From positions 29,320 through 93,319 of the forward strand of contig NZ_CANLEA010000021.1 in NCBI RefSeq assembly GCF_947489565.1: DNA of 64,000 nt, given 5' to 3'. Origin of the DNA: an uncultured Kordia sp. Its GTDB lineage: Bacteria > Bacteroidota > Bacteroidia > Flavobacteriales > Flavobacteriaceae. Below are positions 1 through 64,000 of the stretch, one piece after another. The notes below the pieces were generated by a model. It did not search any database, had not been told where the DNA came from, and saw only the letters and a program-made list of their open reading frames with translations. Both the position numbers and the translations under genes were made by a program. Every line of letters starts with the position of its first letter. Position 1 is the stretch's first letter.

Positions 1-405
1 ACTAATGATTGCAATAAAACCACTTAACAGATTTAAATCAACAATTCTAAAAAACCATCGAATCAAATAATCGACAAAAGTAGCTTGATAGCCATCAATT
101 TTCACGACTTTAATCTTTGTAATTTTCTTTCCCACGGTTTGTCCTTCCCACAAAGATTCTAAAACCAAACTATAAATCAGCGCAGGAAAAAGCAACATTG
201 CATAAATGGCATATTGAGACCAATGATCTGCATAATAAAACCAATCCGAATATTGAAAAAGACCAAGAAAACTCATGATAATTACATATCCGTATGCAAT
301 TTTAATAATTAAGTCAATAACGTGCGCAACAACACGTTCTCCAATAGCTGCCAGTGTAAAATCGATATTTACATTTTGCGTAGTATTAATTTGTATCTCT
401 GACAT
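1..405 (-). CDS. RDD family membrane protein (3' part outside window)
   Basis: The reading frame opens at the ATG complementary to 403-405 and runs leftwards off the window, so only about 135 residues are seen. After a short polar N-terminus it has an ERVVAHVIDL stretch, hydrophobic segments, and a GQTVGKKITKIKVVKIDG motif before another hydrophobic part. This is the typical layout of the RDD family, small multi-pass inner-membrane proteins of unclear transport role. It is divergent from the SpoIIM gene. RDD genes sit beside SpoIIM/MoxR/DUF58 operons in many Bacteroidota, which supports the call. The C-terminus cannot be judged. Confidence 0.85.
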   Translation of the reverse strand, partial: MSEIQINTTQNVNIDFTLAAIGERVVAHVIDLIIKIAYGYVIIMSFLGLFQYSDWFYYADHWSQYAIYAMLLFPALIYSLVLESLWEGQTVGKKITKIKVVKIDGYQATFVDYLIRWFFRIVDLNLLSGFIAIIS

Positions 406-429
406 ATTATGTTTTATTTTAGCGTATCT

Positions 430-1407
430 ATGAGAGAAGTTGCATTTATCAAGCAAAATAAGGAAAAATGGTTAAACTTTGAAAAAACCATTTATAATAA
501 TCAGTTTCAAAATCCAGATGAACTTTCGTCCTTATACATTCAGTTAATGAATGACTTGTCGTATGCACAAACCTATTACCCTAAGAGTAAAACCATTAGC
601 TACCTAAATCAGCTTGCCGCTGCAGCTTTTCAACGTATTTACAGAACCAAACGTACCAAAACAAATCGTATTGTTTCTTTTTGGAAAACAGAAGTTCCAC
701 TAATTATGTACGATGCTCGCCGTTATGTGATGTATGCGTTTTTAATATTTGGTGTTTTTGTTGCAATTGGTGCAGTTTCTGCTGCGTTTGATGATTCATT
801 TGTTCGTTTAATTTTAGGCGATGGTTATGTCAATACAACCTTAGAAAACATTCAAAAAGGAGATCCTGTAGCCATTTATAAAAGTGGAAGTAATTGGGGA
901 AGTTTTATTGGCATTACACTTCGGAATCTGTATGTAGGAATGCAATGCTTTATCCTTGGCGTTTTTGGAGGCATTGGTACTGGCTATGTTTTAATGCGCA
1001 ACGGTGTGATGTTAGGTTCTTTTCAGTACTTCTTTTATGACCAAGAAGTATTGTGGGAAAGCGTTCGTGGTATTTGGATTCACGGTGCTATGGAAATATT
1101 TGCCATTGTTATAGAAGGTGCTGCTGGCTTAATATTAGGCGCTAGTATTTTGTTTCCTAAAACCTATTCGCGCATTACTTCTTTTAAGATGGGACTCAAA
1201 ATTGGAATAAAAATATTAATCAGTACATTTCCTTTTACAATCGCTGCTGGCTTTTTAGAAGGATACGTTACGCGATACTCGAATATTATGCCGAATTGGC
1301 TTTCGGTTGGTATTATAATTCTTACCTTAGGAATTATATCATTTTACTACTTACTATATCCGCGTATCGTTCATAAAAAATTAAGAACACATGTTGCAAC
1401 TATATAA
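430..1407 (+). CDS. Stage II sporulation protein M (SpoIIM/DUF95) family membrane protein
   Basis: A 325-residue protein with a soluble N-terminal part of about 95 residues followed by several hydrophobic segments. The pattern of an N-terminal helical part, an aqueous loop near residues 125-165 and a GxxxG-rich membrane core fits the SpoIIM family. Non-sporulating Bacteroidota use these proteins in an unknown envelope role beside MoxR ATPases. I chose the ATG at 430 (MREVAFIK) because the seven residues added by the ATG at 409 do not resemble the family start. It overlaps the next gene by 17 bases, so the two are probably translationally coupled. Confidence 0.88.
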   Translation: MREVAFIKQNKEKWLNFEKTIYNNQFQNPDELSSLYIQLMNDLSYAQTYYPKSKTISYLNQLAAAAFQRIYRTKRTKTNRIVSFWKTEVPLIMYDARRYVMYAFLIFGVFVAIGAVSAAFDDSFVRLILGDGYVNTTLENIQKGDPVAIYKSGSNWGSFIGITLRNLYVGMQCFILGVFGGIGTGYVLMRNGVMLGSFQYFFYDQEVLWESVRGIWIHGAMEIFAIVIEGAAGLILGASILFPKTYSRITSFKMGLKIGIKILISTFPFTIAAGFLEGYVTRYSNIMPNWLSVGIIILTLGIISFYYLLYPRIVHKKLRTHVATI

Positions 1408-2335
1408 ATCTAGAGATTTCGGACTCTTTTTTAAAGATACTTTTGCTTTTCTAAAAATGCATGCTGCCCATTTTTTCAAAAATTATATTTTGGTAAATGG
1501 ACTCTTTTTGGCAGTTTTAATTGGTATGAGTTATTTTTTATATAACGAATTAGCCGAAATGCAAGCGCTAGGTCTTTTGGAAGAAAACAACTATCAAGAA
1601 CTCTTAAGATATCTTCAGAGATATTCGGCTACGTTTTCTACCTATGGTATCTTTTACATATTGTTAGCTGCTTTTGTGGGAATCTTGAATTATTCATATA
1701 TCGCTTTCTATTTTAAGTTGTATGAACGACATCAAGGAGCCAATTTTGGTTATAAAGAAATATCTGATGAATTATTTTCCAACTTTGGAAAATTGGTCAA
1801 GTTCATTTTAGCTACCATAGTTATTTCAATTCCTATTCTTATTGCAACTTTTATTGTAATGGGTATTTTAACATTTACGATTATTGGAATTCCGTTCATT
1901 TTATTTGTAATCGCATTTCTTTCGCTTTTTTATCATTCTGCCATCATGGAATATTTAAAGTCTGATAAAGGTGTATTTGATTGTTATGGATATAGCTTAC
2001 AACTTTGTCTTCAAAACTTTTTCCCTGCAGTCGGAGCCGTTGGTGTTTTTATGTTGATTACAGGAGTATTTCAATTTGTATTAGGATTGGTACATGAAGG
2101 AATTTTATTCTTTATTGGGATTTCTGTATATGAAAATCCTGCATATTTAAACGATTTAGAGAAAAGTTCCACAATATTCATGATTGCATTTGTATTGCAA
2201 ATTGCCATATATCTTATCAATTTTATAATTTCAGCTATTATACAAATACATCAGGCTATTGTATATTATGGTTTAAAAGAAGACCGAGAAAATATTCACA
2301 CAAGAAGTACCATTGATAGTATTGGGAAAGGCTAA
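1391..2335 (+). CDS. Multi-pass membrane protein of the MoxR/DUF58 operon
   Basis: A 314-residue protein with at least five hydrophobic stretches: about 35-52, 80-105, 135-185, 215-245 and 262-290. No catalytic motif is visible. Its start lies inside the end of the SpoIIM gene and its stop is 5 bases before the DUF4129 gene, so it belongs to the same transcript. In Bacteroidota this operon position is usually held by an unnamed integral membrane protein. Its role in the MoxR-associated complex is unknown, and I recognise it by context more than by sequence. Confidence 0.8.
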   Translation: MLQLYKSRDFGLFFKDTFAFLKMHAAHFFKNYILVNGLFLAVLIGMSYFLYNELAEMQALGLLEENNYQELLRYLQRYSATFSTYGIFYILLAAFVGILNYSYIAFYFKLYERHQGANFGYKEISDELFSNFGKLVKFILATIVISIPILIATFIVMGILTFTIIGIPFILFVIAFLSLFYHSAIMEYLKSDKGVFDCYGYSLQLCLQNFFPAVGAVGVFMLITGVFQFVLGLVHEGILFFIGISVYENPAYLNDLEKSSTIFMIAFVLQIAIYLINFIISAIIQIHQAIVYYGLKEDRENIHTRSTIDSIGKG

Positions 2336-2340
2336 CATTC

Positions 2341-3108
2341 ATGTCAAAATTCTTAAAACACATATTTTTTACTTTTCTCATTGTTGGAATTTGCACAAAT
2401 CCGCTTCGAGCTGAAGTTCGTACGTCTGTTAACGAAACAACCGTACAACAAACACCTCTAAAAGAAGATTTCTCATATATAAGTCCAAAGAAATACGATG
2501 ACGATTTTAAAGAGCGTTATCAAACGGATGATTATATATATGATGGCGAAAAAAGAAGCAAATCTTGGCTTTCTAGTTTGGTTGATTGGTTGGAAGAAAC
2601 CATGCAAGATTGGTTTAATTTAGACACACGCGAAGAAGCTTCTGCTATCGTAAAAAATCTTACAAATGCATTTTATATAATTATCATTGTATTGGTTGTT
2701 TTCTTTATTGTGAGAACACTGATGAATGGTGAAGGTCGTTGGGTTTTCGGAAAACAATCCATCCGTCATAAAATAAATTTTGAAGATGTAACTACAGATA
2801 TTCTCATTACCGATTTCAAAAAACTTATTGAAGCAGCAATGGCAAAAGGCAATTACCGATTGGCAATTCGCTATCAGTATCTCAATATGCTCAAAAAATT
2901 AAATGCTGCTGAAGTCATTGCGTTTGATCCCGAAAAAACGAATCTTGATTATACGTATGAAATTAAAGATGAAGCTGTCCGCGAACAATTTCAATATACT
3001 TCTTATCTGTATAATTATGTTTGGTATGGCGAATTTGACATTGATGAAGCACAATATCAAAAAGCCCAAGAATCATTTCATGTCTTACTTAAAAATGTTG
3101 CCGCATGA
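2341..3108 (+). CDS. DUF4129 domain-containing protein
   Basis: A 255-residue protein with an N-terminal signal sequence (to about residue 24), a charged periplasmic part, one membrane span near 110-128, and a cytoplasmic C-terminal domain. The C-terminal part (about 155-250) has the YRLAIRYQYLNML-type helix and the Tyr/Trp-rich YNYVWYGEF segment typical of DUF4129. Such proteins occur with MoxR and DUF58 genes and may be a membrane partner of the ATPase. It overlaps the following gene by 4 bases (ATGA). Confidence 0.85.
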   Translation: MSKFLKHIFFTFLIVGICTNPLRAEVRTSVNETTVQQTPLKEDFSYISPKKYDDDFKERYQTDDYIYDGEKRSKSWLSSLVDWLEETMQDWFNLDTREEASAIVKNLTNAFYIIIIVLVVFFIVRTLMNGEGRWVFGKQSIRHKINFEDVTTDILITDFKKLIEAAMAKGNYRLAIRYQYLNMLKKLNAAEVIAFDPEKTNLDYTYEIKDEAVREQFQYTSYLYNYVWYGEFDIDEAQYQKAQESFHVLLKNVAA

Positions 3109-4328
3109 GTAAAAGACTAAAAATATATCTTGGAATTTTAATCGCGATAATTATTTCGGTTACGTTTATAGAAGTGTCTCAACCTACGGTTATTGATTGG
3201 CGAGAAACGTATAATGAAAAAGAAACCAATCCGTATGACTTGGAAGTATTTTACAAGGAATTAGGAATCATTGTATACGATGGAGAAATCAAAAATATTT
3301 ACCGAACTCCGTACGAATTTTTCAATGACGAATACGATTGGAAGAAATATGAATATAAAATTGAAGGAACCTACATGAATATCACACCAGATTTTTTGGT
3401 TGATCCTTCATCCATTCATGAAATGCTTGATTTTGCCGCAGAAGGAAATACCGTTTTTATTTCCGCTAAAGAAATGCCACGTTATCTGAGAGATTCTTTA
3501 GGTTTTTCAATAAAACATGAACCTAGAATTGTAAGTGAAGCGACCTTTACATTTGCTAACAGTCGATTGGCTAATCATCATGTTACATACAAAAAAGGAA
3601 TTAGCAACGTCTTCTTCTCATATATTGATACCTTGACAACTACCGTATTAGGATATCAAAAATTTAAAGAGGATCCTAAAAAAAAGACATATACCAATTT
3701 CATTCAAATTCCAATTGGGAAAGGTTCTTTCTTACTACACACGCAACCTGCTACGTTTACAAATTATTATTTACTAAAAGATAATTATCACAAGTATACA
3801 GAAGGCGTGTTGGCATATATTCCAAATGATGATATCTTTTTCGATTCACCCAATAAAATACAAAGCGCGGATGGCACAAATAACGATTCACGATTTCGTT
3901 TTATAGATTCGCAACCCGCATTGCGTTGGGCTTGGTACTTATCGTTAGTATTCTTAACTATTTTTATTCTTTTCAATATCAAACGAAAGCAACGTATTGT
4001 AAAAGTCATAAAACCACTAGAAAACACCACTGTAGATTTTACCAAAACCATTGGAAATCTTTTCTATGAAACCAAGGATCATCAAAATGTAGCACATAAA
4101 AAAATTACGTATTTCTTAGAATATCTGCGCACAGAATATTTTATGGATACGCAAGTTCTCGATGAAAAATTTTGCAAACGTTTGCATCAAAAATCAGGAA
4201 AATCATTAGAAGAAACGGAGCGACTCATCAAACTAGTCAAAATTTTAAAGAAGAAATTATTTTTTGACGAAAATGATGTCATTCGAATTACGGACGCTAT
4301 TGAAAAATTCCGCAAAAAAGACAATTAA
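3105..4328 (+). CDS. DUF4350 domain-containing protein
   Basis: A 407-residue protein with an N-terminal membrane anchor (about residues 5-25), a large extracytoplasmic domain of roughly 240 residues, a second membrane span near 273-292 and a basic cytoplasmic tail of about 110 residues. The N-terminal part resembles DUF4350, a glutamine-amidotransferase-like fold without obvious catalytic residues. It overlaps the DUF4129 gene by 4 bases, and 30 bases separate it from the MoxR gene. Function is unknown; an envelope complex with MoxR and DUF58 is the usual inference. Confidence 0.82.
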   Translation: MSKRLKIYLGILIAIIISVTFIEVSQPTVIDWRETYNEKETNPYDLEVFYKELGIIVYDGEIKNIYRTPYEFFNDEYDWKKYEYKIEGTYMNITPDFLVDPSSIHEMLDFAAEGNTVFISAKEMPRYLRDSLGFSIKHEPRIVSEATFTFANSRLANHHVTYKKGISNVFFSYIDTLTTTVLGYQKFKEDPKKKTYTNFIQIPIGKGSFLLHTQPATFTNYYLLKDNYHKYTEGVLAYIPNDDIFFDSPNKIQSADGTNNDSRFRFIDSQPALRWAWYLSLVFLTIFILFNIKRKQRIVKVIKPLENTTVDFTKTIGNLFYETKDHQNVAHKKITYFLEYLRTEYFMDTQVLDEKFCKRLHQKSGKSLEETERLIKLVKILKKKLFFDENDVIRITDAIEKFRKKDN

Positions 4329-4358
4329 ATTAGTAAATTACACTATTAAACGCATTAT

Positions 4359-5384
4359 ATGGACTTTAAAGGAGATATTAACGAAGAAGAAGCACAGTCA
4401 GCAAAAGACACGCCATTGTCTTTTGAAAATAGAATTGATTTGACCGAATTGCAAGATGGAATTCAGAAAATAAGACAAGAACTCTCTAAAGTAATTGTTG
4501 GACAAAAAGGCATGATTGATATGCTGATTACCGCATTGCTTGCCAAAGGACACGTACTGATTGAAGGTGTGCCTGGAGTTGCCAAAACGATTACTGCAAA
4601 GTTGTTAGCAAAATCGTTGACGGTTGATTTTAGTCGTATTCAATTTACGCCAGATTTGATGCCAAGTGATATTTTAGGAACGTCTATTTTTGACATGAAA
4701 AAGTCTGAATTTGAGTTTAAAAAAGGACCTGTATTCACCAATATGTTATTAATTGACGAAATCAATCGTGCGCCCGCAAAAACACAAGCTGCTTTGTTTG
4801 AGGTTATGGAAGAACGTCAAATAACAATGGATGGTACTAAATATTCTTTAGACGCACCTTTTATGGTATTGGCCACACAAAACCCAATTGAACAAGAAGG
4901 AACGTATCGTTTGCCGGAAGCGCAATTGGACCGTTTTCTGTTTAAAATCAATGTAGAATATCCTAATCTTGAAGAAGAAGTAGAAATCATTGCTCGTGAA
5001 CACGCTTTGAAAGAAAGTAAAAAAATAGATCAAATCACGGCGTTTTTAAATCAAGAACAAATTACCAAGTACCAATCGTTGGTCAATGAAATTGTAGTAG
5101 AGCCTCACTTATTAAAATACATTGCAGAGATTATCATTAATACGCGCAGCAATCAATTTTTATACATGGGCGCGTCTCCAAGAGCTTCGATTGCAATTTT
5201 GAAAGCTTCTAAAGCGTATGCTGCGATGAACGGACGTGATTTTGTGACGCCAGAAGACATTAAACAAGTGGCAGCACCTGTATTACAACATCGTATCATT
5301 GTAACACCTGAGCGCGAAATGGAAGGTATGACTTCAAAGCAAATTATCAATCAAATCATACAAACTATTGAGATTCCTCGATAA
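4359..5384 (+). CDS. MoxR family AAA+ ATPase
   Basis: A 341-residue AAA+ ATPase of usual family length. The Walker A motif GVPGVAKT is at 70-77, Walker B (LLIDE) at 130-134, the sensor-1 ATQNP at 172-176 and the MoxR-typical LPEAQLDRF at 184-192; the C-terminal lid follows. MoxR proteins are chaperone-like ATPases that work with von Willebrand A or DUF58 partners. Here it is followed after 25 bases by a DUF58 gene and preceded by four membrane-protein genes, so it probably acts on an envelope complex. Confidence 0.95.
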   Translation: MDFKGDINEEEAQSAKDTPLSFENRIDLTELQDGIQKIRQELSKVIVGQKGMIDMLITALLAKGHVLIEGVPGVAKTITAKLLAKSLTVDFSRIQFTPDLMPSDILGTSIFDMKKSEFEFKKGPVFTNMLLIDEINRAPAKTQAALFEVMEERQITMDGTKYSLDAPFMVLATQNPIEQEGTYRLPEAQLDRFLFKINVEYPNLEEEVEIIAREHALKESKKIDQITAFLNQEQITKYQSLVNEIVVEPHLLKYIAEIIINTRSNQFLYMGASPRASIAILKASKAYAAMNGRDFVTPEDIKQVAAPVLQHRIIVTPEREMEGMTSKQIINQIIQTIEIPR

Positions 5385-5409
5385 TGTATGGTTTTTAAAC
5401 TACTAGTGA

Positions 5410-6753
5410 GTGCAAGTCATAAAAGATTTTTTTAAGTCCTTATATATCCAAGATCGTTTCTTTTACGTGTGTTTGGGAATCGTGCTATGCTTTATTATTA
5501 GCTTCCTTTTTCCAAGACTCTTTTATGTCTCAAAGCTTTTATTGCTTATTTATTTCACTGTAACTCTACTTGATATTTTTATCTTATACCGAACGAACAA
5601 TGGTATTGTTGGGAAACGACAACTTCCTGATAAATTGTCTAATGGTGATGAAAACGAGATATATCTCAAATTGGAAAACTATTATACATTTCCTGTATTT
5701 ACTACTATTATTGATGAAATTCCAGAACAATTCCAGGTACGTGATTTTTCTATTGAACGAAAAATAAAACCTTCAAGTATTGTTGAACTAAAATATAAAT
5801 TACGTCCGACCGAACGTGGCGAATATACCTTTGGAAAACTCAACGTATATGTTGCTACTTCTTTAGGATTGGTTTCCCGTCGTTATCATTTTGATAAGGA
5901 AGCTATGGTACCAACCTATCCTGCTTTTTTACAGCTTAAAAAGTACGATTTGTTGGCTATTGGTAATAATTTGACGATGTATGGAATCAAGAAAATTCGT
6001 CGTATCGGACATACGATGGAGTTCGAGCAAATCAAAGAATATGTGATTGGAGATGATTTGCGTACGATTAACTGGAAAGCCACCGCAAAACAACGTCAGT
6101 TGATGGTGAATCAGTACCAAGACGAGAAATCGCAACCTATATATTCTGTGATTGATAAAGGGCGAATGATGAAAATGCCTTTTAATGAATTAAGCTTGCT
6201 CGATTATGCCATTAACGCCACTTTGGTGATGAGCAATGTAGTTTTAAAAAAGCAAGACAAAGCAGGTATGTTCACCTTTTCTAAAAAGGTTGATAATATG
6301 GTAATTGCAGAGAGACGCAGTTCACAGATGAATTTAATCTTAGAAGCGCTGTACAATGTAAAAACAGATTTCTTTGAATCCGATTATGGAAGATTGTACG
6401 CAAACATTAAGCAAACGATAAAACATCGCAGTCTTTTATTGTTGTACACGAACTTTGAAACTGTAGAAGCGCTCAACCGACAATTGCCTTATTTAAAAGG
6501 AATTGCCAAAAGTCACTTACTCGTAGTCATCTTTTTTAAGAATACAGAATTAGATCAGTTGATCCATACGGATGTGACTAACATTCAAGAAGCGTATGAT
6601 AAAGTCATCGCGGAAAAGTTCTCTTTCGAAAAACGTTTGATTGTCAACGAACTTAAGAAATACGGAATTCACTCTATTCTTACGACTCCAGAGAATTTAA
6701 CTATTGATGCTATTAATAAGTATTTGGAGATGAAATCTCGTGGGTTGGTGTAG
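5410..6753 (+). CDS. DUF58 domain-containing protein
   Basis: A 447-residue protein with two N-terminal membrane spans (about 18-35 and 40-60) and a cytoplasmic DUF58 region. The hallmark GDDLRTINWKA motif is at residues 213-223, followed by a von Willebrand A-like fold. The start is GTG at 5410, since no ATG gives a complete N-terminal membrane hairpin. It is the last gene of the RDD-SpoIIM-DUF4129-DUF4350-MoxR operon and is the expected partner of the MoxR ATPase. Confidence 0.92.
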   Translation: MQVIKDFFKSLYIQDRFFYVCLGIVLCFIISFLFPRLFYVSKLLLLIYFTVTLLDIFILYRTNNGIVGKRQLPDKLSNGDENEIYLKLENYYTFPVFTTIIDEIPEQFQVRDFSIERKIKPSSIVELKYKLRPTERGEYTFGKLNVYVATSLGLVSRRYHFDKEAMVPTYPAFLQLKKYDLLAIGNNLTMYGIKKIRRIGHTMEFEQIKEYVIGDDLRTINWKATAKQRQLMVNQYQDEKSQPIYSVIDKGRMMKMPFNELSLLDYAINATLVMSNVVLKKQDKAGMFTFSKKVDNMVIAERRSSQMNLILEALYNVKTDFFESDYGRLYANIKQTIKHRSLLLLYTNFETVEALNRQLPYLKGIAKSHLLVVIFFKNTELDQLIHTDVTNIQEAYDKVIAEKFSFEKRLIVNELKKYGIHSILTTPENLTIDAINKYLEMKSRGLV

Positions 6754-6796
6754 AGATTTAAAATAACTACAACTCCTATATTTTTGATTAACCTCT

Positions 6797-7933
6797 TTAA
6801 TTGAAAAGTATTTGACAGAAATATAAACTTAAAATAATACAAACAATACCGATAAGAATCCAGCATAAGAATTTAATCAAATCTTTTTTTACAGGTTCAT
6901 TTCTATCTCTTTTTTCATGATATCTTTTGTAATGATAGAAACCATAATAGCACAAACATGCACTCAAAAGCAATAAAAATATTTGAAAAACAATGTTACA
7001 TTTTTTTTCAGGAGCAGGTGGTAAGCCTATAGGGTTAATAATGTCAATCGTAAATTTAACTTTTCGAAACTTCCCTCCTTTTTTTGTAACATCTTTAGTC
7101 GTAGTTGCATGATATGAAATTCTTGTTTTACTCTCTACTTCACGAATTTGTTTTACAGTAACCAAGTACTCACTGTATAAGCAATATGCTCTTAAAAATG
7201 CTAAAGTCTCATTGGTAAGAAGATCTCCTTCTTTTAATTTTATAGGAGTTTCGACTCCATTTAGTTTGTATGCATATATTTTTTGTCCGTTTAACGTTTC
7301 TTGGGGACTTTTAGGAAAATCTCCTTCAATACCATCATAATATTTAGGGTCTTTGGGATCAAATGGGGTTGCATCGGCAAAACCATGTAACTCTAATTGA
7401 ATTTCCTCTCCTTGTTCAAAGTTATCTTTAAAAAATTCTCTAATTGTTATATCGGCAAATTCTAACATTGAAAGTGCACTTGGAGAATCTGCAAGATGAT
7501 ATTTCCCTAAATTATAATCAGTAATTTTTCCTTTTAATTTTTCACCTTTAGTTGTATAACTAAATTCTGATCGTAAAACCCTTTGATTATCTTTAATTAT
7601 ATTCTGATAAGAAAATTTAGGTTCAAATTCTTTAGATATTTTCCCTGTCTTTTTTAAACTATCAAAATATGAAAAAATGTTTTTACGAATTTTGTCTTCT
7701 ACTAGTTTGATATCTTTATCGATCTGAATTTCAATTTTCAGATCTGCTTCTGTTAAGCTTCTGACATCATCAGTGAATAATAGAGATGAAAACGTAATCG
7801 CTGTAAAAGCGCAAAAAAGTATTATAAAACTTTTTAAAACTTTATTAGTTTCCTCAGAAAAAAATGCTAATATCCCACAATAAATTGAAAGTATGATATA
7901 AATAACAAATACGATAATTTTTGGATAGTCCAT
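6797..7933 (-). CDS. Membrane protein with a degenerate OmpA-like periplasmic domain
   Basis: A 378-residue protein of unclear family. Two hydrophobic segments lie at the N-terminus (about 5-24 and 33-50) and two at the C-terminus (about 313-330 and 351-375). Between them, HGFADATP near residue 205 and LTNETLAFLRAYCL near 260 recall the GxAD and N-x-x-L-(S/A)-x-x-RA motifs of OmpA/MotB peptidoglycan-binding domains, although the usual LSxxRA core is altered. It stands alone between the DUF58 operon and an AT-rich gap. A cell-wall-associated role is inference. Confidence 0.6.
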   Translation of the reverse strand: MDYPKIIVFVIYIILSIYCGILAFFSEETNKVLKSFIILFCAFTAITFSSLLFTDDVRSLTEADLKIEIQIDKDIKLVEDKIRKNIFSYFDSLKKTGKISKEFEPKFSYQNIIKDNQRVLRSEFSYTTKGEKLKGKITDYNLGKYHLADSPSALSMLEFADITIREFFKDNFEQGEEIQLELHGFADATPFDPKDPKYYDGIEGDFPKSPQETLNGQKIYAYKLNGVETPIKLKEGDLLTNETLAFLRAYCLYSEYLVTVKQIREVESKTRISYHATTTKDVTKKGGKFRKVKFTIDIINPIGLPPAPEKKCNIVFQIFLLLLSACLCYYGFYHYKRYHEKRDRNEPVKKDLIKFLCWILIGIVCIILSLYFCQILFN

Positions 7934-8565
7934 TGTGAATTTAGGAATTATTAGATTTTTAAATTAAGATAGCGCTTTTATAAATTTGTGTAAGAGTAAG
8001 GTTTTTAATTAATTACTAGCAAAGTTCAATTTGATTATTTTATTTTCTCTTATTTTAAAACTAAAAAAGTATTGCATTTACAAATTACTAATATCTAAGT
8101 TTTTATATTTATTTAAATCTCTTTTTATCATAGATTATAATATTATTTCAGTATTGTATATACTTAAATTATATATAACAACAACTCGTTATTTAATGGC
8201 TATTATCTTTAAAAGTAAAATAAAGATTATACATACGCAATGTAATTTCCTGTAATCGCATACAATAAAACTTAACTTTCTTTCTACATCCTATACTATA
8301 AGTAAAGACAAATCCATCATCTCCTCAACTACTTTCAACCATTTCCTCTTGACATTCCAATCAAAACATCAAGAAGTTTTCACACTTTACTACGTAGCAA
8401 AATAAAGTTTACTACCTAGTAAAAATATTTTTACTAGGTAGTAAAGAATAAAAAGTACTTGAAAAGAGATTTCATTTCTCTAGAGAAAAAAGATAAAAGA
8501 AGCGGTAATTTTATAATTATGGACAGATAAAAAAGGAAGTTAGCTCAGCAAAAAAAAGCAAGCAA
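7934..8565. other. AT-rich intergenic gap
   Basis: About 630 bases without a convincing gene. The only open frame (8031-8255, plus strand) has a composition expected of AT-rich noise and no start signal. The notable content is a perfect 38-bp palindrome, listed separately. Confidence 0.6.
8408..8445. repeat. Perfect 38-bp palindrome
   Basis: The 19-base arm at 8408-8426 (TTTACTACCTAGTAAAAAT) is the exact reverse complement of 8427-8445, with no spacer. A diverged half copy (TTTACTACGTAGCAAAAT) lies just upstream at about 8386-8403. It could extrude as a cruciform or bind a dimeric protein. It is far from both flanking gene starts and has no U-tract, so it is not an ordinary terminator. Confidence 0.85.
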
Positions 8566-8594
8566 TAAAAAAGCGAACTCTGAAAAGTCCGCTT
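8566..8594 (-). terminator. Rho-independent terminator of the 43-residue repeat gene
   Basis: Read on the minus strand, a GCGGAC stem, an 8-base loop and GTTCGC (one G-U pair) are followed by a run of T. It lies about 35 bases past the stop of the repeat-protein gene. Confidence 0.8.
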
Positions 8595-8626
8595 GTGTTT
8601 GTATTTTATGTTGAGAAGTTATGATT

Positions 8627-9457
8627 TTAATTTGCTGTTTTTCCTTCTCGGTATTCAATTCCTTTTTGACCGATCAACGTACCTTTGGAATCTGCATACA
8701 TTACGTATATGGTATTACTCTTTGGATAATAGACGGTTCCGAAAGTTTTAGAAATGTCTTTGGCTGTTTTTCCTTCACGATATTCAATTCCTTTTTGTCC
8801 AACCAACGTTCCTTTAGAATCTACATACATTACGTATATGGTATTACTCTTTGGATAATAGACCGTTCCAAAAGTTTTGGAAATATTTTTAGCCGTTTTT
8901 CCTTCACGATATTCAATTCCCTTTTGCCCAACTAACGTGCCTTTGGAATCTGCATAGACCACATAGATCGTATTATTTTTAGGGTAATACACCGTACCAA
9001 ATGTTTTAGAAATGTCCGTTGCCATTTTTCCTTCGCGATATTCGATTCCTTTTTGTCCAATTAAAGTGCCTTTGGAATCTGCATAAATCACATATATGGT
9101 ATTACTTGGAGGATAATAGACCGTTCCAAATACTTTGGCAATATCCGTTGCCATTTTTCCTTCGCGGTATTCCAATCCTTTTTGTCCGATCAGCGTACCT
9201 TTGGAATCGGCATAGATTGCATAGATCGTATTATTGTTTGGATAAAATACTGCGCCAAAAACTTTGTCGATATCAGTAGCTGTTTTTCCTTCACGATATT
9301 CTATTCCGTTTTGTCCGATTAAAGTATGATTCTGATTGCTAAAAATGGTATAGATTGAATTGTTTTGTTTGTAATATACCGTTCCGATAGCATGATCAAT
9401 TTGACTGAATAGCACAATAGGAGTTACAAACAATAGAACAGCAATGAGTTTTTTCAT
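8627..9457 (-). CDS. Secreted protein of six 43-residue tandem repeats
   Basis: The protein has a signal peptide (MKKLIAVLLF... to about residue 19) and then six near-identical repeats of 43 residues that fill it to the stop. Each unit carries FGTVYYP, NTIYVxYADSKGT, LxGQKGIEYREGK. The DNA period is 129 bases. The alternation of aromatic and polar residues suggests a beta-propeller or beta-solenoid. Repeats at the C-terminal end are most alike, which suggests recent duplication. I used the internal Met at 9457 as start because it begins the signal peptide; an upstream in-frame ATG at 9478 adds only seven residues. Function and family are not recognised. Confidence 0.8.
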   Translation of the reverse strand: MKKLIAVLLFVTPIVLFSQIDHAIGTVYYKQNNSIYTIFSNQNHTLIGQNGIEYREGKTATDIDKVFGAVFYPNNNTIYAIYADSKGTLIGQKGLEYREGKMATDIAKVFGTVYYPPSNTIYVIYADSKGTLIGQKGIEYREGKMATDISKTFGTVYYPKNNTIYVVYADSKGTLVGQKGIEYREGKTAKNISKTFGTVYYPKSNTIYVMYVDSKGTLVGQKGIEYREGKTAKDISKTFGTVYYPKSNTIYVMYADSKGTLIGQKGIEYREGKTAN

Positions 9458-9553
9458 AATATTCTTATTTGATAGCATTTTACACTTGTTTTAGATACTA
9501 TTTTATAAAAATAAGATTAAAGAGGTTACGTACGTATGATTTCATTCGTTTAT

Positions 9554-9710
9554 TTTTTAAAATAAGAGACCATCTGAAAAGTTTTTAAAACGTCATTCTA
9601 AACTTGGTTCAGCACCTAACTCAACTGGTTTTTCAATTGTACTGAGAAACCGAATCATATTCGACTTGACGAAGATTTGACTTTTATGACAATCTCTTAT
9701 TTTTTTAAAA
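9554..9710. repeat. MITE-like intergenic element, copy A
   Basis: A roughly 155-bp segment bounded by an imperfect inverted repeat (TTTTTAAAATAAGAGA on the left, TCTCTTATTTTTTTAAAA on the right). It contains the motifs CGTCATTCTAAACTTGG and CGACTTGACGAAG, shared with the elements at 48883-49026 and 55574-55715. It lies in the 600-base gap between the repeat-protein gene and the DUF2141 gene; nothing else was seen there. Confidence 0.6.
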
Positions 9711-10066
9711 GACTCCGTTTTTCAACGAAGCTCGTAAAATTCGTAATTTTGAATTCTACTAACCTAAATCAATAACTAACGAAAGTTTTATAAATGTTAC
9801 TTTTTTATGGAAGCATAATATATACTGTGATTACCTAAAAAACCGTTGAGCTTCCATAAAATAGCAATACTACATTCTATATATATAGACGTAGTTAATT
9901 TTGAAAAGGTTCCCGACCTAACACCTAAAATCTATTACCAAATGCCTTTTTTACAATTCATCCTTCAAAAATTACAGTTAGGTATCTTTTTTTGTGTGTG
10001 ATTGAGATTTATTTGGACATTTGAATCATCAAACAATAAATCATTAATCAATAAACAATTACAATC

Positions 10067-10492
10067 ATGAGAAATTTACTTTTAATCGCAGTTTTCTTTA
10101 CAGGTCTTTTTACAACAACAGCACAAACAACTTCTGAAGAAGGAGTAACCATCACAGTTACCATTGACAAAATTAAAAACAACACCGGAAAAGTATTATT
10201 CGCTTTACATACCGAAAGTACGTTTATGAAAACAACACCTGTACAAACTGCAGGAAGCAAAATTGAAGGCAATACAGTAACCGTTACTTTTACAAATGTT
10301 CCAAAAGGCACGTATGCAATTACATGTGTACATGACGAGAACAACAACGGACAAATGGATTTTGAAGCTAGCGGAATGCCAAAAGAAGATTACGGCATTT
10401 CTAATAATCCAATGAGCTACGGACCACCACAATTTGATCCTGCAAAATTTGACGTAAAAGATAGCGATGTAACTTTAAAAATCGTTTTATAA
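10067..10492 (+). CDS. DUF2141 domain-containing secreted protein
   Basis: A 141-residue protein with a signal peptide to about residue 20 (ending in TTAQ) and one DUF2141 domain. The diagnostic region is HDENNNGQMDFEASGMPKE followed by YGISNN, a calcium-loop-like D-x-N-x-x-G-x-x-D element. DUF2141 proteins are small exported proteins of Bacteroidota and Proteobacteria with unknown role. The gene stands alone, with a strong hairpin about 80 bases downstream. Confidence 0.9.
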   Translation: MRNLLLIAVFFTGLFTTTAQTTSEEGVTITVTIDKIKNNTGKVLFALHTESTFMKTTPVQTAGSKIEGNTVTVTFTNVPKGTYAITCVHDENNNGQMDFEASGMPKEDYGISNNPMSYGPPQFDPAKFDVKDSDVTLKIVL

Positions 10493-10574
10493 TATAATTT
10501 TTGAGCTCTTAGATTTGCGTATTGAGATACCGATCTAGATAAATTCAAACAAACAACATTCTTTCATCAATCAT

Positions 10575-10607
10575 AAAAAAGCAATGCTAAAAAGTGTTGC
10601 TTTTTTT
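10575..10607 (+). terminator. Rho-independent terminator after the DUF2141 gene
   Basis: AAAAAAGCAAT... pairs with ...GTTGCTTTTTT around an A-rich loop, followed by more T. The stem is nearly symmetric. The remaining bases to 10768 hold nothing recognisable. Confidence 0.75.
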
Positions 10608-10768
10608 ATGTAATAAACAGTATGACAACATCTTAAATTCTCATCTTTTTATAAAATCTTACAAGGAAAAACATGTTATTTCACCTTATGTTCATCGTGA
10701 TTTATAAAAAGTGGTACATGATTTATAAATGGCGATAATCTTCATTTTTCAAGCTCCAAATATTGGAA

Positions 10769-10776
10769 TAAGTTTG
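10769..10776 (+). promoter_or_regulatory. Candidate -7 promoter element of the RiPP precursor
   Basis: TAAGTTTG matches the Bacteroidota -7 consensus TAnnTTTG and lies 30 bases before the precursor ATG. A clear -33 TTTG is not present at the expected distance, so this is only a candidate. Confidence 0.4.
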
Positions 10777-10805
10777 ATCAATTATTAATTCAAAAAAATA
10801 TAATT

Positions 10806-11078
10806 ATGAAGAAAAAGAATTTGAAAAACTTGCTATTAAACAAAACAGTAGTATCAAACCTTGTAAAAGGAGGCGATGGGCGCGACATTACTAGACAAAG
10901 TCCATGTGCTGTTAAATCTGATGGTGGTGCTTGTGATTCTCTTGATTGCGGTCCCGTAGGTGATGTAACAGTAATTGCTACTTGTGCTGCCGGATGTACT
11001 AGTCCAACCGATCAACTTTCATACTGCGCTGGTGGAGGTGTACCGCACAATTGTTTGTCAATACAAGCATGTGCATAA
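10806..11078 (+). CDS. Cys-rich RiPP precursor, probably class I lanthipeptide type
   Basis: A 90-residue peptide. The leader begins with Lys-rich MKKKNLKNLLLNKTVVSNL and ends in a GG at residues 22-23, the leader form common in Bacteroidota class I lanthipeptide-like precursors. The core is rich in Ser, Thr and Gly and has eight Cys (34, 43, 48, 60, 64, 74, 83, 89), enough for several thioether or disulfide rings. No LanB, LanC, radical SAM or transporter gene is adjacent, so modification enzymes would have to be encoded elsewhere. It has its own terminator. A disulfide-bonded bacteriocin without lanthionines is possible. Confidence 0.75.
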   Translation: MKKKNLKNLLLNKTVVSNLVKGGDGRDITRQSPCAVKSDGGACDSLDCGPVGDVTVIATCAAGCTSPTDQLSYCAGGGVPHNCLSIQACA

Positions 11079-11100
11079 TCCAAACACTTTTTGATAAAGA

Positions 11101-11130
11101 AAAAGCGAGCCAGTTCAGCTCGCTTTTTTT
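11101..11130 (+). terminator. Rho-independent terminator of the RiPP precursor
   Basis: AAAAGCGAGC and GCTCGCTTTTTTT pair around the loop CAGTTCA, 22 bases past the precursor stop codon. Confidence 0.9.
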
Positions 11131-11230
11131 GTAATTTATTATTTATACTTGTATATTTAATTCTATTTTACTTAAAGCTAAAAGTTTAAAAATTCATAAT
11201 TTTTTTAATAATTAAAACTTAGTAAAAACG

Positions 11231-11335
11231 ATGAGCAAAATTCAAAAATTCAAAAAATATCTTGTAAAGTCTCCCTCAAAGATAAAAGGTGGGAAAATAA
11301 CATTTAAAGCAAAAGAAGGAGCTACCTTACCTTAA
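11231..11335 (+). CDS. Very short KGG peptide, possible RiPP precursor remnant
   Basis: A 34-codon frame encodes a Lys-rich peptide beginning MSKIQKFKKYLVKS, with a KGGK near residues 19-22 and ending in GATLP. The N-terminal Lys-rich part plus GG recalls the leader of the precursor just upstream, but the expected core is nearly absent. It lies between two terminators with no other gene on its unit. A different frame further on (from the ATG at 11409) ends in NTDCTCS, so this may be a broken precursor. It is too short to rule out chance. Confidence 0.4.
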   Translation: MSKIQKFKKYLVKSPSKIKGGKITFKAKEGATLP

Positions 11336-11492
11336 TAGCTTATTTTATGATTAAAGTTAGAATAATTTCTGGCTAAGCGTCAGTAGTATTGAACAAAACC
11401 CAAATTCAATGACTATTCTGAAGTATACACTAGCAATGATTGCAAATACAGATTGTACTTGCAGTTAATTTTTAGTAGTAAATGATTTAACT

Positions 11493-11526
11493 AAGAAAGC
11501 GACACATTTCTGTGTCGCTTTTCTTT
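11493..11526. terminator. Bidirectional terminator between the RiPP region and dps
   Basis: AAGCGACACA and TGTGTCGCTT form a 10-bp stem with a short TTTC loop, flanked by A-rich and T-rich runs. It can serve both the plus-strand peptide and the minus-strand dps gene. Confidence 0.88.
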
Positions 11527-11561
11527 TAACCAACCTTATAAACTTTAATTAAAACTTAGTA

Positions 11562-12035
11562 CTACTTATCTAACCAAGCATTCATCATCCAAATAGTTTT
11601 TTCTTGCTCAGAAATTAAATCGCTCATCATCGCATTGGTTCCTTCATCATGAGCTTCGCCTGCTTTTTCTAAAAGTGTTCTTTCTAACTGCAACAATTCT
11701 GAGATAGAAGCCACAATCAATTCAACTGCTTTTTCATCTTTAGAAATATGTTTTCCAACAGGAACTTTCGCGTTTGCTATATAATCTTGAAATGTGTGTA
11801 ATGGTTCGCCTCCAAGAGTTAAAACACGTTCTGCAATTTCATCTACTTTTACTTGCGTATCGTTGTACAACTCTTCGAATTTCGTATGTAACTCAAAGAA
11901 TCCTTTTCCTTTGATATTCCAGTGAATTCCACGTAAGTTTTGATAATACACTTGAAAATTTGCCAATAATACGTTCAAATCTTCAACTAAACTTTCTGTT
12001 TTTTGGATGTCTAATCCTAATATATTTAATGTCAT
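11562..12035 (-). CDS. dps: Dps family DNA-protection ferritin
   Basis: A 157-residue protein of normal Dps length. The ferroxidase ligands of the family are visible: the His of the RGIHWNIKG segment (around residue 40), and FFELHTKFEELYND with its acidic residues some ten residues later. It is followed by the ERVLTLGGEPL segment usual for Dps. Dps oxidises ferrous iron with peroxide and shields DNA as a dodecamer. The gene is divergent from oxyR, which fits peroxide-induced control. A TAATTTTG -7-like element lies at 12072-12079 on its strand. Confidence 0.95.
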   Translation of the reverse strand: MTLNILGLDIQKTESLVEDLNVLLANFQVYYQNLRGIHWNIKGKGFFELHTKFEELYNDTQVKVDEIAERVLTLGGEPLHTFQDYIANAKVPVGKHISKDEKAVELIVASISELLQLERTLLEKAGEAHDEGTNAMMSDLISEQEKTIWMMNAWLDK

Positions 12036-12151
12036 TTGATTCTGTTTTTACAGTGTTAACTTTTGTTGAAGCAAAATTATTGAACATTTAACCTGATTTA
12101 GTATAAGTTTTATTGATAGTTTTTATATTTTTATCACTCAAATTTATAACG

Positions 12152-13090
12152 ATGACAATCACACAATTACAATATGTATTGGCAGTAGCCGAACACCAGA
12201 ATTTTACACTTGCCGCACAAAAGTCATTTGTAACGCAACCTACGTTGAGTATGCAAATACAAAAGCTTGAAGATGAGTTGGAAATTCAGATTTTTGATCG
12301 AAGTAAGAAACCTATTCAGCTCACAGAAATTGGGAAGAAAATTGTTGAACAAGCACGCAATATTGTCAATGAATCTGGGAGAATGCAAGATATTGTCGAT
12401 CAGCAGAAAGGATTTATTGGTGGCGAATTTAAGTTAGGAATCATTCCGACCATCATGCCGACTTTGTTGCCAATGTTTTTAAAAACGTTTATTAAAAAGT
12501 ATCCAAAAGTCAACTTAAAAATAGAAGAATTAACGACAGAAACTATTATTAAAAGACTCAATGACGGACATTTGGATGCCGCTATTGCTGCAACTCCGCT
12601 CGGATATGACCAAATTAAAGAACGTGTTTTATATTACGAACCCTTTGTAGGGTATACGACCGAAAATCACCGTTTGTATGACAAGAAAGAAATTGAAACT
12701 AGCGATTTAGATATTGACGATATTTTATTGTTAGAAGATGGACATTGCTTTAGAGATGGTGTTATCAATTTATGTAAAGTACCAAGAACGGCAATTGACG
12801 ATCATTTTCAATTGGAAAGCGGAAGTTTTGAAACTTTAATAAAACTGTCTAATGAAGACTTAGGCATGACACTTCTGCCCTATTTACATACCTTAGACAT
12901 TAAAGAATCGGAACGTAAATATTTGCGCCATTTTGCAGAGCCAAGACCAGCACGAGAAGTCAGTTTGCTATTTCACAAAAGCGAATTGAAAATGCAGATT
13001 ATTGAAGCACTACGCAGTGTAATTATGGGCATTGTACGCGGTGCCATTGCGTTTCACAATGTGCAAATTATTAGTCCAATACAACAATAG
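12152..13090 (+). CDS. oxyR: Hydrogen peroxide-responsive LysR regulator OxyR
   Basis: A 312-residue LysR-type regulator with an N-terminal winged helix-turn-helix (about residues 1-60, including FTLAAQKSFVTQPTLSMQI) and a substrate-type domain. Residues C199 and C208 lie in GHCFRDGVINLC. This is the redox pair of OxyR with the same spacing and numbering as in E. coli, so peroxide sensing by disulfide formation is expected. The ATG at 12152 starts at the family-typical MTITQLQYV; the 13 upstream in-frame residues are hydrophobic noise. It is divergent from dps, a classical OxyR target. Confidence 0.95.
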   Translation: MTITQLQYVLAVAEHQNFTLAAQKSFVTQPTLSMQIQKLEDELEIQIFDRSKKPIQLTEIGKKIVEQARNIVNESGRMQDIVDQQKGFIGGEFKLGIIPTIMPTLLPMFLKTFIKKYPKVNLKIEELTTETIIKRLNDGHLDAAIAATPLGYDQIKERVLYYEPFVGYTTENHRLYDKKEIETSDLDIDDILLLEDGHCFRDGVINLCKVPRTAIDDHFQLESGSFETLIKLSNEDLGMTLLPYLHTLDIKESERKYLRHFAEPRPAREVSLLFHKSELKMQIIEALRSVIMGIVRGAIAFHNVQIISPIQQ

Positions 13091-13105
13091 AAAAGTATAT
13101 ATGCT

Positions 13106-13137
13106 AAAAAAGCCGCGACGTATCGCGGCTTTTTTTA
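13106..13137. terminator. Rho-independent terminator after oxyR
   Basis: AGCCGCGA and TCGCGGCT form a GC-rich stem with a short CGTA loop, flanked by A6 and T7 runs. It may also end the converging minus-strand gene, whose stop overlaps its right edge. Confidence 0.92.
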
Positions 13138-13332
13138 TGGTTTTAAATAGATTAAACATTGATCTAATTGTGGATTTGCTGTTACGAGAGAATTGATCCA
13201 AATTTTCAATTCTTCTATTTCGTGAGGCAGCAATCTCTGCAAAGCTTTTTGTAACTCTTTACAAAACAGTGATGGATCAAAACTAACTTTTTTGAGTATA
13301 GTTTTTGTGTAATCAAACATCGCTCTAGCCAT
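13135..13332 (-). CDS. Small conserved Flavobacteriaceae protein
   Basis: A 65-residue protein starting at ATG (MARAMFDYTK); the longer frame begins at a TTG at 13338 and is not needed. It is rich in helix-forming residues, with a central LFCKELQKAL and LPHEIEELKIW and a C-terminal CLIYLKP. I recall similar small proteins in other flavobacteria, but no function is known. It converges on oxyR and shares its terminator region. Confidence 0.65.
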   Translation of the reverse strand: MARAMFDYTKTILKKVSFDPSLFCKELQKALQRLLPHEIEELKIWINSLVTANPQLDQCLIYLKP

Positions 13333-13462
13333 ATTCAACGAGGGTTAAGGTTAAAATTTCTAAGAGTAGTTTTCGTCTATAAGCATTTTGTTTATCCTTA
13401 TAAATGTACTAAAAAAAATTAATGTTTATACTTCTTCAACAAAACTTTAACAATAAGACCTA

Positions 13463-16324
13463 TTATTCTTTCATTACCTTACTTATTATCTTACCAGAAT
13501 TTGTTAGTGTATTTAGTATGTATATTCCTGCTGCGGCTTCTGATAAATTAACTTCGTATGAATTATGAGTGATTTGCGTAATGTTACTTTTTAAAAGTCT
13601 CCCTTCCATTGTTCTTATTTCTATCGCTTTTATAGCTTCTTTGGCAGTAATATTCAAAATTCCATTTGTTGGATTTGGATAGATATTGATCATATCTCTT
13701 TCCAAATTTTCTTCTGCAATACTCAACGGATTTGCAATTAAAGTAGATGCCGTATTTGTAATGATTGGAAAATTGAAATCAAAATAAATGTTTGCTGTAT
13801 TGTCAAATGTATCATTTTCTACCAATGTTGTTAGTGTCTTAATTTTAAAAACTAGGTATCCATCATTATCGGCGTCATCAAAAGGAAGGTTTATGTTCTC
13901 AAAAATGAATTCTACTTCATTGTTACTTTTGATATTGGTAACCATTTCATGACTACTCGAAACTGGTCGCAATGTAGAAATATCAAATTTAGAAGTATCT
14001 ATTTCGTCTGTTACTACCACATTTACTGCGGATGCTGTTCCCGTATTCTCAAAACGAATCATATAGTGTACAAACTCGTTTATATAATCTGTGGTGACAG
14101 TTTCACCTTCCAAACAACGTATATCATTTGGATCATACGAGTTGACAACAGTTTGTTGTAACACCATTATATTATTATTAGGTGTTTCGTCTGACACTCC
14201 TGAATTTATAGTAGTTTCAAAACTTAACACATCGCCTCCATTCACTGCAGGAACTTCTGTTGGTGAATTGATATTCATCGTAAAAGCAATATTTCTTGTT
14301 TCAAATGGCACTAGGTTTGTAAAATTCCACGTACTTGTATTAATAGCCTGCGTATCTGACATAGGAGTTGCAGTTACTACATCCATCAAATCATCATCGA
14401 AGGTCAATTGGACAGTTCCTGACAGCGTTGTATTCCCTTTATTTTCATATTGAATTTGATATGAAGCATCGAAACCTGGTCGTGCAATTTCTAGTGGCAT
14501 AATAGTGACTTCTACATCATTATGAGTTCCGTTTGGTGTCACACAAAAATCTTGTATGGTAGGATTGGAAGCCGTTGCAGTATCAATCATTATAGAAGCT
14601 GGTGAAACTGTATAGTATGCAGAGTTTTCTAATTGTGGCGTGATTGTATAGGTCTCGCCTTCTGACAAGTACAAAGCATAATCACCTGAAGTATCTGTAA
14701 TAATTGTCTCCGTTGCTGAACCTTCAACTATCGCTAATCCAATACTCGGGTATACAATATCATTTATATCGCAGCCATTTGTATTGTTATCTAATTTTGA
14801 ACTTCCTTGCAATACTACATATTCGCCTCCAGGCGTAAAAGAACAGTACGTACTTACAACTGCTGTTGCAGGAACTATTGATAAAGCCGATATAAAAGCT
14901 TGTTCTTCTTCATCTACACAAATAAATTCTAAGGTTGGATTGTTATCAAAACGAAGGTCATATATACTTGAAATAATGATTCCGTTTTTTACATTTATAT
15001 ATGTTAGTTGATTATTATAACAATCAATATCATTAAGTCGAGGATTTTGACTTACATCTAATTCTGTTAAGAGATTATCAGTACATTGTAAACCTATCAT
15101 TTCAGGGTTTTGACTTAAATCAAGAGCTGTCAAGGAATTTGAATTACATTCTAAGCCTAAAAGATTTGGATTTCCACTTAGTTCCAATTGTGTTAATGAA
15201 TTATCATTACATTCAAAATAGATAAGATTGTTATTACTAGTAACATCTATAGTTTCTAATAAATTATTATTACAAAACAATCTTTTAAGGCTTGTAGCTC
15301 CTGTTGTATTTATACTCGTTAATAGATTATCATTACAATTTACATTTTCTAAGTTTGGATTTTGAGTAAAGTCCAAACTTGTCAATTGGTTTTCAAAGCA
15401 ATTAACGGTTTGTAAAATAGGATTTTGAGAAACATCTAAACTTGTAAAGCTATTTTTTTCACAGTCTAAATATTTTAAGTTGGGATTTTGAGTAAGATTT
15501 AAGCTAGTTAATGAAGTTTCGCTGCATCGTAATGATTGCAAATGAGGATTTTGGGTGACATCAATAGTTGAAATACTATTTTTATCAATACTTAGAGTTC
15601 TTAATGATGGATTTTGCGTGGGATTGATTGTTGTTATTGAATTGTCACTAGCAGTTAATAACTGTAAATTTGGATTTTGAGAAATATCTAAACTAGTTAA
15701 CAAGTTATTGTTACAACGTAAATCTTCAAGATTTGGATTGGAAGTTACATCTAAGCTTGTGATTCCATTTCTAAAACAAGAAAAATTCTTTAATTGTGTG
15801 TTTTGTGTAACATCAATACTTGTAAAGTTACAGCGATATATATGTAAGTACTCTAAATTTATATTCTGCGTTACATCTAAAGTAGTTAATTGATCATTCC
15901 CTGATAAAAATAAAGATTCTAGATTGACATTTTGTGTTACATCAACAGCAGTAAGAGAGAAATTTGAGAAATCATTACTACAAGCTAGTGTCTTTAGATT
16001 GACATTTTGTGTAAGTGATAAGGTCGAAATTGGATTTGCTGAACAATATAATGCTTCAAGATTTGTAAAATATTCAATTCCTTCTAGTGACGAAATCGAT
16101 CTCCCCGTAGCACTCATAAATGTTACTAATAAGGCTTCCGATTCTTGAATTTCACCATCATTATTAAGATCAATCGTACTATCATTTATTTCATCATCAT
16201 CCGTATCAACAAGATTTGTTGTTAATAAATAGTTTTTAAAATTAGCATCGGGAATATTTATAATTTGTGCTTGACTCCATTGTATTATAAAAAATAGTGG
16301 TAGTAGTAGGTAACTTTTTTTCAT
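13463..16324 (-). CDS. Secreted leucine-rich-repeat protein with T9SS type A sorting domain
   Basis: A 953-residue protein. After a signal peptide (residues 1-19) comes a short domain (IPDANFKNYLL...), and then about 18-19 leucine-rich repeats of roughly 21 residues with LTSLDVTQNPNL-type units, to about residue 480. A carboxypeptidase-regulatory-like segment (about 500-590) and DUF11-like beta-sandwich regions with YDPND near 735 follow. The last 80 residues form a type A T9SS sorting domain (NIYPNPTNG, AAGIYILN, KVMKE). It should cross the outer membrane by type IX secretion and be attached or released. Adhesion or binding is inferred. Confidence 0.9.
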   Translation of the reverse strand: MKKSYLLLPLFFIIQWSQAQIINIPDANFKNYLLTTNLVDTDDDEINDSTIDLNNDGEIQESEALLVTFMSATGRSISSLEGIEYFTNLEALYCSANPISTLSLTQNVNLKTLACSNDFSNFSLTAVDVTQNVNLESLFLSGNDQLTTLDVTQNINLEYLHIYRCNFTSIDVTQNTQLKNFSCFRNGITSLDVTSNPNLEDLRCNNNLLTSLDISQNPNLQLLTASDNSITTINPTQNPSLRTLSIDKNSISTIDVTQNPHLQSLRCSETSLTSLNLTQNPNLKYLDCEKNSFTSLDVSQNPILQTVNCFENQLTSLDFTQNPNLENVNCNDNLLTSINTTGATSLKRLFCNNNLLETIDVTSNNNLIYFECNDNSLTQLELSGNPNLLGLECNSNSLTALDLSQNPEMIGLQCTDNLLTELDVSQNPRLNDIDCYNNQLTYINVKNGIIISSIYDLRFDNNPTLEFICVDEEEQAFISALSIVPATAVVSTYCSFTPGGEYVVLQGSSKLDNNTNGCDINDIVYPSIGLAIVEGSATETIITDTSGDYALYLSEGETYTITPQLENSAYYTVSPASIMIDTATASNPTIQDFCVTPNGTHNDVEVTIMPLEIARPGFDASYQIQYENKGNTTLSGTVQLTFDDDLMDVVTATPMSDTQAINTSTWNFTNLVPFETRNIAFTMNINSPTEVPAVNGGDVLSFETTINSGVSDETPNNNIMVLQQTVVNSYDPNDIRCLEGETVTTDYINEFVHYMIRFENTGTASAVNVVVTDEIDTSKFDISTLRPVSSSHEMVTNIKSNNEVEFIFENINLPFDDADNDGYLVFKIKTLTTLVENDTFDNTANIYFDFNFPIITNTASTLIANPLSIAEENLERDMINIYPNPTNGILNITAKEAIKAIEIRTMEGRLLKSNITQITHNSYEVNLSEAAAGIYILNTLTNSGKIISKVMKE

Positions 16325-16619
16325 GTGTAGGTTTTGGTTGGTAATCGTTTATTTAGGGCTTACTAAGATAAAATTCATTCGTAATAGTATAAAGATATAG
16401 CATTGGGAAATAATTTCAATATTAAATGTAAATATGTAGCTATTTATTTCATATTTGCATTTTCTTAAACTAATTTGGGACTGCTTGTTTAGCGCTCTTT
16501 GTAATTATTAAATCAATTTTGATGTAATATATAAATTTAACTAAAGTAAGCATATAAGTGTACATCGTAATTTATAAATTATGTATACTTTAGGGTATTA
16601 TCCTTTGATGAAAGACATA

Positions 16620-16670
16620 CAAAAAGCGCTCATTATCAAGTCACAAGCCGTAACTCGGTAATAAACGCTT
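16620..16670 (-). terminator. Rho-independent terminator of the AIM24-like gene
   Basis: On the minus strand a 12-bp stem (AAGCGTTTATTA with TAATGAGCGCTT, two G-U pairs) encloses a smaller CCG/CGG hairpin and is followed by TTTTTG. The rest of the 16325-16697 gap holds nothing recognisable. Confidence 0.7.
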
Positions 16671-16697
16671 CTTATATTTTTATAATTTTAGACTTAA

Positions 16698-17495
16698 CTA
16701 ACGATTGTCTCCATCGAATAAATCGCCAATACTTCCTAAGATGCTTCCTTCTCCTTTGCTGTTTCCACCATTTGGTAATGAAGAGATAATTCGTCCTGCC
16801 AAACGACTAAATGGTAAAGATTGAATATATACAATTCCTGGTCCCTTTAAGGTTGCAAAAAACATTCCTTCGCCACCAAATAAGGTGTTTTTAATACCGC
16901 CAACAAATTCAATATCGTAATCTACATCTTGTGTAAAACCTACAATACAACCTGTATCTACACGTAATGTTTCGCCAGGCGCCAATTCTTTTCGTGCCAT
17001 GGTTCCACCAGCATGTACAAACGCCATTCCGTCTCCTTCAAGTTTTTGCATGATGAAGCCTTCACCGCCAAAAAATCCGCGGCCTAACTTTTTAGAAAAT
17101 TCAATACCTACCGTTACACCTTTTGCAGCGCATAAGAAGGCGTCTTTTTGACAGATAAATTTTCCGCCATAATTTGTTAAATCTATGGGAATAATTTTTC
17201 CTGGATATGGTGATGCGAAACTTACTTTGCGGACACCAAACGCTTTTTCATTTAAAAAAGAAGTCATGAATAAGCTTTCGCCAGTTAGAATTCGTTTTCC
17301 GGCAGAGAATAATTTCCCTAAAATACTTTGTTCTTGATTGGAACCGTCGCCAAAAATGGTATTCATACTAATACCATCGTCCATCATCATAAAGCTTCCT
17401 GCTTCCGCGACTACGGCTTCTTGTGGATCCAGTTCAATTTCTACATATTGCATTTCTTCACCATAAATATGGTAATCTATTTCGTGTGCTGTCAT
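16698..17495 (-). CDS. TIGR00266 / AIM24 family protein
   Basis: A 265-residue Gly-rich beta protein of the AIM24-like family. Typical segments are [19 protein letters not shown] near 27-46, the [21 protein letters not shown] segment, [20 protein letters not shown] repeats in the middle and [15 protein letters not shown] near 210. The family has a trimeric beta-prism fold and no known enzymatic activity. It ends in a Gly/Ser-rich tail and an acidic DLFDGDNR. It is 64 bases downstream of the DUF4442 gene on the same strand and may be cotranscribed. Confidence 0.9.
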
Positions 17496-17559
17496 TGTTT
17501 ATTTTGTTTTTTGATTGCAATGTATAAGATGAAAAAAAATACAATTTGTTACAAGGAAA

Positions 17560-18021
17560 TTATTTTTTCTTTCTGAGTTTTATTCCCCATTCGTATTCAA
17601 AATTGGAAACACTTTCTCCTGATGCATCAAAACCTTCCGCGTATAAGGTTAGGCTTTGCCCTTCTCCTGTTTTGACAGCTTCTTCAATAGCTGCTTTTAC
17701 TTTGAGTCCATCTTTACACACAAAATGAATACGTCCTGTCGCTTTTTTGGTAAATGTTCCTTTTTGCGATCGGACTAACATTGAAATTTTTTTGCCTGAG
17801 TTTTCAATTTCTTGAATCACCAATACGCCTGTTGCCAACTCGGAAGCCATTCCTTGCGTTGCCCAATACAATGATTTAAAAGGATTTTGATTGATCCAGC
17901 GATGTTTTACAGTCACGGTTGCTTCTTCTTGGTTGATTTCTTTTAATCGTACACCTGAGAAGTAAGCCGATGGAAGTTTGAATAATAAAAATTTGTTGAT
18001 TTTAGATGGAGTCAGTTTCAT
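17560..18021 (-). CDS. DUF4442 domain-containing protein (hotdog-fold thioesterase-like)
   Basis: A 153-residue protein of DUF4442 type. The segment HRWINQNPFKSLYWATQGMASELATG near 40-65 matches the catalytic helix region of hotdog-fold acyl-CoA thioesterases, although the canonical acidic residue is not certain. The length is normal for the family. It lies just upstream of the AIM24-like gene. A role in acyl-CoA or acyl-ACP hydrolysis is possible but unproven. Confidence 0.85.
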   Translation of the reverse strand: MKLTPSKINKFLLFKLPSAYFSGVRLKEINQEEATVTVKHRWINQNPFKSLYWATQGMASELATGVLVIQEIENSGKKISMLVRSQKGTFTKKATGRIHFVCKDGLKVKAAIEEAVKTGEGQSLTLYAEGFDASGESVSNFEYEWGIKLRKKK

Positions 18022-18338
18022 GAATTATATTTTATGCACGCATAGCAAATTACAAAAAAATAGTGATGCTCACAAAGAAACTTAGAGTATTGCATTTATT
18101 GCAAAGAGTTTTAAAGATTAATATTATTCTATAGTTTCAGAATTAATTATTTGTTGCCTGTTTCATATTTCGACTTATCTCTTCTCTTAAGTACACCTGT
18201 ATCCTAAATTATGTTTTTGAGCTAAAACGACACGCATTACCATTTTAAATAACTAATAATCAATACCATAACTCTAATACCTTCATCTAAAATCACGATA
18301 TCAAAATGTTAATATTATGTTAAATTTAAGTACTATGT

Positions 18339-18371
18339 TTTGCATAATACCTTTTTTTAACCATATATTTG
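18339..18371 (+). promoter_or_regulatory. Bacteroidota-type promoter of the DUF4870/PadR operon
   Basis: TTTG at 18339-18342 and TATATTTG at 18364-18371 are separated by 21 bases, as in the TTTG...TAnnTTTG consensus of Bacteroidota primary sigma factors. Transcription would begin about 7-10 bases later, just before the ATG at 18391, giving a very short leader. The rest of the 18022-18390 gap shows nothing else. Confidence 0.75.
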
Positions 18372-18390
18372 CATAAGAAAATAATATGCA

Positions 18391-18855
18391 ATGGAATCAA
18401 CTTTAACAAATCATGACAAAAATGTAGCGACAGTTTTACATGTAGCGTCGTTTAGTAAATACTTTTTTCCTTTTGGAAATTTTATACTTCCCGTCATTTT
18501 GTGGTCGATGTATAAAAAGGATGGTGAATACATAGATCATCATGGAAAAGAAGTGATTAACTTTCAATTGAGTCTGTTTTGTTATAAAATCATAGCTACG
18601 ATGTTATGCATTCCATTTTTCTTTGTATTTGGAGTTCGATCTATTAATACTTGGGATATTTTTTGGTTCAATCATATTTCATTCAATGTAGAAGAAGGAA
18701 CTCGTTTTTTTGGATTCTCTGTGATTGGAATTATTTTAGGACTCGTAGCATTATTATTTTTTGCAGTAAACATTACGTATACCATTGTGGCAGCAATGAA
18801 AGCGAATGAAGGTGAACGTTATCGTTATCCATTAACGTATCGATTCATCAAATAA
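18391..18855 (+). CDS. DUF4870 domain-containing membrane protein
   Basis: A 154-residue protein with three or four hydrophobic segments (about 28-45, 68-90, 108-135). It has the family-typical beginning (NHDKNVATVLHVASF, PFGNFILPVILW) and the HHGKEVINFQLS motif near residue 50. DUF4870 proteins (Tic20-like) are small membrane proteins of unknown function. It is the first gene behind a clear promoter and is followed by the PadR, PspC and DUF2807 genes, an arrangement common in flavobacteria. Confidence 0.88.
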   Translation: MESTLTNHDKNVATVLHVASFSKYFFPFGNFILPVILWSMYKKDGEYIDHHGKEVINFQLSLFCYKIIATMLCIPFFFVFGVRSINTWDIFWFNHISFNVEEGTRFFGFSVIGIILGLVALLFFAVNITYTIVAAMKANEGERYRYPLTYRFIK

Positions 18856-18990
18856 AATCATCACACTTCTGCTTAGCTCAGTATAACATCATCAATCATT
18901 ATACTTGGATTTAGCTTAGTGTACAATCAATCATCAATCAATCATCATCAATCAAAAAACGAACAGAATCATTAAAAGACACATGAAAAC

Positions 18991-19335
18991 ATGAAGATAG
19001 AGAACACAAAAGCACAAATGCGTAAAGGCGTGTTGGAGTATTGTATTTTATCCATCTTGAGAGATCAGGATGCGTACGTGGCCGAAATACTTGGAACACT
19101 TAAAGACGCAAAAATGCTTGTCGTAGAAGGCACTATTTATCCGCTACTGACAAGATTAAAAAATGCAGGTTTATTAAGTTACCGCTGGGAAGAATCTACT
19201 TCTGGACCTCCAAGAAAATACTATGGACTTACAGAAACAGGAAGATTATTTCTTAAAGAACTCAATACTACTTGGGACAATTTACAAAAAGCTGTATCAC
19301 TCGTAACACGACAAAAAAATACTAACAATGAATAA
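18991..19335 (+). CDS. PadR family transcriptional regulator
   Basis: A 114-residue winged-helix regulator. Typical PadR motifs are MRKGVLEYCILSIL near 10-23, EGTIYPLLTRLKNAGLL near 46-62 and GPPRKYYGLTETG near 71-83. It overlaps the PspC gene by 8 bases, so it probably controls this envelope-stress-type operon by feedback. The ligand is unknown. Confidence 0.93.
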   Translation: MKIENTKAQMRKGVLEYCILSILRDQDAYVAEILGTLKDAKMLVVEGTIYPLLTRLKNAGLLSYRWEESTSGPPRKYYGLTETGRLFLKELNTTWDNLQKAVSLVTRQKNTNNE

Positions 19336-21076
19336 GACCATAAATATAAATTTAGCAAATATGTTTTTTCATATCGATGAAGATGCATATAACACATTGC
19401 AGCGTTATTTAAACGCCATAAAACGCTCCTTTACAGACTCGCAAGGAAGAGATGAAATTATTACTGATATTGAAGCAAGAGTTGCCGAACTTTTCTCAGA
19501 ACGTCTAAAATCGGACCGACAAGTAGTTGGAATGAAAGAAGTTCAGGAAGTTATTGATATCATGGGACAACCAGAAGATTATTTGGTAGATGACGAAATC
19601 TTTGAAGACGGACCAAAAGCTGGCAATACGAACGCAACAGGAACTTCTGGAGCCACTAGAAAGTTATACAGAGACTATGACAATAAAGCAATTGCAGGTG
19701 TTTGTGCTGGATTGGCACAATACTTTGGTGTAGATTCTTTATGGATCCGTTTGTTAGCAATTATTATTGTATTTGCAGGAGTTGGATCGCCTATACTTGT
19801 GTATTTTATCTTATGGTTTATCATTCCAAAAGCTACCACTACTAGTGAAAAACTAGCAATGGCGGGAAAGCCGGCGAACATCAGCAATATTGAGCAAAAA
19901 ATCAAAGAAGGATTGGATGATGTTCAAGAAACATTAAATGACATCAACTTTGAGCAAGTCGGACAAAAAGCAAAAAGTGGAACATCTTCCTTCTTTGATT
20001 CTATAGGACATATTATTGAAACTTTTTTAAAGATTTTTGGAAAGTTTTTTGGAGTTATTTTCATCATTACAGCCGCTTCTATTTTAATTAGCGTTTTAAT
20101 GTCAGCACTTGGGTTTAGCTTCTTTAATTTTGAAGTTTGGGAAGGAAGAGATTTCTTCTACTACGAAGATTTAGGAGTCTTGAATGAAACTTCACCTTGG
20201 ATATTAGCTCTACTCGCTTTAGTTGCTATTGGAATTCCTGCAATCGTGTTATTCATTTTGGGAATGAAGATTTTAGTGAAAAATTCAAGATCTATTGGAA
20301 CTCCAGCTAAAACAATTTTAATTGTATTGTGGGTTGCTGCTTGTATCGGAATTGCCTATATCGCTTCTAGCGCAGCTTTGCATCAAAATGTAGAAGCTAG
20401 TTTAACTGAAAAAGTGCAATTGCCAATTAGTCAAAATGATACGATTAAAGTAAGAATGGTAAAGAATGAAGATTTTAATGAAAGCTTCCGTAGATACGAT
20501 CATAGTTACAAAGTTGAATATGACGAAAATGGAGATGTTATTCTCTACTCTCAATCTGTAAAACTAATTGTAAGAGCTACTGAAAATGAAAATGCAAGAA
20601 TCAACATTAATAGAAAAGCTAGTGGTGTATCCTTCCAAAAAGCAAAACAACGCGCACAAGGAATTAACTATAATTACCTTTTTGAAGATAATACCTTAAA
20701 GCTTAATGGTTACTTTTTATTTGATGAAGACGATAAATACAATAATCAAGAAGTAGAAGTAATTCTTTATTTACCAGAAGGTGCTATTATTTATCCAGAT
20801 AAGAGTACTAAACCATTCCACTATAATTCTAGACGTTCTGGAGATATTTTACCAAATGGTTCTAAGACAGAAGGATATCATCACCAAGTTGTTGACGATG
20901 AATTACAATGTTTAGATTGTCCGCCATCGGAAACAAAAAAAAGTAAAAAGAGAACAACCAAGAAAAGTGATATTACAATCAACTCTGAAAAGGTAGATAT
21001 TAATATTAAAAATAAAGACAACGATGTAAATGTAAACGTTCCAAAGGATAGCGTTTCAAACAATACAAATAACTAA
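19328..21076 (+). CDS. PspC domain-containing membrane protein
   Basis: A 582-residue protein. An N-terminal helical region (about 1-75, ITDIEARVAELFSERL) precedes the PspC domain at about 115-170 (LYRDYDNKAIAGVCAGLAQ, then a hydrophobic hairpin ending in WFIIPKA). More membrane spans lie near 235-262, 290-318 and 325-350. The C-terminal 200 residues form an extracytoplasmic beta-rich domain, ending in a Lys/Asn-rich tail. PspC proteins anchor membrane-stress responses. The overlap with padR suggests translational coupling. Confidence 0.9.
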   Translation: MNKTININLANMFFHIDEDAYNTLQRYLNAIKRSFTDSQGRDEIITDIEARVAELFSERLKSDRQVVGMKEVQEVIDIMGQPEDYLVDDEIFEDGPKAGNTNATGTSGATRKLYRDYDNKAIAGVCAGLAQYFGVDSLWIRLLAIIIVFAGVGSPILVYFILWFIIPKATTTSEKLAMAGKPANISNIEQKIKEGLDDVQETLNDINFEQVGQKAKSGTSSFFDSIGHIIETFLKIFGKFFGVIFIITAASILISVLMSALGFSFFNFEVWEGRDFFYYEDLGVLNETSPWILALLALVAIGIPAIVLFILGMKILVKNSRSIGTPAKTILIVLWVAACIGIAYIASSAALHQNVEASLTEKVQLPISQNDTIKVRMVKNEDFNESFRRYDHSYKVEYDENGDVILYSQSVKLIVRATENENARININRKASGVSFQKAKQRAQGINYNYLFEDNTLKLNGYFLFDEDDKYNNQEVEVILYLPEGAIIYPDKSTKPFHYNSRRSGDILPNGSKTEGYHHQVVDDELQCLDCPPSETKKSKKRTTKKSDITINSEKVDINIKNKDNDVNVNVPKDSVSNNTNN

Positions 21077-21133
21077 AATCAATCAAAATACCTCAGCTTC
21101 ACTCAGTATGAAACATATTGAGTATTGTTGAAA

Positions 21134-21168
<35 letters not shown>

Positions 21169-21368
21169 TGAGCAGTTCACAATCCATATCAATACTATCG
21201 AAACTAGTTGACACCATTAGTTTTGATAGTTGGATTGTTTGTTAGGAATTTTAAACAACAAAACATCATCAATCATCACTTCGACTCCGCGTTCAGTGTG
21301 AAAAAGACATGTCACATTGAGCGAAGTGGAAATGAAGAACAAAACATCAACAAAAAACACTAACTATT

Positions 21369-22106
21369 ATGATCACAATAGCACGAATTATCGCCATTGC
21401 AATTTTGAGTCTACTGATGACTTCCTGCGACTTTAATTTTAGTTCAGGTATTGCTGGTAACCGTAACGTGGTTACCGAAGAAAGAGACGTAGATCAGCGC
21501 TTTACTATTATCAAAGCTTCTGAAGGATTGGACGTGTATATTACACAGTCTGAAACAGCTTCTATTGAAGTAGAAGCAGATGAAAATATTATTGGATTAA
21601 TTGCTACCGATATTAATAATGGTACGCTTAGAATTCATACAGAAAAAAATATTGGACGCTGCAAAGCTAAAAAAGTACATGTAAGCGTACCCAATATTGA
21701 AAAAATTGTAGGGACAAGTGGTTCAGACGTATATGGAACGAACACTATTGTCACAGAAGATCTTGAAGTAAAAAGCAATAGTGGAGCAGATGTAAATCTT
21801 GAAGTAGAAGCAGAATATGTAACTTGCTCTAGTTCTAGCGGTGCTGATATTAAAATTTCAGGAACTGCAGATTCATTGGAAGCAAGTGCCAGTAGCGGAA
21901 GCGATATTCATGCAAAAGAATTGACTGTGAAAGACTGCAATGCTTCTGTAAGTAGCGGCGCTGATATTACCGTATATGTTACTGAGAAATTAACAGCAAA
22001 TAGTTCTAGTGGCGGCGATATTAGTTATTATGGAAATCCAGAATCGGTTACAAAAAACAAATCTGTAGCTGGTGGTATTCATCAAAAAACAAATAACCAT
22101 CGCTAG
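21369..22106 (+). CDS. DUF2807 (head GIN domain) lipoprotein
   Basis: A 245-residue protein with a lipoprotein signal (LLMTSC, Cys near residue 19) and a right-handed beta-helix made of DUF2807 repeats. These contain recurring SSGADI, SGSDI and SSGGDI turns between 115 and 225. The family is exported to the envelope and is common downstream of PspC genes in Bacteroidota. A repeat-rich gap of 292 bases separates it from the PspC gene; it may be on the same unit. Confidence 0.9.
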   Translation: MITIARIIAIAILSLLMTSCDFNFSSGIAGNRNVVTEERDVDQRFTIIKASEGLDVYITQSETASIEVEADENIIGLIATDINNGTLRIHTEKNIGRCKAKKVHVSVPNIEKIVGTSGSDVYGTNTIVTEDLEVKSNSGADVNLEVEAEYVTCSSSSGADIKISGTADSLEASASSGSDIHAKELTVKDCNASVSSGADITVYVTEKLTANSSSGGDISYYGNPESVTKNKSVAGGIHQKTNNHR

Positions 22107-22141
22107 TATATAATATCACATCAACCAAACCCTGCCTAACC

Positions 22142-22177
22142 AAAAAACCGCGCTAAATTATTTAACGCGGTTTTTTA
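22142..22177. terminator. Bidirectional terminator between the DUF2807 gene and trxB
   Basis: AAAAAACCGCG and CGCGGTTTTTT flank a TAAATTATTTAA centre that can extend the stem. It serves the converging genes on both sides. Confidence 0.92.
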
Positions 22178-22232
22178 TTTTTTATATTTTTATTGATCAA
22201 TCTTCAAAGTAGAAAATTATCAAATTGAATTT

Positions 22233-23204
22233 TTACGCTTCTACAACATCTTCTACAGATGCTAAATAACGTTCTGCATCCAATGCTGCCATACAACCTG
22301 TACCTGCAGCAGTAATTGCTTGACGGTATTCTTTATCTTGAACATCTCCAGCAGCAAATACACCTGGAATGTTTGTTTTAGTTGACTTTGCTCCCGTGAT
22401 TAAATATCCAGTATCATCCATGTCTAAAATTCCTTTAAACATATCTGTATTTGGTTTATGTCCAATCGCAATAAAAACTCCTGTTACAGGAATTTCGTGT
22501 TTTTCTTTCGTTTGATTGTTTACCACACGAACACCTTCTACCACCATATTACCTAATACTTCATCTAATTCTGTATTGTATAATACTTCTAAGTTTTCAG
22601 TAGCATTTACGCGGTGTTGCATTGCTTTACTAGCACGCATTTCATCTCTACGAACCAACATGGTTACTTTTTTACAAAGTTTTGCTAAGTATGTAGCTTC
22701 TTCTGCAGCAGTATCTCCACCACCAACAACAATTACATCTTGTCCTTTATAGAAAAATCCGTCACAAGTAGCACACGCAGAAACGCCACCACCTTTTAAA
22801 CGTTCTTCACTTTCCAAGCCTAAATACTTGGCAGAAGCTCCAGTTGAGATGATTACCGTTTTGGCTAAAAATGGTTTCTCCTCTGCTCCATCACTTATGT
22901 ATACTGTATGAACTCCTCCTACTTCCGTAGAAAAATCAACCTTTGTAGCAATTCCAAAACGCACATCAGTACCAAAGCGAGTTGCTTGGTTTTTTAAATC
23001 TTCCATCATGGCAGTTCCATCTGTACCATTTGGATATCCTGGAAAGTTATCTACTTCTGTTGTCGTGGTTAACTGTCCTCCAGGCTCCATTCCTGTGTAC
23101 ATTACTGGTTTCATGTCTGCTCTTGCTGCATAAATTGCGGCTGTATAACCTGCAGGTCCACTTCCTATGATTAAGCAATCTAATGCTGTATTTGTGTCTG
23201 ACAT
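22233..23204 (-). CDS. trxB: Thioredoxin-disulfide reductase
   Basis: A 323-residue flavoprotein of the low-molecular-weight type. The FAD-binding GSGPAG is at 14-19, the redox-active CATC is at residues 144-147 in SACATCDGFF, and the NADPH-binding GGGDTAAEEA is near 166-175. The C-terminal GVFAAGDVQD segment is present. The enzyme uses NADPH to reduce thioredoxin in the cytoplasm. It stands as a single gene. Confidence 0.97.
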   Translation of the reverse strand: MSDTNTALDCLIIGSGPAGYTAAIYAARADMKPVMYTGMEPGGQLTTTTEVDNFPGYPNGTDGTAMMEDLKNQATRFGTDVRFGIATKVDFSTEVGGVHTVYISDGAEEKPFLAKTVIISTGASAKYLGLESEERLKGGGVSACATCDGFFYKGQDVIVVGGGDTAAEEATYLAKLCKKVTMLVRRDEMRASKAMQHRVNATENLEVLYNTELDEVLGNMVVEGVRVVNNQTKEKHEIPVTGVFIAIGHKPNTDMFKGILDMDDTGYLITGAKSTKTNIPGVFAAGDVQDKEYRQAITAAGTGCMAALDAERYLASVEDVVEA

Positions 23205-23236
23205 ATTCTTTTTTCTAAATATTAAACGCTTTTTAA

Positions 23237-23244
23237 CAAAAGTA
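23237..23244 (-). promoter_or_regulatory. Candidate -7 promoter element of trxB
   Basis: On the minus strand TACTTTTG matches TAnnTTTG and lies 33 bases before the trxB ATG. A good -33 element was not found. Confidence 0.4.
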
Positions 23245-23320
23245 GTTTTTTCTGTGAATTCCTTACATAAAATTTATCAACAATATTCGTTAAGTGTTTG
23301 ATATCTTTTTTCAAGCTCAT

Positions 23321-23357
23321 AAAAAAAGCAACAATGCCTTGTAAACATTATTGCTTT
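23321..23357 (-). terminator. Hairpin after the broken lipoprotein gene
   Basis: On the minus strand AGCAATAATG and CATTGTTGCT pair with one mismatch around the loop TTTACAAGG and are followed by a T-run. Confidence 0.65.
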
Positions 23358-23439
23358 GTAGTTTCTAATATGTATTTCTTCTTTATAAAACCTTTAATTG
23401 CTTATACATACAAACAATCGTAAGACTCTTTTAAAGAGG

Positions 23440-23893
23440 TTATCTTTCAAAGTTTAGTACATATTGGTAAATACCATCTGTAAGCGGGATTTCTGTCTGA
23501 TCTATGGTTAATGTATTATCTGGATTAAGCGTCATGATTCCTATTTCAGCTTGACCAAATTGATCATTTTCTACGACTAAATATGCATTCCCATTAAATT
23601 CAAAAATTAAGTATGAATATATCCCAGAATACATTCTTCCTGAAGGTTTTGGACTAAAATCTGTAGTTTCTATGGCATTGTTTTCAACAGTTAGTGTACC
23701 ATTGTCAAAAGTATAGGTTACTAAAACCTCATTATATATAGGTTTCATCTCCTACTATATCAGATCTTTTAAGGTTCCAAGATCCGCTTAATGTACTGTC
23801 ATCTATTACTAAAGGAGTAACATCATCATCATTGTTACAACTCGCAGTAATAATCAACAATAATACTGGTAATATTATGTTTCTAATTTTCAT
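23440..23893 (-). pseudogene. Lipocalin-like lipoprotein gene broken by a frameshift
   Basis: Two overlapping frames make one protein. The first starts at the ATG complementary to 23891-23893 and has a lipoprotein signal (LLLIITASC). It then reads SGSWNLKRSDIVGDE, the start of a lipocalin-like domain, and stops at 23732. The second frame (23748-23440, 102 residues) continues with VTYTFDNGTLTVENN and a beta-rich domain without signal or plausible ribosome site. The join lies near 23740-23755. Family members read through this point in one frame. It is either a recent one-base indel or a sequencing error; programmed frameshifting is unlikely, since no slippery run was seen. Confidence 0.7.
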
Positions 23894-24338
23894 TTTGGTA
23901 TGGTTTTAATGTTTATAAAAGTATTAAATGAGCAATATATAAAAAAGCAATAGCCTGTAAAAAACACAGTCATCGTCGGAAGAAATAATCTTCTAAACAT
24001 GAATGACTTAGGTTCGCCTTAATTTATCTAGCTGGACAATATAGTTTATAGCTAGTATAATACAATCCTCCTAAAAGCTGACCTTTATGTTCTAAACTTG
24101 AAATTGACCTCTTATTCAAGCTTAACGATTTAAGATTTTTTTCTTCATAATAATTCTAATTTTAATATTAAACATAAATATCTAAAAAGAAGTATTAAGT
24201 CACAATACAAACTACAAAAGCGCAGGTGAAAATTTCAAAAGTGAAGTACTAAATTTCAAATTTAAGAATCAAACCATTCAGAACATATGAGTCAATGGAA
24301 AATTAAAAGTTTTGAAAAGAAGTTTTGAGTGTTGGCGT
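23894..24338. other. Intergenic gap without recognised features
   Basis: About 445 bases between two minus-strand units. No frame, RNA or repeat of note was found. Confidence 0.5.
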
Positions 24339-24375
24339 AAAAAAAGCAATAACCTATAAAATACGTTATTGCTCT
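24339..24375 (-). terminator. Rho-independent terminator of the three-gene operon
   Basis: On the minus strand AGCAATAAC and GTTATTGCT pair around an AT-rich loop and are followed by a run of T. It lies about 30 bases past the last gene. Confidence 0.85.
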
Positions 24376-24402
24376 ATTTTGTGTATTTAATTTTTGTGCT
24401 GT

Positions 24403-24672
24403 TTACACAATTTTATTTGCCAAACTCACTAAGAAATTTACGCCATTGTCTATATTAGAAATTGCATCTGCTTTTGAAGAGTTTGAAGCAGCTGCATCAT
24501 TAATTTCTTTTAATACTTTAATTGCATTTCCATTGGTAATATTGCTTTCTTTAATGAATTGATCAACTTCTGAAATACTCATTTGCGTCAAACTTGCAAT
24601 GGTAGTTTGAAACTGAGCATCTGTTTGTGCTGCAGCCTGATTTGCTAGGCTATTCCAATCTATATCACTCAT
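24403..24672 (-). CDS. Small hypothetical protein of an uncharacterised operon
   Basis: An 89-residue soluble protein rich in Asn, Ala, Ser and Gln, predicted helical, with no Cys and no signal peptide. No family is recognised. It is the last of three minus-strand genes, 12 bases after the lipoprotein gene, and is closed by a terminator. It may be a cytoplasmic partner of the other two; this is context only. Confidence 0.65.
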   Translation of the reverse strand: MSDIDWNSLANQAAAQTDAQFQTTIASLTQMSISEVDQFIKESNITNGNAIKVLKEINDAAASNSSKADAISNIDNGVNFLVSLANKIV

Positions 24673-24684
24673 ATGTTTTCTATT

Positions 24685-25287
24685 TTAATTGTTTCCTTTA
24701 ATTGCTGATTCTATGTTGAGAAGTTTGTTAAATCCATTTCCAGTTTTAACCAATAAACTGTCTAAATGCCTTTGAATTTTCCCTACATCAAAATTAGTTT
24801 TCGTTAAACTCTGAATTTGCGTCAATGTATTGGCTTCAGTTTGTTTCAACTTTACCGCAGAACTGATTAAATTTTGTAAGGTAGCGCTCGCCTGTTGATA
24901 GCTTGCAAAGTTTGTATTGAGCGAAGTAACCATTTGCTCACGTTGTGTATCGAGTAAATTATGAAGCGAATCGCGTTTTCTATTAATGACTGGCATGACA
25001 CTTTTTAAGATATTTGCCAATTCTGAATTCACATCTACGCCAGCAGGTATTTTTGATTGTAAATTTTTAACGAATGACGGAATGTATTGATTATTCATGA
25101 AAGCATCTACCTTTCCTTTTCGCTCTTCAAATAATTTATTGACTAATGCTATGTTTAATTGGTGCATTGAATTGGCTTCTGCAATTACTTCTTGTGATAA
25201 AGTAGCCGTAGATGCTGGAATGGAAGCACAAGCGTTGATACTTATAACCACAAAGGCAATCGCTATACTGCGGATAAAAAATTTCAT
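24685..25287 (-). CDS. Helical lipoprotein of an uncharacterised operon
   Basis: A 200-residue protein with a lipoprotein signal (SINAC, Cys near residue 19). The remainder is almost fully alpha-helical with heptad-like spacing, notably near 45-65 and 90-180. No catalytic motif is seen. It lies between a membrane-protein gene (35 bases upstream) and an 89-residue gene. A structural or scaffolding role in the periplasm is inference. Confidence 0.65.
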   Translation of the reverse strand: MKFFIRSIAIAFVVISINACASIPASTATLSQEVIAEANSMHQLNIALVNKLFEERKGKVDAFMNNQYIPSFVKNLQSKIPAGVDVNSELANILKSVMPVINRKRDSLHNLLDTQREQMVTSLNTNFASYQQASATLQNLISSAVKLKQTEANTLTQIQSLTKTNFDVGKIQRHLDSLLVKTGNGFNKLLNIESAIKGNN

Positions 25288-25322
25288 GAGTTCTTTATTT
25301 AATAGGGTTGGTTTTTAGTTTT

Positions 25323-26129
25323 TTATTGAAAGATGGATTTTATTTTATTGATAATTCCTTGAAGAATACTAAAAATAGCATCCGAAGAAAATCCACCAAT
25401 AAGCGCTAAAACTGCATTGTTAAAAATACTTAGCTCTTGATTCACATTATAAGAAGAAACAATTTCTGAAAGAATCAATCCTGAAATAATTCCCAATATG
25501 ATTAATGCGGTATAATAAATAGTTTGTTCGGGTAGTAATGTAGCATTCTTTATGCCTTCGCTAATACTTCTTAGGAGGTAAAACATCACTCCTAATCCCG
25601 AAATTGCACAAAGAAATAGGATATTTAGCAATAACGATTTTCCGCTATTACTTAAAATTCCTTTAGATAACGACAAGGTATTTACCTCATCTGACAAGGA
25701 AGTTCCAATAAACAAAATTAAGAATATAATCGCCAGAATGATTAAGTTTCTGATGATTGGCAATTTTGTTAATAAACTTTTTTTGGTGTTATCTTTTGAA
25801 ACGACATCGAGATACGCAATAGATTTCGGTGTTGCTGGTGCAACATTTTTCACAAGAATATTATGTGCATTTATCAAATCGCTTATTTTATCACTTTCTA
25901 TTAAAGAGTTGACATCTGTATTGATCGTTTTGCCACTATTCATTGCATACAAAAGCATGTTTTCTAGCTCTTGTTTGAATTGAATCATCGTATCATCTGA
26001 CACACCTTTGGAGATTCCTTTTGGCGGTTCATTTGCCGTTTCATTTGTACTCGCAGTGGTCGTAGTACTTGATTTAGATTTAGAAGAACCTGTTGGCGTA
26101 AACGTTGGTGTTGGGTTTGAAGTAGCCAT
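25323..26129 (-). CDS. Four-span membrane protein of an uncharacterised operon
   Basis: A 268-residue protein. The N-terminal 50 residues are Ser/Thr/Pro-rich and probably disordered, followed by a helical part (about 55-120). Four hydrophobic segments follow near 130-148, 165-185, 203-222 and 232-255. The start is the ATG at 26129 (MATSNPTP); the 25 upstream residues of the longer frame do not fit. The family is not recognised. It is the first gene of a three-gene unit, and its upstream region carries an 8-bp tandem repeat. Confidence 0.65.
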   Translation of the reverse strand: MATSNPTPTFTPTGSSKSKSSTTTTASTNETANEPPKGISKGVSDDTMIQFKQELENMLLYAMNSGKTINTDVNSLIESDKISDLINAHNILVKNVAPATPKSIAYLDVVSKDNTKKSLLTKLPIIRNLIILAIIFLILFIGTSLSDEVNTLSLSKGILSNSGKSLLLNILFLCAISGLGVMFYLLRSISEGIKNATLLPEQTIYYTALIILGIISGLILSEIVSSYNVNQELSIFNNAVLALIGGFSSDAIFSILQGIINKIKSIFQ

Positions 26130-26300
26130 ATGATTAATAATTTTGGTCAGTTCTTCAAACTTACAATTTAAAATGCGTATTTGAAAACTTATACAAATAC
26201 GCATTTAAAAATCAAGGGTTTATACGTAGCTTTTTGGTTGGTGGTTGGTTTTTTGTTTCAAAGCATGTATTCTTAAACTTATAAACTCCTATGCTTTAAA

Positions 26301-26324
26301 TTTGTTGATTTGTTGATTTGTTGA
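26301..26324. repeat. Three copies of the TTTGTTGA repeat
   Basis: Three perfect copies of TTTGTTGA, the same unit that is repeated seven times at 32441-32503. Both arrays lie upstream of minus-strand gene starts. Confidence 0.85.
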
Positions 26325-26425
26325 TTTGTCTGTTTGTTTGCTTGTTTATGCTGAGATTGTCGAAGTATTGGTTGGTTTGTCTTTGCGAGCGTTTTGAAAA
26401 ACGTGTAGCAACTTATTTCTAACAA

Positions 26426-26860
26426 GCAGATTACGCCATCGCAAACTTCTCGTCATGAAGTATCGAAACGCAACTTTTACATTTAAAATTTAGCATTTTA
26501 CATTTATAATTTCTAAGTACTTCTCGATACAATTTTTCTTCATTTCATTTTGAAAAATCACTCGAAGTGACGTTTGGTATTATAGAAGCAGATCACTTCG
26601 TCGCAAACTTCTAGTCATGAAATATCGAAACGCAACTTTTACATTTAAAATTTAGCATTTTACATTTAACATTTCATAGTACTTCTCGATACAATTTTTC
26701 TTCATTTCATTTTGAAAAATCACTCGAAGTGACGTTTGGTATTATATTAACAGATTACTTCGTCGCAACTCCTCGTAATGACGTATCGAAACGCAACTTT
26801 TACATTTAAAATTTAGCATTTTACATTTATAATTCAACATCCAACATTTATAATTCCAAA
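26426..26860. repeat. Tandem array of a 161-162 bp intergenic repeat
   Basis: Two full copies and part of a third; the landmark TATCGAAACGCAACTTTTAC starts at 26461, 26623 and 26784. Each unit contains ACTTCTCGATACAATTTTTC and ATCACTCGAAGTGACGTTTGG, also found near 32520-32645 and 63817-63869. There is no coding frame. The array fills the gap before the export-permease gene. Confidence 0.85.
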
Positions 26861-26862
26861 AA

Positions 26863-29259
26863 CTACTCAAACTTCAAATATTTAATTAAATCAACTTTGG
26901 TAGCATTAAAAGCTTTGATACCTACTACAACAAATACTAATATCAATAATATCACTGGAGCAATAATAAATGGCCACCAAGGCATCTCAATTCTGTACGC
27001 AAAGTTATCCAACCAGTTTTGCATCAAATAGTACGCAATTGGCAATAAAATAATAACCGCAATTCCCGTAATTTTTATAAAACTTTTGACAAGCTGCACG
27101 ATGATTTCTTTGACAGATGCGCCCAATGTTTTCCGAATGGCAACTTCTTTTAAACGCTGCTGAATGGTCAACGTAGCTAAGGCAAATAAGCCAAGAAGTG
27201 CAATGAATATTACTACTAACGTTAGAATGAAAAATAGTGTTTGTTGCTTTTTGTAAATATCATGTGTTTTGTTAAAATATTTATCAAGGTAATAGAATGA
27301 AAACGGATAGCCAGGTTCCAATTCCGTAGTCCAAAAACGTTCAATTTCTGTCAATGCTGCTTCTTTTTTTCCTGGTTTTATTTTAAATTGTACTGTACTC
27401 ATTGCACCTCGAATCCAGCTAAAACCTGTATAATACATAAAGAATGTTGGACGAATTTCTTTGTCTAATCCTTGAATATGATAATCTTTTACTACACCAA
27501 CAACGGAAAACTTCTTTTCATTAATGTCTAATTCTTTGTCTAATGGATCGTTTGCAATTCCCAAACGTTTCGCAGCCGTTTCATTTAAAATAATACTGTT
27601 AATGGTATCGGAAGCAAAATCCTTAGAAAAATAGCGTCCTTTGGCAATTTTTGTATTGATCATTTCTAAATGTCCAAAATCGAGCGGAATGAATTTTATA
27701 TCTACCACAACATCTTTGTACATGACATCTAGAGAAATATCATTGTCATCGCCAGGCACTAAAAACGTAGAAGAAATATCTTCTATATTCGGGTTGTTTT
27801 GAAATACATTTTGAATCAAGTTGTATTGCTTGCTTCTACTCATTTGTGTATCATTAAACTCTACCACCAAGATTTCTTCTCCTGAAAATCCTAAATCTTT
27901 TGAGCTCATATAATCTACTTGCGCGTACACAACCAATCCACCAATAAAGAAGAATCCTGAAATTACAAATTGCAATCCTAGCATTACATTTCGCATCAAA
28001 ATCATACCGCCACTTCTTGAGAAGTTTCCTTTTAGTACACGTACGGTTTTAAAGTTAGATACATACAATGCCGTAATGAATCCGATCACAAAAGCAATTC
28101 CAACAGCTAATAAAATTACTTTGACAATAATAGCGGCACTTCGTAAAGTCAAGTCCTTATTAATAAATACATTAAATACAGGTAAAATTAATTCTACAAT
28201 AATCAACGCCAAGAAAGCAGCAATAAGTCCTTGCACTACGATTTCTGAAACAAACTGCAAATGCAAGCCAAATTTAGAAACACCCAAGGTTTTCTTAACA
28301 CCTACTTCTTTTGCTCGCTGACTTGCAGAAGCTATGGATAAATTAATAAAGTTGATACTTGAAATGATAATCACTAAAATTGACAAACTCAACATAATCA
28401 AGAGTAACGAATAGTTTCCTTTTCCTTCCAACATACCATCATCTCCTTGCCCGTGCAAACGCAAATCAACTAACTTTTCTAACAACGGATACGAACCTTG
28501 CATAGACACATATTCATCGACAGTAATTCCTTGTTCTTCAGCTTCTTTTTTATAATATCGATCTACATAAATATCAAAAATTTTCTTTTCAACCGAAGCC
28601 AAATCCGTTCCAACTGGAATTTTATAAAAAGTATATACTCCGTATCCGCCCCAATTATCGTTTGTACTCACAGGTTTGTGCATCATTGCATTGGGCAAAT
28701 ACACCGAAGGTTTTTCTAATTTATATACACCTGTAACAATACATTCCGTTTTTCCATATTTAATGGTTTTCCCAATAGATTCCTTATCTCCAAACAATTT
28801 TTTTTCAAGATCTGTAGAAAGTACAATTGCTGTTTTGGTCGCCAAAATAGTTTTTGGATCACCTTTGACAATCGTATGCGGGAAAAATTCGAAAAAGTTT
28901 GCATTCGCTTGTCCAATTTTCATTTCATAGACCGATTGATCTTTGTAAGTCAATATTTGACTGTTGTAGGCAGAGTGCACCGAACAATAATCGGTTACTT
29001 CTGGCACCAATTCTTTGATTGTTCTTCCTTCTGGATTAGTTGCGCCATCATATATTTGTCCATCGCCCCATTTGTGCGCTACTTTGTATATCGTATCTTT
29101 TCCTTCATTCCATTGATCGTAACTTTTTTCATTATTATAATATAATAACACAATAATGAGTCCTACCAATCCTAGCGTTAAACCACTAATGTTAATTGTG
29201 GTATTGAGCCAGTTTTTTTTGCTATTTCGAAAAAATAATTTTAGCCAAGTCTTTACCAT
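26863..29259 (-). CDS. MacB/FtsX-type ABC transporter permease
   Basis: A 798-residue permease made of two FtsX/MacB-type halves. Each half has a membrane span, a periplasmic MacB_PCD-like domain and a block of three spans. The halves carry the family motifs ASQRAKEVGVKKTLG (near 310) and TIQQRLKEVAIRKTLGASV (near 700). The N-terminus is cytoplasmic and basic. It is the last gene of the unit and starts 1 base after the end of its paralogue. Such permeases power export or mechanotransmission with an ATPase and an adaptor; the substrate is unknown. Confidence 0.93.
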   Translation of the reverse strand: MVKTWLKLFFRNSKKNWLNTTINISGLTLGLVGLIIVLLYYNNEKSYDQWNEGKDTIYKVAHKWGDGQIYDGATNPEGRTIKELVPEVTDYCSVHSAYNSQILTYKDQSVYEMKIGQANANFFEFFPHTIVKGDPKTILATKTAIVLSTDLEKKLFGDKESIGKTIKYGKTECIVTGVYKLEKPSVYLPNAMMHKPVSTNDNWGGYGVYTFYKIPVGTDLASVEKKIFDIYVDRYYKKEAEEQGITVDEYVSMQGSYPLLEKLVDLRLHGQGDDGMLEGKGNYSLLLIMLSLSILVIIISSINFINLSIASASQRAKEVGVKKTLGVSKFGLHLQFVSEIVVQGLIAAFLALIIVELILPVFNVFINKDLTLRSAAIIVKVILLAVGIAFVIGFITALYVSNFKTVRVLKGNFSRSGGMILMRNVMLGLQFVISGFFFIGGLVVYAQVDYMSSKDLGFSGEEILVVEFNDTQMSRSKQYNLIQNVFQNNPNIEDISSTFLVPGDDNDISLDVMYKDVVVDIKFIPLDFGHLEMINTKIAKGRYFSKDFASDTINSIILNETAAKRLGIANDPLDKELDINEKKFSVVGVVKDYHIQGLDKEIRPTFFMYYTGFSWIRGAMSTVQFKIKPGKKEAALTEIERFWTTELEPGYPFSFYYLDKYFNKTHDIYKKQQTLFFILTLVVIFIALLGLFALATLTIQQRLKEVAIRKTLGASVKEIIVQLVKSFIKITGIAVIILLPIAYYLMQNWLDNFAYRIEMPWWPFIIAPVILLILVFVVVGIKAFNATKVDLIKYLKFE

Positions 29260-29260
29260 G

Positions 29261-31678
29261 TTATTCGAATTTTAAGTATTTGATTAAATCTATTTTTGTG
29301 GCATTCATCGCCTTTACACCTACTACGGTAAATACAAGGAGTACTAATATGATTGGCGTCATAATGTATGGCCAAATAGGCATATTGATACGATATACAA
29401 AGTTCTCTAGCCAGTTTTGCATAAAATAGTACGCAATAGGAATTAGAATAACAGAAGCGATCACTGTAATTTTCAAAAAGCTTTTTATGAGTTGAAAAAT
29501 GATTTCTTTGACCGATGCGCCAAGCGTTTTACGGATGGCAACTTCTTTTAAACGTTGTTGAATGGTTAAGGTTGCCAACGCAAACAATCCGAGTAATGAA
29601 ATGATAATTACGATGCTTGTTAATATAAAGAATAAGGTTTGTTGTTTTTCATACTTTTTATAAGTTCTGGCAAATCGCTTATCGACAAATACAGGATTAA
29701 AAGGGTAGCCTTGTTCTATATTCTCATTCCAATACTCTTCAATAAAGTCTAAGGTTTCTTCTACATTATCTGGTTTTATTTTGAATTGAATTGTCCAGAA
29801 ATTTTGTTTCATCCAATCAAAACTATTCCAATGCATAAACACTGTTGGTGGAATTTTGCCATCTAATCCTGTAATATGATAATCCTTAACCACGCCAACT
29901 ACTTCTAAATTTTTACCGTCATTATTGTCTCCCTGAAAACCTGCGCTCAGTTTTTTTCCAATAGGATCATCGTAAATATGTAAAGCTTTGGCTAAGGTTT
30001 CATTTATTAGTACATTTTTTGTTGTATCGGATGCAATTTCCTCTTTCAATTCTCGCCCTTTTACAAGCTTAATATTCATGACATCTAAGTAATTATAATC
30101 TATTGCATTGGCGTTAGTTTGTACCGAAATGTCTTTATAATTAAAGTTTGTTGAGTTAGAACTTCCGCCTCCTATAATAAAAGAGTTGCTTGTTATGGTT
30201 TCAATATTAGGATGCTTTACCAATTCATTTTTTGCTAGTAAATAGTTTTTGTAACGATCTTTATATTTATTCATAGAAACCATTACAACTTGATCGCCTT
30301 TAAAACCAAGATCTTTTTCTATCATATATTCAACTTGCTTGTTGATAATGATTGATCCCGTAAGGAAAAAACCTGAAATCAAAAATTGAATTCCCAGCAT
30401 AATATTTCTTGCTAGCACACCTTTTTTGCTTCTTGAAATATTCCCTTTTAAAACTTCTACCGATTTGAATTTTGATAGATATAACGCAGGAATAATTCCG
30501 ATAAGTAATGAAATCACTATAGCTAACAATGCTACTTTTATCAATAAATCGATCTCTAAAATGGAGATTTCTTTATCCATAAATTCATTAAAATACGGCA
30601 AAAGAAGTTCCACAAATAATAAAGAAAGTAGAAAGGCTATAAAGCTTTGCAAAACTATTTCTAAAGCATATTGTCTAACTAAAGTTGCTTTAGATAAGCC
30701 AAATGTTTTCTTTACGCCTACTTCTTTGGCTCTTTGCGTTGCAGAAGCTATGGATAGATTTATAAAGTTTACACAAGAAATTATAATTAATAAAACAGAC
30801 AGCGATAACATAATAAGTATCAACTGATAATTTCCGCTGCCTTCTGGTCCAGCATCATCCGAAATTGTTTTTAATCGAATATCCTCTATGGCTTCAAAAA
30901 CAGGAGTTGTTCCATATTTCTCCATAAATTTTTCTGGAGTAATTCCATCTCTTTTCGAAGAAGGCAATACTTCATTTTTATACCAAACTGCCAAGGCTTT
31001 TTCCTCTAAATCTGCCAAATTTGGTTTTTCAACTGTTTTTACAAATAATGTTTTTGAAAAATTTCCCCAACGCACATCTAAGGGTTGCTTTTTATATTGA
31101 ATTACCATTTCGGGCATGAAATAATGCTTTCCTTCAATCTTATAAACCGCAGTAACAGTATATATACTACCTGATACATCGATTGATTTTCCTATCGCAG
31201 ATTCCTTCCCAAAAAAGATCTTTGCTTGCTTCTCAGAAAGTGCTGCATTATTTCGTGTTTGCTTGAATGTCTCTGCATTCCCTTCTACGATTTTAAAAGA
31301 AAAGAATTCAAAGAAATTAGGTTCTCCCTGTAGTATGTCTCTAGTATATAATTCTTTGTCACCGACTTTAACTAAGCTATTCTCATACCAACTATTACTT
31401 AAATAATAGTCTTTAATCTCTGGAATATCTTCTTTGTATTTTGGTCCTTCTACATTGGTACTCGTTGCCCAAACATCTCCGTCAGACATTTTATGAATTA
31501 CTCTAAATATTTCGTTTTTATCGGGATTCGTTTTATTGTAACTCAATTCGTCATTAAAATACAATAACACAATAAGTAAGCCTGCAAAACCAAGTGTTAA
31601 CCCTAAGATATTGACTACTACATTGAGCCAATTCTTTTTGCTGTTTCTAAAAAATATTTTGATCCAAGTTCGTAACAT
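29261..31678 (-). CDS. MacB/FtsX-type ABC transporter permease
   Basis: An 805-residue paralogue of the next gene downstream, with the same two-half layout. It has ATQRAKEVGVKKTFG in the first FtsX block and the TIQQRLKEVAIRKTLGASV motif in the second. Conservation is highest in membrane parts and lowest in the periplasmic domains, which suggests different periplasmic contacts. It lies 35 bases downstream of the ATPase gene. The two permeases may form a heterodimer on one ATPase, or two alternative pumps. Confidence 0.93.
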   Translation of the reverse strand: MLRTWIKIFFRNSKKNWLNVVVNILGLTLGFAGLLIVLLYFNDELSYNKTNPDKNEIFRVIHKMSDGDVWATSTNVEGPKYKEDIPEIKDYYLSNSWYENSLVKVGDKELYTRDILQGEPNFFEFFSFKIVEGNAETFKQTRNNAALSEKQAKIFFGKESAIGKSIDVSGSIYTVTAVYKIEGKHYFMPEMVIQYKKQPLDVRWGNFSKTLFVKTVEKPNLADLEEKALAVWYKNEVLPSSKRDGITPEKFMEKYGTTPVFEAIEDIRLKTISDDAGPEGSGNYQLILIMLSLSVLLIIISCVNFINLSIASATQRAKEVGVKKTFGLSKATLVRQYALEIVLQSFIAFLLSLLFVELLLPYFNEFMDKEISILEIDLLIKVALLAIVISLLIGIIPALYLSKFKSVEVLKGNISRSKKGVLARNIMLGIQFLISGFFLTGSIIINKQVEYMIEKDLGFKGDQVVMVSMNKYKDRYKNYLLAKNELVKHPNIETITSNSFIIGGGSSNSTNFNYKDISVQTNANAIDYNYLDVMNIKLVKGRELKEEIASDTTKNVLINETLAKALHIYDDPIGKKLSAGFQGDNNDGKNLEVVGVVKDYHITGLDGKIPPTVFMHWNSFDWMKQNFWTIQFKIKPDNVEETLDFIEEYWNENIEQGYPFNPVFVDKRFARTYKKYEKQQTLFFILTSIVIIISLLGLFALATLTIQQRLKEVAIRKTLGASVKEIIFQLIKSFLKITVIASVILIPIAYYFMQNWLENFVYRINMPIWPYIMTPIILVLLVFTVVGVKAMNATKIDLIKYLKFE

Positions 31679-31713
31679 AATTTTGTTTTTGATTGATGAA
31701 TGATTGATATATG

Positions 31714-32415
31714 TTACTCAACTAACACGTCTATATCACGTGTATTTGTTTTTTCTGAAATGATTTCTCCATCTTTCATCATCACAATTCTGCTAGAAAA
31801 TTGCGCATCGTATGAAGAGTGTGTTACCATGATGATAGTCGCGCCTGAAGCATGCAATTCTGCTAATAATTCCATTACTTCATTACCATTTTTACTGTCT
31901 AAATTTCCTGTCGGCTCATCGGCTAAGATTAATTTTGGATTGGCAACCAACGCTCTTGCTACGGCTACACGTTGCTGTTGTCCTCCAGATAATTGTAATG
32001 GAAAATGTTTGGCTCTGTGTGCAATTCCGATGCGTTCTAAAATTTCATTGACACGTTTTTTGCGATCGCTTGAAGGTACTTTGTTGTAAATCAATGGTAA
32101 TTCAATGTTTTCATATACTGAAAGTTCATCGATGAGATTGAAATTTTGAAATACAAATCCAATATTCGCTTTGCGTAATAAGGCGCGTTGTTTTTCGGAA
32201 TATTTTGAAACTTCTTCATCTGCAAACTGATAGCTTCCTGAAGTTGGCGCATCTAACAATCCGATGATGTTTAATAAGGTAGATTTTCCACATCCTGAAG
32301 TTCCCATGATCGAAACAAATTCTCCTTCTTTCACGGTTAAATTTAATTTATGAATGGCCGTGGTTTCTACTTCTTCTGTTCTGTAAACTTTCGTTAAATC
32401 TGATAATGTAATCAT
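31714..32415 (-). CDS. MacB-type ABC transporter ATP-binding protein
   Basis: A 233-residue ATPase of the LolD/MacB/FtsE group. Walker A GTSGCGKS is at 38-45, the signature LSGGQQQ at 142-148 and Walker B LILADEP at 162-168, followed by TGNLD. It would energise the two adjacent FtsX-type permeases. A long tandem repeat of TTTGTTGA lies just upstream, between this gene and the adaptor gene, so the operon may be uneven in expression. Confidence 0.95.
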   Translation of the reverse strand: MITLSDLTKVYRTEEVETTAIHKLNLTVKEGEFVSIMGTSGCGKSTLLNIIGLLDAPTSGSYQFADEEVSKYSEKQRALLRKANIGFVFQNFNLIDELSVYENIELPLIYNKVPSSDRKKRVNEILERIGIAHRAKHFPLQLSGGQQQRVAVARALVANPKLILADEPTGNLDSKNGNEVMELLAELHASGATIIMVTHSSYDAQFSSRIVMMKDGEIISEKTNTRDIDVLVE

Positions 32416-32440
32416 TGTTCGTTTATTTGTTTGTTCGTTT

Positions 32441-32503
32441 TTTGTTGATTTGTTGATTTGTTGATTTGTTGATTTGTTGATTTGTTGATTTGTTGATTTG
32501 TTG
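32441..32503. repeat. 8-bp tandem repeat TTTGTTGA, seven copies and a partial
   Basis: Seven perfect copies at 32441-32496 followed by TTTGTTG. The array starts about 25 bases upstream of the ATPase start codon. It is noncoding. Length changes by slippage could alter the spacing of control elements. Confidence 0.92.
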
Positions 32504-32519
32504 TGTGTTAAAAAGTATC

Positions 32520-32645
32520 TTTTTTCATTTAAAATTTAGCATTCAACATTTACAATTTTGATTATTTTTCAAAGCGTCTCTTCGAGTGATTTTCACTAGA
32601 AAATTGTATCGAGAAGTACTTAAATAACTGTTTGGTACTTTAAAC
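32520..32645. repeat. Diverged copy of the dispersed intergenic repeat
   Basis: It contains CATTTAAAATTTAGCATT and, in inverse orientation, TTGTATCGAGAAGTACTT and CGAGTGATTTTC. These are shared with the array at 26426-26860. It fills the gap between the adaptor and ATPase genes. Confidence 0.65.
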
Positions 32646-32707
32646 TAATTTTTATAAAAATAATGTGACAAGCTTTTCTATTAAAATATATACAAATACA
32701 AGCATGA

Positions 32708-33952
32708 TTAATTTAAATTTAATTCTTCCATATCTTTATAATCATCATAACTCGAAGTAATGACACGATCGCCTTCTTTTAAACCTTCTAAAACTTCGTA
32801 ATAAAAAGGATTCTCACGTCCGATGCGTACAGAGCGTTTTACGGCTTTATTGTCTGAATTTAATACAAAAACCCATTTCCCATTGGTGCTTTGGTAAAAT
32901 AATCCTTTTGGAAGTAATAATGCTTTGCTATTGTTTGATAAAAACATTTTACTTTTTAAAGACATTCCTCGACGAATTCCTTTTGAAATTGAATCTGTTT
33001 CAAACTGCAATTCTACTTGAAAACCTCCTTTCACAATCTCAGGATAAATTTTTGAAATACGAATTGGCATTTTTTGATCGTCCACAGTCACGGTTCCACG
33101 TATGCCTTCTTTAAGTTTTGAAATATAGTATTCATCAACTTTTGCGGTTAATTTATAACCATCCAAAACATCAATTTTCCCAACATTATCACCTTGATTG
33201 TAGTTTTGTCCCAACGTCGGATTGAATGACGATAACAAACCATCTTTAGGCGCTTTTACAATAAAGTTTTCTTTGTTTTTACGCAATAACTCCAAACTTT
33301 CTTCCATCTTTCTTACCGAAGCATTGATACGCGACAATTGTACATTACGATCATTTTTTTCGTTAGAAACTTTCGTTTTAATCACTTCGTTACGCTCTTT
33401 TTGAAATTTGTATTCTTGCTCTGATGTTTGATACTTATTGCGTGCAATGATTTCTTTTTTGTACAATCGTTGATCAATTGCATACTGACGTTCTGCATTT
33501 TTATAAGCATTGTCAATACTCAATAACTGTTCGTCCAAATTCAATTGTTGATTTTTGATAGTGACACGAATATTTCTCAAATTATTAATCTGTTCTACAA
33601 TGGCAGTTTCTTGTGTCAAATAATTCAATTCTGCATTCGGATTGTACACACGTAATAACGGCGTTCCTTTTGTCACCGTTTGTCCGCTTTCTACAAATAC
33701 TTCCGAAACCGATCCGCCTTGAATTACATTGATCAATACCGAAGTTTTTGGTTCTACAGTACTATTAAATAATAACACATCTTCAAAGTCACCTTTTGTT
33801 ACTTCCTTAATAGAAATGGTTTCTTTGTCTAAGTTCACTTGCTTTTTACGTGTGGCGCTCATAAAAATAATAGCGGCTAACACAATCGTTGGAATTCCCC
33901 AAAACAGCATACGTTTCGTTTTTTTATTTTTTGGTTGAATTTGCTTGTCCAT
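32708..33952 (-). CDS. HlyD/RND-type periplasmic adaptor of the export system
   Basis: A 414-residue membrane-fusion protein. An N-terminal basic stretch and membrane anchor (about 15-30) are followed by a lipoyl/barrel-sandwich half (GGSVSEVFVESGQTV near 80-95), a long coiled coil (about 115-240), the returning half (IVKAPKDGLLSSFNP) and beta-barrel domains. The start is the ATG at 33952. The 38 extra residues of the longer frame read through a sigma-54 promoter and are not protein. It would link the FtsX-type permeases to an outer-membrane channel, which is not encoded nearby. Confidence 0.92.
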   Translation of the reverse strand: MDKQIQPKNKKTKRMLFWGIPTIVLAAIIFMSATRKKQVNLDKETISIKEVTKGDFEDVLLFNSTVEPKTSVLINVIQGGSVSEVFVESGQTVTKGTPLLRVYNPNAELNYLTQETAIVEQINNLRNIRVTIKNQQLNLDEQLLSIDNAYKNAERQYAIDQRLYKKEIIARNKYQTSEQEYKFQKERNEVIKTKVSNEKNDRNVQLSRINASVRKMEESLELLRKNKENFIVKAPKDGLLSSFNPTLGQNYNQGDNVGKIDVLDGYKLTAKVDEYYISKLKEGIRGTVTVDDQKMPIRISKIYPEIVKGGFQVELQFETDSISKGIRRGMSLKSKMFLSNNSKALLLPKGLFYQSTNGKWVFVLNSDNKAVKRSVRIGRENPFYYEVLEGLKEGDRVITSSYDDYKDMEELNLN

Positions 33953-33980
33953 CGTTTTTTTATTTGTTTGATAGATAGAG

Positions 33981-33996
33981 TGCCATTCTTGTGCCA
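33981..33996 (-). promoter_or_regulatory. Sigma-54 promoter of the export operon
   Basis: On the minus strand the sequence TGGCACAAGAATGGCA has GG and GC 10 bases apart, as in the -24/-12 consensus TGGCAC-N5-TTGCA, with one mismatch in the -12 box. The predicted transcription start is near 33970, 18 bases before the adaptor ATG. The divergent gene encodes a sigma-54 activator. Confidence 0.8.
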
Positions 33997-34059
33997 TGAA
34001 AAAAAAAACATGTAAAAAACTAAAAATCAGATATTTAAAAAATAAAGCGTTTTTGCAAG

Positions 34060-34086
34060 TGTTCATTTTCGAACATTTTTTTGTTC
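34060..34086. promoter_or_regulatory. Three-half-site enhancer-like element for the sigma-54 activator
   Basis: TGTTC, GAACA and TGTTC are spaced by 6 bases each, so that each adjacent pair forms an inverted repeat. The centre is about 90 bases upstream of the -12 box of the sigma-54 promoter and 43 bases before the regulator ATG. This is the position expected for an upstream activating sequence. Binding by the neighbouring regulator is inference. Confidence 0.65.
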
Positions 34087-34115
34087 ATTATCAAACATCT
34101 CACTAACTATGTAGT

Positions 34116-35486
34116 ATGAGAAAAAAGGAAGCTTCCATATTAATTGTTGATGATGATGACGATATTTTATTTTCTGCGCGTATTAGCTTGAAGAAATATT
34201 TTACGGAAATCATTACCACAAACAATCCTAAGAAGATTAACAATTATATTACGTCACAAACGTTTGATGTGGTTTTGTTAGATATGAATTACCGCATTGG
34301 TTTTGAAGATGGGAAAGAAGGATTGTATTGGCTGCAACAAGTCAAGGAAATAAGTCCAGAAACAACCGTAATTCTCATGACTGCTTTTGGAAGCGTGAAT
34401 CTAGCTGTAGAAGCGATTAAGCAAGGTGCAACCGATTTTATTCTGAAACCTTGGAATACCGAAAAACTGTATAGTATTGTCAATGCAGGTGTGGAATTAG
34501 CGCGATCGAAACGAAAAACAACACAATTAGAAACAGTTCAGAAACAACTGGACAAAGATTTTCATCAACAGACAGAACATATCATTGGAAAATCCGCTGC
34601 GATGAAAAAAGCGATCAATTTGGTCCAAAAAGTAGCGCCAACAGATGCAAATGTGTTGATTTTAGGTGAAAACGGAACTGGAAAATATGTGTTTGCCAAA
34701 GAAATTCACTTGCAATCCGAACGTAAAAATCATCCGTTTATACATGTTGATTTAGGTGCTTTGAATGAAAATTTATTTGAAAGTGAATTGTTCGGATATG
34801 CCAAAGGTGCTTTTACCGATGCACAAAAAGATACTTTGGGACGCTTTGAATTGGCCGCTGGCGGAACTATTTTTTTAGATGAAATTGGAAATCTTCCTTT
34901 ACACCTTCAATCCAAATTATTAACGGTAATTCAAAATAGAAAAGTCACTCGTTTGGGAGAAGGAAACGAGCGTACAATTGATGTACGTATTATTTGTGCA
35001 ACCAATGCGCCGATTCATGAAATGGTAAACGAACAAACCTTCCGACAAGATTTACTGTTCAGAATCAATACCATCGAACTGCAATTACCGCCATTGAGAG
35101 AACGTAACGAAGACATTGAAGTATTGGCACATCATTTCTTAAAAAAGTTGAATCAACGCTATCGAAAACAACTTTCTTCAATCTCAAATAGTGCCCTAAT
35201 AGCACTGAAGAATTACAATTGGCCAGGAAATATTCGTGAACTCGAACACATCATAGAACGCGCCGTAATCATTACAGAAAATACCAGTATTGAAGCAGAA
35301 GATTTGCATTTTTCTTCTCGCAAAGTAGCGACAAATACGCCTGTAACACTTAATTTAGAGGAAACGGAAAAAATACTGATTCAACAAGCCATGGATAAAC
35401 ATCATGGAAATATTTCAAAAGCTGCAAAAGATTTAGGATTGACGCGTGCTGCTTTGTACCGACGACTTGAAAAACACCAACTCTAA
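34116..35486 (+). CDS. NtrC-type sigma-54-dependent response regulator
   Basis: A 456-residue regulator with three domains. The receiver (about 5-125) has the acidic pair D12-D13 and phosphoacceptor D56. The AAA+ domain (about 155-385) has Walker A GENGTGKY at 184-191, the sigma-54 contact loop GAFTDA at 231-236 and Walker B FLDE at 253-256. A Fis-type helix-turn-helix ends the protein (NISKAAKDLGLTRAALYRRL). The contact loop has D in place of the usual second G, which I recall as frequent in Bacteroidota. It is cotranscribed with the kinase and divergent from the export operon it probably activates. Confidence 0.95.
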   Translation: MRKKEASILIVDDDDDILFSARISLKKYFTEIITTNNPKKINNYITSQTFDVVLLDMNYRIGFEDGKEGLYWLQQVKEISPETTVILMTAFGSVNLAVEAIKQGATDFILKPWNTEKLYSIVNAGVELARSKRKTTQLETVQKQLDKDFHQQTEHIIGKSAAMKKAINLVQKVAPTDANVLILGENGTGKYVFAKEIHLQSERKNHPFIHVDLGALNENLFESELFGYAKGAFTDAQKDTLGRFELAAGGTIFLDEIGNLPLHLQSKLLTVIQNRKVTRLGEGNERTIDVRIICATNAPIHEMVNEQTFRQDLLFRINTIELQLPPLRERNEDIEVLAHHFLKKLNQRYRKQLSSISNSALIALKNYNWPGNIRELEHIIERAVIITENTSIEAEDLHFSSRKVATNTPVTLNLEETEKILIQQAMDKHHGNISKAAKDLGLTRAALYRRLEKHQL

Positions 35487-36812
35487 ATGGGGAAAAAAAT
35501 CTACATACAACTCTGCATTCGCATATTGCTGATTGCTTTGAATGCCATGCTGATCTATTATTTCTTTCAATATGGATACATCATTAATGGATTAGGCTTT
35601 ACGCTATTGCTGATGTTTCAAATGTTTTTATGTTTTGACTATTTAGATAAGCTATTTTTAGATATTGAAAAAACGGTAGATTGTTTGTTGAACGATGACT
35701 TTTCTAATAAAATTTCCACTGAAAAGCAACAAAATAGTTTACATGCAAAAACAGCAAAACTCCAAGAAAAATACCGCACACAAAGCAAACTGTTCACTTC
35801 CGAACAGGTGATTTTTACAAATATTATTGAGAGTTTAACGATTGGCGTGTTAATTCTCCGGAAGGATACAAACCAACAAATAGAAGTATTTCAGTTGAAC
35901 AAAGCTTTTGTCGATTTCTTTCAAATTCCGAAATTTTACAATTGGAAACTTCTAAAAGAAAAAATTACGCCTTTGGTTGCTATTATTGATGCGCAGCCTT
36001 GGAAACGTGTAAAACATACCATTTCGTTAAGTGTAAATGATCAAGTAGAATCGTTTTTCCTAAAAACTTCGGTTACGCATACTAGCGAATTTGATTATTT
36101 GATGGTAACTATGGAAACCATTCAACAACTAATTGATAAAAAAGAAAAAGAATCTTGGTATAAACTCATGACCGTGATGTCGCATGAAATCATCAATACG
36201 ATTACGCCAATAAGCAGTTTGGCAGAAAATTTAGATTCACTATTACAAGACGAACCTGATGAAGATACGTTGGAAGAATTATCGCAAGGATTGAAAATTA
36301 TTAAAAAGCGTTCTTCTCACTTAAATAATTTTGTGAATACGTATCGTCAGTTATCAGAATTGCCTTTGCCCGATAAAAAGGACATTAACTTTACAGAAAC
36401 TGTACAGCAAACGCTCGATTTATTTGCCCAAGAGTTTAAAGAAAAAAATATTCAACTTGACTTTCATCATAAAGAAAATATTCAGCTTTTGGCGGATAAA
36501 CAGCAACTAGAACAAGTTGTTATCAATTTAATTTCTAACTGTTTGTATGCGTTGAAAGAAGCCGAAAATCCAACAATAACTGTGACCATCAATGCCGATA
36601 ACAATCGTGTGCATTTAACCGTTTCGGATAACGGAATTGGAATTTCTAAAAAGATTAAGAATAATATTTTCATTCCGTATTTTACTACTCGAAAAGAAGG
36701 TTCTGGAATTGGATTAACCTTAACCAAAAGTATTGTAGAAATGCATGATGGCACAATTTTCTTTAAGTCTGAAAACGGTTTGACTACGTTTACTTTGAGT
36801 TTTTCAATCTAA
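35487..36812 (+). CDS. Sensor histidine kinase, partner of the NtrC-type regulator
   Basis: A 441-residue kinase. Two N-terminal membrane spans (about 6-25 and 30-50) lie almost back to back, so little periplasmic sensing surface exists. A PAS-like part (about 100-215) is followed by the dimerisation helix with H233 in MSHEIINTITPI. The ATPase domain has an N-box NLISNCLYAL near 345 and G-boxes DNGIGIS and GSGIGLTL. Its ATG directly follows the regulator stop (TAAATG). Sensing is probably membrane-internal or cytoplasmic. Confidence 0.94.
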   Translation: MGKKIYIQLCIRILLIALNAMLIYYFFQYGYIINGLGFTLLLMFQMFLCFDYLDKLFLDIEKTVDCLLNDDFSNKISTEKQQNSLHAKTAKLQEKYRTQSKLFTSEQVIFTNIIESLTIGVLILRKDTNQQIEVFQLNKAFVDFFQIPKFYNWKLLKEKITPLVAIIDAQPWKRVKHTISLSVNDQVESFFLKTSVTHTSEFDYLMVTMETIQQLIDKKEKESWYKLMTVMSHEIINTITPISSLAENLDSLLQDEPDEDTLEELSQGLKIIKKRSSHLNNFVNTYRQLSELPLPDKKDINFTETVQQTLDLFAQEFKEKNIQLDFHHKENIQLLADKQQLEQVVINLISNCLYALKEAENPTITVTINADNNRVHLTVSDNGIGISKKIKNNIFIPYFTTRKEGSGIGLTLTKSIVEMHDGTIFFKSENGLTTFTLSFSI

Positions 36813-36818
36813 AGAAGA

Positions 36819-37046
36819 ATGGCTACTCAAATTTGCCCAAACTGTAACAAAGATTCATTCACTTGGATGTTAGATAATGAAAAATCTGAACTCACTATTT
36901 GGAACTGCTCAATATGTTTTTATGAAGCTTTTGAGAATGAAAATGATGAGCAAATTTGTACTAATTGCGAAAAGGAAACTAAAACAAAGTTAAAAGATGC
37001 TATTCATGAATATTGGTGGTGCTCCAATTGTAATTTAAAAAGCTAA
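36819..37046 (+). CDS. Small protein with four CxxC zinc-ribbon motifs
   Basis: A 75-residue acidic protein with four CxxC pairs (CPNC near 6-9, CSIC near 30-33, CTNC near 47-50, CSNC near 68-71). They are arranged as two treble-clef or ribbon zinc sites. No enzyme domain. It lies 6 bases after the kinase stop and is probably on the same transcript, an unusual neighbour for a two-component system. Function is unknown. Confidence 0.75.
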   Translation: MATQICPNCNKDSFTWMLDNEKSELTIWNCSICFYEAFENENDEQICTNCEKETKTKLKDAIHEYWWCSNCNLKS

Positions 37047-37055
37047 CTAAACCAA

Positions 37056-37568
37056 TCAAATACCATAAAGTAATTTTGTTTTTAATACTGTTTCTGCAGT
37101 ATTCAACATAAGGAAATAACGCAATTGCCAAGCCTGTGTTTTGATAGCTTGCTTACTTGTTGGTTTGTCCCAAGATGGATAGACTCTAATTCCACGTTTT
37201 CCATCTTTCAATTCGGTAGCTACGATTTGTTTTTGAATCAATATTGATTTTGGAAATACAAATTGTCCAAATTGTTGCTCTTTTTGAACATTAATTACAA
37301 TAAAATCAAACGTATCAGTTTCATGAAAAGGCGCCGTGATACCTTCGACATTTCGTTTCCAAACAGTAACAAATTGACCAATTTTTTTAGGTGTGATTTT
37401 TGCCGTTCTAGAAATTATATGATATGTTTCAAGTTGAAACGAACAGGCTTCATAGGCTGTGCTTTCTTCTTCTGAACAAAAGTTTGAGAAATGAAAATTA
37501 CAAGAGTCATATAGACTTTCTTTAATTTTCGCAATACAATAGGGAAATTTTTCTGAGGTTATTTTCAT
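37056..37568 (-). CDS. MepB family protein
   Basis: A 170-residue protein of the MepB family. The conserved segment SRTAKITPKKIGQFVTVWKR near 53-72 and GKRGIRVYPSWDKP near 123-136 mark the family. It is named after a Staphylococcus protein encoded next to the MepA efflux pump; its biochemical role is unknown. It converges on the zinc-ribbon gene and is 6 bases downstream of a membrane-protein gene on the same strand. Confidence 0.8.
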   Translation of the reverse strand: MKITSEKFPYCIAKIKESLYDSCNFHFSNFCSEEESTAYEACSFQLETYHIISRTAKITPKKIGQFVTVWKRNVEGITAPFHETDTFDFIVINVQKEQQFGQFVFPKSILIQKQIVATELKDGKRGIRVYPSWDKPTSKQAIKTQAWQLRYFLMLNTAETVLKTKLLYGI

Positions 37569-37574
37569 AAAAAA

Positions 37575-38051
37575 TTAGTCGATCACCGAATCATATTTAC
37601 GAAACTGATTGCGCGCTTCGCCACGTAATTCCAAATCGTTTTCAATTTTAGATTTCGAAGGCCTTTGTAAAATCAAATACAGAATCAACACGCCAGAAAT
37701 TGCTATAAATGTTGCATTCTTTGAAACCATATACATCACAATACCAAACATAGCTGGACTTTCAATCAAAGCAAATTTTACAATACTTGCCGTTTGATAT
37801 TGAGTCAACATCTTTTTCAAACCTTCCATATTCTTTGCGTTTTGCACCATTTTTTGAAACATTATGCGACTCATAGTCAGCGTACTAATCACAATCACAG
37901 GAAAAATAAGCAAGAACATATCTGTTGTATCAAAAGAAAATTTTGCAGTTCCTATATCATCATAAGAAAAAATACCCGCAAGAATCACTAAACCAGCAAC
38001 TAAGACAAAATGTATGATTGTCAAAGTTTTTACAAATGAATTTGGTGTCAT
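37575..38051 (-). CDS. Conserved flavobacterial membrane protein
   Basis: A 158-residue protein with about four hydrophobic segments: near 8-26, 38-58, 84-105 and 110-130. The ATG at 38051 gives MTPNSFVKTLTIIHFVL, which fits the family start I recall in flavobacteria; the frame extends 12 more residues without support. No motif suggests a function. It is upstream of the MepB gene and divergent from the SDR gene. Confidence 0.7.
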   Translation of the reverse strand: MTPNSFVKTLTIIHFVLVAGLVILAGIFSYDDIGTAKFSFDTTDMFLLIFPVIVISTLTMSRIMFQKMVQNAKNMEGLKKMLTQYQTASIVKFALIESPAMFGIVMYMVSKNATFIAISGVLILYLILQRPSKSKIENDLELRGEARNQFRKYDSVID

Positions 38052-38104
38052 ATCGTGTTGTTTTTTAGCACAATTCAAAAGTAACAAAAAAAATCGCTCT
38101 TTTA

Positions 38105-38155
38105 TTTGGAATGATCATTCTGTTATTTATATATTTGTATCGGAATGATCGTTCC
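38105..38155 (+). promoter_or_regulatory. Promoter with two TetR-type operators upstream of the SDR gene
   Basis: The Bacteroidota promoter elements TTTG (38105-38108) and TATATTTG (38130-38137) are 21 bases apart. Two nearly identical palindromes, GGAATGATCATTC at 38108-38120 and GGAATGATCGTTCC at 38142-38155, lie 34 bases apart, one over the -33 box and one over the start of transcription. This is the layout of a repressor site. The TetR gene follows the SDR gene. Confidence 0.75.
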
Positions 38156-38188
38156 AAAATAGTTATCAAACATAAAAACCAAAAAATC

Positions 38189-38944
38189 ATGAATACATTA
38201 CAAGGAAAAACTGCAGTAGTTACCGGTGGAAATAGTGGAATTGGCTATGCTTCTGCATCTAAATTAAAAGCACAAGGAGCCAATGTCATCATTACAGGAA
38301 GATCGGAAGAACGTGTGGCAAAAGCTGCTCAAGAATTAGGCGTTCGCGGAATTGTAGCAGATGTTACATCCTTAGATGCGATCGATAATTTAGTAAATGA
38401 AGTCAAAGAATCGCATGGAAATGTGGATGTTTTATTTGTAAACGCAGGAATTTTTACGCCAGCGCCCGTGGGTCAAATTACCGAAGAAGTATACGATTCG
38501 CAGTTTAACATCAATTTTAAAGGCGCCGTGTTTACTACAGAAAAGTTTTTACCAATTTTGAATGATGGCGCTTCTATTATCAACTTATCTTCTATTAATG
38601 CGTATACAGGAATGCCAAATACGGCGATTTATGCTGCTACCAAAGCTGCTTTGAATTCGTATACTCGAACTGCTGCTACGGAGTTAGCTCCAAGAAAAAT
38701 TCGTGTAAATGCGGTGAATCCTGGACCTGTAGAAACACCAATTTTTGGAAAAACTGGCATGCCAACAGAGCAACTTAATGGTCTTGCACAAGCGATGCAA
38801 GAACGCATTCCATTAAAACGATTTGGACAACCAGAAGATGTAGCCAATTTAGTAGCCTTTTTAGCCTCTGATGAAGCTTCTTTTATTACAGGAAGTGAAT
38901 ATAATGTAGATGGTGGAATGAATGTAAATCCTTTATTGAGTTAA
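38189..38944 (+). CDS. SDR family NAD(P)-dependent oxidoreductase
   Basis: A 251-residue classical short-chain dehydrogenase. The cofactor motif TGGNSGIG is at 12-19, NAG near 91, the catalytic Ser in NLSS near 134, Y148 and K152 in YAATK, and the C-terminal GSEYNVDGG. The substrate cannot be told. The start ATG at 38189 (MNTLQGKTAVVTGG) is behind the operator region; the longer frame would translate the promoter. It is probably repressed by the TetR protein encoded 65 bases downstream. Confidence 0.94.
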   Translation: MNTLQGKTAVVTGGNSGIGYASASKLKAQGANVIITGRSEERVAKAAQELGVRGIVADVTSLDAIDNLVNEVKESHGNVDVLFVNAGIFTPAPVGQITEEVYDSQFNINFKGAVFTTEKFLPILNDGASIINLSSINAYTGMPNTAIYAATKAALNSYTRTAATELAPRKIRVNAVNPGPVETPIFGKTGMPTEQLNGLAQAMQERIPLKRFGQPEDVANLVAFLASDEASFITGSEYNVDGGMNVNPLLS

Positions 38945-38970
38945 TACATATGATTATTAATCTGTATTTT

Positions 38971-38998
38971 TGTAGCGATGGTTTTTACTATCGCTACA
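38971..38998 (+). terminator. Hairpin between the SDR and tetR genes
   Basis: TGTAGCGATGG and CTATCGCTACA pair around a TTTTTA loop, followed by ATTTTTAG. The tetR ATG is 11 bases further, so it may attenuate rather than end transcription. Confidence 0.6.
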
Positions 38999-39009
38999 AT
39001 TTTTAGTTT

Positions 39010-39591
39010 ATGCCAAGAGTAAAAAAATTTAATGAAGAAGAAACGCTGAACAAAGCCATGTGCTTGTTTTGGCGAAATGGTTTCCACGCAACTTCCATGC
39101 AAGATTTGGTGACTTATTTAGGTATCAATCGGGCAAGTATTTATGATACATATGGTGGAAAAAAAGAACTCTTTGAAAAGGCTTTTACACATTACCGAAC
39201 TTCAAACAGAAAGCAGTTACAAGCATTTTTAGAAAGTCAAGAAAATGTAAAAGAAGGATTTCGCTCATTGTTTGAACGTGAAATTTCAGAAGCTGCCTGC
39301 GATGCTGATCATAAAGGTTGTTTTGTAGTGAATGTTACTACCGAATTGGTTCCAAATGATGAAGAAATGCTCAAAGTCATCCAAGAGAATAAAACATTCA
39401 TGACAACTACTTTTGAAGACTTTCTAAAAAAAGGAGTCGATTCAGGAGAGATTTCTTCTACTAAAAACATCAAAAATATTGCTTCACTCCTACACACTTT
39501 TTTAAACGGTTTAAAAGTTGTCTCCAAAACAGATGCTAATGAAGAACGTTTAGTGGCATCTGTTGATACGATATTGACTTTGCTAGATTAA
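39010..39591 (+). CDS. TetR/AcrR family transcriptional regulator
   Basis: A 193-residue regulator. The N-terminal helix-turn-helix (about 10-55) has FWRNGFHATSMQDLVTYLGINRASIYDTYGGKKELF, which is typical. A ligand-binding helical domain follows, with a CDADHKGCF segment containing two Cys near 97-104 that could sense oxidation or electrophiles. It lies directly downstream of the SDR gene, and the SDR promoter has two palindromic sites, so control of that gene is probable. Confidence 0.93.
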   Translation: MPRVKKFNEEETLNKAMCLFWRNGFHATSMQDLVTYLGINRASIYDTYGGKKELFEKAFTHYRTSNRKQLQAFLESQENVKEGFRSLFEREISEAACDADHKGCFVVNVTTELVPNDEEMLKVIQENKTFMTTTFEDFLKKGVDSGEISSTKNIKNIASLLHTFLNGLKVVSKTDANEERLVASVDTILTLLD

Positions 39592-39787
39592 ATTATCGAA
39601 GTCTATATTTATACTTACAAATTGGCATTGAAAAGATTAAAACTTCCCACGTAACTTTGACTTTGAACAAGATTATTGTAGTTTTAGCCATACACAAAAT
39701 CTATAGTAAAAGGTAGGTTCAATGCTCATCAAAACCATAAGAGTTTCTTATATATATGTTGTGCATTAGCAAGAAAAATAAGCAACT

Positions 39788-40882
39788 ATGAATCAAGAAA
39801 CGATACTCATTCCAACCTTAAGCACATACGTTGAAGATCAATGGGAAATGACAAAAGGAATTACAGCTCCTAAATTTTCTGCGGTTTACGATGCCTTACC
39901 AAATCAGGAGTTTAAAGCATTAATTTTGTTAGGCAAGTATGAAATTAAAGGCGGGAAAATCAACTTAAAAATCAATTGTTCGCTCGAAAATAGCAATACT
40001 GGAAAGGTTTTACCAAACGCTACTGAAAAAGTATTATTAGGTGATTTAGAAGAAAAAATCGGGTTTATTCTTTTTCCTGAACTACTTCCATTTAAGTTTA
40101 CAGAAGAAGATGAAGAAGGTGTTTATAATCTTATCCTTTCTGTAGATGATACCAATTCGGATGAAGAAAAAATAATCGTTACACAAGAACTTACGTTTCG
40201 TAAAAGCCTGCCAAACTTATTACAAAAACCAACATTAGAATTAGAAGAATGGCGCCAGAAGTATTATTTAGATCCAAAACCGACAGAATTAATTTCATAT
40301 TATTGTAAAGGTTTAGAAGAAAATAATACGCTTAATAATGATGCTAGTATTCTATTTTATGTAGAAGCCTTGAACAATTCGTTATTTCTTGTTGATGAAA
40401 TTATTTCACTTATAAAAGCAGATAAATTTTCCAGATTGCAACGAAACGGATTGATTATTTTATTTGCGCGTTCCAAGTATGAAAAAGTAGACAGTTTAGG
40501 ATTTTCTGAAGAAGAGTTAAAAATTCTCTACGAATTTAGAGACGAATTCTACAATCCATTAGAAAAAGAAATTGATCATCCTTCAGATTTAGATATGTTA
40601 TGGAGTTTATTTTTTGCTAATGGAAAATATGAGAATCTAGAAAAAATTATTTCAACATTGTATTTTAAAAAGGATATTAGTGAAGAAGATGCGAAAAATT
40701 TACCTGAAGCAGCACTGATAAAATATGCTGTTGGAAGAGCGGCAGCATGGTCTTTAGAGACAATTGGAAGGTTTCATCCAATGGTGCAAGTGTATATAAT
40801 TTACACCTTAAACCAACCTAATATTTCAGCGTATATACAAGGAGAATTGGAAGCGGTTTTGAGTAACATACAGGAAGAATAG
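39788..40882 (+). CDS. Hypothetical acidic protein
   Basis: A 364-residue acidic, soluble protein without signal peptide or membrane span. The first 145 residues are beta-rich; the rest is helical. No motif is recognised. It is a single gene with converging neighbours. There is no clue to function. Confidence 0.65.
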   Translation: MNQETILIPTLSTYVEDQWEMTKGITAPKFSAVYDALPNQEFKALILLGKYEIKGGKINLKINCSLENSNTGKVLPNATEKVLLGDLEEKIGFILFPELLPFKFTEEDEEGVYNLILSVDDTNSDEEKIIVTQELTFRKSLPNLLQKPTLELEEWRQKYYLDPKPTELISYYCKGLEENNTLNNDASILFYVEALNNSLFLVDEIISLIKADKFSRLQRNGLIILFARSKYEKVDSLGFSEEELKILYEFRDEFYNPLEKEIDHPSDLDMLWSLFFANGKYENLEKIISTLYFKKDISEEDAKNLPEAALIKYAVGRAAAWSLETIGRFHPMVQVYIIYTLNQPNISAYIQGELEAVLSNIQEE

Positions 40883-40933
40883 CATAGACAAACTCACAAA
40901 TCAAGAACACTGAATTGCTTCTGTGGATACAGA

Positions 40934-41737
40934 TTAATTTCCTAAAAAAGGATACCAAAGTAACATTTGACATATAATTGCTGTGATCCACGCAATCCAA
41001 ATGATGGTTTTCTTAACGTTAAAGATATATTTCACTTTTCTTTTAAACAATACATACAAACCGAAAGTAACGAAACTTACATAGAATAGATGTATCATAA
41101 TTCTGGTATCAGACATCATAAATGCATCCACTATTTCATCAAATTGGTAGTATGGCTGAGAAGCATAATAAAAGACTGTAAGAATCAATCCTAATGCACT
41201 TGAAATAATAATAAATGCTGATAAAAACCAGCCAAACCTGGTCCGTTTCCAAAACAAAATAGGACCTAGTATTGTTGAAATAATGTATATCAAATACAAA
41301 ATCAACAAATAACTTTTTCCAAATTCAACAGATAAAATAGAACTAAGAAATAAGTGAATTAATGCGTAACCTTCTATAAAAATGTAGATTAACAAAACTG
41401 CTACGTACAATCCCAATCCTGATAAAAGCCAACTCAGAATACGAATTTGTCGTTCATGAGATTCAAGTCCTTTTAAAAAAGGATTTATCGGATCAAAAAA
41501 AGCTTTCTTTTTAGCTTCGCTAGCTTCTTTTTTTTCTTGAAGATTTTTTTGTCTTTCCGCTGCCTCTTCCCTATTTTGAGTGATCAATTCGTTTAATTCA
41601 TCTTCTGGAATTCCTCGATTCAACAGTTCTAATTTTGCAGTTTCTATTGCAATTGGTTGGTAACTTGAAGCACTAGTGATGATCCCTAACAATTCTTCGT
41701 CAGATAATTTCCTGTAACGTTCTGTAAATTCTGTCAT
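40934..41737 (-). CDS. Hypothetical membrane protein with N-terminal helical domain
   Basis: A 267-residue protein. Residues 1-80 form a soluble part (YRKLSDEELLGIITSAS, then ELLNRGI) that recalls short helical domains seen before membrane anchors, and a coiled coil (about 50-75). Five hydrophobic segments follow from about 95 to 265. The start is the ATG at 41737; a TTG two codons earlier is not needed. It is the last of three minus-strand genes. Confidence 0.7.
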   Translation of the reverse strand: MTEFTERYRKLSDEELLGIITSASSYQPIAIETAKLELLNRGIPEDELNELITQNREEAAERQKNLQEKKEASEAKKKAFFDPINPFLKGLESHERQIRILSWLLSGLGLYVAVLLIYIFIEGYALIHLFLSSILSVEFGKSYLLILYLIYIISTILGPILFWKRTRFGWFLSAFIIISSALGLILTVFYYASQPYYQFDEIVDAFMMSDTRIMIHLFYVSFVTFGLYVLFKRKVKYIFNVKKTIIWIAWITAIICQMLLWYPFLGN

Positions 41738-41751
41738 GTACAATTATAGGT

Positions 41752-42225
41752 TTACCAATTACTTTTCTTTGCGCGCTGTTTTTCGTGTTCTGCTTGTAAA
41801 AACTTAAGAATCGTTTCTACTTGCTTGTCTACATTTTTGATGCGCAATACACTAAAAATCAAAGTGCGTTTTCTTCCATCAGTAAGTTTATCAAAAATGG
41901 TTTTTCCGTCAGGATCTTGCGCTAAAAACACTTCCAAAACTTCAGGAATATCAACGCCAAGCGGATTTGGATCAATTTCTAATTTGTATGAAATAGTTTC
42001 GCCAGCTTCTTTCCCAATTTGTTTGATGTATTTTTTGGCAAGCATGATATAAAAATCTCCGTTTCCTAGATGATTCAATCCACATTGCAGCCTAACGGTA
42101 TCATCAATGGTACAAATCAATCGTGTCGCACGTTTTTTTTCATACTGATTCACAATATCAGCTGAAACTACTAAATGATAATAACTACCACTCTTTTGCA
42201 ACGGTTGTGTTCCTTCGAGAATCAT
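41752..42225 (-). CDS. DUF1905 / YdeI-type protein
   Basis: A 157-residue protein with an N-terminal DUF1905 part (about 1-95, HLVVSADIVNQYEKKRATRLICTI) and a C-terminal YdeI/OmpD-associated part (about 105-155, VFLAQDPDGKTIFDKLTDGRKRTL). Such fusions are common in Bacteroidota. E. coli-type members are linked to bacteriocin or peptide tolerance, but the mechanism is unknown. It lies 3 bases downstream of the lipoprotein gene. Confidence 0.8.
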   Translation of the reverse strand: MILEGTQPLQKSGSYYHLVVSADIVNQYEKKRATRLICTIDDTVRLQCGLNHLGNGDFYIMLAKKYIKQIGKEAGETISYKLEIDPNPLGVDIPEVLEVFLAQDPDGKTIFDKLTDGRKRTLIFSVLRIKNVDKQVETILKFLQAEHEKQRAKKSNW

Positions 42226-42228
42226 TTA

Positions 42229-43125
42229 TTATTTTTCTTTGCGATACGTTAAGGTACTTCCGCGATTCAAATAACTTAACACCATGCTTTCGTCTGAATA
42301 TTCTAATAATCCGTAAATCATTTCTTCTCCAGCATCATTTTTTAAGTTCAAATATTCAACACCATCTTTTTCGGTCAACGTATACTTATAGATACTATTG
42401 GGATTCGTTTCTGTGCCTTTATAAAACATCGTAAAAGTTCCGTCTTTAATTTCTACACCCGAATTAGGATCGTCTGTACTAATCCAACGTCCATTACTTA
42501 AACCAACCGTTTCCGTTTCACTTTCTAAAAGACTTGCGCTTGTTTCACGTAGTGTTTTTTCAAATTCAGAAATCATATTTTGCTCCGATTTCCATTGCTC
42601 AGTAACATCTATATTTTTAACCGTAGACATATCAATTTCATAAGATTTTGATGTTTTCTCTTTTGCTAATACACGTATTAACTTTCCATCATGAATATAA
42701 TAACGTTTCTCTTTGGAAGTAAACGGACCATGCATACCAGCTTCACTTCGTTCTTGTTCAAATACAAAAAATAAGATATTATTATGCAAATAAAAAGTTC
42801 GTTCGATAGAACCATGCTCTCCATAATTACCTTCTTTAACTTTCTGGGGAACTCCAGACTTAAAATAAGCTTCCTTTTTAAGAACGCCGCCTCCAACATT
42901 TTCTTCGATCTCTTTTTTATCAAATGAAGAAAGTTGGTTTTCTATTGTTGAAAAGTTCGTTTTAATCAGCTTAATTTTATCATCCAATGATAGTATCTTT
43001 TCAGGAGTATCAACAGTTTCTTTTTCTTTGGTTTGAGAAGTCGTTGTATCTGCTTTCTTTTCTTCCGCTCCACAAGCAAAAAAAGTTGCTATTACAAAAA
43101 CGTAGAGTAATAATCGTGAATTCAT
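42229..43125 (-). CDS. Hypothetical lipoprotein
   Basis: A 298-residue protein with a lipoprotein signal (VIATFFAC, Cys near residue 18) and a Lys/Thr/Glu-rich linker. The domain that follows is beta-rich, with SNGRWISTDDPNSGVEIKDGTF near 215-236. This recalls extracytoplasmic domains that measure small molecules, but no family is recognised. The ATG at 43125 is chosen for the signal peptide. It probably heads an operon with the DUF1905 and membrane-protein genes. Confidence 0.7.
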   Translation of the reverse strand: MNSRLLLYVFVIATFFACGAEEKKADTTTSQTKEKETVDTPEKILSLDDKIKLIKTNFSTIENQLSSFDKKEIEENVGGGVLKKEAYFKSGVPQKVKEGNYGEHGSIERTFYLHNNILFFVFEQERSEAGMHGPFTSKEKRYYIHDGKLIRVLAKEKTSKSYEIDMSTVKNIDVTEQWKSEQNMISEFEKTLRETSASLLESETETVGLSNGRWISTDDPNSGVEIKDGTFTMFYKGTETNPNSIYKYTLTEKDGVEYLNLKNDAGEEMIYGLLEYSDESMVLSYLNRGSTLTYRKEK

Positions 43126-43308
43126 GTGCAGTTTTAGTTCGTTAGTGTTTCTCACAAATATAACTGAATCTGTGTATAATTGCTAAAAGGTGGTTTTTGG
43201 AAATAAAAAGATTACTCCATGATCTTGAATAGACATCATAGAAATCCCGTTAACGCGACACATTGAGCGAAGTCGAAATGTTGAGCAAGCACTACTTTTA
43301 TAAATTCT

Positions 43309-43535
43309 AGGATTACTCCATGATCCTGAGTGTGGGAATGTTGCAAATTTTAAAGTCTTAACTCGCCATGCGAGTTGAGTCCTTTTTTTGTATGTATATA
43401 TTTTTGAGCGAGCTTGTATTTTAGGATGTTTAGGATTACTCCGTGATCCTGAGTGTGGGAACGTTGCAAATTTTAAAGTCTTAACTCGCCATGCGAGTTG
43501 AGTCCTTTTTTTGTATGTATATATTTTTGAGCAAG
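43309..43535. repeat. Two direct copies of a 105-bp intergenic repeat with hairpin
   Basis: Copies at about 43309-43413 and 43432-43535 (period 123) are nearly identical. Each starts AGGATTACTCC, contains the hairpin AACTCGC-CAT-GCGAGTT and a T-run, and ends near TTTTTGAGC. The hairpin plus T-run looks like a terminator. The part 43126-43308 has a shorter related piece with CACATTGAGCGAAGTCGAAATG. Confidence 0.88.
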
Positions 43536-43551
43536 CTCAACATATATACAT

Positions 43552-43586
43552 ACAAAAAAAGTCCTGCCAAAGGCAAGACTTTTTAT
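43552..43586 (-). terminator. Terminator of tRNA-Pro
   Basis: On the minus strand AAAAAGTCTTGCC and GGCAGGACTTTTTTT pair around TTT (one G-U pair). It begins just past the tRNA 3' end. Confidence 0.88.
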
Positions 43587-43589
43587 TTG

Positions 43590-43664
43590 TCGGGGTGGCA
43601 GGATTCGAACCTGCGACCTCCGCGTCCCAAACGCGGCGCGATAACCGGGCTACGCTACACCCCG
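43590..43664 (-). tRNA. tRNA-Pro (anticodon TGG)
   Basis: A 75-base tRNA without encoded CCA. The acceptor arms CGGGGTG and CACCCCG pair with A as discriminator. The D-arm is AGCGTAGCCCGGTTATCGC-like. The anticodon stem CCGCG/CGCGG holds the loop TTTGGGA with TGG as anticodon, and the T-arm has GTTCGAATCC. A promoter and a terminator flank it. Confidence 0.95.
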
Positions 43665-43688
43665 AAAAGGTTATCCAAAATTGGATTG

Positions 43689-43725
43689 CAAATATAGGGT
43701 TTTTCTTGAAACGGAAAAGCAAAAA
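43689..43725 (-). promoter_or_regulatory. Promoter of tRNA-Pro
   Basis: On the minus strand TTTTTG at 43720-43725 and TATATTTG at 43689-43696 are 23 bases apart, close to the Bacteroidota consensus. It lies 25 bases before the tRNA 5' end. Confidence 0.65.
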
Positions 43726-43799
43726 TAATTTATTTTTCAAAAAATAATTCTCATGAATAATTTACTTAATTTTGTCCCACAATAAAAAAGATAAAATAT

Positions 43800-44408
43800 A
43801 TGCTCATCATCGGTATTGGAGGCGGAACAGGAAGTGGAAAAACAACAGTTGTAAACGAAATTATTAAACAACTTCCCGAAAATGAAGTTGGAGTCATCTC
43901 ACAAGATTCGTATTATAATGATACTTCACATTTAAATTACGAACAACGTACAAAAATCAATTTCGATCATCCACGATCTATTGATTTTGATTTATTATGT
44001 GAACATTTAAAAGAATTGAAAAAAGGAAACGAAATAGATCAACCTGTGTATTCCTTTGTAAAACACAATCGTACAGGCGATACCATTCATACGTTACCAA
44101 GAAAGGTAATGATTGTGGAAGGAATTTTAATTTTAACGAATTCTGAACTTCGTAAAATGTGCGACATCAAAATATTTGTGCATGCCGATTCAGACGAACG
44201 TTTGATTCGAAGAATAAAGCGCGATATTACCCAACGTGGACGCGATATTGACGAAGTATTGGCTCGATATCAAAACACATTAAAACCAATGCACGAGCAA
44301 TTTATTGAACCTACCAAAGAGTTTGCAGATATCATTATTCCAAATAATCGATACAACACCGTAGCTGTAGATATTGTTCGAACAATTATAAGTGAGCGAT
44401 TAGCCTAA
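43800..44408 (+). CDS. udk: Uridine kinase
   Basis: A 202-residue kinase of normal length. The P-loop GGGTGSGKTT is at 7-16, the SQDSYYND motif near 39-46 and NFDHPRSIDFD near 58-68; RDITQRGRD lies near 141-149. It phosphorylates uridine and cytidine in pyrimidine salvage. A TAATTTTG -7-like element lies at 43767-43774. It heads a run of plus-strand genes. Confidence 0.95.
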   Translation: MLIIGIGGGTGSGKTTVVNEIIKQLPENEVGVISQDSYYNDTSHLNYEQRTKINFDHPRSIDFDLLCEHLKELKKGNEIDQPVYSFVKHNRTGDTIHTLPRKVMIVEGILILTNSELRKMCDIKIFVHADSDERLIRRIKRDITQRGRDIDEVLARYQNTLKPMHEQFIEPTKEFADIIIPNNRYNTVAVDIVRTIISERLA

Positions 44409-44456
44409 TATTTAGTACATTTACAGGTATCAACGTAGCGCATCACGCATTTGAAT

Positions 44457-44765
44457 ATGAAATTAGAAAAGTTCAAAAATATATACATCATTGTTTCCGC
44501 CATATTTATTACATGGATGCTATTTTTAGATGCAAATTCATGGTTTTCTTCACACAGAGAACTCGATAAACAAATTGAACTTCTAGAGAAACAAAAAGCA
44601 AACTTACAACGCGCTATCAAAAAAGATCGAAATGAAATCAAGGAATTCTCTACTATGGAAAAACTTGAAAAATTCGCTCGCGAACGCTATTTCATGAAGA
44701 AAGAAAATGAAGAAATCTATATCATAGAATATGAAGATAGCCTAAAAACATCAACCAATGAGTAA
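44457..44765 (+). CDS. Septum formation initiator family protein (FtsB/DivIC-like)
   Basis: A 102-residue bitopic protein. One membrane span (about 10-28) is followed by a coiled coil (about 38-70, RELDKQIELLEKQKANLQ) and the family C-terminus KLEKFARERYFMKKENEE. FtsB/DivIC proteins join the FtsL/FtsQ complex at the division site. The ATG at 44457 is chosen over a TTG two codons earlier. It overlaps the methylmalonyl-CoA mutase gene by 8 bases. Confidence 0.9.
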   Translation: MKLEKFKNIYIIVSAIFITWMLFLDANSWFSSHRELDKQIELLEKQKANLQRAIKKDRNEIKEFSTMEKLEKFARERYFMKKENEEIYIIEYEDSLKTSTNE

Positions 44766-46122
44766 GTCACTATTTCAAGAATTTGATGCTGTTTCGGCAG
44801 CACAATGGAAACAAAAAATACAAGTCGATCTAAAAGGTGCCGATTACAATCAAACCCTAGTCACGGCTACACATGAAGGCATCAATATTACACCTTTTTA
44901 TCACAGTGAAAATTTTGGTATTGCACAACCTATTGCGACAAAAACAACCGAATGGAAAGTGACACAATATATTGTTGTGACAGATGCTAGCGAAGCAAAT
45001 GCAAACATTAAAGATGTACTCACTAGAGGCGCAGAAAGTATTGTGTTATCCATTACCAATGAAAGTATTTCTATCACGGAAATACTAGCCGATATTAATG
45101 TAAAAACCATTCCTTTTCATATTGAAATGGACTTTTTATCAGTTTCGTATTGTTCGGATATTCACGCTTTCGCGAAAGCAAATACTGCAAGTATCACGAT
45201 TGGTGTTGATTTGATAGGAAATTTAGCTTCCACAGGAAATTGGTTTGACAATCTTACGAAAGATCATGAAGCATTAGCACAAATCTTAAAGTTTGATGGT
45301 TTCAAGAGTGTTCTTACGGTGCGTTTGGATATTTACCAAAACGCGGGTGCTACTATGGTGCAGCAACTTGCCTACGCAATGGCACATGTCAATGAATATT
45401 TGAACCACTATGGCGAACAGATTACAAATACAATTACATTTAAGGTAGCAGTTGGTACACACTATTTCTTTGAAATTGCCAAACTAAGAGCTTTGCGTCA
45501 TTTGTGGAGTGTTTTAGCGAAAGAATATAATGTACAATCAGAATGTACAATCATTGCTTCACCTTCAAAACGTAACAAAACCTTGTATGATTACAATGTA
45601 AATATGTTGCGAACTACGACGGAATCTATGAGCGCCGTATTAGGTGGTGCCGATTTTGTGTACAATCTTCCATATGATGCTTTGTATCATCATGCCAATG
45701 AATTTGGTGATCGGATTTCAAGAAATCAGCTTCGTATTTTAAAAGATGAAAGCTATTTTGATAAAACTGACAATCCTACAGAAGGTTCTTATTATATTGA
45801 AAGCATCACGCAGCAACTAGCAGAAAAAGCCTTGACGTTGTTTAAAGATATTGAAGCCAATGGCGGATTCTTAAAGCAATTAAAAGCAGAAACTATTTAT
45901 CGTAAAATCAAAGAAAGTGCCGCCAAAGAACAAGCACTATTTGACGAAGGAAAAGAAGTATTACTAGGAACTAATAAATATCCAAATCCTGAAGATCGTA
46001 TGAAACACGATTTGGAAATAGAACCTTTTTCAAAAAATGAAGTCCGAAAAGTATTAGTCATTCCAATTGGTTTAAGACGTTTGGCTACCAAATTAGAAAA
46101 AGAAAGACTGAAGCATGAATAG
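44758..46122 (+). CDS. mutA: Methylmalonyl-CoA mutase small subunit
   Basis: A 454-residue protein homologous to the catalytic barrel of methylmalonyl-CoA mutase but without the C-terminal B12-binding domain, as in small subunits. Segments such as YDALYHHANEFGDRISRNQLRILKDE near 300-325 and the NPTEGSYYIE near 337 are typical. It pairs with the large subunit encoded downstream. It overlaps its upstream and downstream neighbours by 8 bases each. Confidence 0.93.
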   Translation: MSKSLFQEFDAVSAAQWKQKIQVDLKGADYNQTLVTATHEGINITPFYHSENFGIAQPIATKTTEWKVTQYIVVTDASEANANIKDVLTRGAESIVLSITNESISITEILADINVKTIPFHIEMDFLSVSYCSDIHAFAKANTASITIGVDLIGNLASTGNWFDNLTKDHEALAQILKFDGFKSVLTVRLDIYQNAGATMVQQLAYAMAHVNEYLNHYGEQITNTITFKVAVGTHYFFEIAKLRALRHLWSVLAKEYNVQSECTIIASPSKRNKTLYDYNVNMLRTTTESMSAVLGGADFVYNLPYDALYHHANEFGDRISRNQLRILKDESYFDKTDNPTEGSYYIESITQQLAEKALTLFKDIEANGGFLKQLKAETIYRKIKESAAKEQALFDEGKEVLLGTNKYPNPEDRMKHDLEIEPFSKNEVRKVLVIPIGLRRLATKLEKERLKHE

Positions 46123-46747
46123 AGCTATCTACATACTTTTACTTAGCTTTTTCTTTATTCAATGCGATGTAAATGAAAAGGATAAGGATAAAGCAGTTCC
46201 GTTTAATGATGTAGACGGGAAATACATACATTTAGAAACTGAAAACATTTATCTTTTTGTTCCTAAAAAAGTAAAACTATTTTCTATTAGTCAATACAAG
46301 GAATTTATTGATAGTATTGAAGATCCTAGAGTTCGAAAAATAGAACGTGATCGTTATTTAAACATGAAATACGGTATTGAAAACACCTATGTCATGCGAA
46401 GTGAAGACCTAGAACTTGATGTGACCTATATGTCAATTCCATATATTAGAATTGATCAATCTGTTTCGCAAACGTTACTTCAACTACTCAATAGACAACA
46501 CAAAAAAAACGGGAAAGTATTTGGTTTAGAAAGTTCTTTTAGCCGTGCAGGAATCATAAAAAAAGGACATGACCGAATTTTTAGAGCTATCTTTTTGTAC
46601 AAAGGAATCGAAGTATTAACTGGCGAAGACGCACAAATTTACACGTATTTTTATGTGATCAACCGAAATGGAAAAACATTTGTACTGAGCTTCAATTCGA
46701 AAAAAGTGTATGACTTTGATTCATACGTTCAAAAAATCAAATTATAA
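46115..46747 (+). CDS. Hypothetical lipoprotein between mutase subunit genes
   Basis: A 210-residue protein with a lipoprotein signal (FFFIQC, Cys near residue 18). The rest is mixed alpha/beta without recognised motifs. It overlaps mutA by 8 bases and is 1 base from the large-subunit gene, so it is tightly coupled to both. Its presence inside a cytoplasmic enzyme operon is odd; a metabolic link is not evident. Confidence 0.75.
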
Positions 46748-46748
46748 A

Positions 46749-48878
46749 ATGAGCAGAAAAAATCTTCAACATATTACACTCGATAACGCTACGAAAACGT
46801 TTGAAAAATCAGAAACAACTGCTTCATTCAAAACAGCAGAAGATATTGATGTACAAACATCGTATAACAAAGAAGATCTGGACAATGTAGCACATCTTGA
46901 TTTTGTAGCTGGAATTGCGCCAAATCTTCGTGGTCCATATTCTACCATGTATGTTCGTAGACCATGGACGATTCGTCAGTACGCAGGATTTTCAACGGCA
47001 GAAGAAAGTAATGCTTTTTACAGAAGAAACTTAGCTGCTGGACAAAAAGGATTGTCGGTTGCGTTCGATTTAGCAACACATCGCGGTTATGATAGCGATC
47101 ATGAACGTGTAGTAGGCGATGTTGGAAAAGCTGGAGTTGCCATCGATTCTGTGGAAGACATGAAGATTCTTTTTGATCAAATTCCATTGGATAAAATGTC
47201 CGTTTCCATGACCATGAACGGTGCTGTATTACCAATTATGGCATTTTATATTGTAGCGGCAGAAGAACAAGGTGTAGAACCTGCACAATTGGCTGGAACC
47301 ATTCAGAATGATATTCTAAAAGAATTCATGGTGCGTAATACATACATTTATCCACCAACACCATCAATGAAAATTATTTCTGATATTTTTGAATATACAT
47401 CGGCAAACATGCCAAAATTCAACAGTATCAGTATTTCTGGATATCATATGCAGGAAGCTGGCGCAACCTGCGATATTGAGCTCGCATATACTTTAGCAGA
47501 TGGTTTAGAATATATTCGTAAAGGATTGGCGGCAGGAATGGATATTGACACCTTTGCTCCTCGCCTTTCGTTTTTCTGGGCAATAGGAATGAATCATTTT
47601 ATGGAAATTGCAAAGATGCGTGCAGCACGTATGTTGTGGGCAAAATTGGTCAAACAATTCAATCCGAAGAATCCAAAATCATTGTCTTTACGTACACACT
47701 GTCAAACCAGTGGTTGGAGTTTAACGGAGCAAGATCCTTTTAATAATGTAGCAAGAACTTGCATTGAAGCGGCGGCGGCAGCTTTTGGTGGCACACAAAG
47801 TTTGCATACCAATGCCTTAGATGAAGCCATTGCATTGCCAACTGACTTTTCTGCTAGAATTGCCCGTAACACACAAATATATTTACAAGAAGAAACCAAA
47901 ATTACCAAGACGGTTGATCCTTGGGCAGGAAGTTATTATGTGGAAAAATTGACACATGAAATTGCTCACAAAGCCATGCAACTCATTGAAGAAGTTGAAG
48001 AACTTGGTGGAATGACCAAAGCTATTGAAGCTGGAATTCCAAAAATGCGTATTGAAGAAGCTGCGGCACGTAAACAAGCACGTATCGATTCTGGCCAGGA
48101 TGTCATTGTTGGTGTGAATAAATATAGACTTGAAAAGGAAGATCCTTTACACATATTAGAAGTAGACAATCAAACGGTTCGAAATGCACAATTGGCGCGT
48201 TTGGATACATTGAAGAAAAACCGAAATGCTTCCGAAGTTACCGAAGTGCTCAACAAACTAACTGCTGCGGCAACTTCTGGTGATGAAAATTTACTAGCTT
48301 TAGCTGTTGATGCGGCGCGTAAACGGGCAACTTTAGGAGAAATATCAGATGCGATGGAAACCGTTTTCGGAAGGTATAAAGCACAAATTAAATCATTTTC
48401 AGGCGTGTATAGTAAAGAAATAAAAGACGATAGCTCGTTCCAAAAAGCGAAAGAAATGGCTGCTCAGTTTGCAGAAATGGAAGGTCGCCAACCGCGAATC
48501 ATGATTGCAAAGATGGGACAAGACGGACACGATCGTGGTGCCAAAGTGGTGGCTACAGGATATGCGGACGTTGGTTTTGATGTTGACATCGGACCATTAT
48601 TCCAAACACCTGCAGAAGCTGCCAAACAAGCCATGGAAAATGATGTACATATTCTAGGTGTTTCGTCTTTAGCTGCTGGACATAAAACCTTAGTTCCGCA
48701 AGTAATTGCTGAATTAAAAAAGTATGGTCGTGAAGATATTATGGTGATTGTTGGTGGTGTAATTCCGCATCAAGATTATGAATTCTTATTCGAAGCCGGC
48801 GCTGTAGCTGTATTTGGCCCTGGAACCAAAATTAGTGAAGCAGCCATTCAGTTGTTAGAGATTTTGATTGATGAATAA
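46749..48878 (+). CDS. mutB: Methylmalonyl-CoA mutase large subunit
   Basis: A 709-residue enzyme of normal length. The catalytic barrel begins with [21 protein letters not shown] near 62-82, and the B12-binding domain at the C-terminus has the DGHDRG motif (D-x-H-x-x-G) near 595-600. It interconverts methylmalonyl-CoA and succinyl-CoA with adenosylcobalamin. The start at 46749 (MSRKNLQH) is chosen over an upstream ATG that overlaps the lipoprotein gene. Confidence 0.96.
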
Positions 48879-48882
48879 TTCA

Positions 48883-49026
48883 AATAAAAAAACCGTCTAA
48901 AAAGGCTTAAAAACATGTCATTCTGAACTTGATTCAGAATCTCATCATATTGAATTTCAATGATAATGGTAAACCGAATCAAGTTCGGTTTGACGAAGTT
49001 TTGATTTTTTAAACAGTCTCTTTTTG
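48883..49026. repeat. MITE-like intergenic element, copy B
   Basis: A 144-base segment just past the mutB stop. It contains GTCATTCTGAACTTGATTCA, TCTCATCATA, and CGAATCAAGTTCGGTTTGAC, and has imperfect inverted ends (AAACCGTCT... and ...AGTCTCTTTTT). Shared with 9554-9710 and 55574-55715. Confidence 0.7.
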
Positions 49027-49070
49027 ATTCCAATTTTTGGATTCAGTTCACGGATATTTTTTATTTTGAA

Positions 49071-49640
49071 TTAGAATACGCCTACTGCTACTGCATCGCT
49101 ATTACTAATATCTGTTTTAGTACATTTCCCTCCATTTGCACAAGGAGAACAATATGGTAATCCAAGATTATCATTATCATATTTTACAGCACAGCCTTCA
49201 GGTTCATGAGAACATTCAGAAGTTGTACAGGTTATTTTACGTGCAGCTACGATTGCATGCGAAGCTCCCGATGCCAATTTTGAAGGTGATTTTATGATTT
49301 TTGCATAAAATGAGGTACGATATGTTTCCCCTTCAAACAGTAAATTGTAATCCTTTCCAATAGTTGCAATATACACACTAGTATACTTTTCGTTGATATC
49401 TGCATATTTTTTCATGTTTCCACTGAGTGTATTCAATGCTTTTTTTGTATCAAAAGTTAAATACGGCATTCCATCTTTTATGTACCCAATTTCTACCCAA
49501 TCAGCATCTATTGTAGGCAACTTAAATTTTGCTGTATTTTCATCATCTGAATTTGTTGCTGTTTGATCACTGGTACAACCAGTTAGCAAAAAGGCAAACG
49601 CAAGAACAATCACTGGTAAGTTTTTTATTATTTTTTTCAT
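49071..49640 (-). CDS. Hypothetical lipoprotein with Cys-rich C-terminus
   Basis: A 189-residue protein with a lipoprotein signal (FLLTGC, Cys near residue 22). After a beta-rich middle part, the last 55 residues hold seven Cys in CTTSEC, EGCAVKY, YCSPC and GKC. This arrangement suggests disulfides or metal binding in the periplasm. The family is not recognised, and no gene on its strand is adjacent. Confidence 0.7.
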   Translation of the reverse strand: MKKIIKNLPVIVLAFAFLLTGCTSDQTATNSDDENTAKFKLPTIDADWVEIGYIKDGMPYLTFDTKKALNTLSGNMKKYADINEKYTSVYIATIGKDYNLLFEGETYRTSFYAKIIKSPSKLASGASHAIVAARKITCTTSECSHEPEGCAVKYDNDNLGLPYCSPCANGGKCTKTDISNSDAVAVGVF

Positions 49641-50097
49641 GGTTTTTTGGTTATTTTCTATCCTTTAGATAGAACGAGGTTGGCATCCAACTCACTACGC
49701 AGTTACAGAATATAATTAAAGCTCGGAATGTATTTTTTAGTTTTACTTGGTGTTTAAAATTCAATTCACCATTTTTCATAATTGTGAGGTGTCAACACAC
49801 GTTTCAAATGACATTTATAACGATTTACGTGCGATACAGGAAGAGAGTTTTCTATTTTAAACACAATCAAATCTCGGGAATCTTAAAATCTGATTACTTC
49901 TAAAAGTACAAAAAAATACACTAATAATCAAATACTTACGAATGAGTTTACATTCAAAAACTTAAACTAAACCAATTTTTATATTTTGAAAATGTTGCTT
50001 TTAGTGAAGATATTAAGACGATTTCTGCATTAAAATTTCAGATCAGAAATATGAAGTTTATATTTTGAAACTACTTGTAAACTATAGAACATTTTCA
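49641..50097. other. Intergenic gap without recognised features
   Basis: About 455 AT-rich bases between two minus-strand genes. No frame, hairpin or repeat of note was found. Confidence 0.5.
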
Positions 50098-50547
50098 TTA
50101 TTTCCCATACCAATCTATTTCAAATTCTTTTAGTAAAATATCCATTGGTTTTGTTACGTGCCTGTTCTTAAATAATTCCGTTTCATGTCTGCTTTGTTTT
50201 CCTCCACCAACACGTATTAATACATCAATATAACGTACAAAATCTTGCGACTCATCACCAAATCGATTTCCGCTAATGATTTTCTTTTTTACAGGATAAA
50301 CGCCACTTCGAACTCTCAAGGCTTGTTTTGCTGAAAATCCAACCGTAACAAAACCAAATTCATCTGCCAATTCATACGCTATTTTAGGAATACCAGAATT
50401 TGTATAACCACTCACAATTTCAATGATGTCGTCTGAGTGTTTCTCTTTGAGTTTTTGAAATTCAGTATACAATATGTCACGAGCAGCTTTTTTATCAAAT
50501 TGATTTCTGCTAAATCCTACAACACCATATTTTACGATTGACTTCAC
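50098..50547 (-). CDS. SLOG/LOG-like Rossmann-type protein
   Basis: A 149-residue protein. The layout is a strand with GVVGFSRNQFD near 8-18, a helix, the strand-turn IEIVSGYTNSGIPKIAYELADEFG near 42-65, VTVGFSAKQA, and near the C-terminus VLIRVGGGKQSRHE. A Gly-rich turn after a beta-strand with a later GGGxQSxxE recalls SLOG/LOG proteins, which bind nucleotides and where GGG-x-G-T-x-x-E is the usual form. Here the canonical GT is replaced by QS. The match is my own pattern reading; the protein could be another Rossmann family. Confidence 0.6.
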   Translation of the reverse strand: MKSIVKYGVVGFSRNQFDKKAARDILYTEFQKLKEKHSDDIIEIVSGYTNSGIPKIAYELADEFGFVTVGFSAKQALRVRSGVYPVKKKIISGNRFGDESQDFVRYIDVLIRVGGGKQSRHETELFKNRHVTKPMDILLKEFEIDWYGK

Positions 50548-50709
50548 TTTTTCAGGAATACATTCTTTATTTAGCGTTAAAATTACACAAATATTTTTTC
50601 AGCACCAATTTCATGTTAAAAATTTTATCTTTTTCCATGAGAAACTCCTGTTTATCTGTTTGTTTTTATACTTTCGTTCGACTGATTCTTATATACTAAA
50701 ACCGATCTC

Positions 50710-51213
50710 ATGAAAAAAATACTTTTGATTACCGTTTTTATGTTAAGTTTCAGTGGACTTTCTGCCCAAAATATGGACAATACCAAACTTGGAGCATTGT
50801 TAACGAAAAACTCAGATACCATTCAAGGACAAGAAGGAAATTGGCGTTTTGCTATTAATGATCGACTTTTTATTTGTTTGACAGACGAAAAAAACAATCG
50901 CATGCGTATTATTTCTCCGATCACAGAAGTTTCTACCGTTGATGAAACCATCTTGAAAAATTGCTTAACCGCAAACTTTCATACTGCCTTAGACGTGAAG
51001 TATGCCATTTCTGATGATATTCTTTGGTCTGTGTTCATTCATCCATTAAAAGAACTTTCAGACGCACAAGTTATTGATGCCGTCTCGCAAGTTTATAATG
51101 CCAATTACACATTCGGAACGATTTACTCAAGTACCAATTTATCGTTTCCGGGCGCACTTGGACAAGAAAAAGATAAACCAAAAGAACAAAAACTTAAAAA
51201 ACGAAAAATATAA
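50710..51213 (+). CDS. Hypothetical secreted protein
   Basis: A 167-residue protein with a signal peptide (MKKILLITVFML to about residue 19, ending SAQ). The mature part reads as alternating helices and strands similar to small chaperone-like folds and ends in a Lys-rich tail. No family is recognised. It is 3 bases upstream of the AhpD-like gene and probably cotranscribed. Confidence 0.65.
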   Translation: MKKILLITVFMLSFSGLSAQNMDNTKLGALLTKNSDTIQGQEGNWRFAINDRLFICLTDEKNNRMRIISPITEVSTVDETILKNCLTANFHTALDVKYAISDDILWSVFIHPLKELSDAQVIDAVSQVYNANYTFGTIYSSTNLSFPGALGQEKDKPKEQKLKKRKI

Positions 51214-51216
51214 TTC

Positions 51217-51822
51217 ATGAGCTGGATACACATTATTCCATTTGATAAAGCTACTGGAAAACTCAAATCGATTTACAACAAAATTAAAGGTCCAAACAAT
51301 CAAATTGATAATGTTTTGGGCATTCATAGTTTGCGTCCGCATACACTCACAGGACATGTAAGTTTGTATAAAAATACGCTGCATCATGCAAGCAATACAT
51401 TTCCTAATTGGTTTTTAGAATTATTAGGTACGTATACAAGTTTTATTAATAAATGTGACTATTGCTACGAACATCATTTTGCAGGAATGAAACGTTTTTT
51501 AAACGACGACGTCAAAGCTGCATCCATCAAAGAACATATTGAAAACGATTCTTTAGCCAGTATTTTATCTGAAAAAGAAATGATTTTAGTGAATTATGCC
51601 CATAAATTGACCTTCGCTGCCGCAGATTTAACACGTGCAGATATTGATGAAATTCGTAGTTTCGGTTATGATGATGGTGAAATTTTAGAAGTCAATCAAG
51701 TTGTAGCTTATTTTAATTACGCCAACCGTACAGTTTTAGGTTTGGGGGTAAATACGGCTGGCGAAATTTTAGGTTTATCACCTAGTAATAAAGATGACGA
51801 ATCTTCTTGGGAACATCATTAG
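51217..51822 (+). CDS. Peroxidase-related AhpD-like protein
   Basis: A 201-residue carboxymuconolactone-decarboxylase/AhpD-type protein. The redox CxxC is in NKCDYCYEHH (about residues 74-83), followed by a conserved His and the LVNYAHKLT helix near 128. Members called 'peroxidase-related' have this form. They act as disulfide-dependent alkylhydroperoxidases, although the substrate is not known. It is coupled to the secreted protein gene upstream. Confidence 0.88.
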   Translation: MSWIHIIPFDKATGKLKSIYNKIKGPNNQIDNVLGIHSLRPHTLTGHVSLYKNTLHHASNTFPNWFLELLGTYTSFINKCDYCYEHHFAGMKRFLNDDVKAASIKEHIENDSLASILSEKEMILVNYAHKLTFAAADLTRADIDEIRSFGYDDGEILEVNQVVAYFNYANRTVLGLGVNTAGEILGLSPSNKDDESSWEHH

Positions 51823-51849
51823 ACACCAAATTTTGTTGATAGATTTAGT

Positions 51850-52293
51850 TTACTTTCTCTCAATTTTAAAGAAAAGTTGATAGTATTTAGGGACGAGTAA
51901 AAGGATTAGAAACACAATATCCAGAACCGTTTGAATGGCTGGTATTAGGTATGGATTCATTCCTTCTTCAACAATAGAAGGCGGTCCAACGATGGTTGTC
52001 GTTGTAAAATTTCCGATATGATCTACAATAGAAATTGCCATATACACTACAGTAGCAACCCAAGTAAACAAACCGCGCCATTTTATAAGTCCAACAATAA
52101 GAGGCACTGCAAAAACTGCCGCAAATATATCCAAATAAGCAGGATACATCCATGCTTTTGATTCAACATCCTCATTGATATCATTAATTAATACAAGAGC
52201 AATGAACCTAGATATTTGTAGTAGAATCCAAATAATTAATCCGATAAAAAATACTTTTTCATCACGTTTGAACTCTTTAAATTTAGTGGCCAT
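51850..52293 (-). CDS. Small four-span membrane protein
   Basis: A 147-residue protein with four hydrophobic segments near 15-35, 45-65, 70-90 and 115-135. It lacks recognised motifs. The ATG at 52293 (MATKFKEFK) is chosen over an upstream Met. It is the last of a minus-strand group led by an AraC regulator gene. Confidence 0.65.
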   Translation of the reverse strand: MATKFKEFKRDEKVFFIGLIIWILLQISRFIALVLINDINEDVESKAWMYPAYLDIFAAVFAVPLIVGLIKWRGLFTWVATVVYMAISIVDHIGNFTTTTIVGPPSIVEEGMNPYLIPAIQTVLDIVFLILLLVPKYYQLFFKIERK

Positions 52294-52326
52294 ATTTTTA
52301 TATAAAATCAAATATTTATAATGATA

Positions 52327-52893
52327 TTAATTTAGCGTAATGCTAAAAGCTGCCCCTGGACTTACATCAAAACCTTCTCCTATTTCTACTACAATTACCG
52401 TTTCAGAATCGATTCGTAAGTTGACAGCGTTTGTACTGCTTGAAAAACCTGAAATGTTGTGTGGTTGTGAAAACGTAAAATAGTATCGATCAAATTTACC
52501 TGCTGGAAAAACACCAAATACATCTGCAATATTTGACCAAAATGGATCGTCAATTGCCGCGATAAGTGCATATTCTATAGTATTACTTGTAAAGTTTATA
52601 TTGTACAATCCGCTTATATCGCCTGCAGGAGTTCCATTTTGAGCTAATGCCGTTGCAAATTCTGTGGTATCATTTGAAAGTGTTGCAAATTCGTCATACG
52701 CATCATCAGCTTGTCCAAATAAACTTGGGTAGGTATTTTCGTTTTCACCTGGATCTTGTAATGTATTCCTCAACGTAATATTCACACCTTCGCTTAATGG
52801 TGGTAATTGTGTAGTATTATCATCATCACTATCACAAGATAATAATGTGAGACTACTTATAATGGCAAGGAATGTTATTTTGATATTTTTCAT
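52327..52893 (-). CDS. Hypothetical lipoprotein of the AraC-regulated group
   Basis: A 188-residue protein with a lipoprotein signal (TLLSC, Cys near residue 20), then an Asp-rich linker and a beta-rich domain. GVNITLRNTLQDPGEN and FATALAQNGTPAGDISGLY recall spondin-like bacterial domains, but weakly. The start at 52893 gives a proper signal peptide; the longer frame adds 26 polar residues. It lies between a membrane protein and SnoaL-like genes. Confidence 0.65.
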   Translation of the reverse strand: MKNIKITFLAIISSLTLLSCDSDDDNTTQLPPLSEGVNITLRNTLQDPGENENTYPSLFGQADDAYDEFATLSNDTTEFATALAQNGTPAGDISGLYNINFTSNTIEYALIAAIDDPFWSNIADVFGVFPAGKFDRYYFTFSQPHNISGFSSSTNAVNLRIDSETVIVVEIGEGFDVSPGAAFSITLN

Positions 52894-52927
52894 GTTTCTT
52901 ATATTTCTTATGTTTTTATTCGTAGGT

Positions 52928-53485
52928 TTATTTATCATGATACACTTTAGAAACCTCATAACTATCTTCAAACCAATTCCATAGTATTACTTTCCCATCT
53001 TTAACTTTTACTCGTAAAGCGTATGTAAATTCTTTTGTTTCTTTATTTGAATTGGTTAATAAACCTATCATTTGTCCAAAATAAGCTGCCGTATCTCCAT
53101 TAGCGATTGCATCTGTTGGTTGCCATTTTTTGGTGATGAAGTTTTTGCCAAAAACAGGAAAAAAATCTTCCAATATTGCTTTCTTTCCATTCCAAGGTCC
53201 AATCCATGGTAAACTAGAATCTCCAGCATTTTGCCACACCATATCTTCATGCATTAAATTCTTCATTGCTTCCATATCGCCTTTTCCCATTGCGCCCATA
53301 AATGCATTTGCGATTTTTAGTGTTTCTTCTCCTTGTAATTCCATATCGCTTTTTGTTATAGGTGAAACTGTTTTTTCTGTTTTAGCACTTTCAGTAGCTT
53401 TGCTTGTTTCAATACATCCAATAAAAGTGCATAAAAACACAACGGCTAGTACGCCAAAAACGGCATTTCTCTTTATCGTATTCAT
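52928..53485 (-). CDS. SnoaL/NTF2-like lipoprotein
   Basis: A 185-residue protein with a lipoprotein signal (CTFIGC, Cys near residue 24) and an NTF2-like fold. The segment ANAFMGAMGKGDMEAMKNLMHEDMVWQNAG near 61-90 is typical of SnoaL-type proteins, as is the late KVKDGKVILWNWFEDS. This fold binds small hydrophobic molecules or acts as an isomerase or cyclase. It is 25 bases downstream of another NTF2-like gene. Confidence 0.8.
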   Translation of the reverse strand: MNTIKRNAVFGVLAVVFLCTFIGCIETSKATESAKTEKTVSPITKSDMELQGEETLKIANAFMGAMGKGDMEAMKNLMHEDMVWQNAGDSSLPWIGPWNGKKAILEDFFPVFGKNFITKKWQPTDAIANGDTAAYFGQMIGLLTNSNKETKEFTYALRVKVKDGKVILWNWFEDSYEVSKVYHDK

Positions 53486-53510
53486 TTCGTAAAAAATTAG
53501 TTGTTAGTGA

Positions 53511-53915
53511 TTATTGTAGTTGTTTCATGGCTGTTCCCCAGTCTTCCAAATGATATACTTCCACATCTTTTCCATCTATTATCGTATGGATGTCAATAGT
53601 CATAATGCTGAATGATTTTGTTCCATCAGTTGGTAATCCCATAAAATCGCCGTTAGGAGTTCCTGTTACTAGACTTCTTACAGTGTATCTGTTGCCTTCA
53701 TTAAGGATTTCTTGAGGCATCCATTTCAGGTCTGGAATTAGTTTCCAAAAGAAGCCTAATTGTCCAATAAGTTCTTCTTTAGATTTGTTTTGTACGGAAC
53801 CTTTAGAGACAAAGTTATCTGCCAAAATATCGCTTAATACAACAGCTGGAGTTGTCTCAGTGTTTACCGTAAGTGCTTTTTCATAAAATGCATTTATTAC
53901 TTCTTTGTTTGTCAT
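53511..53915 (-). CDS. SnoaL/NTF2-like protein, ester-cyclase type
   Basis: A 134-residue cytoplasmic NTF2-like protein of the SnoaL ester-cyclase type. Telling segments are VSKGSVQNKSKEELIGQLGFFW near 53-74, PDLKWMPQEILNEGNRY near 77-93 and the C-terminal VEVYHLEDW. It pairs with the lipoprotein of the same fold. The upstream AraC gene is on the same strand and may control the pair. Confidence 0.82.
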   Translation of the reverse strand: MTNKEVINAFYEKALTVNTETTPAVVLSDILADNFVSKGSVQNKSKEELIGQLGFFWKLIPDLKWMPQEILNEGNRYTVRSLVTGTPNGDFMGLPTDGTKSFSIMTIDIHTIIDGKDVEVYHLEDWGTAMKQLQ

Positions 53916-54159
53916 GTTTATATCTTTAATTGATTAACACCACAAATGTAAAATCGCAAAATATTTTGCTCATGGTAAGAAATAATCTAAATACTGTAAA
54001 AAAGGGAAAATATAATTATGCAGATATTCTCTAAGGCATTTACCTCTTTGTATTTATCATACAAATTTCACTGTAAATAATACAAAAAAGAATCAAAAAG
54101 CGAGTTTCCAATTCATTTTAACCACTAAACACACAGGCAAAAACTGTAAAAAAAGGAAT

Positions 54160-55032
54160 TCACGTGTGCTTTTCCCTAAACTGATTCGGAGAAAGCGACG
54201 TATTTTTTTTGAAATACTTAAAGAAGTTGGTTGGATCGTCAAATCCTGCTTCATAGGCAATTTCGCCAATAGATAATTCAGTATTCACCAGAAGACGTTT
54301 GATTTGGGTAATAACAATATCGTCAATTAAAGATTTTGCCGATTTTTCAATCGTAGCTTTTACAATATTATTCAATGTTTTTGGTGTAATTGACATTTGT
54401 TCTGCATAGTGCAATGCTGTTCTGCTTTCAAACCATTGCGCTTCAATTAAACTTTGAAACTTTAGAAATTGATTCAAATATTTTGTGTTAGTATACACTT
54501 TTTTATCTTTTACTTTTTCACGATATATTTTTGATAATAAGATATGTAACAAGCTTCTTTTTACACTAGAAGTATACAAGTCTTTTTCAACGTTCATCTC
54601 GTTATTTAACTGCTCTAAAATAATTTCTATCTCTAAAAAAGTAGAAGCATTTACTTCAATTTTTGGAGATTCAATTAGTTCATTAAATAATTGAAGTGCT
54701 TTGAGTCCTTCATTTTTACCAATATGTTTTATGATGAAATCATCGGTAAAAGCCAGTAAAGTTCCATCGGCTCCGCTATCTGTAAATTTGTGTATTACAC
54801 CTTTTCTTAAAGAAAAAATTGTTCCTTTTTTATAGGAATACGTTTTGTAATTTATCGTGTGTGTTCCTTCTCCTGCTGTAATGACAAACAACACATAAAA
54901 AGAGAGTTTATGATTTTCCGTTGGTTTATGATCTTTGGGTGATTTCTTAAAAATTTCACGAAGAGGAACTATATCAAAAAAAGATTTTGGGTTGGATGAA
55001 TTTTGATACGCTATGGTTGGTGTCTTTTTAAT
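54160..55032 (-). CDS. AraC family regulator with no ordinary start codon for the full frame
   Basis: An AraC-type regulator with an N-terminal cupin domain and C-terminal double helix-turn-helix (last 100 residues, with GEIAYEAGFDDPTNFFKYFKKNT). The first usual start (GTG at 54894) would remove about 46 residues. Upstream of it the same frame reads on with SSNPKSFFDIVPLREIF and NHKLSFYVLF, which is plainly protein and of AraC type. This goes back to a TAA at 55045-55047. Only ATT codons could start it there: ATT at 55030-55032 gives 290 residues beginning MKKTPTIAYQ. Either ATT is the start, or the ATG was lost. It probably controls the SnoaL-like group. Confidence 0.75.
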   Translation of the reverse strand: MKKTPTIAYQNSSNPKSFFDIVPLREIFKKSPKDHKPTENHKLSFYVLFVITAGEGTHTINYKTYSYKKGTIFSLRKGVIHKFTDSGADGTLLAFTDDFIIKHIGKNEGLKALQLFNELIESPKIEVNASTFLEIEIILEQLNNEMNVEKDLYTSSVKRSLLHILLSKIYREKVKDKKVYTNTKYLNQFLKFQSLIEAQWFESRTALHYAEQMSITPKTLNNIVKATIEKSAKSLIDDIVITQIKRLLVNTELSIGEIAYEAGFDDPTNFFKYFKKNTSLSPNQFREKHT

Positions 55033-55243
55033 AATGCTCTTGTATTATGATGTTACAGTTACTAGCAAGAAATATTTAGATAAATATAGTACAAAATAAA
55101 GAAGTGCAATTTTCTTTTTTACATACTACGAACACTTTAACAAAAGGTACTACAAAAAAATACTACATATTGCAGTATTTACAACCTTCACATTATCAGT
55201 AATTTACAAATCAACAACCTACATACCATATCAAACTGGTATA

Positions 55244-55270
55244 CGAAACGTTTTGCTGCGCAGCATTTCG
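55244..55270. promoter_or_regulatory. Inverted repeat upstream of the grasp-with-spasm precursor
   Basis: The 12-base palindrome TGCTGCGCAGCA is centred at 55259 and flanked by CGAAA and TTTCG. It lies about 60 bases before the precursor ATG. It may be a protein-binding site or a hairpin. It is the only structure seen in the 55033-55331 gap. Confidence 0.4.
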
Positions 55271-55331
55271 AAGGTGTTAGCTGAAAAACCTTGTACGAAC
55301 AGAGTAAGCACATGTAAATCAAAACTTAATT

Positions 55332-55565
55332 ATGAAAAAATTAGAAAGTTTAAAAAACGGAAAATTCAAAGCAAAAGAATTAAAAAATGCAGGAAGTATT
55401 GTAGGAGCAACTGATTTATCAGATGGCGCTTCTTCGTCATTTAGAACAAGTAGAACATTTTTAACAAACTGTCCGCCACATCCAGCAATGTTAGATCATC
55501 ACAGTGATATTAAATTTGATCATAGTCATGGTCCAATTGACGATGTAAACAATTCTACCTTATAA
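55332..55565 (+). CDS. gwsA: Grasp-with-spasm RiPP precursor peptide
   Basis: A 77-residue peptide. The leader (MKKLESLKNGKF, KELKNAGSIVGA) has the form of grasp-with-spasm precursors. The core is rich in Ser and Thr at its front (about 28-45) and in Asp and His at its end (LDHHSD, FDHSHGPIDD), with one Cys. In this family an ATP-grasp enzyme is thought to make ester or amide links between Ser/Thr/Lys and Asp/Glu side chains. Both maturase genes follow. A MITE-like element separates it from them. Confidence 0.85.
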   Translation: MKKLESLKNGKFKAKELKNAGSIVGATDLSDGASSSFRTSRTFLTNCPPHPAMLDHHSDIKFDHSHGPIDDVNNSTL

Positions 55566-55573
55566 TATAAGGA

Positions 55574-55715
55574 ACTAGAAGAGGTTGTCTGAAAAGGTAA
55601 AATTTCGTTGAACTGAACGCGATTCAGTTTCTCATCACAATTAATAAATCGGTCTAATGAGATGTTGGATCAAGTTCAGAAAGACGCTATCAAAACCACT
55701 TAGACAACTTCTTTT
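55574..55715. repeat. MITE-like intergenic element, copy C
   Basis: It has terminal inverted ends (AGAAGAGGTTGTCT at the left and AGACAACTTCTTTT at the right, one mismatch) and shares GATTCAG, TCTCATCA and GATCAAGTTC with copy B. It sits between the precursor and the ATP-grasp gene and spans the false upstream start of the latter. Confidence 0.75.
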
Positions 55716-55731
55716 ATACCTTTTTCTAGAT

Positions 55732-56691
55732 ATGATTTTAATTAAATCAAATGCAGACGATTATTCCACTACGCAAGTTGTAAAATGGTTGAAACAGTAT
55801 AACGCAGATGTTTTACGATTGAATGATACGACGTTTTTAAAAGACTTAAAGCTTCATAATAACAACGTTTCGTTTTCATATAATGATGCTACAATTGCAC
55901 TTTCTGAAGTTTCAAAATATTGGTATCGACGTGGAAGATGGGATACGTTTCAAAGAAAAAATCTGCACCAAATAACCGACAAAACGTTTCATAGGTATCT
56001 TAATTATTTTAATAAAGAAGCTGAACGCGATGTAGTACATACGATTGAAACTTTACTTGCAGAAAAATCACTAAATCGACATGAAACCTCAGCAAATATT
56101 AATAAACTAGCGGTTTTAGCAAGTTGTAAAACGCTAAAAATTATTACACCTGACACCTTAGTTACGAATTCAAAAACGGTTTTAAAAGATTTTGTTGTAC
56201 AACATGGAGAAGTCATCACCAAAGCTGTCAATAATCTAGACCCGAATATAAAAGGAGATGTTTTTGCAGATGTAATGACCAAAAAAATTACGTTGGAAAC
56301 CTTGGCAAAATTGCCAGAACGATTTAATGTAAGCTTGTTTCAGAATTTGGTGGCAAAGAAGTTTGAAATTCGGACATTCTTTTTCATTGACACTTTTTAT
56401 TCGATGGCCATTTTTTCACAGAATGACGATCAAACGAAAGTTGATTTTAGAAATTACAATATGAAAGCGCCCAATAGATGCGTTCCGTATCAATTGCCAA
56501 CTTTATTGGAAACTAAACTGAGGAAATTACTAGAAATCTATGAACTGAATTCCGCTTCGTTAGATATTATTTACACTACCGAAGACGAATATAGTTTTCT
56601 AGAAATCAACCCGATAGGACAATACGATATGACTTCTAAACCTTGTAATTACTTTTTAGATGAAGTGATTGCCAATTATTTATCATCATGA
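55732..56691 (+). CDS. gwsG: Grasp-with-spasm ATP-grasp peptide maturase
   Basis: A 319-residue ATP-grasp ligase of the MvdD/RimK-related group. The N-terminal part (STTQVVKWLKQ, LRLND) is the pre-ATP-grasp domain. The ATP-grasp core has the KKFEIRTFFF segment near 212-221 and SFLEINPIGQYD near 292-303, in which Glu and Asn bind magnesium. The start is the ATG at 55732 (MILIKSNAD); the longer frame begins inside a mobile-type repeat. The enzyme is expected to form side-chain ester or amide links in the precursor. Confidence 0.88.
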   Translation: MILIKSNADDYSTTQVVKWLKQYNADVLRLNDTTFLKDLKLHNNNVSFSYNDATIALSEVSKYWYRRGRWDTFQRKNLHQITDKTFHRYLNYFNKEAERDVVHTIETLLAEKSLNRHETSANINKLAVLASCKTLKIITPDTLVTNSKTVLKDFVVQHGEVITKAVNNLDPNIKGDVFADVMTKKITLETLAKLPERFNVSLFQNLVAKKFEIRTFFFIDTFYSMAIFSQNDDQTKVDFRNYNMKAPNRCVPYQLPTLLETKLRKLLEIYELNSASLDIIYTTEDEYSFLEINPIGQYDMTSKPCNYFLDEVIANYLSS

Positions 56692-56903
56692 AAGACGCAC
56701 AAATTATTGAAGCCTTACAACGGCAAATGCAGGAAACTCCTGAGTTATTTGAAGCGGTGTTTTTTCTATCAGAACTCAAAGGTCGTGGCAATCTTTTGGA
56801 ACACGCAGGACAAATTAAAGTGATTTCGTTGCCTACGTACCAAACCGATTATCATCCTGTAGACACCAAATATTATAAACCCATTTCAAGATGTTTTCAC
56901 TAG
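56688..56903 (+). CDS. Small protein encoded between the two maturases
   Basis: A 71-residue protein starting with MKDAQIIEALQRQMQETPELFEAVFFLSELKGRG. The first 45 residues are helical and acidic, the remainder has VISLPTYQTDYHPVD. It overlaps gwsG by 4 bases and gwsS by 13 bases, so it is translated with them. No known domain is recognised. It could be a leader-recognition or chaperone subunit, or simply an accessory factor of the maturation complex. Confidence 0.7.
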   Translation: MKDAQIIEALQRQMQETPELFEAVFFLSELKGRGNLLEHAGQIKVISLPTYQTDYHPVDTKYYKPISRCFH

Positions 56904-58009
56904 AACTCAAACAAAGTGATCAATATTTGCTTCTTTTTGCAGCGTGTTTGATCACGAAAGGACATAACAGAGCATTGCTTACCGACAGTCAACGCGGAAA
57001 ATTTGATTTGATTCCGAATGACATGTTGGACTTTATTGAAAATGCAAAACGCTATTCCATCAAAACTTTATTTAAAATTTATGGTGAGGAAAATAGTGAG
57101 ATTGTAGAAAGTTATGTGTCCTATATTTTGGAGAATGAGTATGGTTTTTTGGCCGATGAAAAGATTCGTCATAATTTCCCTGAGATTAAAATTGATTGGA
57201 AAAGTCCGTCCACAATTACCAACAGTATTATTGACATCAAAGATTTTGAACACACGAAAACCTATTACGAACGCATCATTTCTCAATTAAACGCCTTGCA
57301 ATGTGAAGCTTTACAAATTCGTTCGTACACTTCATTACACATAGAACAATTACAGTATTTGGCAACCTGCGTTCAGGAAACTTCGATTGAATATCTAGAA
57401 ATTTATGTAAAAGATCATGACGAATTACCTTTAGACAAACTGATCCGATTGTTACAAGAACATACCAAAATATCAAACCTTATTGTACATTCTGCTAGTA
57501 AAAATGATGAATATGACGTTATCAAAAAACTATCTTCCATTTATCACACTACGCAAGAATTGACAGATGAAACCTGTTGCGGTTTGGTGGAAAAGCAATA
57601 TTTCAATGCTGTAAAAGATCATTATATGGAAGCGCATTTTTACAACAGTTGCTTGAATAGAAAAATATCCGTGGACGCGAATGGAATATTGAAAAATTGT
57701 CCTTCGATGCAAACTTCCTATGGAAATGCGTTAGATACAAATTTGGTAGACATCATTAGTAATGAAGACTTTACATCTGCATGGAATTTAAAAAAGGATT
57801 TTGTATTGACTTGCCAAGAGTGTGAATTTCGCTATATCTGTACTGATTGTCGCGCCTATGTGGAAGATCCTGAAAATCGATATTCAAAACCTTTGAAATG
57901 TGGATACGATCCGCATACGAATGAATGGTCTTCTTGGGAAGAAAATCCTTTGAAACAAAAAGCTATAGAACACTACGAATTAAAAAATATAAAACGAATA
58001 CTCTCATAA
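56891..58009 (+). CDS. gwsS: Grasp-with-spasm SPASM-domain peptide maturase
   Basis: A 372-residue protein. The C-terminal part (about 250-345) has the SPASM-type Cys pattern: SCLNRK, NGILKNCPSM, CQECEFRYICTDCR and KCGYDP. The N-terminal 240 residues resemble a radical SAM barrel in outline but have no CxxxCxxC motif, so the [4Fe-4S] cluster that binds SAM cannot form in the usual way. SPASM clusters bind peptide substrates or auxiliary iron-sulfur clusters. It probably presents the precursor to the ATP-grasp enzyme. Confidence 0.88.
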   Translation: MFSLELKQSDQYLLLFAACLITKGHNRALLTDSQRGKFDLIPNDMLDFIENAKRYSIKTLFKIYGEENSEIVESYVSYILENEYGFLADEKIRHNFPEIKIDWKSPSTITNSIIDIKDFEHTKTYYERIISQLNALQCEALQIRSYTSLHIEQLQYLATCVQETSIEYLEIYVKDHDELPLDKLIRLLQEHTKISNLIVHSASKNDEYDVIKKLSSIYHTTQELTDETCCGLVEKQYFNAVKDHYMEAHFYNSCLNRKISVDANGILKNCPSMQTSYGNALDTNLVDIISNEDFTSAWNLKKDFVLTCQECEFRYICTDCRAYVEDPENRYSKPLKCGYDPHTNEWSSWEENPLKQKAIEHYELKNIKRILS

Positions 58010-58024
58010 AAAGAGCATTCGTTT
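57991..58024. terminator. Terminator overlapping the end of gwsS
   Basis: AAAACGAAT and ATTCGTTTT, with inner CTCT/AGAG pairs around an ATAAA loop, form a long stem; T-rich DNA follows. It covers the last codons of gwsS and may also serve the convergent enoyl-CoA hydratase gene. Confidence 0.8.
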
Positions 58025-58046
58025 TCGTTTTACTTTTGAGTATGTA

Positions 58047-58892
58047 TTAATTGATTTCTTGTAAATCGATCAACATATTTTCCCAGTTTTTCTGGTTGTC
58101 ATGGTCAAACTGTGCACCATTTTCATCTGCGATTGTAAATCGTTTAATCGCTGGAGTTTTGCTAGTTGCTTGGAATAATTGATACGCTTCTTCTTGTAAA
58201 GCTGCTGCAATAGGCAAATCGATAGAAGCATACACAGCACGTTTACAAGCTTCAATAGATTCCGCCGGGAATTTTGAAATACGTTCAGCCAATGCATCTA
58301 CATACGGTCCTATTTCATCTGCATCCAATGCTTTGTTGATGGTACCAAACTTTTCAGCTTCATCCGCATCCCAATCACGTGCTCCTAAAATAATTTCTAA
58401 GGCTTTTCCAAGTCCAGCTTGTCTTGCCATACGAGAAGCGCCTCCACCACAAGGTAAGATTCCCATACCAACTTCCATTTGCATGAATTTAGCTTTTCCT
58501 CTAGCTGCAAAACGCATGTCTAACGCCAATGCCATTTCGTGTCCACCACCACGTGCAAATCCTTCTATTTTAGCAATTGTTGCCTGTGGTACGTTGCTCA
58601 ATCTTTCGAGTACTGATTGTAAATCTAGCAACTTCACTTCGTTTCTTGGAACTGCTTCTGTAGACATATCTCTTAAAAGATTCGTATCGTAATGACAAAC
58701 CCAATACCCAGGATTTGACGATTGAAAAACAACTACTTTTACGCTTCTATCGCGTTCTAAACGTAAACAAAGACTGCTTAAATCTGCTAGCATTTCTTGT
58801 CCTTGAACGTTTACAGGTCCAAAATTGATTGTTACGGTTAAAACTGCTCCTTTTTGTTCAGCTTTAAATGTTTGAAAATTCTTGTAATCCAT
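58047..58892 (-). CDS. Enoyl-CoA hydratase/isomerase family protein
   Basis: A 281-residue crotonase-fold protein. The oxyanion-hole segment KIEGFARGGGHEMALALDMRFA near 105-126 and GILPCGGGASRMARQAG near 145-161 are typical. One usual catalytic Glu appears replaced or shifted (MGILPCGG in place of GIxPGxGG), so dehydratase activity is not certain. Two SnoaL/AraC genes follow upstream on the same strand, 18 bases away. The substrate is unknown. Confidence 0.88.
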   Translation of the reverse strand: MDYKNFQTFKAEQKGAVLTVTINFGPVNVQGQEMLADLSSLCLRLERDRSVKVVVFQSSNPGYWVCHYDTNLLRDMSTEAVPRNEVKLLDLQSVLERLSNVPQATIAKIEGFARGGGHEMALALDMRFAARGKAKFMQMEVGMGILPCGGGASRMARQAGLGKALEIILGARDWDADEAEKFGTINKALDADEIGPYVDALAERISKFPAESIEACKRAVYASIDLPIAAALQEEAYQLFQATSKTPAIKRFTIADENGAQFDHDNQKNWENMLIDLQEIN

Positions 58893-58910
58893 TATATCTA
58901 TATTTAAAAA

Positions 58911-59246
58911 TTAATTGTTTATTGCTGCAAATGTGTGTTGTTTGATTTTACCTTTTTCAATGATATAGGTATCTGTTGCCAGCAATATGTTGAGATGTTT
59001 ATTTTTTCCACGCCAAACGAAATACACAACATTGTCATGTGTTTCTTGTTTGATGGTTACAAACTCAAAACCTTCAAAATTGGGAAGAAACTCCTTGTAA
59101 AAATTAAAGATTTCAGTGCGTCCTTTATACGTATAATCGGGAGTCACAAATAAAGCGTCGTCTGCATAATCTTCTATGACTTGAGACGGATCAAGTGTAT
59201 CAACCGCTTTCATATGACTCTCAAAGACTTCTTGTGGTTCTTTCAT
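58911..59246 (-). CDS. NTF2/SnoaL-like protein
   Basis: A 111-residue single-domain NTF2-like protein. VFESHMKAVDTLDPSQVIEDYADDALFVTP near 7-36 is the typical start, followed by TYKGRTEIFNFYKEFLP. Such proteins are isomerases, cyclases or ligand-binding proteins. It lies 18 bases upstream of the enoyl-CoA hydratase gene on the same strand, so a joint step is possible. Confidence 0.85.
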   Translation of the reverse strand: MKEPQEVFESHMKAVDTLDPSQVIEDYADDALFVTPDYTYKGRTEIFNFYKEFLPNFEGFEFVTIKQETHDNVVYFVWRGKNKHLNILLATDTYIIEKGKIKQHTFAAINN

Positions 59247-59353
59247 TATAAATTTGTTTTGGTAAAAAAATTATAATGCAAATGTACCTTAGGTCTTAAG
59301 GTTGTGTTTTGTAAGAAGAAAAGAGGTTTTAGTAAAAAACGAGGATTGTATAT

Positions 59354-60205
59354 CTACTCCGTTTTTAAGCTTATTTTGTAGTTTCCTGCCGTCATTCCTT
59401 TGTAGCTTTGAAAAGTTTTATCTAAATGACTGCTGTCTGTAAATCCGAGTTCTTGCGCAATTTCCGTAACGGTTAAGTCCGTATACTTAAGTCGAGTTTC
59501 AGCCAATTTAATTTTATACGTAAGAATATATTTTTTTAAACTTATGTCCATTTCTCGCTTAAAAAATTCACTCACATAATTTTCAGAAAGATGAAACTGA
59601 TGTGCAATTTCTTTTTTGGATAGCTTTTTGGAATCGTGAATATGATAGTGGATATAGTTGATAATATCCTGAATTTTAGAATCCGTTATTTTTAAAGATA
59701 CAAAACTTACATTTCTGGAAATGATGTGTAATATAGAATGTAACGTAGATTTTAGTATGGCTTCATTTTTAAGATGATCGTCGTTATATTCATTACAAAG
59801 CACTGTAAACAAGGAATAAATACTACTTTCATCTGTTTTTGATTGTAATGTAATATGTGATGTTCGATTGGCACTGTGCAAGATGGTTTCTATCTTTTTG
59901 AACCATTCTTTCCGTTGTGTGTGATTTTCATCAAATGAAGAATTATTAAAAAAGCTATACAGAAATTTTATTGTAGAAACCGAAGTTGGTTGTTCAATTT
60001 CAAAGTTGTACTTATCATTCGGGATTAAGATAAATATTTGATTGTCATTATATCGTACCTTATGTTCATTAATCACCAAAGTTCCAGCGCCTTTTTCAAT
60101 AAACAAGATCTCAAAAAAACGTATAGGCATATACTTACAAAAAGCTAGAAACATGGTTTCTTCAAACTTTTCGATCACTATATTTTCAAAAATGGTTCTT
60201 GGCAT
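59354..60205 (-). CDS. AraC family transcriptional regulator
   Basis: A 283-residue regulator. An N-terminal cupin-like domain (about 1-140) precedes the AraC double helix-turn-helix in the last 100 residues (KEIAHQFHLSENYVSEFFKREM and VTEIAQELGFTDSSHLDKTFQSYKG). It is upstream of the SnoaL-like and enoyl-CoA hydratase genes on the same strand and may activate them. Confidence 0.92.
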   Translation of the reverse strand: MPRTIFENIVIEKFEETMFLAFCKYMPIRFFEILFIEKGAGTLVINEHKVRYNDNQIFILIPNDKYNFEIEQPTSVSTIKFLYSFFNNSSFDENHTQRKEWFKKIETILHSANRTSHITLQSKTDESSIYSLFTVLCNEYNDDHLKNEAILKSTLHSILHIISRNVSFVSLKITDSKIQDIINYIHYHIHDSKKLSKKEIAHQFHLSENYVSEFFKREMDISLKKYILTYKIKLAETRLKYTDLTVTEIAQELGFTDSSHLDKTFQSYKGMTAGNYKISLKTE

Positions 60206-60226
60206 TTTTAAGTATGCTAATTGATG

Positions 60227-60784
60227 TTATCCTTTATAACCAAAGCTTTTTTCTGGAATTTTTCCAACAACACCTTCAAAGAATTTATAGATATAAGCGA
60301 AGTCCGCTTTCATATCATCTGTTGGATAAAAGAGCTTGTCAATTTTCACTTCTTTCTTTCCAAAGTCAAAAGCAACTAAGGTAATTGGCACTTTGGCTTC
60401 TTTGGCAATATAATAAAAACCTGTACGAAGTTCATTGACAAATTTACGAGTTCCTTCTGGCGCCAAGGTCAATCGGAATTCTTCTTTTCCTTTAAAAACA
60501 GCAGCAATGGCTTGTACTTTGTTTTGTCCTGGTGTTCTATCAATTGGTGCGCCGCCTGTCCAACGAAAATACCATCCAAACGGAAAACGGAACAATTCCT
60601 TTTTTCCAACATAATTAATTTTTGTTTTGGTGATACTACGAATCATGAGTCCGATGAAGAAATCATGCCAACTTGTATGCGGAACAACGGCAACAATACA
60701 CTTCTTCACTTCTTCAGAAAAAGAACCTTTAATCTTCCAACCCATGAGTTTGAAATAAATGAATTTGTAGATAGCTCGCATCAT
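60227..60784 (-). CDS. 1-acyl-sn-glycerol-3-phosphate acyltransferase-like protein
   Basis: A 185-residue acyltransferase of the PlsC type. The catalytic motif HxxxxD is seen as PHTSWHDF near residue 36-43, and the substrate motif APEGTRK near 111-117. It is shorter than typical PlsC (about 240 residues) but normal for the flavobacterial type. It would act at the membrane in phospholipid synthesis or lipid remodelling. It lies 21 bases upstream of the AraC gene on the same strand. Confidence 0.9.
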   Translation of the reverse strand: MMRAIYKFIYFKLMGWKIKGSFSEEVKKCIVAVVPHTSWHDFFIGLMIRSITKTKINYVGKKELFRFPFGWYFRWTGGAPIDRTPGQNKVQAIAAVFKGKEEFRLTLAPEGTRKFVNELRTGFYYIAKEAKVPITLVAFDFGKKEVKIDKLFYPTDDMKADFAYIYKFFEGVVGKIPEKSFGYKG

Positions 60785-60979
60785 CTGGGGAATTTTTAAA
60801 TTTAATTTAGCTTTTAATAGGAGTGTAAAGTTAATGAAGTTTCAAGGATTGAACTATTTAATTGCCACTTATTCTATCTATTAGATTAAATACCTGTTTA
60901 CTCATTTAAACGACCTATTGCCGCATTGTAGCTTTTATATAAGCTTAAAGAAATTTATTTTTAACGAAAATCAATACTC

Positions 60980-62560
60980 ATGAAATTATTAAAATTTTCC
61001 GTTTTTTGTTTCTTATTTCATATAACAAACCTACATGCACAACATTCGGTAAATGTATCTAATATTGATGTTTTAGGTTTTGATAGTGAACTCTATGTAT
61101 CCATGTATCAAAAAGTTGGAGAAAATGCATATACCTATTCTGAATTGTATATTGATGACGATGACGACGGATTTTATAAAATAGCTATTGACAAAGAAGA
61201 TAAACATCAATATACGCTAGAAGATATTAAGAAAGAACATGAAAAAATTCTATTTGTGGCTGATATTGCTCCAACTCCTTTTAGTTCTTGGCAACAACAG
61301 GATTGGTTGCTACAATATGAAGAAAGTACTGCTGATGAGCCGCATCTTGTAAAATTTAAAGACCACGGATTTTCTACATTTGAAGAATTAGAAATTACAG
61401 ATACGGCTGCTACCAACAATTCAAATCCTTCTCAATGGGAAATTATGGATGGATATTGGCTTTTAAATATTATTGTTGATTTTGGAGATGGAAAACAAAT
61501 CGTTCTTTTGACTGAAGATGATAATATTTATTTTGCCTGTATTCCGTTAAAAGATGGTATGAAGGTTTTATCAGATGAAGCAGAAGTTTTGGATGTAATT
61601 CCTGTATCAAAAGATACATATTTTGTTGATTTTTATAACTCTATGAAAGGCTTTGAGATTAGCAATATCTATGCGATTGAAAAAAATGCTTCTCAAAAAT
61701 ATAGTGTGTATGATTATTTAAAGAAAGATTTGCTAAACGCCAGTTATGACACCATTCTATACAACGAATATTATCTCATTGGGAAAACAACTACTTCCTA
61801 TACACTTTACAATACATTGTTAGAAAAACTTAAGACTCCATTGATAAAAAAAGCGCATCTAAAAGATAATTACCTTGAAGTACTGGCTGAAAATGACGCT
61901 TATTATTATGATAATTTAGGCAATGTTTTTAGAGAAATGCCCGAAAGTCTTCCTATGGTTTTGTGCGGAACCGTAAATTCTATACAATACGAACTGATCA
62001 GAGATGAACATTCCAAGTCGCAACACGGCATAAAAATTACAGAAGGCGGCATGGCAAGTACTTTTGATGAAATAAAAGAATTCATCTTTACAGACATCAA
62101 CAAGCGACATGAAATCAGTTTTCTGGATAATTCTTCCAAGCAATATTGGGATGAAAATGATCAGTTTACGGGAGCTGTTTCTGGGTTTCCAAACTATATA
62201 AAAGTTCAAAAAGGAAAAAAGTATGGAATCCGCTCGTATTCGTATACAATGCAGGATGATATGTTTACAGCAGATACCATCAACAATCCTAATTCGTATA
62301 AGAAACAAATTATTCACAAAATCCCTGATTTAATTACGACGGTAGAAGAATTGCCTATAAAGTATGACGCTATTACAATTAGCAAACACGGCTTGATTCT
62401 TTTCTACAAAGACAACAAAGTGGGCATTTTTCCAAAACAGAAAAAACCAACGTATGAACTGCTTGAAAAAGTCACAAAATCATTCTACAAAATCATCAAA
62501 AACGGAAAATCGGGTTGGTTAGATATTACAACGATGGAAGAGTTTTTTTTTGATGACTAA
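60980..62560 (+). CDS. Secreted hypothetical protein, tandem paralogue 1
   Basis: A 526-residue protein with a signal peptide (to about residue 20, ending LHAQ). It is acidic and aromatic-rich and has WG-repeat-like stretches, such as KNGKSGWLDITTMEEF at the C-terminus and KKGKKYGIRSYS near 410. It shares its overall plan with the next gene; the last 130 bases are almost identical. Function is unknown; a beta-propeller-like exported protein is a fair guess. Confidence 0.75.
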   Translation: MKLLKFSVFCFLFHITNLHAQHSVNVSNIDVLGFDSELYVSMYQKVGENAYTYSELYIDDDDDGFYKIAIDKEDKHQYTLEDIKKEHEKILFVADIAPTPFSSWQQQDWLLQYEESTADEPHLVKFKDHGFSTFEELEITDTAATNNSNPSQWEIMDGYWLLNIIVDFGDGKQIVLLTEDDNIYFACIPLKDGMKVLSDEAEVLDVIPVSKDTYFVDFYNSMKGFEISNIYAIEKNASQKYSVYDYLKKDLLNASYDTILYNEYYLIGKTTTSYTLYNTLLEKLKTPLIKKAHLKDNYLEVLAENDAYYYDNLGNVFREMPESLPMVLCGTVNSIQYELIRDEHSKSQHGIKITEGGMASTFDEIKEFIFTDINKRHEISFLDNSSKQYWDENDQFTGAVSGFPNYIKVQKGKKYGIRSYSYTMQDDMFTADTINNPNSYKKQIIHKIPDLITTVEELPIKYDAITISKHGLILFYKDNKVGIFPKQKKPTYELLEKVTKSFYKIIKNGKSGWLDITTMEEFFFDD

Positions 62561-62580
62561 CACTTTTAAACCTATTTCTT

Positions 62581-63762
62581 ATGAAACTTTTTATACAACT
62601 GTTGACAATTCTTGTTATAAGCTGCGTTAAAATGCAAGCACAGCATATCATTAAAGTTCCTAACATTCATTTGATAGCACACAATGAAAAAACTCTTATG
62701 ATGTATGAACAAGTTGGTTTGAATACATTCAAAGAAATAGACATGGAATACCGCAACTTGAATAACATTTCTAGAAGACTACATATTGACCGAGATGGCT
62801 TGACATATTCCCTAGAACAATTACAATCTCGATACACAACAGTTTTATTTGTAGGTCACTTAAGATCCAATGGTTTTGAAGATTTAAAAAATAAGCAATG
62901 GTTCGTAAATACGAAAATCATACAACCTCATGAACGCCATATTTTTAAATTTACAGATTCTAATTTTGTTACATATCAAGAATTTGAAACATCGATCACT
63001 AATGACATTCCTGATAAGTATGAAACTCCTTATAAGGTAATTCGCGCTTCCATGTTGGAACAGCAACCTACGATAGGATATTGGCGTATTATTGACCAAG
63101 TTTGGTATCAACCGATCATTCTAGATTTTGGCAATGAAAAGCAGATTATTTTATTAAATAATCATATTGATAGCGATTTTGTATTTATTCCACTTATGGA
63201 CGAGATAAAAATAATTTCAGAAGAAATTGATATCAAAAAAACTGTTGAAATTCAGAAACATTCACCTTCATTTAGTCCGTATGATTATTTTGATCATTTC
63301 AAATTTTCAAAACTTTATAAAAAAGCAATCACCAAGAACAATACATATCGCATTCTTGATCTTTTTGGGAATGATTTGTTAGAAAAAACTTTCGATCGTA
63401 TTGAGCATAACAACTACTATATTGTTGGTGAAAACGATGGTTCATATACAGTGTATGATCTTTTATTAAACGAATTAGAGTTTCCGAATATTCAAAAGTA
63501 TTATTTTAATGAATATGGATTGGAAGTACTAACTAAAGACGAAGCATACTATAGTATTGAAGGTTTTCGAGAAACAAAATATCCAATTAAAATTGGTGGA
63601 AAAACAAACGGAAACAACCCTATAATTAGTGTTTTTCCAAAACAGAAAAAACTAACATACGAACTGCTTGAAAAAGTCACAAAATCATTCTACAAAATCA
63701 TCAAAAACGGAAAATCGGGTTGGTTAGATATTACAACGATGGAAGAGTTTTTTTTTGATTGA
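62581..63762 (+). CDS. Secreted hypothetical protein, tandem paralogue 2
   Basis: A 393-residue protein with a signal peptide ending near MQAQ (residue 20). It aligns with the whole of paralogue 1 but lacks about 130 residues before its C-terminus, where GKTNGNNPIISVFPKQKK joins the shared end. The last 130 bases match paralogue 1 with three substitutions, while the rest has drifted widely. This points to gene conversion or to a deletion by recombination. It begins 20 bases after paralogue 1. Confidence 0.75.
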   Translation: MKLFIQLLTILVISCVKMQAQHIIKVPNIHLIAHNEKTLMMYEQVGLNTFKEIDMEYRNLNNISRRLHIDRDGLTYSLEQLQSRYTTVLFVGHLRSNGFEDLKNKQWFVNTKIIQPHERHIFKFTDSNFVTYQEFETSITNDIPDKYETPYKVIRASMLEQQPTIGYWRIIDQVWYQPIILDFGNEKQIILLNNHIDSDFVFIPLMDEIKIISEEIDIKKTVEIQKHSPSFSPYDYFDHFKFSKLYKKAITKNNTYRILDLFGNDLLEKTFDRIEHNNYYIVGENDGSYTVYDLLLNELEFPNIQKYYFNEYGLEVLTKDEAYYSIEGFRETKYPIKIGGKTNGNNPIISVFPKQKKLTYELLEKVTKSFYKIIKNGKSGWLDITTMEEFFFD

Positions 63763-63816
63763 CGATTGTTGATTGTTGAGTAACGATTTTATTTTTATTG
63801 AAACTTCTTTGTTTCA

Positions 63817-63869
63817 TAGTACTTCTCGATACAACAAATCAGAGATTTGCCACTCGAAGTGACGTTTGG
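63817..63869. repeat. Copy of the dispersed intergenic repeat
   Basis: AGTACTTCTCGATACAA and CACTCGAAGTGACGTTTGG, joined by a small inverted repeat (AAATC...GATTT), are shared with the array at 26426-26860. Confidence 0.75.
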
Positions 63870-63923
63870 AAAATGCTAAATCATGAATGTTGAATTTTAA
63901 TTCAAAGAGCATTTTAAGATAAC

Positions 63924-64000
63924 AAGCGAAGCGATCAAAAAGCGAAGCGATCAAAAAGCGAAGCGATCAAAAAGCGAAGCGATCAAAAAGCGAAGCGATC
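63924..64000. repeat. 16-bp tandem repeat running off the window
   Basis: Four perfect copies of AAGCGAAGCGATCAAA and 13 bases of a fifth reach the window edge. The unit is noncoding here and its total length is unknown. Confidence 0.95.

Follow-up and report, generated by a model that had tools for sequence, protein, structure and literature searches.

The locus described here lies in a 64,000-nucleotide stretch of contig NZ_CANLEA010000021.1 from an uncultured Kordia sp., referred to below as the window. Four open reading frames, gwsA, gwsG, gwsB and gwsS, occupy positions 55332-58009, all on the forward strand, and two hairpins accompany them:

55332..55565, forward strand: gwsA, precursor peptide of 77 aa; leader 1-26 ending in GA, core 27-77, cleavage site predicted
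55569..55722, forward strand: long, imperfect hairpin in the gwsA-gwsG gap, recognised by folding energy, repeat matches and hairpins in orthologues
55732..56691, forward strand: gwsG, ATP-grasp graspetide ligase of 319 aa, recognised by TIGR04192
56688..56903, forward strand: gwsB, small gene of 71 aa, probable partner subunit, judged from 13 family members and its conserved place
56891..58009, forward strand: gwsS, 372 aa; N-terminus resembling an RRE, then a radical-SAM-type barrel that is shortened and has no CX3CX2C, then a SPASM domain
57991..58025, strand unassigned: terminator-like hairpin with a 15-pair stem, closing the cluster between convergent genes

The gwsG and gwsS genes are spaced 200 bases apart, with gwsB between them; gwsB shares 4 bases with gwsG and 13 with gwsS. 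The start of GwsG was set at 55732; the ORF list gives 344 aa from an ATG further upstream (55657), which neither the family model nor the orthologues use. All four genes had been recognised in the first-pass annotation as a 77-residue precursor, an ATP-grasp ligase, a small overlapping gene and a SPASM protein on one strand, and that description held.

Family membership and probable inheritance of the cluster

The grasp-with-spasm system is defined by the NCBIfam models TIGR04192 and TIGR04193. GwsG scored 263.7 bits against the former (curated cut-off 230) and GwsS 357.1 bits against the latter (curated cut-off 175); since both defining models are passed, the family call stands, and 55332-58009 is, judged by its sequence, a grasp-with-spasm cluster, a class that is already known. 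This identity had been proposed before, to be given up if the models placed the two proteins in unrelated families, which they did not. The cluster shares with the known system a small gene between the ligase and SPASM protein genes and, upstream of the ligase, a short precursor gene whose core carries Ser/Thr and Asp/Glu. It departs from the known system in GwsA, which belongs to its own family of 10 known members, and whose core has four donors spaced three residues apart and acceptors at 55, 59, 63 and 70. Neither GwsA nor GwsB had a match over cut-off in NCBIfam or Pfam; their families have 10 and 13 members, respectively, the window's own counted in both. The gene order is repeated in two other Kordia genomes.

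GwsG is homologous along its entire length to the microviridin-type ligases MvdC, MvdD, MdnB and CdnC, including those with solved structures, and its relatives in the PDB are AMdnB, CdnC and two entries named 'ATP grasp ligase' (E 6e-19 to 6e-14). A microviridin-type cluster was nevertheless ruled out, as GwsG scores 117.6 where the MvdC equivalog cut-off is 425, and 109.4 where that for MvdD is 475, far short of both. The residues R214, R240, D278, E291, N293, G296 and Q297 are among those invariant in 28/28 GwsG proteins, the window's included. Invariant residues of this kind in ATP-grasp enzymes bind metal, nucleotide or substrate.

The ligase and the SPASM protein are tightly paired. Across 395 genomes of the class, the window's included, 39 places pass the GwsG cut-off, and within 3 kb downstream of each there is a GwsS match, in 31 cases over the GwsS cut-off; likewise, each of the 35 places that pass the GwsS cut-off has a GwsG match upstream. 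In a genus-weighted set, GwsG lies upstream at 28 of 30 GwsS loci; it is downstream at L069 and missing from the stretch at L072. The system is frequent in the class, with the GwsS cut-off passed in 28/395 genomes and the GwsG cut-off in 29/395. In the window's genome, the TIGR04192 cut-off is passed at four ligase places, and the GwsA precursor occurs once. Because the precursor is present in 3/11 genomes of the genus and the neighbourhood downstream of the cluster matches that in two other Kordia genomes (tblastn), the cluster looks inherited. The shared downstream neighbourhood led us to reject a recent island; similarity on the upstream side was judged from listed N-termini.

On that side, two forward-strand genes of 167 and 201 aa at 50710-51822 have N-termini resembling those of genes 5' of the gws cluster at L083 and L063, and in the window a block at 51850-54894 separates the pair from the cluster. 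Neither gene has a Pfam match. The 201-aa gene contains CDYCYEHH, which we take to be a motif of AhpD-like proteins. Further downstream, tandem genes at 60980-62560 and 62581-63762 share a nearly identical C-terminal stretch and likewise have no Pfam match.

A single terminator had been described at the end of the cluster. A 15-pair hairpin does lie at 57991-58025, but it was scored on the reverse strand, and the terminator scan found 2 against a shuffle mean of 1.9, which is not above shuffled sequence. The earlier statement that no export gene adjoins the cluster is correct. Four Peptidase_C39 places lie elsewhere in the genome, two of them within ORFs of 739 and 742 aa, which we read as peptidase-containing ABC transporters, one beside an HlyD-like gene.

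The precursor, its predicted rings and the intergenic hairpin

A search of 5.8 billion proteins yielded the 10-member GwsA family. In the alignment, the leader end GA is invariant, columns 36, 39, 42 and 45 are Ser/Thr in 10/10 members, and columns 55, 59, 63 and 70 are Asp/Glu in 10/10. Among these, S36, T39, T45, D55, D59 and D63 are invariant, as is C47, and positions 42 and 70 are conserved in class (position 70 being D or E). Between the donor and acceptor blocks, C47, P48, P49, H50 and M53 do not vary. The spacing of donors every three residues and of acceptors mostly every four, with a CPPH turn between them, suggests a hairpin carrying up to four ester rungs, and up to four Ser/Thr-to-Asp ester rings are predicted, for a mass change of up to -72 Da (-72.04 Da for four waters). 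For core 27-77 before modification, the calculated monoisotopic mass is 5589.57. The four-by-four pairing is only a prediction, because Ser/Thr also fills columns 35 and 58 in 10/10 members and T27 and D31 are invariant.

The Ser/Thr-then-Asp character ascribed to the core by the first-pass annotation is a conserved feature of the family. The His residues of the two motifs to which it also drew attention, LDHHSD and FDHSHGPIDD, are less conserved: His 56, 57 and 64 are kept in 7/10 members and His66 in 2/10, and the invariant His50 lies outside both motifs. A His-rich metal-binding peptide was rejected, given that His 56, 57, 64 and 66 vary. The GwsA leader is without Pro, in contrast to other graspetide branches, for which PMC8939145 gives a Pro-containing leader motif.

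Precursors of a different design occur at paralogous gws loci. One such locus in the same genome, L042, has four precursors, one of them with alternating TATATATA and EAEAEAEA stretches, which would fit facing donor and acceptor strands of another period. Strictly alternating Thr and Glu of this kind is found in precursors at L042, L049 and L050, and is suggestive of a two-residue ester ladder. Precursors without Cys occur at L042, L044, L055, L058, L059, L061, L066 and L067.

The hairpin between gwsA and gwsG, which was absent from the first-pass annotation, has a folding energy of -50.5 kcal/mol (z -5.4). Part of it matches a dispersed repeat found at six other places in the genome at E <= 0.01, three of approximately 105-140 bases and three of approximately 30. 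Repeat-type copies of the hairpin, about 70-72% identical, also lie at 48917-49022 and 9581-9698 of the window. The gwsA-gwsG gap is about 166 bases long, compared with 60-65 in two orthologues, both of which have a shorter terminator-like hairpin at the same spot; such hairpins were present in 5/14 scored gaps in all. We consider the hairpin a likely transcript attenuator, and because hairpins follow the precursor gene both in the window and in the orthologues, precursor message may be kept above enzyme message.

GwsS, its missing CX3CX2C motif and the small gene

The structural model of GwsS (pLDDT 91.8) starts with an RRE-like region of strands and three helices, followed by a radical-SAM-type barrel of reduced length and a SPASM domain. 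The barrel is a partial beta/alpha barrel as in radical SAM enzymes, and its first strand (111-116) is followed directly by a helix (119-135). The fold matches of the model are TigE, PqqE, SuiB and CteB, peptide-maturing proteins that combine RRE, radical SAM and SPASM domains, with which GwsS shares domain order, fold and seven SPASM cysteines. GwsS differs from them in having no CX3CX2C, no loop for the motif and a shorter barrel, and Foldseek aligns it to SuiB and CteB with low TM-scores (0.20-0.27, rmsd 10-15). For residues 1-100, the strand-helix order fits an RRE, a leader-binding domain built of three strands and three helices; few structural rows cover this region, with only TigE and CteB reaching into it. 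The RRE assignment rests mainly on strand-helix order, since the TM-scores are low and coverage is sparse, and Pfam found no PqqD-type domain in GwsS by sequence.

Radical SAM enzymes need CX3CX2C to bind the [4Fe-4S] cluster that holds SAM. This motif is missing from the window's GwsS, from all of a set of 30 GwsS proteins, from all 120 of the best 120 of 2398 GwsS matches (a set overlapping the 30) and from all of a further set of 20. As a control, the one further SPASM protein found in the window's genome carries it. For lack of the motif, a classical radical SAM function of GwsS was rejected, and the earlier description of a SPASM-domain protein, borne out by TIGR04193 and by the seven SPASM cysteines, needs correction in this respect.

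The SPASM cysteines themselves are C254-X10-G265-X4-C270, C308-X2-C311-X5-C317-X2-C320 and C337, and they are kept in 25-29 of the 30 GwsS proteins. The published SPASM motif, as given in PMC6231123, is CX9-15GX4C-gap-CX2CX5CX3C-gap-C, and GwsS differs from it in having CX2CX5CX2C. Three further cysteines are also conserved, C19 (28/30), C138 (26/30) and C230 (25/30), and these could be ligands of an atypical cluster. The relatives at L068, L069, L070, L071 and L072 are short of some SPASM cysteines; at L072, which has no ligase in its stretch, most are gone. Among named relatives of GwsS in the genome collection, the nearest is from Kordia aestuariivivens YSTF-M3 (79% identical).

Between gwsG and gwsS, at least 45 of 47 loci have a small ORF. 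A C-terminal P[IV][ST][KR] occurs in 28/47 of these ORFs, and an LP-hydrophobic stretch near the start in 31/47, which the window's GwsB does not have. The single-chain model of GwsB is poor (pLDDT 64.7). In PMC8939145, genes at this place are named the LPL family, with unrelated small genes there in other loci, and a PqqD-like role is proposed for the LPL small genes; in our model, the RRE-like domain lies inside GwsS.

Possible roles of GwsS

The reading we favor, at a probability of roughly one half, is that GwsG closes up to four rings and that GwsS is a leader-binding partner with no radical role. The sequence of GwsS is without the cysteine motif needed by the radical enzymes of its fold, so it is likely a peptide-presenting helper; together with family membership, conserved residues, fold and pairing, this makes presentation of the peptide to GwsG its most likely function. 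The RRE-like N-terminal domain of GwsS would bind the Lys-rich leader of GwsA, and two predicted SPASM iron-sulphur clusters may hold the fold together or sense redox state, with GwsB helping to join GwsS and GwsG. GwsG would phosphorylate Asp55, 59, 63 and 70 for attack by Thr45, 42 and 39 and Ser36, most simply giving a nested hairpin of rings around the invariant CPPH turn. Cleavage after Gly25-Ala26 and export of the core might then fall to a C39-type transporter whose gene lies elsewhere, although the leader ends in GA and not GG. The intergenic hairpin would keep enzyme message below precursor message.

There is perhaps a quarter's weight of likelihood in the alternative that GwsS is a tailoring enzyme, whose SPASM clusters carry out redox chemistry that is atypical or needs no SAM, with Cys47 as one possible target, alongside or after the esters made by GwsG. 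The conservation of the SPASM cysteines and of C19, C138 and C230 agrees with such a role, as does the invariance of Cys47 in the GwsA family, and thioether bonds made by the SPASM protein are proposed in PMC8939145. Set against it are the missing CX3CX2C in all three sets and the 5/30 relatives that are without some SPASM cysteines, most of them still beside a ligase; the Cys-free precursors at several gws loci also speak against a radical reaction on Cys as a general rule. It is rather unlikely that GwsG modifies GwsA alone while GwsS acts elsewhere, for instance as a redox-sensing regulator or as an adaptor in immunity or export. Other graspetide ligases function free of partners according to PMC13097080, and GwsG resembles such ligases over its whole length; however, the pairing (39/39 and 35/35) and the overlapping genes speak for joint action, and the SPASM/RRE architecture of GwsS is that of peptide maturases. 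Very improbable is a silent or decaying cluster in which the repeat-type hairpin has shut off enzyme expression. The long gap and the partial identity of the hairpin with a dispersed repeat would suit it, but the four frames are open, catalytic-type residues are kept, and the hairpin looks normal because both orthologues have a terminator-like hairpin there.

We infer that the window's system corresponds to graspetide 'group 14' of PMC13097080 and 'branch 5' of PMC8939145, group 14 being taken as the grasp-with-spasm system because it has a SPASM protein. In these papers, group 14 frequently co-occurs with NHLM-type transporters and its partner is cautiously termed SPASM-containing (PMC13097080), while a figure legend calls the SPASM partner a radical SAM enzyme (PMC8939145). 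A precedent for the partner-dependent ligase of our preferred reading is rosaritide (MirA/MirB/MirC), which, according to PMC13097080, needs the partner MirC, with its weakly RRE-like N-domain; both ligases are always accompanied by another protein. MirC is chaperone/isomerase-like, whereas GwsS is a SPASM protein with a predicted partner role. In the literature on graspetides and SPASM maturases, mostly open-access and at the level of titles, we found no characterised grasp-with-spasm product and no statement that the TIGR04193 family is without the radical cluster. The missing radical cluster in GwsS is the point meriting specialist attention.

More tentatively, and with slightly less conviction than for the locus itself, the entire TIGR04193 family may be pseudo-radical-SAM, a peptide maturase stripped of its SAM cluster and recruited as an iron-sulphur, RRE-bearing partner loading peptides onto an ATP-grasp ligase, which in the window would serve a four-rung ester ladder. 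The radical-SAM label in the legend of PMC8939145 steers chemists toward thioether or C-C bonds, and the sequences examined here are without the radical cluster motif. The missing motif raises the question of whether or not GwsS is required for ester formation by GwsG, and the GwsA family, through the eight donor and acceptor residues named above and a defined mass shift, gives a handle on it.
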